Made by a program: the position numbers and the translations under genes
The notes under the pieces: model-generated
The model's input: only the letters and a program-made list of their open reading frames with translations
Told to the model about the DNA's origin: nothing
Database searches by the model: none
Shown here: positions 1-44,392 of the stretch, in pieces
How the letters are laid out: the number at the start of each line of letters is the position of its first letter
How positions within the stretch are numbered: position 1 is the first letter of the stretch
NCBI GenBank assembly: GCA_029262065.1
Contig: JAJDAC010000032.1
Coordinates: 1-44,392, forward strand
Reading direction: 5' to 3'
DNA: 44,392 nt
Source of the DNA: Candidatus Krumholzibacteriota bacterium
GTDB lineage: Bacteria; Krumholzibacteriota; Krumholzibacteriia; JAJRXK01

Positions 1-2
1 TC

Positions 3-1052
3 GGTAATCAGCCCGACCTCCTCGTGTGTCGGTGCAAGGTGGGATTGCCGTCGGAAGAGCGCCGCAAGATTGCCCTGTTCTGCAACGTGGCCGAGTCCAG
101 CGTGATCGACGCCGTTGACGTGGAGTCGATCTACGAAGTACCGCTGCGTTTCGAGGCGCAGGACGTGGACGACCTCGTATGTCGCCAACTAAAGCTGCCG
201 CAGGCCAAGGCCGATATCGACGGCTGGCGCAAGATCGTCGACGCCATCTACAACGCAAACGAAGAGATTCGCATTGCCATGGTGGGCAAGTACACCGGGC
301 TACGTGATTCATACAAGAGCATCATCGAGTCGTTCATCCACGCCGGCGCCGAAAACGATGTGAGCGTGGTTGTCGATTGGGTGTCGGCCGAAGCCGTGGC
401 CGACGACGGACCCGCCGTTCATCTGGCGCGCGCCGACGGCATTCTCATCCCGGGTGGTTTCGGCGAACGCGGAAGCGAGGGCAAGGTTGCCGCGGTGCGC
501 TACGCGCGTGAGAACGACGTTCCGTTCCTGGGTATCTGTCTGGGGCTGCAGATGGCGGTCATCGAGTACGCGCGTTCGGTATTGGGTCTGCACAAGGCCA
601 ACAGCTCCGAGTTCGCCCCTGACACTCCCGACCCCGTGATCGCTCTCATGAGCGAGCAAGAAGGGGTGGAAGACCTGGGGGGGACCATGCGTTTGGGAAG
701 CTACCCCTGCGAGACCGCGCCGGGGAGCCTTGCCCGCAAGTTGTACGGCCAAGAGCTCATTCACGAGCGACACCGGCATCGTTACGAAGTGAACAACCAT
801 TACCGCGCGGCGTTGACCCAGGCCGGGCTGCAGTTCAGTGGGCTTTCGCCCGACGGACTTCTGGCCGAAGTAGTGGAGTTGCCCGGCCACCGGTTCTTCA
901 TTGCATCGCAGTTCCATCCCGAACTGAAGAGTCGACCCGAACGGGTTCATCCGCTGTTCTCCGGTTTGGTCCGATCGGCACGGGATCGTCGGCGCGAGCT
1001 GAATACACTGGCCGCCGGAAGCGAACAGGTGCAGGAGCAGGAAGGCGCCTGA
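3..1052 (+). CDS. pyrG: CTP synthase, C-terminal part (5' end outside window)
   Basis: This is the 3' portion of CTP synthase, which makes CTP from UTP, ATP and glutamine. The reading frame is open from base 3, before the first ATG at 24, and its first residues (NQPDLLVCR) match the end of the synthetase domain, so the gene starts upstream of the window. After the linker comes the class I glutamine amidotransferase domain. It shows the GGFGERG oxyanion motif, the nucleophile elbow GICLGLQ with the catalytic Cys, and the C-terminal FHPEL with the catalytic His and Glu. kdsA follows after only 4 bases. CTP is the nucleotide donor for CMP-Kdo, so location in a Kdo/LPS gene group makes metabolic sense. 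The C-terminal tail past the amidotransferase domain is short and Glu/Gln-rich. Confidence 0.97.
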   Translation, partial: GNQPDLLVCRCKVGLPSEERRKIALFCNVAESSVIDAVDVESIYEVPLRFEAQDVDDLVCRQLKLPQAKADIDGWRKIVDAIYNANEEIRIAMVGKYTGLRDSYKSIIESFIHAGAENDVSVVVDWVSAEAVADDGPAVHLARADGILIPGGFGERGSEGKVAAVRYARENDVPFLGICLGLQMAVIEYARSVLGLHKANSSEFAPDTPDPVIALMSEQEGVEDLGGTMRLGSYPCETAPGSLARKLYGQELIHERHRHRYEVNNHYRAALTQAGLQFSGLSPDGLLAEVVELPGHRFFIASQFHPELKSRPERVHPLFSGLVRSARDRRRELNTLAAGSEQVQEQEGA

Positions 1053-1056
1053 CCAC

Positions 1057-1887
1057 ATGTCCCATCTGGTTCGCATCGGCGACTTTGAAGTGGGAATGGG
1101 CCAGCCGCTGCTGCTCATTGCCGGTCCCTGTGTCATAGAAGACCCCGACGAGACTCTTTCCACGGCCCGCACGTTGGCCGCTCTCGCGGCCGACCTGGGG
1201 TTGTCCTACGTATTCAAGGCCAGCTTCTTGAAAGACAATCGCACGCGCGGTGACAGCCCGCGTGGCCCCGGCATGGGAGCCGGCGTCGACGTTCTGCAAG
1301 CGATCAAGGCCGAAGTGGGGTGTCCGGTGCTCACCGACGTCCACGCCGTGGAAGAGGTGGAGGCGCTCGCGGCCGCCGGCATCGACGTATTGCAAATACC
1401 CGCCTTCCTCAGTCGACAGACCCGACTGCTCGAAGCGGCCGCCGCCTCGGGTTGCGTGGTGAACGTCAAGAAGGGGCAGTTCCTGGCCCCCGAAGATCTG
1501 GCCCATGTCTCTGATAAACTAGTCATGTCCGGCTGCGATCGAATTCTGCTGACCGAGCGGGGAACTTCGTTCGGATACCACGACCTTGTGGTGGATTTTC
1601 GCGGCTTCGCGGTTGCCCACGACCTGGGCTGGCCGTGGATCTTCGACGTTACCCATTCGCTGCAACGACCCAGCGGCGCCGGCGGCAAGTCGGGCGGAAC
1701 GCCGCAGCTGGCCCCCATGATGGCGCGGGCGGCCGTGGCCGCCGGGGTTCAGGGGTTGTTTCTCGAAGCGCATCCCGATCCCGCGCGCGCCTGGTCCGAC
1801 GCGGCCACGCAACTTCCCCTGAGTAGCTTGTCATCGTGGTTGCCCCAGGTCGCCGAACTCCACAAATTCGTCCGCGGCGGAGCATGA
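1057..1887 (+). CDS. kdsA: 3-deoxy-8-phosphooctulonate (Kdo-8-P) synthase
   Basis: KdsA condenses arabinose-5-phosphate with phosphoenolpyruvate to give Kdo-8-phosphate, the first committed step of Kdo synthesis for lipid A-core. The 276-residue length is normal for the family. Visible motifs are the N-terminal AGPCVIE, KASFLKDNRT for substrate phosphate binding, GPGMGAGVDVL, NVKKGQF and IFDVTHSLQ, with FLEAHPDP and a later WSDA near the C-terminus. Cys25 of the GPC motif, with the His of VTHS and the late Glu and Asp, forms the metal-site pattern of the metal-dependent class; the metal-free E. coli-type enzyme has Asn at the Cys position. ATG 1057 is 4 bases after pyrG, and the stop overlaps the kdsC start (ATGA), so it is translated in an operon. 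Confidence 0.97.
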   Translation: MSHLVRIGDFEVGMGQPLLLIAGPCVIEDPDETLSTARTLAALAADLGLSYVFKASFLKDNRTRGDSPRGPGMGAGVDVLQAIKAEVGCPVLTDVHAVEEVEALAAAGIDVLQIPAFLSRQTRLLEAAAASGCVVNVKKGQFLAPEDLAHVSDKLVMSGCDRILLTERGTSFGYHDLVVDFRGFAVAHDLGWPWIFDVTHSLQRPSGAGGKSGGTPQLAPMMARAAVAAGVQGLFLEAHPDPARAWSDAATQLPLSSLSSWLPQVAELHKFVRGGA

Positions 1888-2423
1888 TGTCGACCGCGAT
1901 CGATCGCGCGGGAGGAATTGAAGCATTCGTCCTGGATGTGGATGGAGTCCTTACCGACGGGCAATTGCACTACGGACCCGAGGGCGAGAGTCTCAAGTCC
2001 TTCCACGCGCGCGATGGTTTGGGGCTGGCGTTGTTGCGCGAGACGGGTATGAAGTTGGCTATCGTGTCCGGTCGCGATAGTCCCTTGGTCGCGGCCCGGG
2101 CCAAAGAGCTGCGAATTGCGCCGTGTTGGCTGGGGCGGCTGGACAAAGGCAAGGCGTTGGAAGAGCTGTGCGAACACTGGGGCATCCTGCCGCGCACGGT
2201 AGCGGCCATGGGCGACGATCTGGTAGACGTGCCGATGTTGCGGCGCGTGGGACTGAGCTTCGCGCCGGCCGACGCCGACGCGCGTGTACGCGCCACCGTG
2301 CATTGCGTGGTCAAGAGCCGCGGTGGTTTTGGCGCCGTCCGCGACGCCTGCGAAATCCTGCTGGAGGGTCGCGGACACTGGACCGATTTGGCGCGACGCT
2401 TCGAGCTGGAGGACCGCACGTGA
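1884..2423 (+). CDS. kdsC: 3-deoxy-8-phosphooctulonate (Kdo-8-P) phosphatase, HAD family
   Basis: KdsC dephosphorylates Kdo-8-phosphate to Kdo. The 179-residue protein has the compact C0-type HAD fold typical of KdsC, with no separate cap domain. The nucleophile motif is FVLDVDGVLTDG. The thiol/serine motif region reads AIVSGRDSP with a following Lys (GRLDKGKAL). The acidic metal motif is MGDDLVDVPML. I chose ATG 1884, which overlaps the kdsA stop by four bases (ATGA); a second in-frame ATG at 1887 is equally possible. An in-frame upstream ATG at 1836 would overlap kdsA by about 50 bases and adds a non-homologous stretch, so I rejected it. Position between kdsA and kdsD supports the assignment. 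Confidence 0.95.
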   Translation: MMSTAIDRAGGIEAFVLDVDGVLTDGQLHYGPEGESLKSFHARDGLGLALLRETGMKLAIVSGRDSPLVAARAKELRIAPCWLGRLDKGKALEELCEHWGILPRTVAAMGDDLVDVPMLRRVGLSFAPADADARVRATVHCVVKSRGGFGAVRDACEILLEGRGHWTDLARRFELEDRT

Positions 2424-3451
2424 CCGGAAGAGGCGGCGTCGGTCCCAAGCGGTCAAGCGCTCGCCCCCAGTTGTCACAATCGGAGATTCTGGCCGAGGGC
2501 CGTCGCGTGTTCGCGCAAGAGTCGAAGGCCATTGCCGCCATCGGCAACGAACTCACCGCGGCGTTTGCCACGGCCGTGCGTTGGATGTTCGAGTCGGATG
2601 GACGCATTTTGGTAACCGGCCTGGGCAAGAGCGGCATCGTCGCGCGCAAGATCGCGGCCACGCTCACCAGTACGGGTACGCCCGCGCACTTCGTACACCC
2701 GGTCGAAGCGTTGCACGGCGATCTGGGCATCGCGACTCCGAATGACATTCTGCTGGCGTTGAGCCGCAGCGGTAGCAACGAAGAGTTGCTGGTGCTGCAG
2801 GACTCGTTGAAGGCGTTGGGCGTGCGGTGCATCGCGGTAACCGGACAGCCTGAGTCGGCCCTGGCCCAACGTTCAGATCTTTGCCTGCCCACGGTCATCG
2901 ACGGCGAGGCGTGTCCTCTGCAGCTCACGCCTACCACCAGTACCACCGCGGCGCTGGTCATGGGCGATGCGCTGGCGTTGGCGCTTCTGCGGCTGCGTGA
3001 TTTCCGCGCCGAGGACTTCGCCGTGTTCCACCCCAGCGGTACGCTCGGTCACGCTCTGCGAACCACGGTGGAAGACCTGATGCACCGGGGAGACCAGCTG
3101 CCCGTGGTGGGCGAAGGAGCGCCACTGAGGGAGGCCCTGCTGGAGATCTCGGGCAAACGGTTGGGGTGCACGTGTGTGGTCGACGCGAACGGGTTCCTGG
3201 TGGGCTTTCTGACCGACGGAGACCTCAAGCGAATCCTGCTGAAGGACGCCGCCCCGCTCGACCGGCCCGTGTCCCAGAGCATGACGCGTGAACCACGCAC
3301 GGTGGAGCCGCATTGCCTCGCCCGGGCGGCGCTGCGGACCATGGAATCCAACCCCAACGGGCCGATCACCCAACTCGTGGTGGTCCACGACGGGAAGCCA
3401 CTGGGAGTATTGCACCTCCACGATATCCTGAAACTGGGTCTCTCGCGGTAG
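2420..3451 (+). CDS. kdsD: Arabinose-5-phosphate isomerase (SIS domain plus CBS pair)
   Basis: KdsD interconverts ribulose-5-phosphate and arabinose-5-phosphate, supplying the KdsA substrate. The N-terminal SIS domain carries GLGKSGIVARKIAATL, the hallmark STGTPAHFVHPVEALHGDLG and the phosphate-binding LSRSGSNEEL. The C-terminal half is a CBS pair (around VEDLMHRGDQLP and SQSMTREPRTV). The GTG start at 2420 overlaps the kdsC stop (GTGA) and gives 343 residues, close to the family norm of about 325; the open frame extending to 2123 is only overlap with kdsC. With kdsA and kdsC this completes the route from ribulose-5-phosphate to Kdo. The cytidylyltransferase kdsB is not in the window. Confidence 0.96.
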   Translation: MTGRGGVGPKRSSARPQLSQSEILAEGRRVFAQESKAIAAIGNELTAAFATAVRWMFESDGRILVTGLGKSGIVARKIAATLTSTGTPAHFVHPVEALHGDLGIATPNDILLALSRSGSNEELLVLQDSLKALGVRCIAVTGQPESALAQRSDLCLPTVIDGEACPLQLTPTTSTTAALVMGDALALALLRLRDFRAEDFAVFHPSGTLGHALRTTVEDLMHRGDQLPVVGEGAPLREALLEISGKRLGCTCVVDANGFLVGFLTDGDLKRILLKDAAPLDRPVSQSMTREPRTVEPHCLARAALRTMESNPNGPITQLVVVHDGKPLGVLHLHDILKLGLSR

Positions 3452-3468
3452 TTTGGCATCATACTTGC

Positions 3469-3497
3469 TTGACAAATTGCCCCCCAATCGCTATCAA
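3469..3497 (+). promoter_or_regulatory. Putative sigma-70-type promoter for the lpxL-lptC-lptB segment
   Basis: TTGACA (3469-3474), a 17-base spacer and TATCAA (3492-3497) lie in the short gap after kdsD. The -35 box is perfect and the -10 box has four of six consensus bases. A start point near 3504 would give a leaderless or nearly leaderless message for the acyltransferase gene. This would let the acylation and export genes be expressed apart from the Kdo genes. It is seen in sequence only. Confidence 0.5.
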
Positions 3498-3503
3498 ACA
3501 ACT

Positions 3504-4454
3504 ATGCCTATGGGTTCGCCTATGGAACGAAGCTTCTGGGATCAGGGGTTCGTGAAACGAGTGGGGTGGCTTCGGCGCCAGCGGCGCCGGCTGTTCTACT
3601 TGATGGTCCGATCTCTGGCTTCGGGAGTCTCCATCCTGCCGCGGTCATTCGCCGCGGCCGGGGTCGGGGGCCTGGGAAGATTGGCTTGGGTGCTTTGTCG
3701 GGCCGAGCGGGACGTTGCCCGCCGCCAGTTGGCGGTCGCGTTTCCCGAGTGGTCGGACGAGCGCCGCGAATCGGTGGCGCGGGCGTGCTTTGTCCGATTC
3801 GGCGACAACCTGGTGGACTCGCTTCGCGCTGAGCGCCAGGTCGTCATCGAAGCGGAAGATGAAGCTCGCTTGCGATCGATCGTGCGCCAAGCGAAACCGG
3901 TGTTGTTTCTCACGCTGCATCTAGGCGCGTGGGAACGGCTGGGTCAGTACCTGGCCTCCGAGGCACCGGGGCTGGCGGTGGTTACCGCGAATCCGCACAA
4001 CCCTCGGGTCGACCGATGGCTGCGCGAGCGGCGGGAAGCCAGGGGCATGGTCACATTCGATCGCTACCGCGGAGGCGCCGCCGCGGCGCGATGGCTGCTT
4101 CGCGGTCGGCCTTTGGCGGTGCTGGCCGACTTGCGCAGCAATGTGCCTTCAGTGGATGCTCCGTGGTTTGGCCGCGAAGCGCCCACGATCATTGGGCCGG
4201 CGCGTTTGGCGCGAAGAGCGAACGCGGTGGTGTTGCCCGTGGGCATGGTCCGCGCTGGCGACCGACTCCGGGTTCTGGTGGGGGAACCACTCGAATTCGA
4301 GTCGCGAGCCAACGACCGGGACCAGACGGATCGAAACGAGTTCGATCGACAGGCGGCCGCGGCCAGCAACCGCGCGCTGGAGCAGCTGATTCGAACCGCA
4401 CCCGAAGAGTGGATGTGGTTTCACAACCGTTACGGATCGAGGCTTTGGCAATGA
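3504..4454 (+). CDS. lpxL: LpxL/HtrB-family lipid A acyltransferase
   Basis: A member of the LpxL/HtrB/MsbB acyltransferase family, which transfers secondary acyl chains to Kdo-lipid A at the inner face of the cytoplasmic membrane. The key H-x4-E catalytic motif is visible in LTLHLGAWERLG. Further family landmarks are the basic N-terminus followed by a hydrophobic stretch, and the C-terminal WMWFHNRYGSR. Length is about 316 residues, normal for the family. The start is uncertain: TTG 3453, ATG 3504 and ATG 3522 are all in frame and none has a clear Shine-Dalgarno. I favour 3504 or 3522 because the putative promoter ends just before 3504. The stop overlaps an in-frame ATG of the next gene. Which acyl position is modified cannot be read from sequence. 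Confidence 0.88.
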   Translation: MPMGSPMERSFWDQGFVKRVGWLRRQRRRLFYLMVRSLASGVSILPRSFAAAGVGGLGRLAWVLCRAERDVARRQLAVAFPEWSDERRESVARACFVRFGDNLVDSLRAERQVVIEAEDEARLRSIVRQAKPVLFLTLHLGAWERLGQYLASEAPGLAVVTANPHNPRVDRWLRERREARGMVTFDRYRGGAAAARWLLRGRPLAVLADLRSNVPSVDAPWFGREAPTIIGPARLARRANAVVLPVGMVRAGDRLRVLVGEPLEFESRANDRDQTDRNEFDRQAAAASNRALEQLIRTAPEEWMWFHNRYGSRLWQ

Positions 4455-4501
4455 CCCTTCTCGGCGCCCGCCGCTCGTTTCTCGTCCAGCGTCCAGGTCC
4501 G

Positions 4502-5059
4502 ATGACAACATCGTTTCGATCGGTGTTGCCGTTGCTGGTCATCGCACTGGTTTCCTGTTCCCCCGTGTCAGACGACGCGCCTTCGCCGGTCTCAGATGGG
4601 GTTCCCGAACAGGTTACCTACAACTACAAGATGACCCAGACCAACGCGGGCATGCCCGAGTGGGTGCTGTGGGGCGCCGTAGCCCAGCGAAACTCGGGTG
4701 AGACCGTTCTCCACCTCACGGAAGTGCGAATGGTGTTCTACGAGAACGGCGTCCAGTCGGCCGAACTCACATCGCAGACCGGTGAGATCGACGAGAAGAC
4801 CCGCCATACGGTGGCGCGGGGCGATGTGCACGTGGTGACCGAAGAGGGCAAGGAGCTCAAGAGTCAGGTGCTCAGGTGGGACAATGATCGCGAGCTGATC
4901 CACACCGTCGAGTATGTGCACTACCAGGATGGTGACTGGATCCTGACCGGTTGGGGGCTGGAAACTGATCCGCAACTATCCAACGTCGTGATCAAAGAGC
5001 GCGGCTCTGGTGAGATACCGCGCGATTCGCGCCAGAAACAGGGTGATTCAGCACCATGA
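4502..5059 (+). CDS. lptC: LptC-like LPS export protein, predicted lipoprotein
   Basis: LptC bridges the inner-membrane LptBFG extractor to the periplasmic LPS bridge. From ATG 4502 the protein begins with a short basic region and a hydrophobic core ending in the lipobox LVSC, so it looks like a lipoprotein; E. coli LptC is anchored by a transmembrane helix instead. The body has the beta-jellyroll pattern of the LptC/OstA fold: [42 protein letters not shown] and a closing [12 protein letters not shown]. Length is about 185 residues, as expected. An alternative ATG at 4451 overlaps the acyltransferase stop (ATGA) and would add 17 residues before the signal peptide. The stop overlaps the lptB start. 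No lptA-like gene lies between lptC and lptB. Confidence 0.85.
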
Positions 5060-5802
5060 CCGCCGTGGCACAGAAGTCGCTTTCCTGCAATTCGCTGGTC
5101 AAGAAGTACCGGGCCCGCCGCGTAGTAGACGGCGTAAGCCTTGAGGTACGGACGGGCGAGGTCGTGGGATTGCTCGGGCCCAACGGTGCGGGGAAGACGA
5201 CCACCTTCTACATGTTGGTGGGCTTCATCAAACCGACCAAGGGCAAGGTCTTCTTGAACGAAGACGAGATTGGTGAGTTACCCATGTACCGTCGCGCGCG
5301 ACTGGGGATCGGCTACCTGCCACAGGAAGCCTCGATCTTTCGCCGAATGACCGTTGAGGAGAACGTGCGGGCCATACTCGAGACTCGATCCCTTGGCAAA
5401 GCGGCGCAGCGTGAGCGCGCCGAAGAGCTGATGGAGGAGTTGGGCGTGGCCCATCTTCGTAAGAACCGGGGCTACCAGCTGTCCGGCGGTGAACGCCGAC
5501 GCGTGGAGATCGCCCGGGCCCTGGCGGCCGAGCCGTCGTTCATTCTTCTCGACGAACCTTTCGCGGGCATCGATCCCATCGCCGTCCAGGACATACAGCA
5601 CATCGTCGAAGGCCTGACCGAACGTGGCCTCGGCGTGCTCATCACCGATCACAACGTCCACGAAACGCTGAGTATCACTGACCGCGCCTACATCCTCCAT
5701 GAGGGGAAAATAGCCGTGTCCGGCACGCCAGAAGTGATTGTGGAGGACGATGTGGCTCGCAAGCTCTACCTGGGCGAACGCTTCCGACTTGAGCGTGCCT
5801 GA
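5056..5802 (+). CDS. lptB: LPS export ABC transporter ATP-binding protein
   Basis: LptB is the cytoplasmic ATPase that drives LPS extraction by LptF and LptG. Walker A is GPNGAGKTT (residues 41-49), the ABC signature is LSGGERRR and Walker B is [13 protein letters not shown]; the H-loop is ITDHNV. The family-specific sequence [21 protein letters not shown] is clear and separates LptB from the related branched-chain amino acid ATPases. Length is 248 residues, normal for LptB. Its ATG overlaps the lptC stop (ATGA). Its membrane partners are encoded about 11 kb away on the other strand (16618-20453), and rpoN follows as in many Gram-negative genomes. Confidence 0.97.
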
Positions 5803-5825
5803 ACGAAAGGCAATAGGCGACCACC

Positions 5826-7265
5826 ATGGAGATGAAATTCGGCCTTCGCATGCACCAGACCCAGCGTCTGGTCATGACCCCGAAACTGCAACAGGCGCTG
5901 AAGCTGTTGCAGGTGCCGACTCTGGAACTCGAGCAGATTCTCAAGCAAGAGATGATGCAGAACCCCATGCTCGAAGAAATCGAGCAGGTGGACGAAGAAG
6001 AAGAGCCCACGTCCGAAGACAATAATGAAGACAATGTCGACGAAGCCTCGGCCGAATCGTCCGAGGAGAATACCGAAACGAATAAAGATGAGATCGACTG
6101 GGACGAGTACTTCAACGACGGCTTTTCGGTAAGCGGTTTCGAGCAGGAGCACGAAGAAATCGACGAGCGTTTCGAGCGCGTAGCGGTGGCCCAGGAAAGC
6201 GGCATGGACAAGCTGACTTCCCAGCTGGTCCTGAGTGCCGACAACGAAATCGACCAGCAGATTGGCGAGTACATCATCGGCAGTCTCAATGGCGACGGGT
6301 TTCTCACGTGCAAGATCGAAGAGATCGCGCGCGAGTTCGAGGTCGAGGTCGAGCGGGTCGAACGTGTGCTGTCGATCATCCAGTCGTTCGATCCTCCCGG
6401 TATCGGCGCCCGTGATCTGAAGGAAGCACTCTTGTTGCAGCTGGCGGCTCGCGGCGAAGAAGATACGCTGGCGGCGTTGGTGGTGCGCGAACACTTCGAT
6501 GCACTGAAGAATCGCAAGTTCGGAGAGATCGCCAAGGAGATGCGCATCTCGCCCCATGAAGTGCAGGAAATCGCCAAGGAAATCGGTCAGTTGGACCCGC
6601 GCCCCGGACTGTCGACGTTTGGCGACGACGCCAAGTACGTGACGCCCGATCTCATCGTGGAAAAGGTCGAGGGCGAGTACATCGTCTACCTGAACGACAG
6701 CAACATCCCGAGGCTTCGCGTGAGCCGAGCCTATCGCGAGGAGCTTTCGCGTAGCCGCACCGAGGGTGACAAGGAAACCAGTGAGTTCATCGTGGGGAAG
6801 CTGAATTCCGCGCGCTGGCTCATCCAGACCATAGAGCAACGTCGGCGCACGATCGTCAAGGTGATGCAGTGCATCGTCGAAGAGCAACGCGACTTCTTCG
6901 ACAAGGGTCCTTTGGCCCTGAAGCCGCTCACGTTGCAACAGGTCGCCAACCGGATCGGGATGCACGAGTCGACGGTGAGTCGTGTGACCACCAACAAGTA
7001 CGTCCAGACACCACGCGGTGTGTTCGAGTTGAAGTACTTCTTCAGCAGCAGTCTCGATACCGACGACGGTGAGAACATGTCTTCGAAGGCCGCCAAGACA
7101 CGGATCCGGGAGATCATCGGCGTCGAGAACAAGCGGAAGCCGCTGAGTGACCAGAAGATCGTGGACCTGCTCAAAGTAGACGGGCTGAACATCGCTCGCC
7201 GTACGGTGGCAAAGTACCGTGAACAGTTGAACATTCTTCCGGCTCGGATGCGCAAAACCTACTAG
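5826..7265 (+). CDS. rpoN: RNA polymerase sigma-54 factor
   Basis: RpoN directs RNA polymerase to -24/-12 promoters that need AAA+ activators. The N-terminal activator-interacting region is Gln- and Leu-rich (LRMHQTQRLVMTPKLQQALK), followed by a strongly acidic segment at about residues 48-82. The core-binding region follows, then a helix-turn-helix (HESTVSRVTTNKYVQTPRG) and the near-invariant RpoN box ARRTVAKYREQL at the C-terminus. The 479 residues are full length. It starts 23 bases after lptB, a conserved neighbour pair in proteobacteria. I could not find a convincing -24/-12 promoter in this window, so the targets are elsewhere or degenerate. Confidence 0.98.
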   Translation: MEMKFGLRMHQTQRLVMTPKLQQALKLLQVPTLELEQILKQEMMQNPMLEEIEQVDEEEEPTSEDNNEDNVDEASAESSEENTETNKDEIDWDEYFNDGFSVSGFEQEHEEIDERFERVAVAQESGMDKLTSQLVLSADNEIDQQIGEYIIGSLNGDGFLTCKIEEIAREFEVEVERVERVLSIIQSFDPPGIGARDLKEALLLQLAARGEEDTLAALVVREHFDALKNRKFGEIAKEMRISPHEVQEIAKEIGQLDPRPGLSTFGDDAKYVTPDLIVEKVEGEYIVYLNDSNIPRLRVSRAYREELSRSRTEGDKETSEFIVGKLNSARWLIQTIEQRRRTIVKVMQCIVEEQRDFFDKGPLALKPLTLQQVANRIGMHESTVSRVTTNKYVQTPRGVFELKYFFSSSLDTDDGENMSSKAAKTRIREIIGVENKRKPLSDQKIVDLLKVDGLNIARRTVAKYREQLNILPARMRKTY

Positions 7266-7315
7266 GGAAGCGGCCGGCAAATGTGTGATTCTGCGCCGTT
7301 TCCCCATTTGCTGCT

Positions 7316-7344
7316 TTGCGGCATGGGGGACGGCGCGCTACATT
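7316..7344 (+). promoter_or_regulatory. Putative promoter of the hpf-hprK-PTS unit, with overlapping inverted repeat
   Basis: TTGCGG (7316-7321), a 17-base spacer and TACATT (7339-7344) lie about 55 bases upstream of the hpf GTG. An inverted repeat CCCCAT (7302-7307) / ATGGGG (7323-7328) brackets the -35 box. It could be an operator, or a weak hairpin at the rpoN 3' end. No T-run follows, so it is not an ordinary terminator. Confidence 0.4.
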
Positions 7345-7398
7345 CAAGGGGTAGGGGCGTCCTGCCCATCTCGTGGCCCAGGCTGGAAAGGACAAGAG

Positions 7399-7770
7399 GT
7401 GCAACTCGAAACCATCCACCGTAACTACGAGCCCACCAAGCGAGTCCAAGCTCACGTCGAAGAGCGCGCTGACAAATTCGAAAAGTACATACACGATCTA
7501 CAGCGAGTGCGTTTCACGCTCCTGGTGGAACGTCTGGATCAAGTCTGTGAGATTCATCTGCACTACCGTGGGCGAGATTTTCATTCCAAGGCCGATTCCG
7601 AAGACATGCTCACCAGCGTGGACAAGGCCTCTGCCTCCATGGAAAAACAACTTCGACGTTTCAAGACCAAGGTGACCGACCACAACTCCCGTTTCAGCAC
7701 GCCCGGGATTACCTCGGCGGCGGCTCTGGAAGCCTCGATCGACCGCGAGGGCGGCGACGAGGAGGATTGA
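7399..7770 (+). CDS. hpf: Ribosome hibernation promoting factor (short HPF/RaiA family)
   Basis: HPF/RaiA proteins bind the 30S subunit at the mRNA and tRNA channel and cause ribosome dormancy. The protein has the beta-alpha-beta-beta-beta-alpha pattern with LETIHRNYEPTKRVQAHVEE, a central CEIHLHYRGRDFHSKADSED and the family's conserved DMLTSVDKASASMEKQL near the end of the domain. I chose GTG 7399, preceded by GGAAAGGAC, giving 123 residues; the longer open frame back to 7285 would run through the promoter. It is the short form, lacking the C-terminal dimerisation domain of long HPF. The rpoN-hpf order is widely conserved, and hprK begins directly at its stop. Confidence 0.93.
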   Translation: MQLETIHRNYEPTKRVQAHVEERADKFEKYIHDLQRVRFTLLVERLDQVCEIHLHYRGRDFHSKADSEDMLTSVDKASASMEKQLRRFKTKVTDHNSRFSTPGITSAAALEASIDREGGDEED

Positions 7771-8742
7771 GTGTCGTCGGATGTGCGGTTCGATCATGTG
7801 GTCGAGCCGCTTCGCCTCCAGACCGATGTTGAAATCCTGACGGCGTCGTTCGCGGAACCCTTACCCGTCGCTGGTGCCGACGTGCACCGTCCGGGCATGG
7901 GTCTCATGGGCTACGTGGACGGCTTCCAAAGCAATCGGCTGCAGATATTCGGCGAGAGCGAAATCGGATACCTGGTATCGCTCGATGAGGAGGCCCGTCG
8001 CCGGGCCATCCGGCGCATCTTCGACCTGCACGTGCCGGGTGCTTTCGTCGCCATGGGGTTGGAGCTGCCGGCCGGATTTCTCGAAGAAGCCACCGCGTAC
8101 AACGTTCCCGTGGCGCGCAGCAGCCTTCCCACCGACGAACTCGATTACTTCGTGCGGGATATCCTGGCCGACCTGTTCGCGCCGCGTGACACCCTCCACG
8201 CGACCTTGGTCGACGTGTACGGTGTGGGGCTCCTGTTCACCGGACGAAGTGGTATTGGCAAGAGTGAAACCGCGCTGGATCTGATCGAGCGGGGTCATCG
8301 ACTCGTGGCCGACGACATGGTCACGGTGGTGCGTCGGTCGAACGACGTGCTGGTGGGAACGGGCCGCGAGCACTTGAACCACCTGCTCGAAATTCGCGGC
8401 GTGGGCATCGTTGACGTCATGCCCGTGTTTGGCGTGCGCGGTATCCGCATGCAGAAGCGCATCGAAGTAGAAGTGCGCCTTGAAGACTGGGACGAAGACA
8501 AGGAATACGACCGGCACGGTCTCGATCGCGAGGAAACGCGCATTCTCGACGTGGCCATTCCGCGGGCTACCGTCCCCATCTACCCGGGCAAGAACATCAC
8601 CGTGATCACCGAAGTGATCGCCCTCGATTTCATGCTCAAGACCTACGGTATCGATACGGCTCGTGATTTCAATCAGAAGCTCATTGAGACCATGGAGCGA
8701 TCTGGGCACACGGCGCGTTACCTGAAACACGACACCGAGTAA
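7771..8742 (+). CDS. hprK: HPr kinase/phosphorylase
   Basis: HprK phosphorylates HPr on Ser46 and reverses this with phosphate, linking PTS activity to energy state. The N-terminal domain contains a family-like VHRPGMGLMGYVDGF. The kinase domain has H143 ahead of Walker A GRSGIGKS (158-165), then RLVADDMV and the HprK signature EIRGVGIVDVMPVFG. The C-terminus carries the conserved PGKNITVITEVIALDF. Length is 323 residues, within the family range. GTG 7771 directly abuts the hpf stop. The target HPr, encoded about 2.4 kb downstream, keeps Ser46, so a working kinase-substrate pair is expected. Confidence 0.97.
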   Translation: MSSDVRFDHVVEPLRLQTDVEILTASFAEPLPVAGADVHRPGMGLMGYVDGFQSNRLQIFGESEIGYLVSLDEEARRRAIRRIFDLHVPGAFVAMGLELPAGFLEEATAYNVPVARSSLPTDELDYFVRDILADLFAPRDTLHATLVDVYGVGLLFTGRSGIGKSETALDLIERGHRLVADDMVTVVRRSNDVLVGTGREHLNHLLEIRGVGIVDVMPVFGVRGIRMQKRIEVEVRLEDWDEDKEYDRHGLDREETRILDVAIPRATVPIYPGKNITVITEVIALDFMLKTYGIDTARDFNQKLIETMERSGHTARYLKHDTE

Positions 8743-9137
8743 TGGATACCCCAATGCGTGCGCTACTGGTGACTCACGGTCGTTTGGGCGAAGTGCTCGT
8801 CGATAGTGCGCGCGCGGTGGCGCTGGAAGAAGCGCCGATCGAAGCCATGAGCAATGACGCGGCGTCGGCCGCGGCCATCCGCGCCGGTGTCGAAGAATGG
8901 TTGGGTCGCGAAGAAGGTCCTTGCCTCATACTGGTCGACGTTGGTGGCGGTAGCTGCGGTACCGCGGCGCGTCTGGCCGTTGGCGACCGTCGCGACGTCT
9001 GGATTCTTGGCGGAGTGAACCTTCCCATGGTTCTCACATTCGTTTCCAGCTACGCCAACCTTGCCCCGCAGGAGTTGGTGACCAAGATGCTTGATCGCGC
9101 CTTGAACGCGGTGGGACTGCTGGGATCGCACCGGTGA
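8742..9137 (+). CDS. PTS mannose-family EIIA component
   Basis: An EIIA-Man type domain that accepts phosphate from HPr and passes it to EIIB. The N-terminal beta strand ending in LLVTHGRLGEVL places the phospho-acceptor His at residue 12, as in ManX. LILVDVGGGSCGTAARL matches the loop after strand two, and LGGVNLPMVLTFVS matches the family's GxNLPM segment. Length is 131 residues, a single domain, so it is not fused to EIIB. ATG 8742 overlaps the hprK stop by one base; an in-frame ATG at 8754 is an alternative. The sugar cannot be inferred from this subunit. Confidence 0.92.
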   Translation: MDTPMRALLVTHGRLGEVLVDSARAVALEEAPIEAMSNDAASAAAIRAGVEEWLGREEGPCLILVDVGGGSCGTAARLAVGDRRDVWILGGVNLPMVLTFVSSYANLAPQELVTKMLDRALNAVGLLGSHR

Positions 9138-9616
9138 ACCTGCGGCAGGTTCGCATCGACGATCGACTGATCCACGGCCAGGTGGTGGTGGGGTGTTGCG
9201 GTCCATTGGGCGTGCGCCGACTCATTCTATGCAACGATGAAGTGGCGGCCGATGAACTGCATTCGCAGATCTACGAGTCGGCGGTCCCTTCTGAGATCGC
9301 CGTGCTGATCCTGAACCTGGCCGATTGTTTGAACTACCTGCAGACGAGTGACGACGTGCCCGCGATGTTGGTGGTGGGTAGCCCCGCCGACGTACGTTGG
9401 CTTGTCGACAATGACTTTGCCCCGCGGCAGGTGGTCGTGGGCGGCCTACACTACGGACCGGGGCGCAACGTGGAAATGTGGCCGGGAGTATTCGTGGGCG
9501 ATCGCGATCGCGAAGACTTGACCGCGATGATGGAACGCGGTGTCGGCGTCGTGGTGCAGGCGGTGCCGGCGATGGGCGCGATCGATGCTGGCCCCGCCCT
9601 GAAAGACGCCGGTTGA
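9134..9616 (+). CDS. PTS mannose/fructose/sorbose-family EIIB component
   Basis: This cytoplasmic EIIB phosphorylates the incoming sugar at the EIIC/EIID channel. The N-terminus NLRQVRIDDRLIHGQV is the family hallmark, with the phosphorylated His at residue 14. VVGGLHYGPGRN corresponds to the conserved later loop (often NxGxxxxR). Length is 160 residues, as expected. GTG 9134 overlaps the EIIA stop by four bases and the stop overlaps the EIIC ATG, so EIIA to EIID are very tightly coupled. The later segment VVVQAVPAMGAIDAGPAL also fits the family. Confidence 0.92.
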   Translation: MNLRQVRIDDRLIHGQVVVGCCGPLGVRRLILCNDEVAADELHSQIYESAVPSEIAVLILNLADCLNYLQTSDDVPAMLVVGSPADVRWLVDNDFAPRQVVVGGLHYGPGRNVEMWPGVFVGDRDREDLTAMMERGVGVVVQAVPAMGAIDAGPALKDAG

Positions 9617-10326
9617 TGGAACTCGACTTTCTTCCGCTCCTGATCGCTGCCACTCTGGGGGCGTTGGCCGGCGGTGATCGAACTGCGTTTGGTCAGACGC
9701 TTCTGGCCCATCCGATCGTGGCCGGTAGCCTGGCGGGTTGGTGCGCGGGGGCGTCGGGACCGGGCGTGTGGCTGGCGCTGGGAATCACCTGTATCGCCGC
9801 CGCGCGCGTACCGGTGGGCGAGGCCCGCGTGCGGGATTGGACGTCCGCGGCGATTGTGGGGCCTTTCGTGGCGGGCGAAGCCGCCTGGACCTGGGGTTTT
9901 GCCCTGTTGCTGGCGTCGGTCGTCGCCAGCGCGGGTGGCCGTGCGATCGAGGCGGTCCGCGAACTGGCTCGGCGCCGGGACCTGCGTCTCGAGGCGGCGG
10001 TGGACGCGGGAGATCTGCGCGCGCTGGAGCGGACCCATACGGGCCTGGTGGTGGCCCATTTCGTCCGTGGCGGCCTTGTGACCCTGGCTGCGGTACTCGT
10101 GGGCCGGGCGTGCCTGGCCTGGATCTCACCCCGAGTGGACCCGGCGACTGGCCAGATCCTGGCTTTTATCTGGTGGCTGACGCCGGCCATGGGCTTGCCT
10201 ATACTCTTGCGCTTTCAACTCTCCGTGGGATCGTCCACGCGGAACCTCCTGAAGTGGCTGGCCGGGGGAGCCGTGACCGCCACCCTGGCGTGGCAGTTGT
10301 CGGAGCGACTGGTGGCCCCGATATGA
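9616..10326 (+). CDS. PTS mannose-family EIIC membrane component
   Basis: EIIC-Man type membrane protein, part of the sugar channel with EIID. From ATG 9616 (overlapping the EIIB stop by one base) the N-terminus is hydrophobic, followed by DRTAFGQTLLAHPIVAGSLA, a close match to the family's GQ...RPIVAGPL segment. Several further hydrophobic helices follow (about residues 45-65, 75-105, 145-165 and 175-215). Length is 236 residues, slightly short for the family. The open frame extends back to 9478, but that part is overlap with EIIB. The stop overlaps the EIID ATG (ATGA). Confidence 0.88.
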   Translation: MELDFLPLLIAATLGALAGGDRTAFGQTLLAHPIVAGSLAGWCAGASGPGVWLALGITCIAAARVPVGEARVRDWTSAAIVGPFVAGEAAWTWGFALLLASVVASAGGRAIEAVRELARRRDLRLEAAVDAGDLRALERTHTGLVVAHFVRGGLVTLAAVLVGRACLAWISPRVDPATGQILAFIWWLTPAMGLPILLRFQLSVGSSTRNLLKWLAGGAVTATLAWQLSERLVAPI

Positions 10327-11075
10327 CCACCCGTCGACGCTCGGCCACGGCAAGCTGGTGGCGACTCTGGACGATCCAGGGGAGCTGGAATCGTCAGAAC
10401 ATGCAGAACCTGGCGTGGCTGGTCGCCGTCTCACCGTGGCTGCGCGATCGGACCACCGGAGAACAGCGCGGGCCCTGGCTACGGCGCTACCGCGGGTTCT
10501 TCAATACAAACCCGTATCTGGCGCCGTTGCTGGTTGGGTTTGTTCAGCGGTTCGAAGACGAGGGAAGAGCGACCGCGGCCCCGGCCCTGGTGACGGGTCT
10601 GAGTCGAACGCTGGGCTCGCTTGGTGATGGCCTGACGTGGACGGGAGCTCGCCCGGCGTTCGCGTTGGTCGCCGCGATTGGCGCGGTGATCTTGGGTGCC
10701 TGGTTCGTTCTGATTCCGTGGCTGATCTTTCTGGTCGCTCAGGGCTGGACTCGATCCTGGGCGTTGCGCGTGGGATACGATCGCGCGTTGGACATAGGCG
10801 CGGCTCTCGCTTCGCTGCCGATCCATCGGGTCACCGCCGCGTTTCAAGCCGCGGCGGCGGCGGCAGTGGGAGCCCTGATCGTGACGGTAATGGTGGCGGC
10901 ACCGGATCGGCTTTCGGGAGCGGTCGGAGAGAAACCGATCTGGGTTTGGTTGGTGGGTTCGGTGGCGGTCGGGATCGTCGTGGCCGAGTTGGCGTCGCGG
11001 CGCCGGCTGGACCCAACGTGGATTCCCTGGAGTGCCGCCGTCGGCTTGTCGTTGGCGTATCGCCTACTTGCATAG
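10323..11075 (+). CDS. PTS mannose-family EIID membrane component
   Basis: EIID partner of EIIC. The N-terminal QGSWNRQNMQNLAWLVAVSP and GFFNTNPYLAPLLVGFVQRF are typical EIID landmarks, matching the family's QxSWNxxxMQ and FFNTxPYxA. Transmembrane segments follow at about residues 115-145, 180-200 and 210-250. Length is 250 residues, a little shorter than E. coli ManZ. ATG 10323 overlaps the EIIC stop. The upstream open frame from 9738 is a shadow of EIIC. Presence of EIIC and EIID makes this a real transport PTS rather than a regulatory-only set. Confidence 0.88.
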   Translation: MTTRRRSATASWWRLWTIQGSWNRQNMQNLAWLVAVSPWLRDRTTGEQRGPWLRRYRGFFNTNPYLAPLLVGFVQRFEDEGRATAAPALVTGLSRTLGSLGDGLTWTGARPAFALVAAIGAVILGAWFVLIPWLIFLVAQGWTRSWALRVGYDRALDIGAALASLPIHRVTAAFQAAAAAAVGALIVTVMVAAPDRLSGAVGEKPIWVWLVGSVAVGIVVAELASRRRLDPTWIPWSAAVGLSLAYRLLA

Positions 11076-11106
11076 ACATCTAGAGAGTACCGAGGAGAGA
11101 GTTCAG

Positions 11107-11397
11107 ATGCCCCAGCGTACGGCCCGAGTTGGAGATCCCGTTGGCCTGCACTTGCGTGCCGCCAGTCGCATTGTTCAACTTGCCAAGCAGTTCGATTGCG
11201 AGATTCACATCGAGTACGAAGGCGCGCAGGCCAACGCCAAGAGTATTCTGGGTCTGGCTTCTCTGGTCGCTCGCCATCAAGAGCCGCTGCAGTTGATCGT
11301 GGAAGGGCCCGACGAAGAAGCCGCGCTGGACGCATTGGTGGACCTTATCGAAGTGGGTTTGGCCAGCGAACCCAATAAGCCCACGGGCCAGAGCTGA
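11107..11397 (+). CDS. ptsH: Phosphocarrier protein HPr
   Basis: HPr carries phosphate from enzyme I to EIIA. The active site GLHLRAAS puts the phospho-His at residue 15, and the regulatory serine is exactly at residue 46 in NAKSILGL. Both sites being intact means it can be phosphorylated by EI and by HprK. ATG 11107 is preceded by GAGGAGAGAG and gives 96 residues, slightly longer than the usual 85-90 because of a short polar C-terminal tail. It lies 31 bases after EIID and 16 before ptsI. Confidence 0.96.
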   Translation: MPQRTARVGDPVGLHLRAASRIVQLAKQFDCEIHIEYEGAQANAKSILGLASLVARHQEPLQLIVEGPDEEAALDALVDLIEVGLASEPNKPTGQS

Positions 11398-11413
11398 GGA
11401 GCCCCAAACGCTC

Positions 11414-13159
11414 ATGCAGCCATACCACGGCATCAGTGCTTCCGATGGGATCGCCATTGGCCCCGCCTTCGTGTGGCGCAAGTCGGCCCGCCGCGTCGAC
11501 GGCCGCAAGCGTCGGCGCGGTTCGGCGCGGGAAGAACTGGCTCAACTCGAAAGCGCGATCGAAAGCACCGGTCGCGAGCTGGGCGCTTTGCGCGAGCAAC
11601 TGTTGCAGAAGCTCGGTCCAGACCAAGCGTCCATTCTGGACGCCCAACTGTTGATTCTGGAAGACGAAGATTTCCTGACCGAGGTACGGGCCGGAATCGA
11701 CGCGGAGGGTCTGTCGGCGGCGGCCAGCTTCGCACGTGCCATGGCCGAGGCCCTGATTCCCCTGAATCTCAGTGGTGACGGGTTGTTCCAGGAACGCATG
11801 TCGGATTTCCGCGACCTCGAGCAGCGCGTGCTGCGTGCGTTGGCGGGCGAACCAGATCCCACGCCCGAGTTGGACGAGCCGCACGTTCTGATAGCGTCCC
11901 AGCTCACGCCCAGTGAAACGGCTGGCCTGGACATATCGAAGGTTCTTGGTTTCTGCTTGGAAGAAGGTGGGACTACCAGTCACGTGGCCATCATGGCCCG
12001 CAGCCTGGGGGTGCCCGCGGTGGTTGGACTGCGCGGAGCCACGCGCAATATTCCCTCGGGAACCTCCTGCGCGGTCGACGGAACCCTTGGTGTCGTGCAC
12101 GTGGACCCGACGCTCGAAACCCTTCATCGGTTCGAAGCCCGCATCCGACGTCGTCGCAAGGTCGAAGAGCAGCTTCTGAACCTGAAGGACTACCCGGCCG
12201 AGACCCCCGACGGCCGCAAGATCGTTCTTTCGGTGAACGTGGACCTTCCGTTCGAGATCGATCTTGCCCTCGAAAGTGGTGCGCGCGGAATTGGTTTGTT
12301 GCGCACCGAGTACTTCTACTTTCAAAGCACAAACATTCCCGGCGAAGACGAACAGGTCGCCGCGTACACCCGGGTGATCGAACGCGCTCGCGGAGAGTCG
12401 GTCATCTTCCGCGCGCTCGACGTGGGTGGCGACAAGCTGATCTCTTCGATGGGTGGCTATCGTGAGTACAACCCGTTCCTGGGCTTGCGAGGCACGCGGT
12501 TTCTTCTGTCCAACCCGGAGTTGTTGAGGACCCAGTTGCGGGCCTTGTACCGCTCCAGCAGCGCGGGTCCCATGAAGATCATGTTTCCCATGATCACCGG
12601 CGTCGAAGAGTTGCGGGCGCTGAATGTTCATGGCCGTGAGGTGCGGGAGGAACTCACGAAGGAAGGCCACACCTTCGATGCGGAGTTGGAGGTCGGCATC
12701 ATGATCGAGACCCCGTCAGCCGTGGCCTTGGCGCCCGAGCTGGCCGCTGATTGCGACTTCTTCAGCATTGGCACCAACGATCTCACGCAGTACGTCCTGG
12801 CCGTCGATCGGGGCAATCCCAAGGTCGCGCATCTCTACCGAAGCCAGCACCCGGCCGTGCTGCGCGCTATCCGCGACACGGTGAAGGCGGCTCACGACAA
12901 CGACATATGGGTGGGGCTGTGTGGCGAAATGGGCAGCAACCCGATCTTCGCGGTGCTGCTGGTCGGACTTGGTATTGACGAACTAAGCACCCACGCGGCC
13001 GCGGTCCCGGCCATCAAGAAGGTCATCCGCACGATCCCCTACGATCAGGCTCGCGCCTGGGCCGACGAGGCCCTGTCCCTTTCCACTTCCGACGAAGTCG
13101 ACGCATTCTTGAAAGCCCGCGCACATGAGAGGTTGCGAGACTTTCTGGACATGGACTGA
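11414..13159 (+). CDS. ptsI: PTS enzyme I (phosphoenolpyruvate-protein phosphotransferase)
   Basis: Enzyme I takes phosphate from phosphoenolpyruvate and gives it to HPr. The 581-residue protein is full length. The swivelling domain has the active-site GGTTSHVAIMARSLGVPAVV with His190. The C-terminal PEP-binding barrel shows GIGLLRTEYFY, FRALDVGGDK, MIETPSAVALAPELA, FFSIGTNDLTQYVLAVDR and the catalytic Cys in WVGLCGEMGSNP. There is no N-terminal GAF or other sensory domain, so it is a canonical sugar-type EI rather than the nitrogen-type PtsP. It closes the PTS block, which is followed by the sugar-phosphate isomerase. Confidence 0.97.
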   Translation: MQPYHGISASDGIAIGPAFVWRKSARRVDGRKRRRGSAREELAQLESAIESTGRELGALREQLLQKLGPDQASILDAQLLILEDEDFLTEVRAGIDAEGLSAAASFARAMAEALIPLNLSGDGLFQERMSDFRDLEQRVLRALAGEPDPTPELDEPHVLIASQLTPSETAGLDISKVLGFCLEEGGTTSHVAIMARSLGVPAVVGLRGATRNIPSGTSCAVDGTLGVVHVDPTLETLHRFEARIRRRRKVEEQLLNLKDYPAETPDGRKIVLSVNVDLPFEIDLALESGARGIGLLRTEYFYFQSTNIPGEDEQVAAYTRVIERARGESVIFRALDVGGDKLISSMGGYREYNPFLGLRGTRFLLSNPELLRTQLRALYRSSSAGPMKIMFPMITGVEELRALNVHGREVREELTKEGHTFDAELEVGIMIETPSAVALAPELAADCDFFSIGTNDLTQYVLAVDRGNPKVAHLYRSQHPAVLRAIRDTVKAAHDNDIWVGLCGEMGSNPIFAVLLVGLGIDELSTHAAAVPAIKKVIRTIPYDQARAWADEALSLSTSDEVDAFLKARAHERLRDFLDMD

Positions 13160-13202
13160 GGGGTGGGGTATTCCCGATGGCTCAACCAACCATGGAGCTG
13201 GA

Positions 13203-14243
13203 ATGAATCAACATGCCAAGCTCGCGGAGCAGATGTTGGCGTTGGTCGCTGATCTGCCCGAGCAACTTCAGGGCTCCGCCGAGCTGCTCGATGCGGCGTC
13301 CTTGCCCCGCCTTGAGGGTGTGCGTCGCGTCGTCGTTTCGGGTATGGGTGGCAGCGCGGCGGCGGCGGCGCTGGCCCAGGGTGTCGCCGGTCACGATTCC
13401 GTGGCCATCGATGTCAACCGTACCTACTCGCTTCCTGGAAGTGTCGACGAACGCACTTTGCTGGTGTTCAGCAGCTATTCAGGCGAGACCGAGGAAACGC
13501 TCTCCTGCTATGAAGATGCGCGAGTACGGTTCGCCGACGTGCCGCGCGTCGTGGTCAGCTCGGGCGGTACGTTGTCCGCCCTGGCCGCGGGAGATGGCGT
13601 TCCGCGCGTAGCGCTCCCGGGCGGCTTGCCGCCACGAGCCTCACTTGGATACGGAGTAGGAGTACTGTTTGGCCTCCTGGATCGTCTGGGTGCGTGTCCC
13701 GGTTTGGCCGACGGCATCGCTGAGACGGTGACCGCGCTGAGAGCCGGTAACGAACGGTTCTCTCCCGATCGACCCCAAGCCGAGAATCCGGCGAGGCAAT
13801 TGGCCTCGTTGTTGTACGGGAAGTTTGCTCTCTTATACGCAAGCGATGGCCTGACCGCCGCGGCGGCCAACCGCACGCGCGCTCAGATCAACGAGAACGC
13901 CAAGGCACTGGCCGCGGTTGCTTTGCTGCCGGAGTTGAACCACAACGAAGTGGTGGGCTGGGAGGCCACGGGCGTGCGCGACGGCCTGGTGGTGGTCGCG
14001 TTCCAGGATGGCCAGGATCACCCCCGCGTGCGTCGCCGGTTCGAGGCCACGCGGAAAGTCCTGGGCGATCGGGTTCCCCATTGGGAGACCGTCAACGCGG
14101 ATGGCGAAAGCCGACTGGCTCGGGTCATGAGCCTGGTGCAGTTCGGCGACTACCTGTCGGTCTACATGGCTATTGAGGGCAACATCGATCCCATGGGTGT
14201 CGAGCTCATCGACCGCTTGAAGGATCTCCTGGGCAAGTCCTAG
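13203..14243 (+). CDS. Bifunctional phosphoglucose/phosphomannose isomerase (SIS family)
   Basis: A member of the short PGI/PMI family known mainly from archaea and some bacteria, which interconverts fructose-6-P with glucose-6-P or mannose-6-P. Visible SIS motifs are [27 protein letters not shown] and [12 protein letters not shown]; the C-terminal half has [12 protein letters not shown], the family's catalytic Glu/His region. Length is 346 residues, normal. ATG 13203 has GGAG upstream; the open frame continues to 13125 but overlaps ptsI. It lies 43 bases after ptsI, so imported PTS sugar phosphates could enter glycolysis directly through this enzyme. Confidence 0.9.
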
Positions 14244-14269
14244 GCGAAAATTCCCTATTTCCCCCCAGG

Positions 14270-14287
14270 TCCGACCCCTGGGTCGGG
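14270..14287 (+). other. Hairpin between the isomerase gene and metK
   Basis: TCCGACC... can pair with ...GGTCGGG around a CCTG tetraloop (stem of six perfect pairs plus a wobble). A competing hairpin CCCAGG/CCTGGG overlaps it. No T-run follows, so it is at best a factor-dependent or weak terminator for the PTS operon just upstream of the metK promoter. Confidence 0.35.
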
Positions 14288-14290
14288 TCA

Positions 14291-14319
14291 TTGCGCCGGC
14301 GTACCCCATCTGCTAGCTT
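14291..14319 (+). promoter_or_regulatory. Putative metK promoter (TTG-N-TAGCTT type)
   Basis: TTGCGC (14291-14296), 17 bases, TAGCTT (14314-14319), about 50 bases before the metK ATG. The same -10 hexamer with a TTG-starting -35 box at 17-18 bases occurs before rpsO, the PKD lipoprotein gene and the deacetylase-like gene. The expected leader is about 42 bases, too short for a SAM riboswitch. Confidence 0.55.
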
Positions 14320-14368
14320 GTGGGGCCTTATTCGCGTCCATTTTCTTCAGCTCCAGGAGCTCATTGCA

Positions 14369-15532
14369 ATGTCGGACAAGCATCTGTTCACGTCCGAATC
14401 GGTAACCGAGGGACATCCCGACAAGGTAGCCGATGCCGTCAGCGATTCCGTGGTCGATGCCATTCTGGCCAACGATCCCAACGGTCGCGTGGCGTGCGAA
14501 ACCTTGGTCACCACGGGGCTGGCGATGGTGGCGGGAGAAATCACCACCTCGGTCTACGTGGACATTCCGAAGTTGGTACGCGACGCGATCAAGGATATTG
14601 GTTACACCGATGCGGCGTACGGTTTCGACTACGAAACGTGCGCGGTTCTGACGTCGATCGACGAGCAGTCGCCCGACATCGCCATGGGCGTCGACCGCGA
14701 TGAGCCGGCCCAACAGGGTGCCGGCGATCAGGGACTCATGTTCGGCTTCGCGACCAACGAGTCGGCGCAGTACATGCCCATGCCCATTCATCTGGCGCAT
14801 CGAATGGCCGAGCTATTGGCCGCCGTGCGCAAGGATAACTCGTTGCCCTACCTGCGTCCCGACGGCAAGACCCAGGTCACGGTAGAGTACGAGAACGGCA
14901 AGCCGGTTCGTGTCGATACCGTGGTCGTCTCGACCCAGCACGACGCCGAAGTCACCCTGGAGCAGATCCAGAAGGATCTGAAAGCCAAGGTCGCGCAACC
15001 GGTACTGGCCGACTCCGGCCTCGATGTTTCCAACGTGCGTTACTACATCAATCCCACCGGTCGCTTCGTCATGGGCGGACCGCAGGCCGACGCGGGCCTC
15101 ACCGGTCGCAAGATCATCGTGGACACCTACGGTGGCATGGGACGTCACGGCGGCGGCGCCTTCAGTGGCAAGGATCCCAGCAAGGTCGATCGTTCGGCTT
15201 CGTACGCGGCCCGTCACGTGGCCAAGAACCTGGTCGCGGCCGGCTGCGCCGACCGCATCGAAGTACAGCTGGCGTACGCCATTGGCGTGGCCCAGCCGGT
15301 ATCGGTGCGGGTCGACACGTTCGGCACCGAGAAGACCGACCCCGCCAAGATCAGCGACGCCGTAAAAGAACTGTGGGACCTCACTCCCGCGGGCATCATC
15401 TCCAGCCTGGATCTGCGTCGCGGAATATTCCGGCCCACATCGGCCTACGGTCACTTCGGTCGTACCGGTGACACGTTCACCTGGGAGAAGCTCGACCGCG
15501 TTGACGACGTGAAGCGTCAGTTGGGCCTGTAA
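14369..15532 (+). CDS. metK: S-adenosylmethionine synthase
   Basis: MetK makes S-adenosylmethionine from methionine and ATP. The N-terminus has [20 protein letters not shown] with the catalytic His. [16 protein letters not shown] is the methionine-loop signature, and [20 protein letters not shown] is the family's P-loop-like signature. Length is 387 residues, as expected. ATG 14369 has AGGAG a few bases upstream; the frame extends to 14291 but that part is the promoter. It is a monocistronic unit, with its own promoter and a strong terminator after the stop. Confidence 0.97.
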
Positions 15533-15568
15533 GGCGCCAGCAACTGTAGTTTGCAGGGTCAAAGAAGC

Positions 15569-15604
15569 GAGGCCCTCTCCGTACGGAGGGGGCCTCTTTT
15601 TCTT
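15569..15604 (+). terminator. Intrinsic terminator after metK (probably bidirectional)
   Basis: GAGGCCCTCTCCG (15569-15581) pairs with CGGAGGGGGCCTC (15584-15596): 13 pairs including one wobble, then TTTTTCTT. It sits 36 bases after the metK stop and 24 bases beyond the stop of the convergent PKD gene. Read on the minus strand it is followed by GCTTCTTT, so it may stop both transcripts. Confidence 0.93.
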
Positions 15605-15628
15605 GTCGCGAGTTGTTGGGGCGGCCCG

Positions 15629-16480
15629 CTACTTGGACAGCCGCGGGCAACCTGTGAATTCGTCGCACGGCCCAGGCGGGGCGACGGTGGGCGTGGACGG
15701 CGTGGTCACGTCGAACTGAAATGTCCGTACCGTCTGGCTGCTGACTTCGGTGACTTCGAGGGTCACGGTGTAGGTCTGATCGGGCACGGTGAACCGGTGC
15801 ACCGGATTGTCGTCATGGAGGATTTCGGTGTCGTCGCCCATATCCCAACGCCAGGTGTATTGTTCGGTGAGACCGCTGATGATGCATGGCGTTTCGAGGT
15901 GGCCCAGCACCGGCAGATCGAACCCAGCGAACGTAACCACGTCGTCGGCACAGTCTTCGCCGGTGTCATTGGGGTCGGTCACGTTGTAGCCCAAGCAGAA
16001 TTCGCCGGCCTCGGCGGTGATCGATAGGACATCTACACTGGTTCCCACGTCGCCGACGATCACGCGTTTCTCGGCCGTGGCCTCGTCGCCGTCGTTGTCA
16101 GTAACGCGCAGCGTCACCAGGTAGCCCTCGGCCGGGCTGGCCTCGGTGTACACGTGCGCGCCGGTCACGATGTTGGTGATCTGGGTGCCGTCGCCCATGT
16201 CCCAGGTCCAGTTCAGCGGCGTGTTTGCGCCGGTAAGTTCGGGCACCCGGTTGCCGCCGGTGGCTCGCCCGAAGAACCGGACCTCAAGCTGCTTACCGTT
16301 GCCCACATCACGTAGGGCCTCACAGTCGGGATCGACCTCGAACTTCGAGATCGAAGGGGACGTGTCTTCTTCACACGCCGTGAGCCCCAGGGCCCACACC
16401 ATGGTGAACACCGCAGCCCAGGTTGGCGCGGATGCACCCAGCCGTCGCCACCAGCGACGTTCGGGAAAACTTGAAGGCAT
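15629..16480 (-). CDS. PKD-domain lipoprotein of unknown function
   Basis: A predicted secreted lipoprotein. From ATG 16480 (GGAG about 10 bases upstream on this strand) the N-terminus has a basic start (ERRWWRRLG), a hydrophobic core and the lipobox GLTAC. Two PKD-type beta-sandwich repeats follow. The first has LNWTWDMGDGTQITN and LVTLRVTDNDGDEATAE, the second YTWRWDMGDDTEILH and YTVTLEVTEV. Several Cys residues in the mature part could form disulfides. PKD domains usually mediate surface or carbohydrate/protein contacts, but no catalytic domain is present. The protein is 283 residues and ends with a Pro/Cys-rich tail. It has its own promoter and is downstream of, but separate from, the lpt permease operon. 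Its function is not known. Confidence 0.8.
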   Translation of the reverse strand: MPSSFPERRWWRRLGASAPTWAAVFTMVWALGLTACEEDTSPSISKFEVDPDCEALRDVGNGKQLEVRFFGRATGGNRVPELTGANTPLNWTWDMGDGTQITNIVTGAHVYTEASPAEGYLVTLRVTDNDGDEATAEKRVIVGDVGTSVDVLSITAEAGEFCLGYNVTDPNDTGEDCADDVVTFAGFDLPVLGHLETPCIISGLTEQYTWRWDMGDDTEILHDDNPVHRFTVPDQTYTVTLEVTEVSSQTVRTFQFDVTTPSTPTVAPPGPCDEFTGCPRLSK

Positions 16481-16527
16481 GAAATTGTATCTCCGGTGGG
16501 GTGAACGGGGTCCGCGAACGCAACATG

Positions 16528-16557
16528 AAGCTAACAGAGAGCTTGCGCAAGGGGCAA
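16528..16557 (-). promoter_or_regulatory. Putative promoter of the PKD lipoprotein gene
   Basis: On the minus strand, TTGCCC (16557-16552), 18 bases, TAGCTT (16533-16528), giving a start near 16521 and a leader of about 40 bases. It has the same hexamer pair style as the metK and rpsO promoters. An A/T-rich stretch (16600-16615) lies upstream, just after the lptG stop. Confidence 0.5.
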
Positions 16558-16617
16558 GGGCGAATCGCACGGGGGGCTCGATCCGTTGTCGCTATAACCA
16601 TCATTTTTTTCAATACC

Positions 16618-17694
16618 TTAACGGCCGGCCCGCGCGAACATGACCAAGGCGGCGGTTCCGTAAAGCATGTTTCCACTCCAGGCCGAAACCCAGATGGGGA
16701 TCGCTCCGTTCTTGCCCAGCTGTAGGCCGAAGTTCATCAGCAGGTAGTACACGAAGGCCAATCCCACCGTCAGGCCGAAGCCGGCCCACAGCGTGGTTCG
16801 TTGTCGGCCCGCGCCCAGAGCCAGCCCCAGGAGCACGAATATCAGGTTCACCAGGGGGAAGCTCACCTTGTGAGCCAACGCGGCCAGGTAGGGCGTGGGG
16901 TCGCCGCCTGACCGTCGCACCCAGCCGGAGAAGCGGCGCAGCTCCTTGTAGCTCATTTCGTCCGGTTCCACCTGGCGTCGCGAAAAGTCCTTGGGTACAT
17001 CCACGGGCGGCTCCAGCTCGCGCTGGACGAACGATTGGACGTGTTCACCGTCGTCACGGAACTGACGGATGGCGCCGTTCGTGAACACCCAGTGATCCTC
17101 TTGCCATACCGCCTTCTCGGCGTCGATTCTCTGGACCATGGTGCTGTCGTTGAACGTCTGCACCGAGACGCCTTCAAGCGTCGGCGGGCGAGCGCGAAAG
17201 TATTTCACCACGTACACGCGGCCCGCTTCGCCGATGTAACTGAAGTTGCGCTTGCTCTTCAGGTCTTCGCGGGCACGGCCCTCGATCTCGTACTTGAACA
17301 CGTCGGTTTGTCGGGCGTTGGCCTCGGGTACCACGGTCTCGCGAAAGACCAGGGCCACCACCGATGCGAAGAGTCCGAATATCAGGATGGAGCGGCCGAC
17401 TCGGGGCAGGCTCAGGCCAGCCGACAGGATGGCCGCGTACTCGTTGTTCTTGCTGAGCACGCCCATGGTGAACAGGCTGGCCAACAACACCGAAACCGGA
17501 AACACCAGATCGATGATCATGGGTAGCTGATAGAAATAGTAGCGCGCGATCGAAAACGTCGTGGCGTTGTCGTCGAGGAAGTCATCGAGGTGATCGAACA
17601 GGTCCACCAACAGGAAAATGGAGATGAACGCCAACATCGACCAGCCCAGCGAGCGGATGAACGCGAAGAAGACGTGGCGGTCGATCAAGGTCAT
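16618..17694 (-). CDS. lptG: LPS export permease LptG (YjgP/YjgQ family)
   Basis: An inner-membrane permease of the LptB2FG exporter. Of the three tandem YjgP/YjgQ genes this is the LptG-like one: about 358 residues, with TLIDRHVFFAFIRSLGWSML at the N-terminus, a second membrane block containing FPVSVLLASLFTMGVLSKNN, a central periplasmic beta domain (VYVVKYFRARPPTLEGVSVQ), and C-terminal helices with HKVSFPLVNLIFVLLGLALG. ATG 17694 overlaps the stop of the upstream lptF-like gene by four bases (ATGA on the minus strand). The longer open frame to 17814 is overlap. ATPase (lptB) and bridge protein (lptC) genes are at 4502-5802. Confidence 0.9.
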   Translation of the reverse strand: MTLIDRHVFFAFIRSLGWSMLAFISIFLLVDLFDHLDDFLDDNATTFSIARYYFYQLPMIIDLVFPVSVLLASLFTMGVLSKNNEYAAILSAGLSLPRVGRSILIFGLFASVVALVFRETVVPEANARQTDVFKYEIEGRAREDLKSKRNFSYIGEAGRVYVVKYFRARPPTLEGVSVQTFNDSTMVQRIDAEKAVWQEDHWVFTNGAIRQFRDDGEHVQSFVQRELEPPVDVPKDFSRRQVEPDEMSYKELRRFSGWVRRSGGDPTPYLAALAHKVSFPLVNLIFVLLGLALGAGRQRTTLWAGFGLTVGLAFVYYLLMNFGLQLGKNGAIPIWVSAWSGNMLYGTAALVMFARAGR

Positions 17695-19043
17695 GGGCGT
17701 TCGCCAAGAAGCCGTCGCGGCTTCAGGTCCGAGAGGGTGAACACGCGGGTTTCTTGCGAGGATTGGTACATCAGCAACAACCCGGCGGTTCCGAGCAACA
17801 GGTTCGCAGCCCACATGGACACCCAGGGCTCCACCAGGCCCCGGTCGGAGAGCTTCTCGCCGCCGGTCAGGAACAGATAGTAGAGGAGAAAAGTGGCCAG
17901 TGACATCCCAATCGATACACCCTTGCCTCCGCGTGACGTGGCAATGGACAGCGGCACTCCCAACAACACGAAGACGATGCAGGCGATCGGGATCGAGAAC
18001 TTCTTGTGGAATTCCACGCCGAACTCGTTGGCCGCCACACGATGGTTGTGCGTTACCGCGGTCAGCAGGCCGAGGGCCCGAGCCTGCTGTTCCAGGTTGC
18101 TCAGGATGGCGCGGTACTCCGAGACCGCGGTGCGTCCAGGCTGAGCTAGGGACGGCAGGGAGACCTTATCGTAGACCGGGACGACCACTTCGCCCAGGAT
18201 CGTCAGCGCCGCCGATTGCTCGCCCTGGATCTCCTTCAGCTTTTTTCGCCGGGCATCCATGAGTTCGAGCACGTCCATTTCCCGTTCGCTTCGTTTCACG
18301 TTGAGGGCGGCGGTTTCGGGTCCGACGTCGATCGTGAAGCTCTGTCGTTCAAAGTCGGTCAGGTGGTACTTCGCCGGCTCGTTGGGGTCGGGCATGGCGT
18401 GGTGTTGCCCGTTGAACAGGTCCAGATGGATCTGATCGGCGGCGGTCGTGCTCAGTATCCCGTACTCGGCCACGATCACATCGGGGGCGGGGTCGCCCTT
18501 CTGCTCGCGCTGGTAGAGGATGACGTCGTCGATCCGACCCGTATCGTCGTCTTTCTCCCGCATGAACACCGTGAAGTGATCGTTGATCTCGGCAAACGTG
18601 TTTTCGCTGATCGTGAGCGCCGGTCGCATCCGATGGATCTCGATCAGGAGTGAGCGAAGGCGATGATTGCTTTCGGGTAGCACGAAGTGGTTGTAGGCCA
18701 TCATGCCTACCGCGATCAGCATGCCCGTGCATAGAAGTGGCGCGGCGATGCGGTACAGGCTCATGCCGGTCGCCTTGAGTGCGGTGATTTCGTTGTCGGC
18801 GGCCATGTGTCCCACCGCCATCAGGGTGCCCACCAGCATGGCCATGGGAATTGATAGCGCGAACGTGTGCCCCAGACTCAGCCACAGGACCTCCAGCGCC
18901 ATCACCGCGGGAATTCCCTTTTCCAGGAACAGGAAGATGTAGGTCTGCAGGACGTCAATCAGCAGGAGGAAGGTGGTGACGGATAGACCAAAGAAGAAGG
19001 GCGGGAAGAAGGTTCGAATGAGGTGGCGGGAAACGAGGCTCAT
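17691..19043 (-). CDS. lptF: LptF-like LPS export permease, copy 2
   Basis: A YjgP/YjgQ permease with SRHLIRTFFPPFFFGLSVTT at the N-terminus, GHTFALSIPMAMLVGTLMA and DNEITALKATGMSLYRIA in the first membrane block, and KKFSIPIACIVFVLLGVPLS and GGKGVSIGMSLATFLLYYLF in the last. At 450 residues it is much longer than E. coli LptF (366). The extra length is in the periplasmic part and includes a charged, helix-prone stretch at about residues 245-300 (KRSEREMDVLELMDARRKK onward). It is a close paralogue of the gene immediately upstream, with long identical blocks, and is translationally coupled to lptG. Whether it forms a separate exporter or replaces the other copy cannot be told from sequence. 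Confidence 0.9.
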   Translation of the reverse strand: MSLVSRHLIRTFFPPFFFGLSVTTFLLLIDVLQTYIFLFLEKGIPAVMALEVLWLSLGHTFALSIPMAMLVGTLMAVGHMAADNEITALKATGMSLYRIAAPLLCTGMLIAVGMMAYNHFVLPESNHRLRSLLIEIHRMRPALTISENTFAEINDHFTVFMREKDDDTGRIDDVILYQREQKGDPAPDVIVAEYGILSTTAADQIHLDLFNGQHHAMPDPNEPAKYHLTDFERQSFTIDVGPETAALNVKRSEREMDVLELMDARRKKLKEIQGEQSAALTILGEVVVPVYDKVSLPSLAQPGRTAVSEYRAILSNLEQQARALGLLTAVTHNHRVAANEFGVEFHKKFSIPIACIVFVLLGVPLSIATSRGGKGVSIGMSLATFLLYYLFLTGGEKLSDRGLVEPWVSMWAANLLLGTAGLLLMYQSSQETRVFTLSDLKPRRLLGERP

Positions 19044-19058
19044 GCGGTCCTCAGGCGG

Positions 19059-20453
19059 TCACTGGGTGTCCGTCGCCGGAACGGGATCTTGCGGTTCGCG
19101 CGGGCCACGGCGGAACGGCCACAGCCCGCGAAGGCTCGAGAGCGTAACCACCCGAGTCTCCTGCACCGACTGATACAGCAGGAACAGCCCCGACACGCCC
19201 AGGATGACATTGGCGGCCCACATCGATATCCAGGGCTCAAGCAGGCCACGATCGGACAGCTTCTCGCCGCCGGTCAGGAACAGGTAGTACACCAGGAACG
19301 TGGCCAGTGACATCCCCATGGACACGCCCTTGCCACCGCGCGCGGTGACGATGGACAGCGGCACTCCAAGCAGCACGAACACGATGCAAGCCACCGGGAT
19401 CGAGAACTTCTTGTGCAATTCCACGCCGAACTTGTTCGCGGCGACGCGGTAGTTCTCCACCACCGAGAACTTCACGTCGACCGATCGGGCGTGCCGCTCC
19501 ACCTTGTTCAGAATGGCGCGGTACTCCGAAACGGCCGTGCGCCCCGGCGGTGGCTCGGGCCGGTTGTCGGTAATCTCATCGTAGGCGGGCAACACCACCT
19601 CGCGCAGGATCGACAGGGCGGTAGCTCGCTCTTCGTTCATTTCGCCGATCTTCTCGGCCCGCGTGGCTTTCAGCTGCGACACGTTCATTTCCCGTTCGCC
19701 GCGCCTCACGCTGGCGGCTGGACTGTCGGGGCCCGTATCGATCGTGAACGTCTGCCGGCGGAAGTCGGTCAGGTGGTACTTCATGGGCTCGGTTGGGTCG
19801 GGCATGGAATGGTATTGACCATTGAACAGGTCCAGCTCGATGCGGTCGGTCGCGGTGCTGCGCAACATGCCGTACTCGGCCACGATGACGTCGGGAGCGG
19901 GATCACCCCGTTCCTCCCGCTTGTACAGGACTACATCGTCGATGCGCCCCGATTTGTCGTCCTTGGCCCGCATGAACACCGTGTAGTGCTCGTTGATCTC
20001 GGCGAAGGTGTTTTCCTTGATCGTCAGCGCCGGCCGCATGCGGTGGATTTCGGTCAGCAGGTTTCGTAGTCGATGGTTGCTTACCGGCAGCACGAAGTTG
20101 TTGTAGGCCATCATTCCAAGCGCAATCAGGGTGCCGGCGATCAGCAGCGGGCGGGCGATGCGGTACAGGCTCACGCCGGCGGCCTTCATGGCGGTGATCT
20201 CGTTGTCCGACGCCAGGTGCCCCATGGACATGAGCGTTCCGACCAGCACGGCCATTGGAATGGATAATGCAAAAGTGTGCCCGAGGCTGAGAAACAACAC
20301 CTCCGTCGCCACCCCAATGTGTATGCCCTTCTCCAAGAACAGATTGATGTAGCGCTCCAGTACATCGATCATCAGCAGGAAGGTCGTGACCGACAAACCG
20401 AAGAAGAAGGGCGGGATGAAAGTCCCGATGAGATGGCGTGGAATGAGTTTCAT
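19059..20453 (-). CDS. lptF: LptF-like LPS export permease, copy 1
   Basis: First gene of the minus-strand permease operon, 464 residues. It aligns end to end with the next gene: SLGHTFALSIPMAVLVGTLM, SDNEITAMKAAGVSLYRIA, LTIKENTFAEINEHYTVFMR, GDPAPDVIVAEYGML, FHKKFS-like LHKKFSIPVACIVFVLLGVP and SLATFLVYYLFLTGGEKLSD all recur with few changes. The periplasmic insert (RRGEREMNVSQLKATRAEK onward) and the C-terminal tail are the most divergent parts. The tail here ends in a Pro- and Arg-rich stretch. ATG 20453 has no strong Shine-Dalgarno. The intergenic gap to copy 2 is only 15 bases. It is divergent from sprA. Confidence 0.9.
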   Translation of the reverse strand: MKLIPRHLIGTFIPPFFFGLSVTTFLLMIDVLERYINLFLEKGIHIGVATEVLFLSLGHTFALSIPMAVLVGTLMSMGHLASDNEITAMKAAGVSLYRIARPLLIAGTLIALGMMAYNNFVLPVSNHRLRNLLTEIHRMRPALTIKENTFAEINEHYTVFMRAKDDKSGRIDDVVLYKREERGDPAPDVIVAEYGMLRSTATDRIELDLFNGQYHSMPDPTEPMKYHLTDFRRQTFTIDTGPDSPAASVRRGEREMNVSQLKATRAEKIGEMNEERATALSILREVVLPAYDEITDNRPEPPPGRTAVSEYRAILNKVERHARSVDVKFSVVENYRVAANKFGVELHKKFSIPVACIVFVLLGVPLSIVTARGGKGVSMGMSLATFLVYYLFLTGGEKLSDRGLLEPWISMWAANVILGVSGLFLLYQSVQETRVVTLSSLRGLWPFRRGPREPQDPVPATDTQ

Positions 20454-20745
20454 TCGTTCAAATACGGCGTTTCTGGTCAGGCGAGAGGGTGAGCGGCCAG
20501 TCTAGGTCCGGCGCTCTTTTTCTAACAGCCCATACTTAGGGTACGCCCCTTGTGGGGTTGCGTTCCCGGCTTCTCGGGGTTCGGTCGGCCGCCTTTCAGG
20601 CCGCGGTTGGGTGCGGTGCAGTGACCCACGGAGTGGTCACTTGTTGTCTCGTAAATGAGACAGTTCGGGGGGTCGGGCTCGGCGTGGTGGTGGCTTGCTT
20701 GAAGTCACCTCCCTGGGCTCTTGGAAGGAACGGGACGATCCGGGT
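20454..20745. promoter_or_regulatory. Divergent control region between the lpt permease operon and sprA
   Basis: These 292 bases contain no credible gene. An inverted repeat TGTCTC (20645-20650), 6 bases, GAGACA (20657-20662) sits about 85 bases before the sprA start and could be an operator or a small leader hairpin. A T-rich patch lies at 20515-20525. I found no convincing -35/-10 pair on either strand, although promoters for both operons must lie here or nearby. Confidence 0.4.
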
Positions 20746-23700
20746 GTGCGAACTCCAGCGCGGCTAGGTTTACTCATCTTGGCGCTCTCGCTCCTTTCGT
20801 CCGTAGCGGCGAACGGCGAGACCCTCGTACGACCGCGACTGCCTCAAGACGACCTTCTTCTCGATCTCATTCTCCGTACCACCGACGACCCCGACGTTCT
20901 GACTGCGCGTCAGAGTGCCCTGCGTCAAAAGCTGATCGAAGCGGGGGTGGATCCCCGGGGTGAGCGACGGCGCATCACGCTGCAGACGCTCCTGGAACAC
21001 CAGTTCAATAGCCGCGCCGGCTACGAGCCCTCGGCGCCGGCTCGGCAGCAGGATGTGGTCGAGGCCGATTGGCCGGCGGGGCTGGTGCACCGTTTCCGCT
21101 ACCCGATGTCGCACCTCTTTTTCACCGACGTGGACAGCAATAGGGTGGGCATTGCATTCAAGCAGGCCCGCGACATGGCCGACTCCTCGCTATCGGTCGA
21201 TCTGACCTCGGTCGACGCGTGGATCCGGAGCGCGTCGGCCATCGGCCTACGCAGCCAGTGGCGCACCCAGCTCAAGAATCGCCAGAGTAGCCAGGATCAG
21301 CGCCGTGACCTGCTGAACTTCACTCTGCCCATCCGACTGCCGCGCACGCTCGAACGCATCATTGGGCGCGGCGACGCCACCAACATCCGTATCAGCGGGC
21401 AGGAGACCATCTCGATCAGTGGCGAGTCGACCGTGCGCGACGATTCGTTCCTGGGCAACGAGATCAACCAAAGCCGTAGCTTGTTTCCCAGCTTGGAGAT
21501 GAAACAGTCGCTTCGGGTCTCGCTCGATGGTCAGGTGGGCGAGAAGATCAAGGTCACGGTAACCCACGACAGTGAGGCCATCGGCACCGAGTCGACTGAG
21601 GTAAAGCTGGCCTTTGAGGGCGACGAGGACGACATCATCCAGGTGATCCGCGCCGGCAACATCGACGTGACGTTGCCGGGCTCGCGGCTACTGGGCGTGC
21701 GGGCCAGCCAGGGCGGTCTGTTCGGTATCAAGATCGAGGGTGCGGTGGGTCGCCTGGAGTACGTACTGGTGACCAGCAAGGAACAGAGTCAGCAGAACCG
21801 GGCCACGTTCAACCAGTCGGGGGGGTCGGCGCAGGAATTCCGGATTTCGTCGGTGGACTACATCCGCAACAAGTTCTTTCGACTGACGGCCCCGGTCCCG
21901 TTCTTCTTTCGCGATGAAAACCTGGCCGACCAAAGCGGGCTGTGGTTGACGCCCGTGGAGCAGGGGGGGCTGGGTTATCGGATCGATCCGGACACGGTGG
22001 AACTCTACCGTAGTGATCGCAGCGGGGGCACCTTCGACGAAAACACGGTGGGATGGGGAATTGCCTTCGTCGACCGAACCGGTCGCGGCTTCGGGGCCGA
22101 GAACAACCCCGATGGTGTACCCGCGGTGGGTACCCCTGGACTCGCATCGGAACGATGGCGGCGTCTGGAGCGCAATTCCGATTGGGATGTGCTCGTGCAG
22201 GGTGACGGCACGATCATCGGCTTCGAACTGTTGACGAACATCGACGACCGTCTCGACATCCTGGCGTGTTCCTACAATATCGTCGATGCCAACGGCGTCA
22301 TCGTGAAGCAGGTGGGGCGCGCCGCGTTCGATAGCGATCCCCAGATTCCCAACCAGTACTCCCTGGGGGCCGAGGACCAGGAAGTGTATTTCTTCAAGAT
22401 GCTCAAGCCTCGCGATCAGGAAGCTCCGTTTGCTCCGCCGGACAGAGTCGAGGGCGAGTTCGATATCACGTGGGAATACATGTTCCGAAACTTCTACGAC
22501 CTGAAGGGAAGTGACATCGACCAGGGCACCTTTCAGATGCGGATCGAACGTTCTCTTCAGGCCCTGGAGAATCCCGAGTTCGATACCGAGAATGGCAATT
22601 CGGGTCCACTGGGATTCATTCCGTGGATTCAGACGTTTGGGCTGGATCAGCTGGATCTGACCGGCGCGCAGAACTCCGAACCCGATGGGCAGCCCGACGT
22701 TTTTGATCAGGTGTTGTTCAACCTGCAGCGCGGTTATGTACAGTTTCCTTCGCCCACGCCGTTCGACATGACGCAGGCAGAGCTCGATTTCTTCTCGGGC
22801 ATAAACGGATATGCGTTCCGCGTCGATCCCACCCCCATGGTCGAGGCGGACGACGACCTTCCGCTCAATACGCCCACCTTGTATCGGAATGTACTTACTT
22901 CACAGCAGCAGACCGATCTGCGTCGATTCGAACTGGTGGCCACGCACACGTCTACCAGCAGCCGTTTCCGGCTGAACGCGTTCAACATCAAGCAGGATTC
23001 CGAAGAGGTCACGCTGAACGGGCAGATACTGACGCGCGGCACGGACTACGACATCGACTACTTCTCCGGTGAGATCAATCTGACGGGCGCGGCCAATCGA
23101 CTGAATGCCCAGAGCAACATCAACATAACGTACGAGGTAGATCCCCTGTTCGGTGGCGGTCGTACCAGCCTGCATGGGATCTACCTGGGATACGATCTTG
23201 GACTCCGAAAGTCGATCACCACCACCTGGCTGTTGCAGAGCAAGCCCAATCCATCGAAGAAGCCTCGCCTGGGCGAAGAGCCCAGTCGTAACTGGGTCGG
23301 CAATGTCGCCACCAAGTTGGCGTTCTCGCCGGGCCTGCTGCGGCGCATGGTGAATCTACTGCCGTTGGTGGACTCGGAAGATCCCGCCAACGTCAATCTG
23401 GACGCGGAGCTGGCCGTGTCCGTTCCCAACCCCAATACGTTGGGCGATGCGTACCTGGAAGACTTCGAGGCCGCCGACGAGAGTATTACCATCCCCATGT
23501 CGCGTGATGGATGGTTCTGGTCGAGTATCCCGGCGATCTACGAAGAGGGGACCAGCGATCGCGCGTTCACACCGGCCGAGCGCGCCTACGCCGGTTGGCA
23601 CCGTCCCGTACCAGGCGTGAAGCGCGAGGAACTGAACCCGGATCTATCGGCGCAGGAGCGCCGCGACGTTCTTCCGTCGTTGGAGCTACGCGTTGAGTCG

Positions 23701-26700
23701 GGTGACCCCGTGCAGTGGCAACAAGGCGAGTTTGCCGGGATCATCCGTGGCTTCGGCGGCGAGCTGGATCTCAGCGAGTCGCAGTTCCTGGAATTCTGGG
23801 TCAACGATTTCACGGGCGATGGCAACGACCTTCTCGCGGCGCGTGAGGGTGTGATCCACTTCGATTTCGGCAACATCAACGAAGACTTCTGGTGGCCCAG
23901 AACCGACGACATCGACGCGGTAGACGGTTACGAGTTGCGCACCTGGCAGCGCGAAGATCGCGACAACGACAATCGGTTGGGCTCGCCGCAGGATCCCGAG
24001 ACCGGACTGTTCACCACCGAAGATACGGGCCTGGACGGCCTGATTGACGCGGCCGAAGGCGATCCTCAGTTCCCGCAGCGTCCCCGTCTGGGCAATGACC
24101 GGGCCGGCGACAATTTCGACTCCGAGGAGGAACCGTTTCCCGGGGCGGCACAGTTCCTCTACATCAACGGTACCGAGCTGAATCAGAAGCTCGATTCCGA
24201 GGATCTCAACCGCAATGGCGTGCTCGATCTGAGCGATGGGTACTTCACTCTCGAGTTCAAACTGGACGACATGGACGTGGTCCAACAGTTCGTGCAAGGC
24301 GATAGCCTGCGGTCATACCGCAAGGTGCGCCTGGACATGCGCAAGGCCGTGGCCGTGTCGGCCCAAACGGGTGATTCCTACGGATACCGGTCGGCCAACC
24401 CCGACCTGTCGCGTGTCCGCTATTTTCGCATGTGGTACGAAAATCCCGATGGGATTCAGCGGGCACGCGAACGCCGGTTCATCTTCACCGAAATGCGTTT
24501 CCTGGGCAGTCGCTGGATCGACGACGAGTTGCGGGATCTGAACGACAACATCCTGATGCGCACGGCGAGCGAGGACTTCAGCGTGGGCGTCCTCAACAAC
24601 AAGGACGACCAGGACGTCTACGTGCCCGCGGTGTTCCCCGACACGCGAAACAACGTGGCCGCGAAGGAACAGGCCCTGCAGCTCATCTACAACGATCTTC
24701 AGCCTGGGCACCAGATCCGTGTACGAAGACAGGTGCCTGGCCAAGGCCAGGATTTCAGCGTCTACGGCGAGTTGAATTTCTTCTGGCGAGCCCCACCCGA
24801 TGGCGGGCGGTGTGGGCCCGACGACGTTCCCTGTGCATTGGATCTCGAGCAACAGCAATTGGAACCGTTCTATTGGGTCGGTTCCGACAGCAACAACTAC
24901 TACGAGATTTCCTTCCCGTTCTCCGAGATGGATCTGTCTTCGGCGCTATGGCAGGAGTGCCGCGTTGACCTGGGAGAGATGACCAACGTCAAGGTGAACG
25001 GCGTGGAAGAGCCGCTGAGTCCAGGCAGCGGCGTCCTGGTGCGTCGCGGCGACGTGGTGGATCGACTCACGGGAGAGATCTACAACATCACCGTGCGTGG
25101 TCGACCAGACCTGCGTCGCGTGACCACCTACTATGCCGGCGTGCGCAACCCGTTCGGCGTGACGAGCGGTGGCGTACCCGTGGGTCGTCCCGTCACGGGC
25201 GAGGTCCTGTTCAATGAAATCCGACTGAAGGAAGTCGATCGCAACACCGGATTCGCCAAGCGCGTGGCCATGAATGCCAACGTCCCTGGCTTCGGTGACT
25301 TTGGCGTGGACTGGAGCGAAACCGACGGGGCGTTCCGTGGCTTGAATCAGCCGGTAGGAAGTCGGGCTCTGCGCCGCGATTGGAATGCCCGGGCCAGTTC
25401 GAGTCTGGAGCACTTCGTGCCCCTGTTTGGTCTGGAGGTTCCGTTCTCGCTCTCGACGCGGCGTAGCAAGACCCTGCCCGACTTTCTCACCCAGAGCGAC
25501 GTGGAGTTGTTGACCGACCTGGATCGTGACAACGAAAAATCCGAGGACAAGTCGGACACGTTCAACTTCCAGGTGAGAAAGCGGCCCGGCGAAAACAAGT
25601 GGCTGCAGTACACCCTCGACCGACTTTCCTACAGCCTCAGTGGCACCCGAAGTACGCGCGACACGCCGCGCCTCATGGAGAACCAGCGCAGTGCCAACAC
25701 CAAGGTGAACTACGACGTGCGGTTGGGTCGTGGCGCGACGGTGAAGATTCCCTTTACGAAGACCACCATTCGCTATCTGCCCAATCAGCTCACCCTGGGC
25801 ACCAATTGGCAGTACAACTTCACCGAGCGTACGGATCGCATTTCCACCAGCTCCGGATTTGAAGATCGCGTGCAACCGGCCCAGGAGGTGAGGACCAACA
25901 ACAACACCATGACGCTCAGCTACAACCCGGTGCAGAACATCCGCACCAGCTACAGCTCCACGTCGAATCGAGATATCCAGACGCAGCGCGAAGATCGTCT
26001 TCGGTTGCTGGGGCTCGATTGGGGTTCGGAGAAGCGATTCAGCGAGCGCGTGAGTGTGAACTACACGCCGGACATTGGCCTCATCAAGTGGCTCGAGCCC
26101 GACGTTACCTACAGCGCAACCTACTCCGAGGATCGTCAGCCGCGCCGGCAATCCTACGCCGGGCTGTTCGATGAGGATGGCCTCGAACCGATCGAGATCG
26201 ACGGCGTACAGGACGGGTTCGTCGGTATAGAGGGTGACGTGCGACACGTCAGCAACAGCAACGATCTGAGTTTGCGGGGAAAGATCAACCTCGTGGGCTG
26301 GCTCAAGCGGTGGTCTGACAATCGGGCGCGGAATCAGCCGCCGCCAACTACCCGTCCCGTCACGCCCCCGGGCCGGGCTCGCCCGCGCGGCGTGGTACCC
26401 CCGGTAGTCGCGCCGACGGATACGACGTCGACTGCGGAGCTGGAGGACCTGGCGCAAGGCGAAGAAGAGGACGACGCCAGTTTCCAATTGCGGGTGCGAC
26501 AGCAACTGCGCGAACGGGCGCTGCAGGCACGGGAACGATCGGCTGACGAGCCCGGCGGAGGCGTGGTGCTTCCGGACGCCTTGGCGCAGGACCAGGATCC
26601 TGCAGAGCAAGCCGAAGACGAACGAGGCCGGGACGAAGAGGAAGACGGTGAGGCCGATGACTCGGCCGATGGTGAGGTGGACAGCGAGGCCGGCGAAGTC

Positions 26701-27723
26701 GAGGAGCCCGAGCCGACGTTGGATGTCGGAGCGGCCCTGCTCGGTGTGGTGAAACCCTTCTGGAACATGGTGGTGAATCTGAAGCCGATCAGCGGCACCT
26801 ACCAGGTCCAGAACCGCAGTGGATACCAACACGTGCGCGGTCGCAGTGGTTGGCTCTACCGATTGGGTGTCAGCAAGGACTTCGACGCTGAACCGGTGAT
26901 ACTTCGCTTCGACGACCCCGACGATCTGAACGGAGATGGTGATCTGGAGCCCGTGTTCCAGGACTTCAGTACCAGCAACCTGCAAAAGACCGAGCGGTTG
27001 AACCTATCCACCCAGACCGATCTCTCCGACGACATGCGGTTGGACCTTACGTTCGCGGCCACCCGTGGTAACCGAGGTGGAACCCAGGCCAACAGTCGCG
27101 ATTACTCCACGGAGTGGCCGTCGGCGACGCTTCGCGTCAGCCGTGTCCACGAGTGGGGCATCTTCGGTGACATGTTCAGCAGCAGTACGATCGACGTGAA
27201 TTATCGGCGCACCAGGAGCGCCAACGGCGTCACCGCCCAGACCGAAAATCCCAAGACGGCCGTGCAGATCGGACCGCGTTGGACGTTCCGATTGCAGAAT
27301 GGCCTGGATGCCAACGTGTCGGTGCGGTGGAATCGCGACATATCCGAGACGCCGGTGAACGAGCTGCGGCAGGGTAGATTCTCCACCACGCTTGGTGTTC
27401 AGAAGAACTTCGACGCCGACGGATTCCTCAGTTTCCTTCGTTTTGGCAAGAAGGGGACGGGCACCACGATCGACATGCGGGTGGACGCAACGTACGATCG
27501 TTCCTCACGCGAGCGGTTCACCTTTGCCACCAATACGCGCCCGGAGTTCACCGACCAGCAGAGTGGCCGCACGAGCCTTCGCGTAGCCCCCAACTTCAGC
27601 TACCAGTTCAGTCGGAACCTTCGGGCCGGCCTGCAGTTGAATTTCAATCGGTCGAAGGACATCGCCAACGACCAGGTGACCACGAGTTTCGGGTTGGGAT
27701 TCAATGCAACACTTACGTTCTGA
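20746..27723 (+). CDS. sprA: SprA/Sov-type giant outer-membrane protein (type IX secretion translocon family)
   Basis: A protein of about 2325 residues in the SprA/Sov family. In Bacteroidota SprA is the 36-strand outer-membrane barrel through which T9SS cargo passes. GTG 20746 gives a basic N-terminus, a hydrophobic core and a signal cleavage region near VAANGE; TTG 20695 is an alternative. Family landmarks are LRVSLDGQVGEKIKVTVTHD, EGDEDDIIQVIRAGNID, LFGIKIEGAVGRLEYV (all about residues 250-345) and a repeated such block, LGDAYLEDFEAADESITI with RDGWFWSS (about residue 910), and a C-terminal half dominated by amphipathic beta strands ending in GLGFNATLTF. Asp/Asn-rich loops resembling calcium sites occur (DLNRNGVLDLSDG, DLNGDGDLEPV). 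A Pro-rich then acidic linker is encoded at about 26330-26720. No other T9SS gene is in the window. It overlaps the next gene by 20 bases. Confidence 0.9.
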   Translation: MRTPARLGLLILALSLLSSVAANGETLVRPRLPQDDLLLDLILRTTDDPDVLTARQSALRQKLIEAGVDPRGERRRITLQTLLEHQFNSRAGYEPSAPARQQDVVEADWPAGLVHRFRYPMSHLFFTDVDSNRVGIAFKQARDMADSSLSVDLTSVDAWIRSASAIGLRSQWRTQLKNRQSSQDQRRDLLNFTLPIRLPRTLERIIGRGDATNIRISGQETISISGESTVRDDSFLGNEINQSRSLFPSLEMKQSLRVSLDGQVGEKIKVTVTHDSEAIGTESTEVKLAFEGDEDDIIQVIRAGNIDVTLPGSRLLGVRASQGGLFGIKIEGAVGRLEYVLVTSKEQSQQNRATFNQSGGSAQEFRISSVDYIRNKFFRLTAPVPFFFRDENLADQSGLWLTPVEQGGLGYRIDPDTVELYRSDRSGGTFDENTVGWGIAFVDRTGRGFGAENNPDGVPAVGTPGLASERWRRLERNSDWDVLVQGDGTIIGFELLTNIDDRLDILACSYNIVDANGVIVKQVGRAAFDSDPQIPNQYSLGAEDQEVYFFKMLKPRDQEAPFAPPDRVEGEFDITWEYMFRNFYDLKGSDIDQGTFQMRIERSLQALENPEFDTENGNSGPLGFIPWIQTFGLDQLDLTGAQNSEPDGQPDVFDQVLFNLQRGYVQFPSPTPFDMTQAELDFFSGINGYAFRVDPTPMVEADDDLPLNTPTLYRNVLTSQQQTDLRRFELVATHTSTSSRFRLNAFNIKQDSEEVTLNGQILTRGTDYDIDYFSGEINLTGAANRLNAQSNINITYEVDPLFGGGRTSLHGIYLGYDLGLRKSITTTWLLQSKPNPSKKPRLGEEPSRNWVGNVATKLAFSPGLLRRMVNLLPLVDSEDPANVNLDAELAVSVPNPNTLGDAYLEDFEAADESITIPMSRDGWFWSSIPAIYEEGTSDRAFTPAERAYAGWHRPVPGVKREELNPDLSAQERRDVLPSLELRVESGDPVQWQQGEFAGIIRGFGGELDLSESQFLEFWVNDFTGDGNDLLAAREGVIHFDFGNINEDFWWPRTDDIDAVDGYELRTWQREDRDNDNRLGSPQDPETGLFTTEDTGLDGLIDAAEGDPQFPQRPRLGNDRAGDNFDSEEEPFPGAAQFLYINGTELNQKLDSEDLNRNGVLDLSDGYFTLEFKLDDMDVVQQFVQGDSLRSYRKVRLDMRKAVAVSAQTGDSYGYRSANPDLSRVRYFRMWYENPDGIQRARERRFIFTEMRFLGSRWIDDELRDLNDNILMRTASEDFSVGVLNNKDDQDVYVPAVFPDTRNNVAAKEQALQLIYNDLQPGHQIRVRRQVPGQGQDFSVYGELNFFWRAPPDGGRCGPDDVPCALDLEQQQLEPFYWVGSDSNNYYEISFPFSEMDLSSALWQECRVDLGEMTNVKVNGVEEPLSPGSGVLVRRGDVVDRLTGEIYNITVRGRPDLRRVTTYYAGVRNPFGVTSGGVPVGRPVTGEVLFNEIRLKEVDRNTGFAKRVAMNANVPGFGDFGVDWSETDGAFRGLNQPVGSRALRRDWNARASSSLEHFVPLFGLEVPFSLSTRRSKTLPDFLTQSDVELLTDLDRDNEKSEDKSDTFNFQVRKRPGENKWLQYTLDRLSYSLSGTRSTRDTPRLMENQRSANTKVNYDVRLGRGATVKIPFTKTTIRYLPNQLTLGTNWQYNFTERTDRISTSSGFEDRVQPAQEVRTNNNTMTLSYNPVQNIRTSYSSTSNRDIQTQREDRLRLLGLDWGSEKRFSERVSVNYTPDIGLIKWLEPDVTYSATYSEDRQPRRQSYAGLFDEDGLEPIEIDGVQDGFVGIEGDVRHVSNSNDLSLRGKINLVGWLKRWSDNRARNQPPPTTRPVTPPGRARPRGVVPPVVAPTDTTSTAELEDLAQGEEEDDASFQLRVRQQLRERALQARERSADEPGGGVVLPDALAQDQDPAEQAEDERGRDEEEDGEADDSADGEVDSEAGEVEEPEPTLDVGAALLGVVKPFWNMVVNLKPISGTYQVQNRSGYQHVRGRSGWLYRLGVSKDFDAEPVILRFDDPDDLNGDGDLEPVFQDFSTSNLQKTERLNLSTQTDLSDDMRLDLTFAATRGNRGGTQANSRDYSTEWPSATLRVSRVHEWGIFGDMFSSSTIDVNYRRTRSANGVTAQTENPKTAVQIGPRWTFRLQNGLDANVSVRWNRDISETPVNELRQGRFSTTLGVQKNFDADGFLSFLRFGKKGTGTTIDMRVDATYDRSSRERFTFATNTRPEFTDQQSGRTSLRVAPNFSYQFSRNLRAGLQLNFNRSKDIANDQVTTSFGLGFNATLTF

Positions 27724-28648
27724 TCGCTTCCGGTCGTGGTCGACGGCGATTGCCTGCGGTGTGGTCCTGGGGGCTGCCTTGGGTCGCCCCGCGGACGCAA
27801 CCGGCCAGGTTATTCCTTCCTTCGACGGAGCCCGGGCGTTTGAGCTGCTCGAGAAACAGGTCGAATTCGGCCCCCGCGTTCCCGGCACGCCGGCTCACGC
27901 CCAGGCCATCGATTGGTATGAGGGCTTCCTGCGCTCAGCCGGGGCCTCGGTGGCCCGGCACTCGTTCACGGTGCCCAATCCGCGCGGCGGCGAGCCGCTG
28001 GCTCTGACCAACGTCTGGGCCTCCTTCGCACCCCAGGCCAGCGCCCGCGTGGCTCTGGCCGCCCACTTCGATTGCCGGCCGGTGGCCGACATGCAGCCCG
28101 GCGGTGAGGTGGCTCAGGGCATCCCGGGCGCCAACGATGGCGCCAGCGGGGTGGCCGTGCTTCTGGCCCTGGCCGAGATCTTCTCGACCAATCCGCCCCC
28201 GGTGGGCGTTGACCTCCTGCTGTTCGATGGCGAGGACCACGGCGTCGAGGGCGAACCGCTCACCTACAGTCTGGGGTCGCAGCGGTTCGTCAGTGATCAT
28301 CCGCAGTTCCGGCCACGAGCTCTCATTCTACTCGACATGGTAGGGGACGCCGATCTGCGCATCCCCATGGAGCAGAACAGCCTTGAGCGGGCGCCTCAGC
28401 TGGCCGCCATGGTGTTCCAGCGGGCTGAGTCCCTGGGGCTGGGGGCTCTCGAGATGGCGCCCGGCCGGTCGGTCATGGATGACCACATTCCATTCCTGCG
28501 CGCGGGCATCCCCGCCATCGACCTGATCGACATGGATTACGAGTACTGGCACACCCTGGAGGACACTCCGGACAAGTGTTCGGCCGCCAGTCTCGAAGAG
28601 ATCGGCAGCCTTCTGCTGGCTCTCCTGTTTCTGGACTTTGCGCATTAG
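27704..28648 (+). CDS. Secreted glutaminyl-peptide cyclotransferase-like M28 enzyme
   Basis: This 314-residue M28-fold protein resembles glutaminyl cyclase, which converts N-terminal Gln to pyroglutamate, more than a peptidase. Evidence is DDHIPFLRAGIP (259-270), nearly the animal and bacterial glutaminyl cyclase motif, and WHT (282-284). The expected single-zinc set is Asp145 (GANDGASG), Asp178 (FDGED) and His283, with Glu177 as general base and Asp211 (LLDMVGD) and Asp260 in the active site. An N-terminal signal peptide ends near ADATG, and a cut there would leave Gln as residue one. The ATG lies inside sprA, 20 bases before its end, so the two are probably co-transcribed. An aminopeptidase role cannot be excluded without assay. 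Confidence 0.85.
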   Translation: MQHLRSDRFRSWSTAIACGVVLGAALGRPADATGQVIPSFDGARAFELLEKQVEFGPRVPGTPAHAQAIDWYEGFLRSAGASVARHSFTVPNPRGGEPLALTNVWASFAPQASARVALAAHFDCRPVADMQPGGEVAQGIPGANDGASGVAVLLALAEIFSTNPPPVGVDLLLFDGEDHGVEGEPLTYSLGSQRFVSDHPQFRPRALILLDMVGDADLRIPMEQNSLERAPQLAAMVFQRAESLGLGALEMAPGRSVMDDHIPFLRAGIPAIDLIDMDYEYWHTLEDTPDKCSAASLEEIGSLLLALLFLDFAH

Positions 28649-28756
28649 TCGTTTTTTGCTCTACTTATAGGGCGCAAAGGGGGGTGGCTGGGCAACCCCT
28701 CTCACTGGTCCGTGTGGGCCAGGCCCCCGCTCATTTGGGCTAAGGCACTCCATTCC

Positions 28757-28785
28757 TTGCTGTTGGATCAACTTTGTGGTATCCA
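28757..28785 (+). promoter_or_regulatory. Possible promoter upstream of rimP
   Basis: TTGCTG (28757-28762), 17 bases, TATCCA (28780-28785). The -10 box lies in one arm of an inverted repeat TGTTGGAT (28761-28768) / ATCCAACA (28781-28788). If used, transcripts would run directly into the terminator hairpin at 28808. The -10 match is modest, so confidence is low. Confidence 0.3.
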
Positions 28786-28807
28786 ACAGGGCTGGGTAGG
28801 GCTGGGA

Positions 28808-28836
28808 AGTGGGCGGGAGCGTCCACTTTTTTTCTT
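28808..28836 (+). terminator. Strong intrinsic terminator (or attenuator) upstream of rimP-nusA
   Basis: AGTGGGCG (28808-28815) pairs with CGTCCACT (28820-28827) around a GGAG tetraloop: eight pairs with one wobble, followed by seven Ts (28827-28833) and CTT. It is 160 bases after the glutaminyl cyclase stop and about 58 bases before the rimP start. It may simply end the sprA operon, or act as an attenuator for the nusA operon. The rest of the 28649-28890 gap contains G-rich sequence with no credible gene. Confidence 0.85.
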
Positions 28837-28890
28837 GTCCGCCGAGCCAACCGGCCAGCTCGTGTGCCGGCGCAGGCTGTTCTTTCCGAG

Positions 28891-29475
28891 GTGTTTTTGG
28901 CGACGCCGAACCCAAACCCGGCCGACCTGCAGGGCTGGCTGGAGGACCTGACCCGTCCGGAGCTCGCGTTGATCGGCTTGGAGCTGGTCGACCTGGAGCT
29001 GCTGCGCGGGGGCGGTCGAATTACGCTTCGCTTCTTCATAGAGAAGAGCGAGGGCGAAGACCGCCGGGTCGACGTTGATGACTGCGCGCGGGCGAGCCGT
29101 GCCGTGGGGCTACTGCTCGACGCCGAGGCACAGGCGCGGTTGACCGGACGCTACGTGGTCGAGGTGTCGTCGCCCGGAATATTCCGACGCCTTCGACAGC
29201 GGTCGGACTTTGAACGTTTTGTCGGCGAGATCATCAAGGTGGTCGCGACGGCCGAAGATGGCACGCCCCGCGAATTGCGGGAGAATGTTCGCACCATGCA
29301 GGTGCGGGGAAGCCTCGCCAGCGTCGGAGACGATGCTATCGAGGTGATTGACCTCCAGGAGGCGCGACACGCGCTTCCCTACAACCGAATACGTAAGGCT
29401 CATCTGGATCCGGACCTGACCGTGGGCAAAAGCCCGCGCAAGGGCGACAAGAAGCACGGACCCAGTAGCAAGTAA
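28891..29475 (+). CDS. rimP: Ribosome maturation factor RimP
   Basis: RimP assists late maturation of the 30S subunit. The N-terminal alpha-beta domain has LALIGLELVDLELL, ITLRFFIEKSEG, VDVDDCARASRAVGLLLD and the family hallmark YVVEVSSPGIFRRL. The C-terminal SH3-like domain is VRTMQVRGSLASVG to YNRIRKAHLDPDL. The start is uncertain: GTG 28891 gives 194 residues, TTG 28897 has AGG five bases upstream, and GTG 28864 is also in frame. A Lys-rich tail extends past the usual end. nusA follows after 17 bases, as in most bacteria. Confidence 0.92.
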   Translation: MFLATPNPNPADLQGWLEDLTRPELALIGLELVDLELLRGGGRITLRFFIEKSEGEDRRVDVDDCARASRAVGLLLDAEAQARLTGRYVVEVSSPGIFRRLRQRSDFERFVGEIIKVVATAEDGTPRELRENVRTMQVRGSLASVGDDAIEVIDLQEARHALPYNRIRKAHLDPDLTVGKSPRKGDKKHGPSSK

Positions 29476-29492
29476 ACCCAGGAAGGGTTTCG

Positions 29493-30944
29493 ATGGACTA
29501 CAACATCGTAGAAGCGTTGGGCGCGGTCGCACGCGAGAAGAACGTGGACCGCGCCACGCTCATGGAAAGCCTGGTTATTGGATTGCAGTCGGCCGCCAAG
29601 AAGAAGGTGGGGCTGAACGCTGATATCCAGGTCGAGGTCGACGAAGACAGCGGCGAGATCGAGATCATCCGTCGCCGTCGTGTGGTCGAGCGTGTGGTCG
29701 ATTCGGAATCCGAAGTGTCGGTGGTCGACGCCCAGGCCGAGTACGGTGACGAAATCATCGTCGGCGATGTGGTGAAGACCTACATGGACATCAATGAGTT
29801 CGGACGCAACGCGATCAGCGTGGCCAAGCAGGTATTGGTGCAGAAGGTCCGTGACGCCGAGCGTAGCCAGATCTTCGAAGAGTTTCGCGATCGCGTCGGC
29901 GACGTCATCGTGGGCAGCGTGCAGCAGGTCGATCGGGGCAATATCCTGGTCAACGTGAATCGAATCGAGGCCATGCTGCCGTACCGCGAACGCATCCGCG
30001 GCGAGAACTACCACCAGGGCAAGACCATCAAGGCGTTCATCGTCGAGGTTCAGAACAATGCGAAGGGTCCGCAGGTGATTCTCTCGCGTACGCATCCCGG
30101 ATTCCTCAAGACGTTGTTCGAGTCCGAAGTGCCCGAAATCGAAGAGGGCATCGTCGAGATCAAGGGCGTGGCCCGCGAACCCGGCACGCGCAGCAAGATC
30201 GCCGTGGTGAGCCACGACGAGCGCGTGGATGCAGTGGGATCGTGCGTGGGTATGAAAGGCAGCCGAGTGCAGGCGGTTACGCGCGAGCTCAGTGGTGAGA
30301 AGATCGATATCGTGCCTTGGAGCAGCGATACCGTGGGTCTCATTACCCGCGCTTTGTCACCCGCCCGCGTGAACCACATCCTGGTGGACGAAGACTCGCA
30401 GGGTGTCACGGCTATCGTCGATGACGACCAGCTCAGCCTGGCCATTGGCCGCGAGGGCAAGAATGTGCGTCTGGCGGCCAAGCTTACCGGCTGGAAGATC
30501 GATCTGGTAAGTGCCAGCGAATACAACCTGCGTCAGCGACTCGCCGAGCAGTTGTCGATGGAGGTATCGGTCATGTCCGGTGTCGACGACGAGCTTTCCG
30601 CGGCGCTCAAGGCAGTGGGAATCGAAACCGTCGACGACCTGGCGGCGGCCACGGTGCTGAAGTTGGAGGGCGTCGAGGGGCTCGACACCAAAGCCGCGGA
30701 GACACTTCTGCTGACGGCGCAAGCGACCATGGAAGAGATGCGCAAGCAGGTCGAAGAGATGATCGAAGAGGAGAAGGCCGAACGCGCCAAGCCCCTGTTC
30801 GACGACGATGTCTTCGGCGAGGCCGAAGGCGACGAGAAGAAGATCGAAGCCAGCGAACTGTTCGACGGCGAGTTGGCCAAGGAGGCAAAGCCCTCCGAAA
30901 AAGGTCCGACCGAAGAGGAACTCTTCGGCGAGTCCAAAGACTGA
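29493..30944 (+). CDS. nusA: Transcription termination/antitermination factor NusA
   Basis: NusA binds RNA polymerase and nascent RNA, modulating pausing and intrinsic termination. The N-terminal domain begins DYNIVEALGAVAREKNVDR. Next are an S1 domain (GDVIVGSVQQVDRGNILVNV), KH1 (GSCVGMKGSRVQAVTREL) and KH2 (LSLAIGREGKNVRLAAKLTG). A helix-hairpin-helix-like acidic region follows (LSAALKAVGIETVDDLAAAT). The last about 60 residues are highly acidic and repeat a short Phe-centred element (LFDDDVFGE, ELFDGEL, EELFGES). Length is 483 residues. ATG 29493 has AGGAAGGG just upstream. The gene order rimP-nusA-L7Ae-infB is the standard one. Confidence 0.97.
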   Translation: MDYNIVEALGAVAREKNVDRATLMESLVIGLQSAAKKKVGLNADIQVEVDEDSGEIEIIRRRRVVERVVDSESEVSVVDAQAEYGDEIIVGDVVKTYMDINEFGRNAISVAKQVLVQKVRDAERSQIFEEFRDRVGDVIVGSVQQVDRGNILVNVNRIEAMLPYRERIRGENYHQGKTIKAFIVEVQNNAKGPQVILSRTHPGFLKTLFESEVPEIEEGIVEIKGVAREPGTRSKIAVVSHDERVDAVGSCVGMKGSRVQAVTRELSGEKIDIVPWSSDTVGLITRALSPARVNHILVDEDSQGVTAIVDDDQLSLAIGREGKNVRLAAKLTGWKIDLVSASEYNLRQRLAEQLSMEVSVMSGVDDELSAALKAVGIETVDDLAAATVLKLEGVEGLDTKAAETLLLTAQATMEEMRKQVEEMIEEEKAERAKPLFDDDVFGEAEGDEKKIEASELFDGELAKEAKPSEKGPTEEELFGESKD

Positions 30945-30956
30945 TGGAGCGCACCC

Positions 30957-31325
30957 TTGGTAGCGGACCGTCAGGAAGATGCGCAGCAGCCACCGCAGGG
31001 TGGCGCCGACGCGACTGATCCTCGGAACACCGAAGCTATTCTGAGACTACTCGGATTGGCACGGCGCGCCGGGGCGTTGCAGCTCGGCGCGACCGCGGTC
31101 CTGCGCGCGCTCGGAAAGAAGGGTCCAGGCGTGGTCTTTCTCGCGCGCGACGCTGGCGATACCCTTCGTCGAAATGTCGAGCGTGACCTTGGCCGCGCGA
31201 AACTCGATGTCGACCGATTCGACAACGAGGGTCTGGGCGAGTTGTTTGGCCGCCAGCAGTTGGCGGTGGTGTCGGTGCACGATCCCGGTTTTGTGTCGGG
31301 TCTCGTGAAACTGATGACTGATTGA
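30957..31325 (+). CDS. L7Ae-family ribosomal-type RNA-binding protein (YlxQ-like)
   Basis: A small protein of the L7Ae/L30e/S12e superfamily found between nusA and infB in many bacteria (YlxQ in Bacillus). Matching features are ILRLLGLARRAGALQLGATA near the N-terminus, VVFLARDAGDTLRRNVER in the middle, and LGELFGRQQLAVVSVHDPGF towards the end. The TTG start at 30957 has GGAG seven bases upstream and gives 122 residues with a polar N-terminal tail. The partner ylxR (DUF448/RnpM) that often precedes it is absent here. Its RNA target is not known from sequence. Confidence 0.85.
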   Translation: MVADRQEDAQQPPQGGADATDPRNTEAILRLLGLARRAGALQLGATAVLRALGKKGPGVVFLARDAGDTLRRNVERDLGRAKLDVDRFDNEGLGELFGRQQLAVVSVHDPGFVSGLVKLMTD

Positions 31326-31336
31326 GGTGAAGCGTA

Positions 31337-33928
31337 TTGGCGGAAAATAATCGTGTCTACGAGCTCGCGAAACAGTTCGAGCTGACTAGCAAGGCGCTGT
31401 TGCCGATTCTCCAGGAATTGGGAATCGTCGCGAAGTCGCACATGTCGGTGTTGAGCGACGAAGACGCGGCCCTGGTCGTGAAGCATTTCAAGGGTCTGGA
31501 AGAAGGCGGCGATCAAGCCGGCGAAAAGCCACGGCGCTTCGAAGTAGAGCGCGCTCGGCCCAAGACCAAGCGGCTGTCCATACAGGAGAAGTTGGCGGCC
31601 AAACGGCAGCAGCAGAAGGAGGCGCCGAAGCCCGAGCCCGTGCCCGAGGCACCCGCGGCCGGGTCGACTCCCGAGCCGGGGGTTGTCGCCAAGCCACGCA
31701 TGAATCGGGTTCAGGTGCCCAAGCCGGCTCCACCCGCCGAAGCCAAAGCACCGGCCGCCGCCCCGGCCGCGCCCGAGGCGCCGGCCGTTCCCGAGAGGCC
31801 CGCGCGCCGGACCGCCCCGGACCTTTCGGCCATCGCACGCGCGGCGGCCCAGACGCGGGCGCGGATCGCCGATGATACCAAGACGAAAAAGGTTGCCCCC
31901 GAGGTGGCCCAACGGCCGGCTCGGCGTAAGCCGGCCGAAACGGCCAAGCAGGCACCGCGAGGAGGCCCGGCCGCCGATGCACCGAAGCCTATCGATCCGT
32001 CGGCGATTCGCCGCAGTGTGCGGCAGACCCTGGCCCGTCTCGAGGTTCCGCGGGAGCGCGGCAACCAGATGCCGAATCCCTCGACGCGTCCGCGCAAGCG
32101 GGCCAAGCGCGCGCGGGAAGACAAGCGCGATCGCGTGGCGCGTCAGCGCGCGCGCGCCGAGGCGCAGCGAGCGCCCGACGAAACCTTGCGCATCACCGAG
32201 TTCATCACGGTGCAGGAATTGGCGAGCAAGCTGGACGTGAAGGCTGGCGAACTCATCATGAAGCTCATGGGCATGGGCATGATGGCGACCATCAATCAGC
32301 GCCTGGAAAAAGAAGCCATCGAGTTGTTGGCCACCGAATACGAAGCCGAGATCCATTGGCTGGATACCTCGGCCGGCGAGGATATTGAAATCGAGGACGA
32401 GGGCGGCGACATGGTATCGCGCCCGCCGGTGGTTACCGTCATGGGTCACGTCGACCATGGCAAGACCACCCTGCTCGATTTCCTGCGCAAGGCCAACGTT
32501 ACCGCCGGCGAGGCTGGTGGCATCACGCAGCATATCGGCGCCTACCAGGTCGACACGTCGCGGGGACCAGTCACCTTCCTGGATACGCCGGGCCATGAGG
32601 CGTTTACCGCCATGCGTGCCCGCGGTGCGCGGGTTACCGACATCGTGGTCATCGTGGTTGCCGCCGACGACAAGGTCATGCCGCAAACGGTCGAGGCTAT
32701 CGATCACGCGCGCGCCAGTAACTGTCCGATCATCATCGCGGTGAACAAGATCGACCTGCCCGCGGCCGACCCCAACGCGGTGAAGCAGCAACTCATGCAG
32801 CACAACGTGTTGGTCGAGGAATACGGTGGCGACGTGCAGAGCGTCGAAATCTCGGCCAAGCACGGTACCAACATCGAAGCCCTGCTCGAAGCGCTGGCGC
32901 TCCAGGCCGAGATCCTGGAGCTGACCGCGGTTCGCGAGGGTCTGGCGCGAGGCACCGTCGTGGAAGCCCGCAAGGACCAGGGCCGCGGCGCGGTGTTTAC
33001 CGTCCTCGTGACCAAGGGCGTGCTGAACGTTGGCGATCCCTTCGTGGCCGGATCATCGTCGGGTCGTGTGCGGGCCATGCTGGACGAGCACGATGAACCC
33101 GTCGAGTCCGCCGGACCATCGCGTCCGGTGCTCGTACTGGGTGCCGACGACGTGCCGGTAGCCGGCGATCAGTTCAACTCGTTGAAGTCGGAGCGAGAGG
33201 CCAAGGAAGTTGCCAATCGTCGCCGGGTTCTACAGCGCGAGCAGCAGATGCATGCTCCGCAGAAGATGCCGAGCCTCGAGACCCTGTTCGAGCGTATGCA
33301 AGAGCAGGAAGATCTGATCGAGCTCAAGTTGCTCATCAAGGGCGACGTGGCGGGTTCGGTCGAAGCTCTCTCGGACAGCCTCATGGGTCTGTCCAACGAG
33401 AAGGTTTCGGTGCGCGTGATTCGCAGCGGCGTGGGCGGTATCAACGAAAACGACATCATGCTCGCCGCGGCCAGCGAGGCCATCGTCATTGGCTTCCATC
33501 TGCGTCCCGAGCCGGCCATTCGGAACCTGGCCAAGGATCAGCACGTTTCGCTGCGCCTGTACAACGTGATCTACGAGGCGGTCGAAGAAGTGAAGGGGGC
33601 CATGGTTGGCCTGCTGAAACCGCTCGAGCGCGAGAAGGCGTTGGGAAGCGCGGAAGTTCGCGAGCTGTTCCGGGTACCCAAGATTGGTGTCATTGCCGGT
33701 AGTTACGTGCTCGAGGGCGTCATCAAGCGCAACGGCAAGGTCCGCGTGGTCCGTGACCAGGTGCCGATCTACGAAGGAATGGTCAATTCGCTCAAGCGAT
33801 TCAAGGAAGACGCCAAGGAAGTCGCGACCGGGTTCGAGTGCGGCATCGGCGTCTCGGGATACGATGACCTGAAGATAGGCGATATTCTCGAGGTGTTCGA
33901 GATCGAGCACGTAGCCGCGGAGATGTAG
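31337..33928 (+). CDS. infB: Translation initiation factor IF-2
   Basis: IF-2 is the GTPase that brings initiator tRNA to the 30S subunit and promotes subunit joining. The N-terminal IF2_N domain is [21 protein letters not shown] linker of about 230 residues rich in Ala, Pro and Arg follows, then a second IF2_N-type segment ([20 protein letters not shown]). The G domain has GHVDHGKTT (G1), GGITQHIGA (G2), DTPGHEAF (G3), NKID (G4) and SAKHGTN (G5). C-terminal domains end at [13 protein letters not shown]. The TTG start at 31337 has GAGGTGAAG upstream. Length is 863 residues, near E. coli IF2-1. Confidence 0.98.
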
Positions 33929-33957
33929 CGGCCGTATCGCGAGTTGGTTCAGCCATT

Positions 33958-34239
33958 ATGATCATTGGATCCATGCAGGTATCGCTGCGGCTGTACGCCT
34001 CGGATTCGCTGAAGGACAAGCGGTTCGTCACTCAGAGTGTCAAGAAACGCCTGGTCTCGCGTTTCAACGTGTCCCTCGCCGAAGTGGGCGGGCAGGACAG
34101 TTGGAAAGACCTCGACCTTGCGATTGTCACGGTGGCCAACCAGAAGGCCCTTGTCGATCGGGAATTCGAGAAGGTAACGCGTTTTCTCGACGGCGACGTG
34201 CGGTTCGAAGTCGTCGATCGCACCCTGGACTTCTACTGA
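33958..34239 (+). CDS. DUF503 family protein (YlxP-like)
   Basis: A 93-residue protein of the DUF503/YlxP family, commonly found between infB and rbfA. The ferredoxin-like pattern shows in QVSLRLYASDSLKDKRFVTQ at the N-terminus, followed by KKRLVSRFNVSLAEVGGQDSW (split by a turn) and the closing FLDGDVRFEVVDRTLDFY. No biochemical function can be assigned; the conserved location suggests a role in ribosome or RNA metabolism. ATG 33958 is preceded by a weak GAG; rbfA follows after 12 bases. Confidence 0.85.
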   Translation: MIIGSMQVSLRLYASDSLKDKRFVTQSVKKRLVSRFNVSLAEVGGQDSWKDLDLAIVTVANQKALVDREFEKVTRFLDGDVRFEVVDRTLDFY

Positions 34240-34251
34240 GGAGCGCGATCA

Positions 34252-34638
34252 ATGCGTGGACACCTCGAAGAAACCCTACGCCGAATCCTGGCCGAAGCCG
34301 TGACCACGCAGGTGCAGGATCCGCGCATCGGATTCGTAACGATCAGCGAAGTCCGGATGAACCGCGACAACACCGTGGCCAAGGTATTCTTCACCGTCAT
34401 GGGTGACGAAGACGATCGCGCCACCACGTTGGCCGGCCTGAAGAGTTGTCGTGGATTCCTTCGTCAACAGATCGGTGACCAGTTGCGAATGCGGCTGCTC
34501 CCCGAGCTTCGATTCATCTACGACGATTCGCTCGACCGCAGCTTTCGCTTGGACGAACTGTTGTCGGCCCCTTCCAAACTCGAAGGCGACGACGACGAAG
34601 GCGAATCTTCCGATGCTCCGAAAGCAGAGGGCGATTGA
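34252..34638 (+). CDS. rbfA: Ribosome-binding factor A
   Basis: RbfA is a KH-like factor for 16S rRNA 5'-end maturation and 30S assembly, acting in the same process as RimP. Landmarks are ETLRRILAEAVTTQVQDPRI, GFVTISEVRMNRDNTVAKVF, LKSCRGFLRQQIGDQLRMRL and PELRFIYDDSLDRSFRLDEL, which covers the diagnostic end of the domain. The 128 residues include a short acidic tail. ATG 34252 has GAGG upstream. The stop overlaps the nrnA TTG start by four bases. Confidence 0.95.
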   Translation: MRGHLEETLRRILAEAVTTQVQDPRIGFVTISEVRMNRDNTVAKVFFTVMGDEDDRATTLAGLKSCRGFLRQQIGDQLRMRLLPELRFIYDDSLDRSFRLDELLSAPSKLEGDDDEGESSDAPKAEGD

Positions 34639-35624
34639 CCTCTCCGTTGGTTCCTCCGGTGTTCTTGAAGTCTCTGCTCAGTGACCACGATCGGTTCTGG
34701 TTGGCGACGCACGTGCATCCGGACAACGACGGTATGGGGAGCATGCTGGCCCTGGGACTCGCGTTGCGCGACATGGGCAAGCAGGTGTGCATGTTCTACG
34801 ACGGTGATGGCCCCGCGTCGTTCGAATTGTTGCCGGGGTTCGATACGGTGGTTCCGTTTGGACAGGGAAGTTTCCGACCCGAAGCCGTTTTGATCCTGGA
34901 CTGTCACGAGCTGGTCCGCATCGGCGCGGTGGCCAATGACTTCGTGGGTGACGAGCGGCTGGTGGCCATCGATCATCACGTCGTGAATGGTGGGCTGGGC
35001 GACATCGAGGGCTGGGTCGAACGGGACGCGGCCGCGACCGCGGCCCTGGTACACGCCCTGATTCCAGAGTTGCCCGGTACCCAACTGGATGCCGACAAAT
35101 CCACCTGCCTCTACGCGGCTCTGGTTACCGACACGGGGGGCTTTCGGTTCAGCAACACCACCGCTGATGCGCTCGACATGGCGGCCGATCTGGCGCGGCA
35201 CGGGGCCGACCCCGCGCGGATCGCCGAGGCGTTCCTGTACCGGCGCAGACCCCAAGCGCTCAGCCTGCTGGCCCGCGTGCTCGAAGCGGCGCAATACCGA
35301 CTGGGCGGGCGGGTCGTTCTGTTGCGCGTGGATCAAAGAATGCTCGATCAGACCGGCGGTTGCATGACCGAGACCGAAGGCTTCGTGAATTTCTTCACCT
35401 CGGTCGACAACGTGAAGTTCGTGGCCATGGGCAAGCAGGAGCCCGATGGGTGCTGGCGTTTCAGCTTGCGCGCCAACGACGAGTACGACGTACAACGCGT
35501 AGCCATGGATTTCGCCGGCGGTGGGCACCGCAAGGCGGCGGGCTTCGAGTCGGATCTGGACATCGAAACCATCGAAGACCAGCTGCTGATGCGTCTGGGC
35601 CGCGAGCTCGAGCGTGGCCTCTGA
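34635..35624 (+). CDS. nrnA: Bifunctional oligoribonuclease/pAp phosphatase (DHH family)
   Basis: NrnA degrades nano-RNAs and dephosphorylates 3'-phosphoadenosine 5'-phosphate. DHH-family motifs are visible: motif I ATHVHPDNDGMGSMLALGLA (with NDG where DGD is most common), motif II in LILDCHE, motif III IDHHVVN, and motif IV around ALVTDTGGFRFSN. The DHHA1 domain has the GGGHRKAAGF glycine-rich substrate loop. The TTG start at 34635 overlaps the rbfA stop. The 329 residues fit the family. The rbfA-nrnA-truB order is common outside the proteobacteria. Confidence 0.93.
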   Translation: MTSPLVPPVFLKSLLSDHDRFWLATHVHPDNDGMGSMLALGLALRDMGKQVCMFYDGDGPASFELLPGFDTVVPFGQGSFRPEAVLILDCHELVRIGAVANDFVGDERLVAIDHHVVNGGLGDIEGWVERDAAATAALVHALIPELPGTQLDADKSTCLYAALVTDTGGFRFSNTTADALDMAADLARHGADPARIAEAFLYRRRPQALSLLARVLEAAQYRLGGRVVLLRVDQRMLDQTGGCMTETEGFVNFFTSVDNVKFVAMGKQEPDGCWRFSLRANDEYDVQRVAMDFAGGGHRKAAGFESDLDIETIEDQLLMRLGRELERGL

Positions 35625-36537
35625 ATCGCGTCATCCCGCCTGCCTGGTGGTGCTGGACAAGCCCGCCGGCCCCACGAGTTTCGATCTCGTAAAGCAGATC
35701 CGCCGAGCCAGTAGGTGTCGCCGCGTGGGCCACGGTGGCACGCTCGATCCGTTTGCCACCGGCGTGCTGGTGGTGGCGGTGGGGGCAGCCACCCGGCTCT
35801 TGACCTTCATGTCCGAAGGATCCAAGCGTTACCGCCTGTGGGTTGAGTTCGGGCGGTCTACCGATAGCTGTGATGCCACGGGCGAAACCGAAGCCGAGGG
35901 CGAAGTGGCCTTCGACCGGGAAGCGCTCGAGCGGGTTCTTCCGGAGTACGTGGGCGAGATCCAACAGGTGCCGCCCAGCCTCAGCGCTATCAGGGTCGAC
36001 GGTGAGCGCGCCTACGCGCTGCATCGGCGTGGCGAGCATGTCGTATTGCCGGCGCGCCCGGTTACGGTGCGGTCGATCGATCTCGTGGCGTGGCAATCGC
36101 CGCGGGCCGAATTGGTCGTGGACTGCGGTGGCGGAACGTACATGCGGTCGCTGGCCCGAGACCTTGGCGAGCGACTGGGGTGCCCGGCGCACGCGGCCGA
36201 ATTGAGGCGAGAGGCCGTGGGCCCCTTCACGCTGGCAGATTCAGGCGCGCCGGGCGAAGTGGCGGACAATTGGTCCGAGCACCCGGCGATCCTTCCCCCC
36301 GTGTCGATGGCCCGGCATTGGCCTACACTGGTGCTGGATGGTGATCAGGTAAGGGCCGTGCGCGCGGGAATCCAGCCCGACCCGGCCTGGGCCCTTGAAT
36401 GGTCCAGGTTGCCACCGCTGTCGGCTTTGGTCGATGGCCGGGGCCGGCTGGTGGCCGTCGCCCGGGCTGACGATTCGAAATGGCGTCTGGCGATGGTTCT
36501 GCCTCCGGACGCGGGAGTCGCCGGTGAGAACCTATAG
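35614..36537 (+). CDS. truB: tRNA pseudouridine(55) synthase
   Basis: TruB makes pseudouridine 55 in the T loop of tRNA. Motifs are LDKPAGPTSFDLVKQIRRA, VGHGGTLDPFATGVLVVAVG with the catalytic Asp, SKRYRLWVEFGRSTDSCDAT, and QQVPPSLSAIRVDGERAYAL. The later CGGGTYMRSLARDLGERLG is also diagnostic. A C-terminal PUA-like extension brings it to 307 residues. GTG 35614 overlaps the nrnA 3' end by 11 bases. The last codons overlap the ribF start. Confidence 0.96.
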   Translation: MASESRHPACLVVLDKPAGPTSFDLVKQIRRASRCRRVGHGGTLDPFATGVLVVAVGAATRLLTFMSEGSKRYRLWVEFGRSTDSCDATGETEAEGEVAFDREALERVLPEYVGEIQQVPPSLSAIRVDGERAYALHRRGEHVVLPARPVTVRSIDLVAWQSPRAELVVDCGGGTYMRSLARDLGERLGCPAHAAELRREAVGPFTLADSGAPGEVADNWSEHPAILPPVSMARHWPTLVLDGDQVRAVRAGIQPDPAWALEWSRLPPLSALVDGRGRLVAVARADDSKWRLAMVLPPDAGVAGENL

Positions 36538-37519
36538 GGGAAGCCATCGTGACCTGGCGCGCGAGACCGCGGCCCGCGCCGTGGTTCTGGGAACCTTCGA
36601 TGGCGTGCACCGAGGTCACCAGGCCATCATGGCCGAGGCTATCGCGATTGCACGCGCGCGTTCCCTGGCGGGCGTCACGGCCGTCACCTTCGGTCGACAT
36701 CCCCGCGTGCTTTTGGCCCCCGACCGTAGTCCGCGAATCCTGACATCGCCGCGGGAGAAAGAGCGACTGCTCTGGGCCACTGACATCGAACAACTGGTGG
36801 TGCTGGAGTTCGACGACGAACTGGCGAGCATGGAATACGACCAGTTCGTGCGTGAGGTATTGCTGGGCAAGCTGCACATGTCGCATTTCGTCTTGGGGCA
36901 CGACGTTCATTTTGGCCACGATCGCGGCGGCAACTACCAGACCGTGGCCGAGTTGGCCGAGCGCGAGGGGTTCACCCTGAGTCAGGTGGCCAGCGTGCGC
37001 GCCGACGGTGAACCCATCAGCAGTACCCGGGTCCGCGACGCCATCGCCGGTGGAAAAATGGAGCAGGCCGGCGCCTGGATGGGCCACCCCTACGCCATTG
37101 CCGGTGTGGTGGAAGTCGGACGCGGCGCCGGTCGGACCCTGGGCTTTCCCACCGCCAACGTCGGCCGTGACGATGCCGGCAAATTGCTCCCACCCAAGGG
37201 CGTCTACGCCGGCTGGGCTCAGCCGCCGGAGACGGGAATCTGGCACGCGGCCGTGATCAATATCGGCATCGCACCCACGGTGACCGATGGTTCCGAACTG
37301 CGGATCGAAGCCCACATCCTGGACTACGAGGGCGACTTGTACGGCCAGACGCTGTTTTTGGGCCTGGTGTCCCGGCTGCGCGACGAAGTGAAGTTCGACG
37401 GGCCCGGCAATCTGGTGGCCCAGATCGAACGGGATATCCTCTCCGCCCGAGATGGATTGGACTCGGTGCCGGCCTGGGGTCACCCGAGCCGGCTCAATGG
37501 CCCGCCCGATGCTGGGTAA
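36524..37519 (+). CDS. ribF: Bifunctional riboflavin kinase/FAD synthetase
   Basis: RibF makes FMN from riboflavin and FAD from FMN. The N-terminal adenylyltransferase domain has VVLGTFDGVHRGHQAIMAEA, FVLGHDVHFGHDRGG and the ISSTRVRDAI signature. The C-terminal kinase domain has GRTLGFPTANVG and GVYAGWA, with the expected NIGIAPTVTDG. The GTG start at 36524 (GGGAG seven bases upstream) lies inside the truB 3' end, giving 331 residues; the longer open frame to 36395 is overlap. truB-ribF-rpsO is a conserved run. Confidence 0.96.
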   Translation: MRTYRGSHRDLARETAARAVVLGTFDGVHRGHQAIMAEAIAIARARSLAGVTAVTFGRHPRVLLAPDRSPRILTSPREKERLLWATDIEQLVVLEFDDELASMEYDQFVREVLLGKLHMSHFVLGHDVHFGHDRGGNYQTVAELAEREGFTLSQVASVRADGEPISSTRVRDAIAGGKMEQAGAWMGHPYAIAGVVEVGRGAGRTLGFPTANVGRDDAGKLLPPKGVYAGWAQPPETGIWHAAVINIGIAPTVTDGSELRIEAHILDYEGDLYGQTLFLGLVSRLRDEVKFDGPGNLVAQIERDILSARDGLDSVPAWGHPSRLNGPPDAG

Positions 37520-37533
37520 TTGCCAACGAAAGC

Positions 37534-37562
37534 TTGACAGCTGGCGCTCCCCTGGCTAGCTT
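37534..37562 (+). promoter_or_regulatory. Putative rpsO promoter (TTGACA-17-TAGCTT)
   Basis: A perfect -35 TTGACA (37534-37539), 17 bases, and TAGCTT (37557-37562), starting 15 bases after the ribF stop. It would start transcription near 37569 and give an rpsO leader of about 155 bases. It is the best-conserved member of the TTG/TAGCTT promoter set in this window. Confidence 0.65.
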
Positions 37563-37568
37563 ACTGTG

Positions 37569-37728
37569 TCCGAAAATGTAAAGAAGATGACGAGAAACGT
37601 AGCGGGCGTTCCGCCGGCATACGGGGAGCCAGATGGGGGTCGAAAGGCCACCACCGGGCACCGCGGATTTGCTGGACGGTCTCGCCTGCGTCCATCGCAC
37701 CTGACACGCCTGTAGGAGGTCTATGTCG
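37569..37728 (+). promoter_or_regulatory. rpsO mRNA leader with a candidate S15-binding structure
   Basis: A leader of about 155 bases precedes rpsO. It includes a GAAA-capped hairpin, GGGGGTC/GGCCACC (about 37634-37651), with a G-U pair next to G-C pairs, reminiscent of the G-U/G-C site that S15 binds in 16S rRNA. S15 represses its own mRNA in several phyla through unrelated structures. The structure here is only inferred by eye. AGGAGG at 37714-37719 is the ribosome binding site. Confidence 0.35.
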
Positions 37729-37998
37729 ATGGGACTAGCGAAAGACAAGAAGAACGAGATCATCAATAGGTACCGGAAGCACGATGCTGATTCCGGTTCC
37801 CCCGAGGTACAGATCGCTCTTCTCACCGAGCGGATCACCTCGCTAACGGAACATTTCAGGGTCCACAAGAAAGACCACCACTCACGTCGTGGTCTGCTGA
37901 AGATGGTGGGGCAGCGCAAACGCCTGCTCAATTATCTGAAGAACAAGGACCTCGATGGTTACCGTGGCCTGATCAAAGAGCTCGGTATCCGCGGTTAG
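37729..37998 (+). CDS. rpsO: 30S ribosomal protein S15
   Basis: S15 is a primary 16S rRNA-binding protein of the 30S platform. The full-length family pattern is evident: [60 protein letters not shown] and a C-terminal [12 protein letters not shown] 37729 is 9 bases after the AGGAGG and aligns with the usual S15 N-terminus (89 residues). ATG 37723 is only 3 bases from it and would add Met-Ser. It is followed by pnp, as in most bacteria. Confidence 0.97.
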
Positions 37999-38102
37999 TT
38001 CCGAAATCTTCGGAACCCCGGTCATTTTGAAAGCGCTTCCGTCGTTGGAAGCGGCGTAGGATCGGCGTACCTAGCCCAGGAGGGCGGGACGTACGTCTAC
38101 GT
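37998..38102 (+). promoter_or_regulatory. rpsO-pnp intergenic hairpins
   Basis: Three stem-loops lie between rpsO and pnp: GTTCCGAA/TTCGGAAC with a three-base loop (37998-38016, touching the rpsO stop), CGCTTCC/GGAAGCG with a six-base loop (38034-38053), and a shorter ACGTA/TACGT (38089-38102). None has a good T-run. In E. coli this interval carries a terminator and the RNase III hairpin through which PNPase represses itself. A like role is possible here but unproven. Confidence 0.5.
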
Positions 38103-38133
38103 GTCGTTGTGTCTGTGTAAGGAGAAGAATCAG

Positions 38134-40239
38134 TTGTTGAACAATCCGAAGTCGGTCTCGACCGACGTCAATGGTGCGAAGTTTTCGATCGAGACGGGCC
38201 GCGTGGCCAAGCAAGCGGACGGCTCGGTGATGATCCGCCATGGAGATACGGTAGCGTTGGTCACCGCCGTTGCTTCCAAGAAAGTAAGTGACCGTGACTT
38301 TCTTCCGCTCTTTGTCGAGTATCGCGAGCGGACCTACGCCGCCGGCAAGATTCCCGGTGGTTTCTTCAAGCGCGAAAGCCGACCGGCCGACCGCGAGACG
38401 CTGGCCTGTCGTGGAATCGACCGCCCGCTGCGTCCGTTGTTTCCGAAGCACTTCCGTAGTGAGATCCAGATCGCCAGCCACATCATTTCGGCTGACGGCG
38501 AGAACAACGCCGACGTGATGAGCATCACCGGTGCCTCAGCCGCCATGGCGCTGAGCGATATTCCCTTTCATCACATCGTCAGTGGCGTGCGCGTGGGCCT
38601 GGTTGAGGGCAAACTGGTCATCAACCCCACCTTCGAGCAGGTTGACGATAGTCTGTTGGATCTGGTCGTGGCCGGCACCGACGACATGATCTCGATGATC
38701 GAAGGTAGCTGCGAAGAGATCTCCGAGTCGGAGTTGCTCGACGCGATTGATTTCGCCCACGGGCACATCCGCACGCTCAACAACCTCCAGCGCGAGCTGG
38801 TGGAGATGGTGGGCGCGCCCACCAAGCGTGAGGTGCCCGAACCCGCGGTCGACGAGGCCCTGGTTGCTCGTGTGAACGAGATCGCTGGCGACAAGATGCG
38901 CGAGGCCGTGGCCGTGGTGAAGAAGCACGATCGCCAGGAGGCCGTCGAAGCCACCAAGCAGGCCGCTATCGACGAGTTGGTGAATTCCGACAACGAGGCC
39001 GAGGTAGGACCCGTCGTGAAGTCCTTGCTGAAGGACCTCGAGAAGCAGAGCATGCGTCGCCGCATCATCGACCATGGCGTTCGTGCCGATGGTCGTGGTC
39101 TGTCCGACGTTCGCGAGATCGAAGTCGAAGTTGGCGTATTGCCCCGCACGCACGGCTCGGCGCTGTTCACGCGTGGCGAAACCCAGTCTCTCTGCGTCGC
39201 CACGTTGGGTACGCAGCAGGACGAGCAGAAGATCGACTCGTTGGAAGGCGAAAGCTGGAAGAGCTTCATGCTCCACTACAACTTCCCGCCGTTCAGCGTG
39301 GGCGAAGTTGGTTTCTTCCGCGGCGCCGGTCGACGCGAAATCGGTCACGGTATGTTGGCCGAGCGCGCGCTCGAGCCCATGGTGCCGGCCACCGAAGACT
39401 TTCCGTACACCATTCGGTTGGTGAGCGACATCATGGAGTCCAACGGCTCCAGCTCGATGGCGTCGGTGTGTGGTGGCTCGCTGGCCATGATGGACGCCGG
39501 TATTCCCATTCACTCGCCGGTGGCCGGAGTGGCCATGGGTCTGGTGAAGGAAGGCGACGACGTCGCCATCCTGACCGACATCCTGGGCGTCGAGGACTTC
39601 CTGGGCGACATGGACTTCAAGGTCACCGGTACCGACAAGGGCATCACCGCCTTCCAGCTCGACACCAAGATCGCCGGCCTGAGCCGCGAGATCATGGAGC
39701 AGGCGGTCACGCAGGCGCGTGAGGGTCGCATGCACATCCTGGCCAAGATGAACGAAGTCATCTCCAAACCGCGTGAGGAACTCAGTGCCTTCGCGCCGAA
39801 GATGGCCACCATCCAGATTCCCGTGAGCAAGATCGGTCAGCTCATTGGACCGGGTGGCAAGAACATCAAGAAGCTGCAGGAAGAGACCGGAGCCAACGTC
39901 GAGGTAAACGACGAGGGTCTGGTGTTCGTGTCCAGCGTCGACCAGGAATCGGGTCAGCGTTGCGTCGACCTCATTGCTGGCATGATGGCCGAGCCCGAGG
40001 TGGGAAAGGTCTACAACGGAACCGTGAAGCGGATCACCGACTTCGGCGCGTTCGTGGAGATCCTGCCCAACAAGGAAGGTCTTCTGCACATCAGCGAGTT
40101 GGATCACCACCGGGTCAAGCAGGTAACTGACGTGATCCAGGAGGGCGAGACTCTCGAGGTGAAGGTGCTCGAGGTCGACAAGAACCTCGGTCGCATTCGT
40201 CTGAGCCGTAAGGCGCTCCTGGCGCGCGAAGGCAGCTAA
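38134..40239 (+). CDS. pnp: Polyribonucleotide nucleotidyltransferase (PNPase)
   Basis: PNPase degrades RNA 3' to 5' using phosphate. The first RNase PH domain includes GDTVALVTAVASKKVSDRDF and the FFKRESRPADRETLACRGID block. An all-helical linker domain follows, then the second catalytic domain with GSALFTRGETQSLCVATLGT, NFPPFSVGEVGFF and RREIGHGMLAERAL. A KH domain (KIGQLIGPGGKNIKKLQEET) and an S1 domain (VKRITDFGAFVEILPNKEGL) close the protein. TTG 38134 is 9 bases after AAGGAG and gives 701 residues, the typical length; the frame back to 38101 adds non-family residues. Confidence 0.97.
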   Translation: MLNNPKSVSTDVNGAKFSIETGRVAKQADGSVMIRHGDTVALVTAVASKKVSDRDFLPLFVEYRERTYAAGKIPGGFFKRESRPADRETLACRGIDRPLRPLFPKHFRSEIQIASHIISADGENNADVMSITGASAAMALSDIPFHHIVSGVRVGLVEGKLVINPTFEQVDDSLLDLVVAGTDDMISMIEGSCEEISESELLDAIDFAHGHIRTLNNLQRELVEMVGAPTKREVPEPAVDEALVARVNEIAGDKMREAVAVVKKHDRQEAVEATKQAAIDELVNSDNEAEVGPVVKSLLKDLEKQSMRRRIIDHGVRADGRGLSDVREIEVEVGVLPRTHGSALFTRGETQSLCVATLGTQQDEQKIDSLEGESWKSFMLHYNFPPFSVGEVGFFRGAGRREIGHGMLAERALEPMVPATEDFPYTIRLVSDIMESNGSSSMASVCGGSLAMMDAGIPIHSPVAGVAMGLVKEGDDVAILTDILGVEDFLGDMDFKVTGTDKGITAFQLDTKIAGLSREIMEQAVTQAREGRMHILAKMNEVISKPREELSAFAPKMATIQIPVSKIGQLIGPGGKNIKKLQEETGANVEVNDEGLVFVSSVDQESGQRCVDLIAGMMAEPEVGKVYNGTVKRITDFGAFVEILPNKEGLLHISELDHHRVKQVTDVIQEGETLEVKVLEVDKNLGRIRLSRKALLAREGS

Positions 40240-40249
40240 GCCAATCGTT

Positions 40250-40280
40250 CCCGGGTCGGTCGCGTCGCGGCCGACCTGGG
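40250..40280 (+). other. Long stable hairpin after pnp
   Basis: CCCGGGTCGGTCGC (40250-40263) pairs with GCGGCCGACCTGGG (40267-40280) around a GTC loop: 14 continuous pairs including two wobbles. No T-run follows, so it is not a classical terminator. It lies between pnp and the M16 peptidase gene and could protect the 3' end of the upstream message or serve as a processing site. Confidence 0.6.
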
Positions 40281-40317
40281 GCACCTTCCTTCGATTCCAG
40301 CCCGTCAAGACGCTGCC

Positions 40318-41592
40318 GTGATCCAACGACCTGCGAACGACGAAACACAACCCCTGCGAACCACGCTGGACAACGGCGCCGTGCTGCTAAGTCGTCCCAC
40401 GCCCGACGCCTACGGCGTGGCGGTGGGGGTGATGGTGTGCACGGGCACACGTGACGAAGCGCCCGCCCTCGGTGGCATCAGCCATCTGCTTGAGCACATG
40501 GTGTTCAAGGGCACCAGCCGCCGCAGCGCCTTCGAGCTGGCGCGCGATATGGAGGCCATCGGGGCCCAGCTCGACGCGTATACCACCAAAGAACATACCG
40601 GTTACACGCTCATGGTGGTGCCCGAACAACTCGATGTCGCGCTGGGCATCCTTTCCGAGATGCTCCTCGACTCGACGTTTCCGCCCGATCAATTGGAACT
40701 GGAGAAACAGGTGGTCATCGAGGAGATCCTCAGCAGTGAGGACAACCCCGAAGACCACATCCACGAACTGTTCACCGAGCGTCTACTTGCCGATCACCCG
40801 CTGGCCCGACCGATTCTGGGAACCCAGGAAACGGTAATGGGAATTGGCACGGACGATCTCAAGTCGTGGGTCGAACAGACCCATCGCGGTGGCAATGTGA
40901 TTCTCTCCACCGCGGGCAATGTGGGCGCGCGCGAGATGGATCTCATTGCGCGGGCGTTCAACTTCCCCGCCGGCAACGGGCAGCGGGGGGCCGAAGCACC
41001 GGCGGTTGCGCGTCCGGCTCTCCAGCTTCACGAGAAGGATCTGGCGCAGCAGTATGTGGAACTTGGTATTCCCACGGTAGGGGCGGGTGAACCGCTGCGT
41101 TTCGCGGTCTCGGTGGTGGCGAGCATCATGGGCGGCGGCATGAGCAGTCGTCTGTTCCAGCGCATTCGCGAAGAGGAGGGCCTGGCCTACTCGATCTACA
41201 CCTGGACCGAGTTCAACCGGGACACTGGAATACTCTCCACGTCGTTCTCGGCCAGTCCGGAAAATGCCCAGCGAGCGCTGGATCTGACCATGGTGGAATA
41301 CGAACGGCTACGGTCGGGAGACCTACCCACCGCCGAACTCGATAGCAACAAGGCACAGCTTGCCGCATCGGTGGTCATGGGACTCGAAGGGTCGATGGGC
41401 CAGATGTCGCGCTTCGCACGCAACCAGATGTACTACGGTCGCTTCATGCCGGTGGAAGAGATTCTGGAAACGATCGAAGCGGTGACACGCGACGATGTCG
41501 TGGCCGCCGCGCAATTGCTGGCGCCCGATCTGCAAACCGTCGTGGGCTACGGTCCGTGCATGGACCTCACGTTGCAGGGTCGCTCGATCTAG
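40318..41592 (+). CDS. M16 family zinc peptidase (processing-peptidase-like)
   Basis: A single-chain M16B-type peptidase of 424 residues. The inverted zinc motif HLLEH (HxxEH) in GGISHLLEHMVFKGTSRRSA is intact, and the third ligand lies in VVIEEILSSEDNPEDH about 75 residues later. The second half contains the R/Y-type substrate motif (GGGMSSRLFQRIREEEGLAY). The GTG start at 40318 is 78 bases after pnp. A pnp-M16 pair is frequent in Gram-positive and other bacteria, where the peptidase (YmxG/PepR type) has no firmly known substrate. No signal peptide is visible, so it is probably cytoplasmic. It is convergent with the aminotransferase gene, 19 bases apart. Confidence 0.92.
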   Translation: MIQRPANDETQPLRTTLDNGAVLLSRPTPDAYGVAVGVMVCTGTRDEAPALGGISHLLEHMVFKGTSRRSAFELARDMEAIGAQLDAYTTKEHTGYTLMVVPEQLDVALGILSEMLLDSTFPPDQLELEKQVVIEEILSSEDNPEDHIHELFTERLLADHPLARPILGTQETVMGIGTDDLKSWVEQTHRGGNVILSTAGNVGAREMDLIARAFNFPAGNGQRGAEAPAVARPALQLHEKDLAQQYVELGIPTVGAGEPLRFAVSVVASIMGGGMSSRLFQRIREEEGLAYSIYTWTEFNRDTGILSTSFSASPENAQRALDLTMVEYERLRSGDLPTAELDSNKAQLAASVVMGLEGSMGQMSRFARNQMYYGRFMPVEEILETIEAVTRDDVVAAAQLLAPDLQTVVGYGPCMDLTLQGRSI

Positions 41593-41611
41593 CCCGCTTG
41601 CGGTGCCGCCA

Positions 41612-42808
41612 CTACACGGTTTGTCCGTCGAACAACTTGCTTACCCGTAGGCGTTGCAGCACGTCGTCAATACCCTTGGCGTTGGCCACCAACGAAAATC
41701 TCACGTAGCCGCGGCCGGCGGCCCCAAAGGCGCTGCCGGGTGTGATCATCACGCCGGTGCGTTCGAGCAGGTCGGTCGTGAACTTCCAATCGTCATCACC
41801 CCATGCGGTCGGCACCCGGGTCCAGACGTACATCGTGGCGGGCGGGATCCGCACCGGCCACCCCAACTGGTTCAAACCGGAGCACAGGCGGTCGCGTCGG
41901 GCCCGATACTCATCGCGCGTCTTGGCTACGGCGGTGTCATCGTGCGTCAAGGCGTGGGCGGCGGCGTGCTGGATGGCCAGAAAAATACCGAAGTCCGCGT
42001 TGCTTTTCAGTTTGCCCAGGTTTGCGATGACATCGGCGTTGCCTACGCAGAAGCCCGTGCGCCAGCCGGCCATTGAGTGGCTCTTGCTTAGCGACGAGAG
42101 TTCCACCGCTTGTTCCCGGGCTCCCGGTAGCTCCAGCACGCTCGAGGGCCGGTGGTCGTCTTCGAGTGACAGGTCGCAATAGGCGATGTCACTGACCAGC
42201 ATCAGGTCGTGATCGCGGCAGAACTGGACTGCGTCACGCAAGTGCTGGCGTGGCGCGATGGCACCGGTGGGGTTGTTGGGGTAGTTCATCAGCAGCATGC
42301 GGGCGCTACGGGCCACGTCACTGGGAATGTCGGCGAATTCGATCAGGAATTCCGCTTCTTCGCGCAGGGCAAGTTCCACCACGTTGGCTTGCATCAGACG
42401 CGCGGCACCCAGATACGCCGGATAACAGGGGGTGGGAATGAGAATCGTATCGTCGGGATCGAGGTAGGCCATCATCAGGTGGAACAGCCCTTCCTTGCTG
42501 CCCAACACCGGCAGAACTTCGCGATCGGCATCGACCGAAACCGCAAAGCGGCGCTGGTACCACTGCGCGACGGCTTGTCGTAACTCGATGTGTCCGGCGA
42601 AGCCCGCGTAGCCGTGACGGTTGTGGTCGATGTCACGAATTGCGTGGTCCAGCGCGTCGACGGTGGCCGCCGATGGGCGCCCATCCGGGTTGCCAACACC
42701 CAGGTCGATCACGTTCTTGCCGTCCGCCATGACGCGTTCCTTCAGGCGGGACAGCTCGGCAAACACGTAGGGCGGTAGCTCGCCGAGTCGGTTGGCTGGT
42801 GGAATCAA
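41612..42808 (-). CDS. Class I/II PLP aminotransferase (LL-diaminopimelate aminotransferase-like)
   Basis: A fold-type I aminotransferase. The N-terminus RLGELPPYVFAELSRLKERV followed by VIDLGVGNPDGRPS resembles the DapL/AlaT-like group. PTPCYPAYLGAARL, NYPNNPTGA and DIAYCDL form the cofactor pocket, and the Schiff-base Lys is in SSLSKSHSMAGWRTGF. The C-terminal Arg that binds the substrate carboxylate is in GYVRFSLVAN. I propose TTG 42808 as start (GGGAG upstream), because the residues upstream to 42916 are low-homology and cross a promoter-like TAGCTT; this gives about 398 residues. Substrate could be LL-diaminopimelate, alanine or aspartate; neighbours do not decide. Confidence 0.88.
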   Translation of the reverse strand: MIPPANRLGELPPYVFAELSRLKERVMADGKNVIDLGVGNPDGRPSAATVDALDHAIRDIDHNRHGYAGFAGHIELRQAVAQWYQRRFAVSVDADREVLPVLGSKEGLFHLMMAYLDPDDTILIPTPCYPAYLGAARLMQANVVELALREEAEFLIEFADIPSDVARSARMLLMNYPNNPTGAIAPRQHLRDAVQFCRDHDLMLVSDIAYCDLSLEDDHRPSSVLELPGAREQAVELSSLSKSHSMAGWRTGFCVGNADVIANLGKLKSNADFGIFLAIQHAAAHALTHDDTAVAKTRDEYRARRDRLCSGLNQLGWPVRIPPATMYVWTRVPTAWGDDDWKFTTDLLERTGVMITPGSAFGAAGRGYVRFSLVANAKGIDDVLQRLRVSKLFDGQTV

Positions 42809-42874
42809 CGTCGCGCTCCCGCGTCGAGGGGTTGGCAGAAAGCTACCACAAGAACGCAGGTTGTGGGTTGTCCC

Positions 42875-42904
42875 TTGTCGACGGCGGATTCCCTGTGCTA
42901 GCTT
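42875..42904 (+). promoter_or_regulatory. Putative promoter of the deacetylase-like gene, in a divergent intergenic region
   Basis: TTGTCG (42875-42880), 18 bases, TAGCTT (42899-42904), about 85 bases before the ATG at 42991. A second TAGCTT lies on the minus strand at 42845-42840, pointing toward the aminotransferase gene, but no TTG-type -35 box stands at the right distance there. Confidence 0.45.
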
Positions 42905-42990
42905 CGCTTTACGCACGGCTCTCTCGACCTGACACCCTTTGACAACTGGCTTTGCAACCGACGCGACACGCGCAAGTCGCCGGAATCTGT

Positions 42991-43716
42991 ATGAACCGTC
43001 TCACCAGGTTCTCCAAGGCAATAGCTTCGGAAGCTGCTCTTCCTACCTCACTGCCCACGGTGATCGGGTACGGCCGCATTGCGCGCCGTGCCATGACCGG
43101 TTGGGGGCGAGTGTCCGAGAACACGTTCAAGGACCAGGTCAACCGCATCCTGGCGGCCGGGGGCCAGTTCGTCGGTCTCGACGCGTTCGTTGACCGATTT
43201 GAGTCGCCGGGCCCGGGTGATCATCGCGAGTTCCTGTTGGTGTTCGAAGATGCGACCTACGATCTTCTCGATCGGGCGTGGCCGTGGCTTCAGGCCTGGG
43301 GGTTACCCGGAGTCGTTTTCGTTCGCACGGCAAGCGTGGGGCGCTACGAGACGTCGCGCATGCCGGGCCGGACACGAACCCAGTTTCTCAGCTGGTCGGA
43401 TCTGGCTCATCTGCAGGCCGCAGGCGTCTCGGTGGAGTCCGAAGGGCATCACGGTGTGGATGGGTCCCGGGTGCAGCCCGAAGTGTTCTACGGCGACCTC
43501 ATTCGCTCTCGGCGTGAGTTGGAGCGGCGTCTGGGCCGCCTTCCCGATGCGTTCCGATACGTGGGTGGAGTGCGGCCCAATACCCAACATCTGGTGGAAC
43601 AGGCGGGCTATCGCGTGGCGTTCGGTCGCCAGGCGGGGCACCAGCATCGCTTCGACGTGGCGTACGTCGGCGGTGGCCGAGGCTTTCTGCGCCGAGCCCA
43701 CGCGGCCTCGTTGTAG
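42991..43716 (+). CDS. Polysaccharide deacetylase-like protein with degenerate catalytic motifs
   Basis: A protein of about 241 residues with the layout of the NodB/polysaccharide deacetylase fold. In place of the usual TFDDG metal and base motif it reads LVFEDATYDLLDRAWPWL, followed by a normal-looking LPGVVFVRTASVG strand. The usual HSxxH metal motif is replaced by SVESEGHHGVDGS, where one His pair remains but the spacing differs. Next come SRRELERRLGRLPDAFRYVG (the helix and FRPPYG-like segment) and a C-terminal GYRVAFGRQAG. Loss of the first Asp and altered His spacing suggest an inactive or repurposed domain. No signal peptide is clear. ATG 42991 is preceded by GGAA; TTG 42952 is an alternative. 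It converges with the next gene. Confidence 0.6.
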   Translation: MNRLTRFSKAIASEAALPTSLPTVIGYGRIARRAMTGWGRVSENTFKDQVNRILAAGGQFVGLDAFVDRFESPGPGDHREFLLVFEDATYDLLDRAWPWLQAWGLPGVVFVRTASVGRYETSRMPGRTRTQFLSWSDLAHLQAAGVSVESEGHHGVDGSRVQPEVFYGDLIRSRRELERRLGRLPDAFRYVGGVRPNTQHLVEQAGYRVAFGRQAGHQHRFDVAYVGGGRGFLRRAHAASL

Positions 43717-43719
43717 CCG

Positions 43720-44392
43720 TCAGTGTTCGTTGGTGGCGCGCGGTATTGCGATCAAGCCGCCGTTGGCGGCGGTCTTCATCTCGTAGGTGCTACGAAGGCG
43801 TTCGGCAAATCCCGCGCTGACCAAGGTCGCTTCCTCCAGCTCATCCCAGGACTCGGGCGGCCGATTCTTCTCGGCCTTGAATAGCTCGATGGCGGCTACC
43901 GCGCGCGCCTGGACGCGTCGGTGAGCCAACTCGGTTCCCTGCCGTACGCCAGCGGTCACCGAGCGTTGATAGGGGCCCAGAGGACGAATCAGTACGCTGG
44001 TCAGTATCAGAACCATGGCAATCACGGTCAGGGCGATCGCAGCCGACGTCGACCGCGACACCTCCTCGCGATCCATCGCATCGGCGTCCTCGTCGTCACC
44101 GTCCAGTCGCTCCACGCGTTCTTCCACCAGGAAGAGTCCTTCAGAGCGCAGCGATTCGAGCGTGGTGAGGGTGTCGAATTCCGACATGCGGCCGTTGGCC
44201 AACGCGTGCGCCACGGTGCACTCACGCCCGCAAACCGCGACCATCCGGCGCGCGGCCGACGACAGGGTCTCGAGGTCAACCTCTTTGCCGGTGTGTTTCA
44301 GCTTGAGGTCGTTGTGGTGGTAACGTTCCTTCAGACCGGGCATTTCGTCGATGCGACGCACCGACTCCATGAGAAGGCCTTCCACCTTCATC
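43720..44392 (-). CDS. C-terminal part of a DUF4388-like membrane protein (5' end outside window)
   Basis: The frame is open to the window edge, so the N-terminus is missing. The visible start VEGLLMESVRRIDEMPGLKE matches the end of a DUF4388 (PATAN-like) domain, which typically closes with a LLLEaxRRxDE motif. A winged-helix-like stretch follows (AVCGRECTVAHALANGRMSE, TLESLRSEGLFLVEERVER). An acidic segment (DGDDEDADAMDREE) precedes one transmembrane helix at about residues 116-136 of the visible part. The last about 85 residues resemble an extracytoplasmic helix pair with KNRPPESWDELEEAT. DUF4388 proteins often occur in signalling systems of deltaproteobacteria and related lineages. The function is unknown. 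Confidence 0.6.
   Translation of the reverse strand, partial: MKVEGLLMESVRRIDEMPGLKERYHHNDLKLKHTGKEVDLETLSSAARRMVAVCGRECTVAHALANGRMSEFDTLTTLESLRSEGLFLVEERVERLDGDDEDADAMDREEVSRSTSAAIALTVIAMVLILTSVLIRPLGPYQRSVTAGVRQGTELAHRRVQARAVAAIELFKAEKNRPPESWDELEEATLVSAGFAERLRSTYEMKTAANGGLIAIPRATNEH

What the first reader, a model, noticed from the sequence alone, without database searches (positions are those of the whole stretch)
20746..28648. sprA overlaps a secreted glutaminyl-cyclase gene: a translocon paired with an N-terminal modifier
Seen: the 314-residue M28-fold enzyme starts 20 bases inside the sprA 3' end, carries the cyclase-type DDHIPFL and WHT motifs with a single-zinc residue set, and has a signal peptide that could leave Gln at +1 after cleavage (ADATG then Q). 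Known: Bacteroidota, many with SprA-based type IX secretion, show a bias for Gln after signal peptidase I sites (the 'Q-rule'), and their glutaminyl cyclase forms pyroglutamate. Inference: here the two functions are genetically fused into one operon, which suggests that the cyclase works on SprA cargo or on SprA itself, and that the Q-rule extends to this lineage.
Basis: partly seen in the sequence, partly recalled or inferred. Interest (0 to 1): 0.75.

Follow-up and report, generated by a model that had tools for sequence, protein, structure and literature searches.

The report
Secretion pore linked to glutaminyl cyclase

Summary
sprA (20746-27723) and an M28-fold gene (27704-28648) overlap by 20 bases on one strand. 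The second encodes a type II glutaminyl cyclase (QC): nearest solved relatives are P. gingivalis, T. forsythia and B. theta QC, catalytic residues are intact, and M28 aminopeptidases branch outside.

The adjacency is not local. sprA lies directly upstream of QC in nearly all testable members of the window's class (probably Krumholzibacteriia) and in Neomarinimicrobiota, Zixibacteria, Gemmatimonadota, Calditrichota, KSB1 and Eisenbacteria (45 of 80 loci), while flanking genes differ between phyla. In some Neomarinimicrobiota a PorV-family gene follows in the same cluster. The window's genome has PorU, PorV and at least 150 type IX sorting domains. I found no published report of the pair.

The Q-rule claim is only partly supported. 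Gln leads at +1 in this genome (22%, against 9% in negative controls and 35% in Prevotella with one crude predictor), but not in two other QC-bearing class members. Three of the four near-complete members lacking QC next to sprA carry an unrelated type I QC, which suggests the activity is under selection.

Whether QC serves the secretion system or only shares its operon is undecided. No activity was measured.

The parts
20746..27723 (+). sprA/sov: type IX secretion outer-membrane translocon (2325 aa from the GTG start; open frame from TTG 20695)
   Evidence: TIGR04189 equivalog 523 bits, cut-off 200; SprA_N; signal peptide VRTPARLGLLILALSLLSSVAA
27704..28648 (+). type II (animal-type) glutaminyl cyclase, 314 aa, M28 fold
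   Evidence: PF04389; PgQC/TfQC best PDB matches; AF2 pLDDT 91.9, TM 0.88-0.91 to bacteroidal QCs; catalytic residues invariant in 15 orthologues; M28 aminopeptidases outside
27704..27723 (+). 20-nt overlap of sprA 3' end and QC 5' end, consistent with translational coupling
   Evidence: direct reading; SprA and QC frames touch or overlap in most class loci
27704..27805 (+). N-terminal export signal of QC (residues 1-34; likely cut after ADA or ATG); several orthologues have a lipobox Cys instead
   Evidence: sequence; alignment; low-confidence N-terminus in the model
28136..28141 (+). QC Asp145-Gly146 (zinc ligand Asp and the following Gly, as PgQC Asp149-Gly150)
   Evidence: alignment with PgQC; PMC7948796
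28232..28237 (+). QC Glu177 (general base) and Asp178 (zinc ligand; the Asp typical of bacterial QCs)
28478..28498 (+). QC DDHIPFL motif, residues 259-265
   Evidence: invariant DDH in 15 orthologues
28547..28555 (+). QC Trp282-His283-Thr284 (His zinc ligand; Trp, where aminopeptidases have Tyr)
28804..28837 (+). possible intrinsic terminator after QC and ahead of rimP; not above chance
   Evidence: scan: 1 found, 1.5 expected

Best explanation
A two-gene operon. SprA is the outer-membrane pore of a type IX-like secretion system. The QC, translated in tandem from the overlap, is exported to the periplasm, where it turns N-terminal Gln, exposed by signal peptidase I on newly exported proteins, into pyroglutamate. 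Type IX cargo on its way to SprA would be a prominent part of its substrates. The likely benefit, by analogy with P. gingivalis, is protection of those proteins from aminopeptidases, not a sorting signal. The pair is old: it is kept across several phyla, was separated in Bacteroidota, and in some relatives the QC was lost from the spot where a type I QC is present elsewhere in the genome. Shown: gene identities, overlap, conserved linkage, type IX cargo and partners in the genome, partial Gln excess. Inferred: enzymatic activity, periplasmic site, substrates, benefit, and that the linkage is ancestral.
For: QC identity. Linkage: 60 of 80 QC genomes have the SprA match ending within 5 kb upstream on the same strand; 27 of 29 class loci have the SprA C-terminus directly upstream; 45 of 80 named loci, most in other phyla. 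Neighbours differ by phylum: rimP-nusA, PrmA, HHH, DUF4097 downstream; Ham1, MurB or divergent LptF upstream. A PorV-family gene follows in two Neomarinimicrobiota clusters annotated; its homology cluster covers 16 loci in 3 phyla. Type IX partners in the window's genome: PorU 490 bits immediately followed by a PorV-family gene, at least 150 TIGR04183 domains. Gln is the commonest +1 residue in the genome sample, 35/157; sorting-domain proteins have AxA|Q in 17/31 against 34/148 others. Type I QC in 3 of 4 class genomes at least 90% complete that lack type II, against 4 of 44 that have it.
Against: The Gln excess is about two thirds of the Bacteroidota control and only p=0.03 above negative controls. 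QC-bearing G044 and G026 show none. The cargo-versus-other contrast is inflated because 'other' includes membrane anchors. QC occurs without adjacent SprA in Poribacteria, Planctomycetota, Fibrobacterota and Armatimonadota, and SprA without QC of either type in G082, G086 and G108. P. gingivalis mutants argue against a role in type IX secretion (PMC5837995).
Confidence: 0.55

Rival explanations
1. General envelope QC in a shared operon. QC cyclises any Gln-starting exported protein and has no special tie to type IX cargo; linkage to sprA is kept because both are envelope functions needed at the same time.
For: In Bacteroidetes Gln enrichment is not compartment-specific and QC acts on signal-peptidase I substrates at large (PMC5837995, PMC10653852). 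Many non-cargo proteins in this genome also carry AxA|Q. QC exists without adjacent SprA elsewhere.
Against: Flanking genes turned over between phyla while this one pair stayed together; in some phyla PorV-family genes join the cluster. Shared timing alone rarely keeps a single pair so long (inference).
Confidence: 0.33
2. QC modifies a small fixed set of substrates, such as a type IX component, so that linkage persists even in members without bulk Gln bias.
For: Adjacency is kept in G044 and G026, which show no bulk Gln excess. SprA itself is predicted to start with Gln in 6 of the 19 orthologues with a called signal peptide.
Against: The window's SprA is not predicted to start with Gln; most other orthologues do not; no invariant Gln-starting partner was identified.
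Confidence: 0.1
3. The protein is an M28 aminopeptidase, not a QC.
For: Bacteroidal QCs were themselves first annotated as leucine aminopeptidases; the fold is shared.
Against: Best matches are biochemically verified QCs; D-G after the zinc Asp, E-D pair, WH motif and R-P-x-x-D loop follow QCs; own M28 paralogues fall outside with 98% support.
Confidence: 0.05

Closest known systems
Type II glutaminyl cyclases of Bacteroidales (PgQC PG2157, TfQC, BtQC)
   Same: Fold (TM 0.88-0.91), 33-36% identity, catalytic Glu, zinc ligands Asp/Asp/His, WH motif, R-P-x-x-D loop; export signal (lipobox in several relatives, as in PgQC)
   Different: Encoded next to sprA; PgQC lies in an operon with PG2158 and hemG (PMC10653852) and the Bacteroides QC lies by a SufE gene. 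PgTrp193 is Tyr188 here and the loop holding PgPhe294 is shorter
Bacteroidetes Q-rule (Bochtler 2018; mBio 2023)
   Same: Gln is the commonest residue after signal-peptidase I sites in the window's genome, and in Neomarinimicrobiota at control level
   Different: Only partial in this genome and absent in some QC-bearing class members; published as exclusive to Bacteroidetes in 2023, although the 2018 paper lists high values elsewhere (Ignavibacterium album 77%)
Type IX secretion system (SprA/Sov, PorV, PorU, sorting-domain cargo)
   Same: SprA, PorU and PorV-family above curated cut-offs; at least 150 type A sorting-domain matches
   Different: GldL motor protein not detected (the search had no positive control); QC as fixed gene neighbour of sprA is not a described feature in the papers found
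Type I (plant-type) glutaminyl cyclases, PF05096
   Same: Same reaction; appears in class members lacking type II QC, as the two types divide Bacteroidetes
   Different: Unrelated beta-propeller fold, absent from the window's genome

Membership tests
Type II glutaminyl cyclase | M28-type alpha/beta fold | tested here: met
   PF04389 E 1.9e-30; AF2 model pLDDT 91.9, nearest solved structures are QCs or bacteroidal entries since reassigned as QCs
Type II glutaminyl cyclase | Catalytic Glu and zinc ligands Asp, Glu/Asp, His | tested here: met
   E177, D145, D178, H283 aligned to PgQC Glu182, Asp149, Asp183, His299; invariant in 15 orthologues
Type II glutaminyl cyclase | Trp before the zinc His and no Asn/Asp after the zinc Asp, unlike aminopeptidases | tested here: met
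   W282-H283; D145-G146
Type II glutaminyl cyclase | Groups with QCs and not with M28 aminopeptidases | tested here: met
   Tree of 99 proteins, split 98%; long branches on the aminopeptidases
Type II glutaminyl cyclase | Single zinc and cyclase activity | not testable with these tools
   needs purified protein
Bacteroidal QC subgroup | PgTrp193 lining the pocket | tested here: not met
   Tyr188 at the aligned position; so not filed in the bacteroidal subgroup, only in type II QC
Bacteroidal QC subgroup | PgArg128-Pro129-x-x-Asp132 loop | tested here: met
   R125-P126-V-A-D129
Type IX secretion system | SprA/Sov translocon | tested here: met
   523 bits against 200
Type IX secretion system | PorV and PorU | tested here: met
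   PorU NF033707 490 bits against 420; PorV-family NF033709, 11 matches, one directly after PorU
Type IX secretion system | C-terminal sorting domain on cargo | tested here: met
Type IX secretion system | GldL/GldM motor | tested here: inconclusive
   GldL: no match, but the model matched in no control genome either; GldM not tested
Bacteroidetes-type Q-rule | Most signal-peptidase I substrates have Gln at +1 | tested here: inconclusive
   22% in the window's genome against 35% Prevotella and 9% negative controls with one crude predictor
Bacteroidetes-type Q-rule | Holds across the window's class | tested here: not met
   G015 14%, G026 9%, G044 0%

The most novel reading that the evidence does not exclude
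The sprA-QC operon is the ancestral arrangement in the FCB group, and the QC is a dedicated maturation factor of the type IX pathway: N-terminal pyroglutamate on cargo or on a type IX component matters for secretion or surface stability. The general Q-rule of Bacteroidota would then be a later spread of that function after the genes were separated.
Probability: 0.3. Interest if true: 0.82.

Novelty: new variant of a known kind. Interest (0 to 1): 0.6.

Why it matters
Earlier work saw type IX secretion and the Q-rule co-occur and, from P. gingivalis mutants, argued against a mechanistic link. A gene pair kept across at least seven phyla, with neighbours replaced around it, is independent evidence of some functional tie and names organisms in which to test it. 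It also argues against calling pyroglutamate capping of exported proteins exclusive to Bacteroidetes, and it gives a natural experiment: relatives in which the type II enzyme is gone from the sprA locus and a type I enzyme is present.

Tried and rejected
Aminopeptidase reading: rejected on residues, fold and tree. QC self-capping via ATG|Q: possible, but ADA|T is the better site, and several orthologues are lipoproteins. QC acting on SprA's own N-terminus in this genome: not supported (predicted +1 is Asn; 6 Gln among 19 called orthologues). G010 and G012 as QC-free controls for the Q-rule: I used them first, then withdrew them when type I QC turned up in both; the comparison (p=0.0015) should not be used as QC+ versus QC-. 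Larger conserved translation operon carrying both genes along: rejected, since rimP-nusA follow only in the window's group and its nearest neighbours. GldL search gave nothing anywhere and says nothing. E. coli as negative control yielded too few signal peptides to pursue; megaplasmids of Cupriavidus and Sinorhizobium were used. The first signal-peptide script mis-called genes in a 71% GC genome and was corrected. A first QC alignment had two rows on the wrong strand and was redone.

Full report
OBSERVATION. The sprA frame runs 20695-27723 on the + strand, with a GTG at 20746 ahead of a good signal peptide. The next frame, 27704-28648, has one plausible ATG start, so the genes overlap by exactly 20 bases. 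SprA scores 523 bits against TIGR04189, cut-off 200. Upstream, on the other strand, lies an LptF/LptG gene; downstream are rimP and nusA.

IS IT A CYCLASE? The 314-residue protein matches Peptidase_M28. Its nearest solved relatives by sequence are the glutaminyl cyclases of P. gingivalis and T. forsythia, E about 1e-42. A model from 15 orthologues has mean pLDDT 91.9; its closest PDB folds are bacteroidal QCs, TM-score to target 0.88-0.91, rmsd 1.5-1.9 for most. Residues that separate QCs from aminopeptidases according to PMC7948796 are mostly present: Asp145-Gly146, Glu177-Asp178, Trp282-His283, Arg125-Pro126-x-x-Asp129. The Asp at 178 replaces the animal Glu, as in about 90% of Bacteroidetes QCs (PMC5837995). 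One subgroup residue differs: PgTrp193 is Tyr188. In a tree of 99 proteins the window's own M28 aminopeptidase paralogues fall outside all QCs with 98% support, though on long branches.

CONSERVED ADJACENCY. In 118 related and random genomes, 80 QC places were compared with SprA places: 60 have a SprA match ending within 5 kb upstream on the same strand, and many of the rest are on contigs with no listed SprA match. Read directly, 27 of 29 loci (28 of them from the class) have the SprA C-terminus immediately upstream; the two exceptions, from one family, have a gap between the genes. In named genomes, 45 of 80 loci have sprA directly upstream: Neomarinimicrobiota 20 of 20, Zixibacteria 5 of 5, Gemmatimonadota 6 of 9, Calditrichota 4 of 6, KSB1 2 of 2 testable, Eisenbacteria 2 of 2, Krumholzibacteriia 1 of 1; none in Poribacteria, Fibrobacterota, Planctomycetota, Armatimonadota or Acidobacteriota. 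These loci were the 80 closest matches to the window's QC under two short patterns, so they are not a random sample. Adjacent loci are clustered on the QC tree but need several gains or losses (16 changes, shuffled mean 32). Neighbours differ: PrmA in Neomarinimicrobiota, KSB1 and Calditrichota, HHH in Gemmatimonadota, DUF4097 in Zixibacteria, rimP-nusA in the window's group. In Neomarinimicrobiota loci L109 and L150 a PorV-family protein above cut-off follows in the cluster, next to a propeller protein with a FlgD/sorting-type C-terminus; its homology cluster covers 16 loci in three phyla. The class is inferred to be Krumholzibacteriia because a so-titled record groups with the class members.

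TYPE IX CONTEXT. The window's genome holds PorU (490 bits, cut-off 420) followed 218 bases later by a PorV-family match, 11 PorV-family matches in all, and at least 150 TIGR04183 sorting domains. GldL was not found, but that search had no positive control.

Q-RULE. I wrote a simple signal-peptide predictor whose only use of +1 is to exclude Pro. With it: window's genome 35 of 157 Gln (22%; mature-region Gln 3.9%), Prevotella 19 of 55 (35%), pooled negative controls 5 of 53 (9%), Neomarinimicrobiota 15 of 43 (35%), Gemmatimonadota 4 of 15, Poribacteria 1 of 11, and class members G015 9 of 64, G026 3 of 35, G044 0 of 23, G010 5 of 70, G012 4 of 43. Against negative controls the window's genome gives p=0.027 and Neomarinimicrobiota p=0.0024. 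Proteins with a sorting domain have AxA|Q in 17 of 31 cases against 34 of 148 others, a contrast inflated by membrane anchors among the others. So there is a Gln excess here, it is partial, and it is not class-wide. The predictor undercounts: Prevotella should be above 48% by the published figures for Bacteroidetes.

LOSS AND REPLACEMENT. G010, G012 and G017 have SprA but no type II QC. In G010 rimP and nusA follow sprA directly; in G012 rimP and nusA lie at the sprA locus and no QC was called between. All three carry a type I QC elsewhere. Among class genomes at least 90% complete, type I is present in 3 of 4 lacking type II and 4 of 44 having it, p=0.008; among those at least 95% complete, 3 of 3 and 1 of 19. 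Relatedness is not corrected for; G010 and G017 share a family. This mirrors the split of QC types in Bacteroidetes and suggests that the activity is needed.

COMPARISON WITH THE LITERATURE. Bochtler 2018 (PMC5837995) defined the Q-rule, noted co-occurrence with type IX secretion and argued against a mechanistic link from P. gingivalis mutants; the 2023 study (PMC10653852) calls it exclusive to Bacteroidetes and gives protein stability as its role. Neither mentions sprA. Searches for QC with SprA or gene neighbourhood, and for Krumholzibacteria with type IX secretion, found no description of the pair; the library lacks most subscription papers and 'SprA' also matches 'spray', so absence is not proof.

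VERDICT. The mechanism 'cyclase works on SprA cargo' is plausible and undecided against 'general envelope cyclase in a shared operon'.

Noticed in passing
G010:C538:657696-658421, G012:C14:49776-50474, G017:C1:2903-3628: Type I (plant-type) QC, PF05096, in class members that lack the type II QC next to sprA: apparent non-orthologous replacement.
   Followed up: yes
L109:9950-15318 and L150:9917-15303: In Neomarinimicrobiota sprA and QC are followed by a propeller protein with a FlgD/sorting-type C-terminus and a PorV-family protein: a possible extended type IX cluster.
   Followed up: partly
L116:9260-12849 (also L124, L129): In Poribacteria the QC sits after recR and, in L116, before mnmG/gidA, with no adjacent sprA; Gln bias there looks low.
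   Followed up: partly
window 17691-20453 (- strand): An LptF/LptG gene (and the next frame, probably its partner) is divergent from sprA; LptF is also divergent from sprA in Gemmatimonadota locus L182.
   Followed up: partly
   Followed up: no
window 24946-26985 (- strand): A 679-aa open frame antisense to sprA; judged a high-GC artefact.
   Followed up: no
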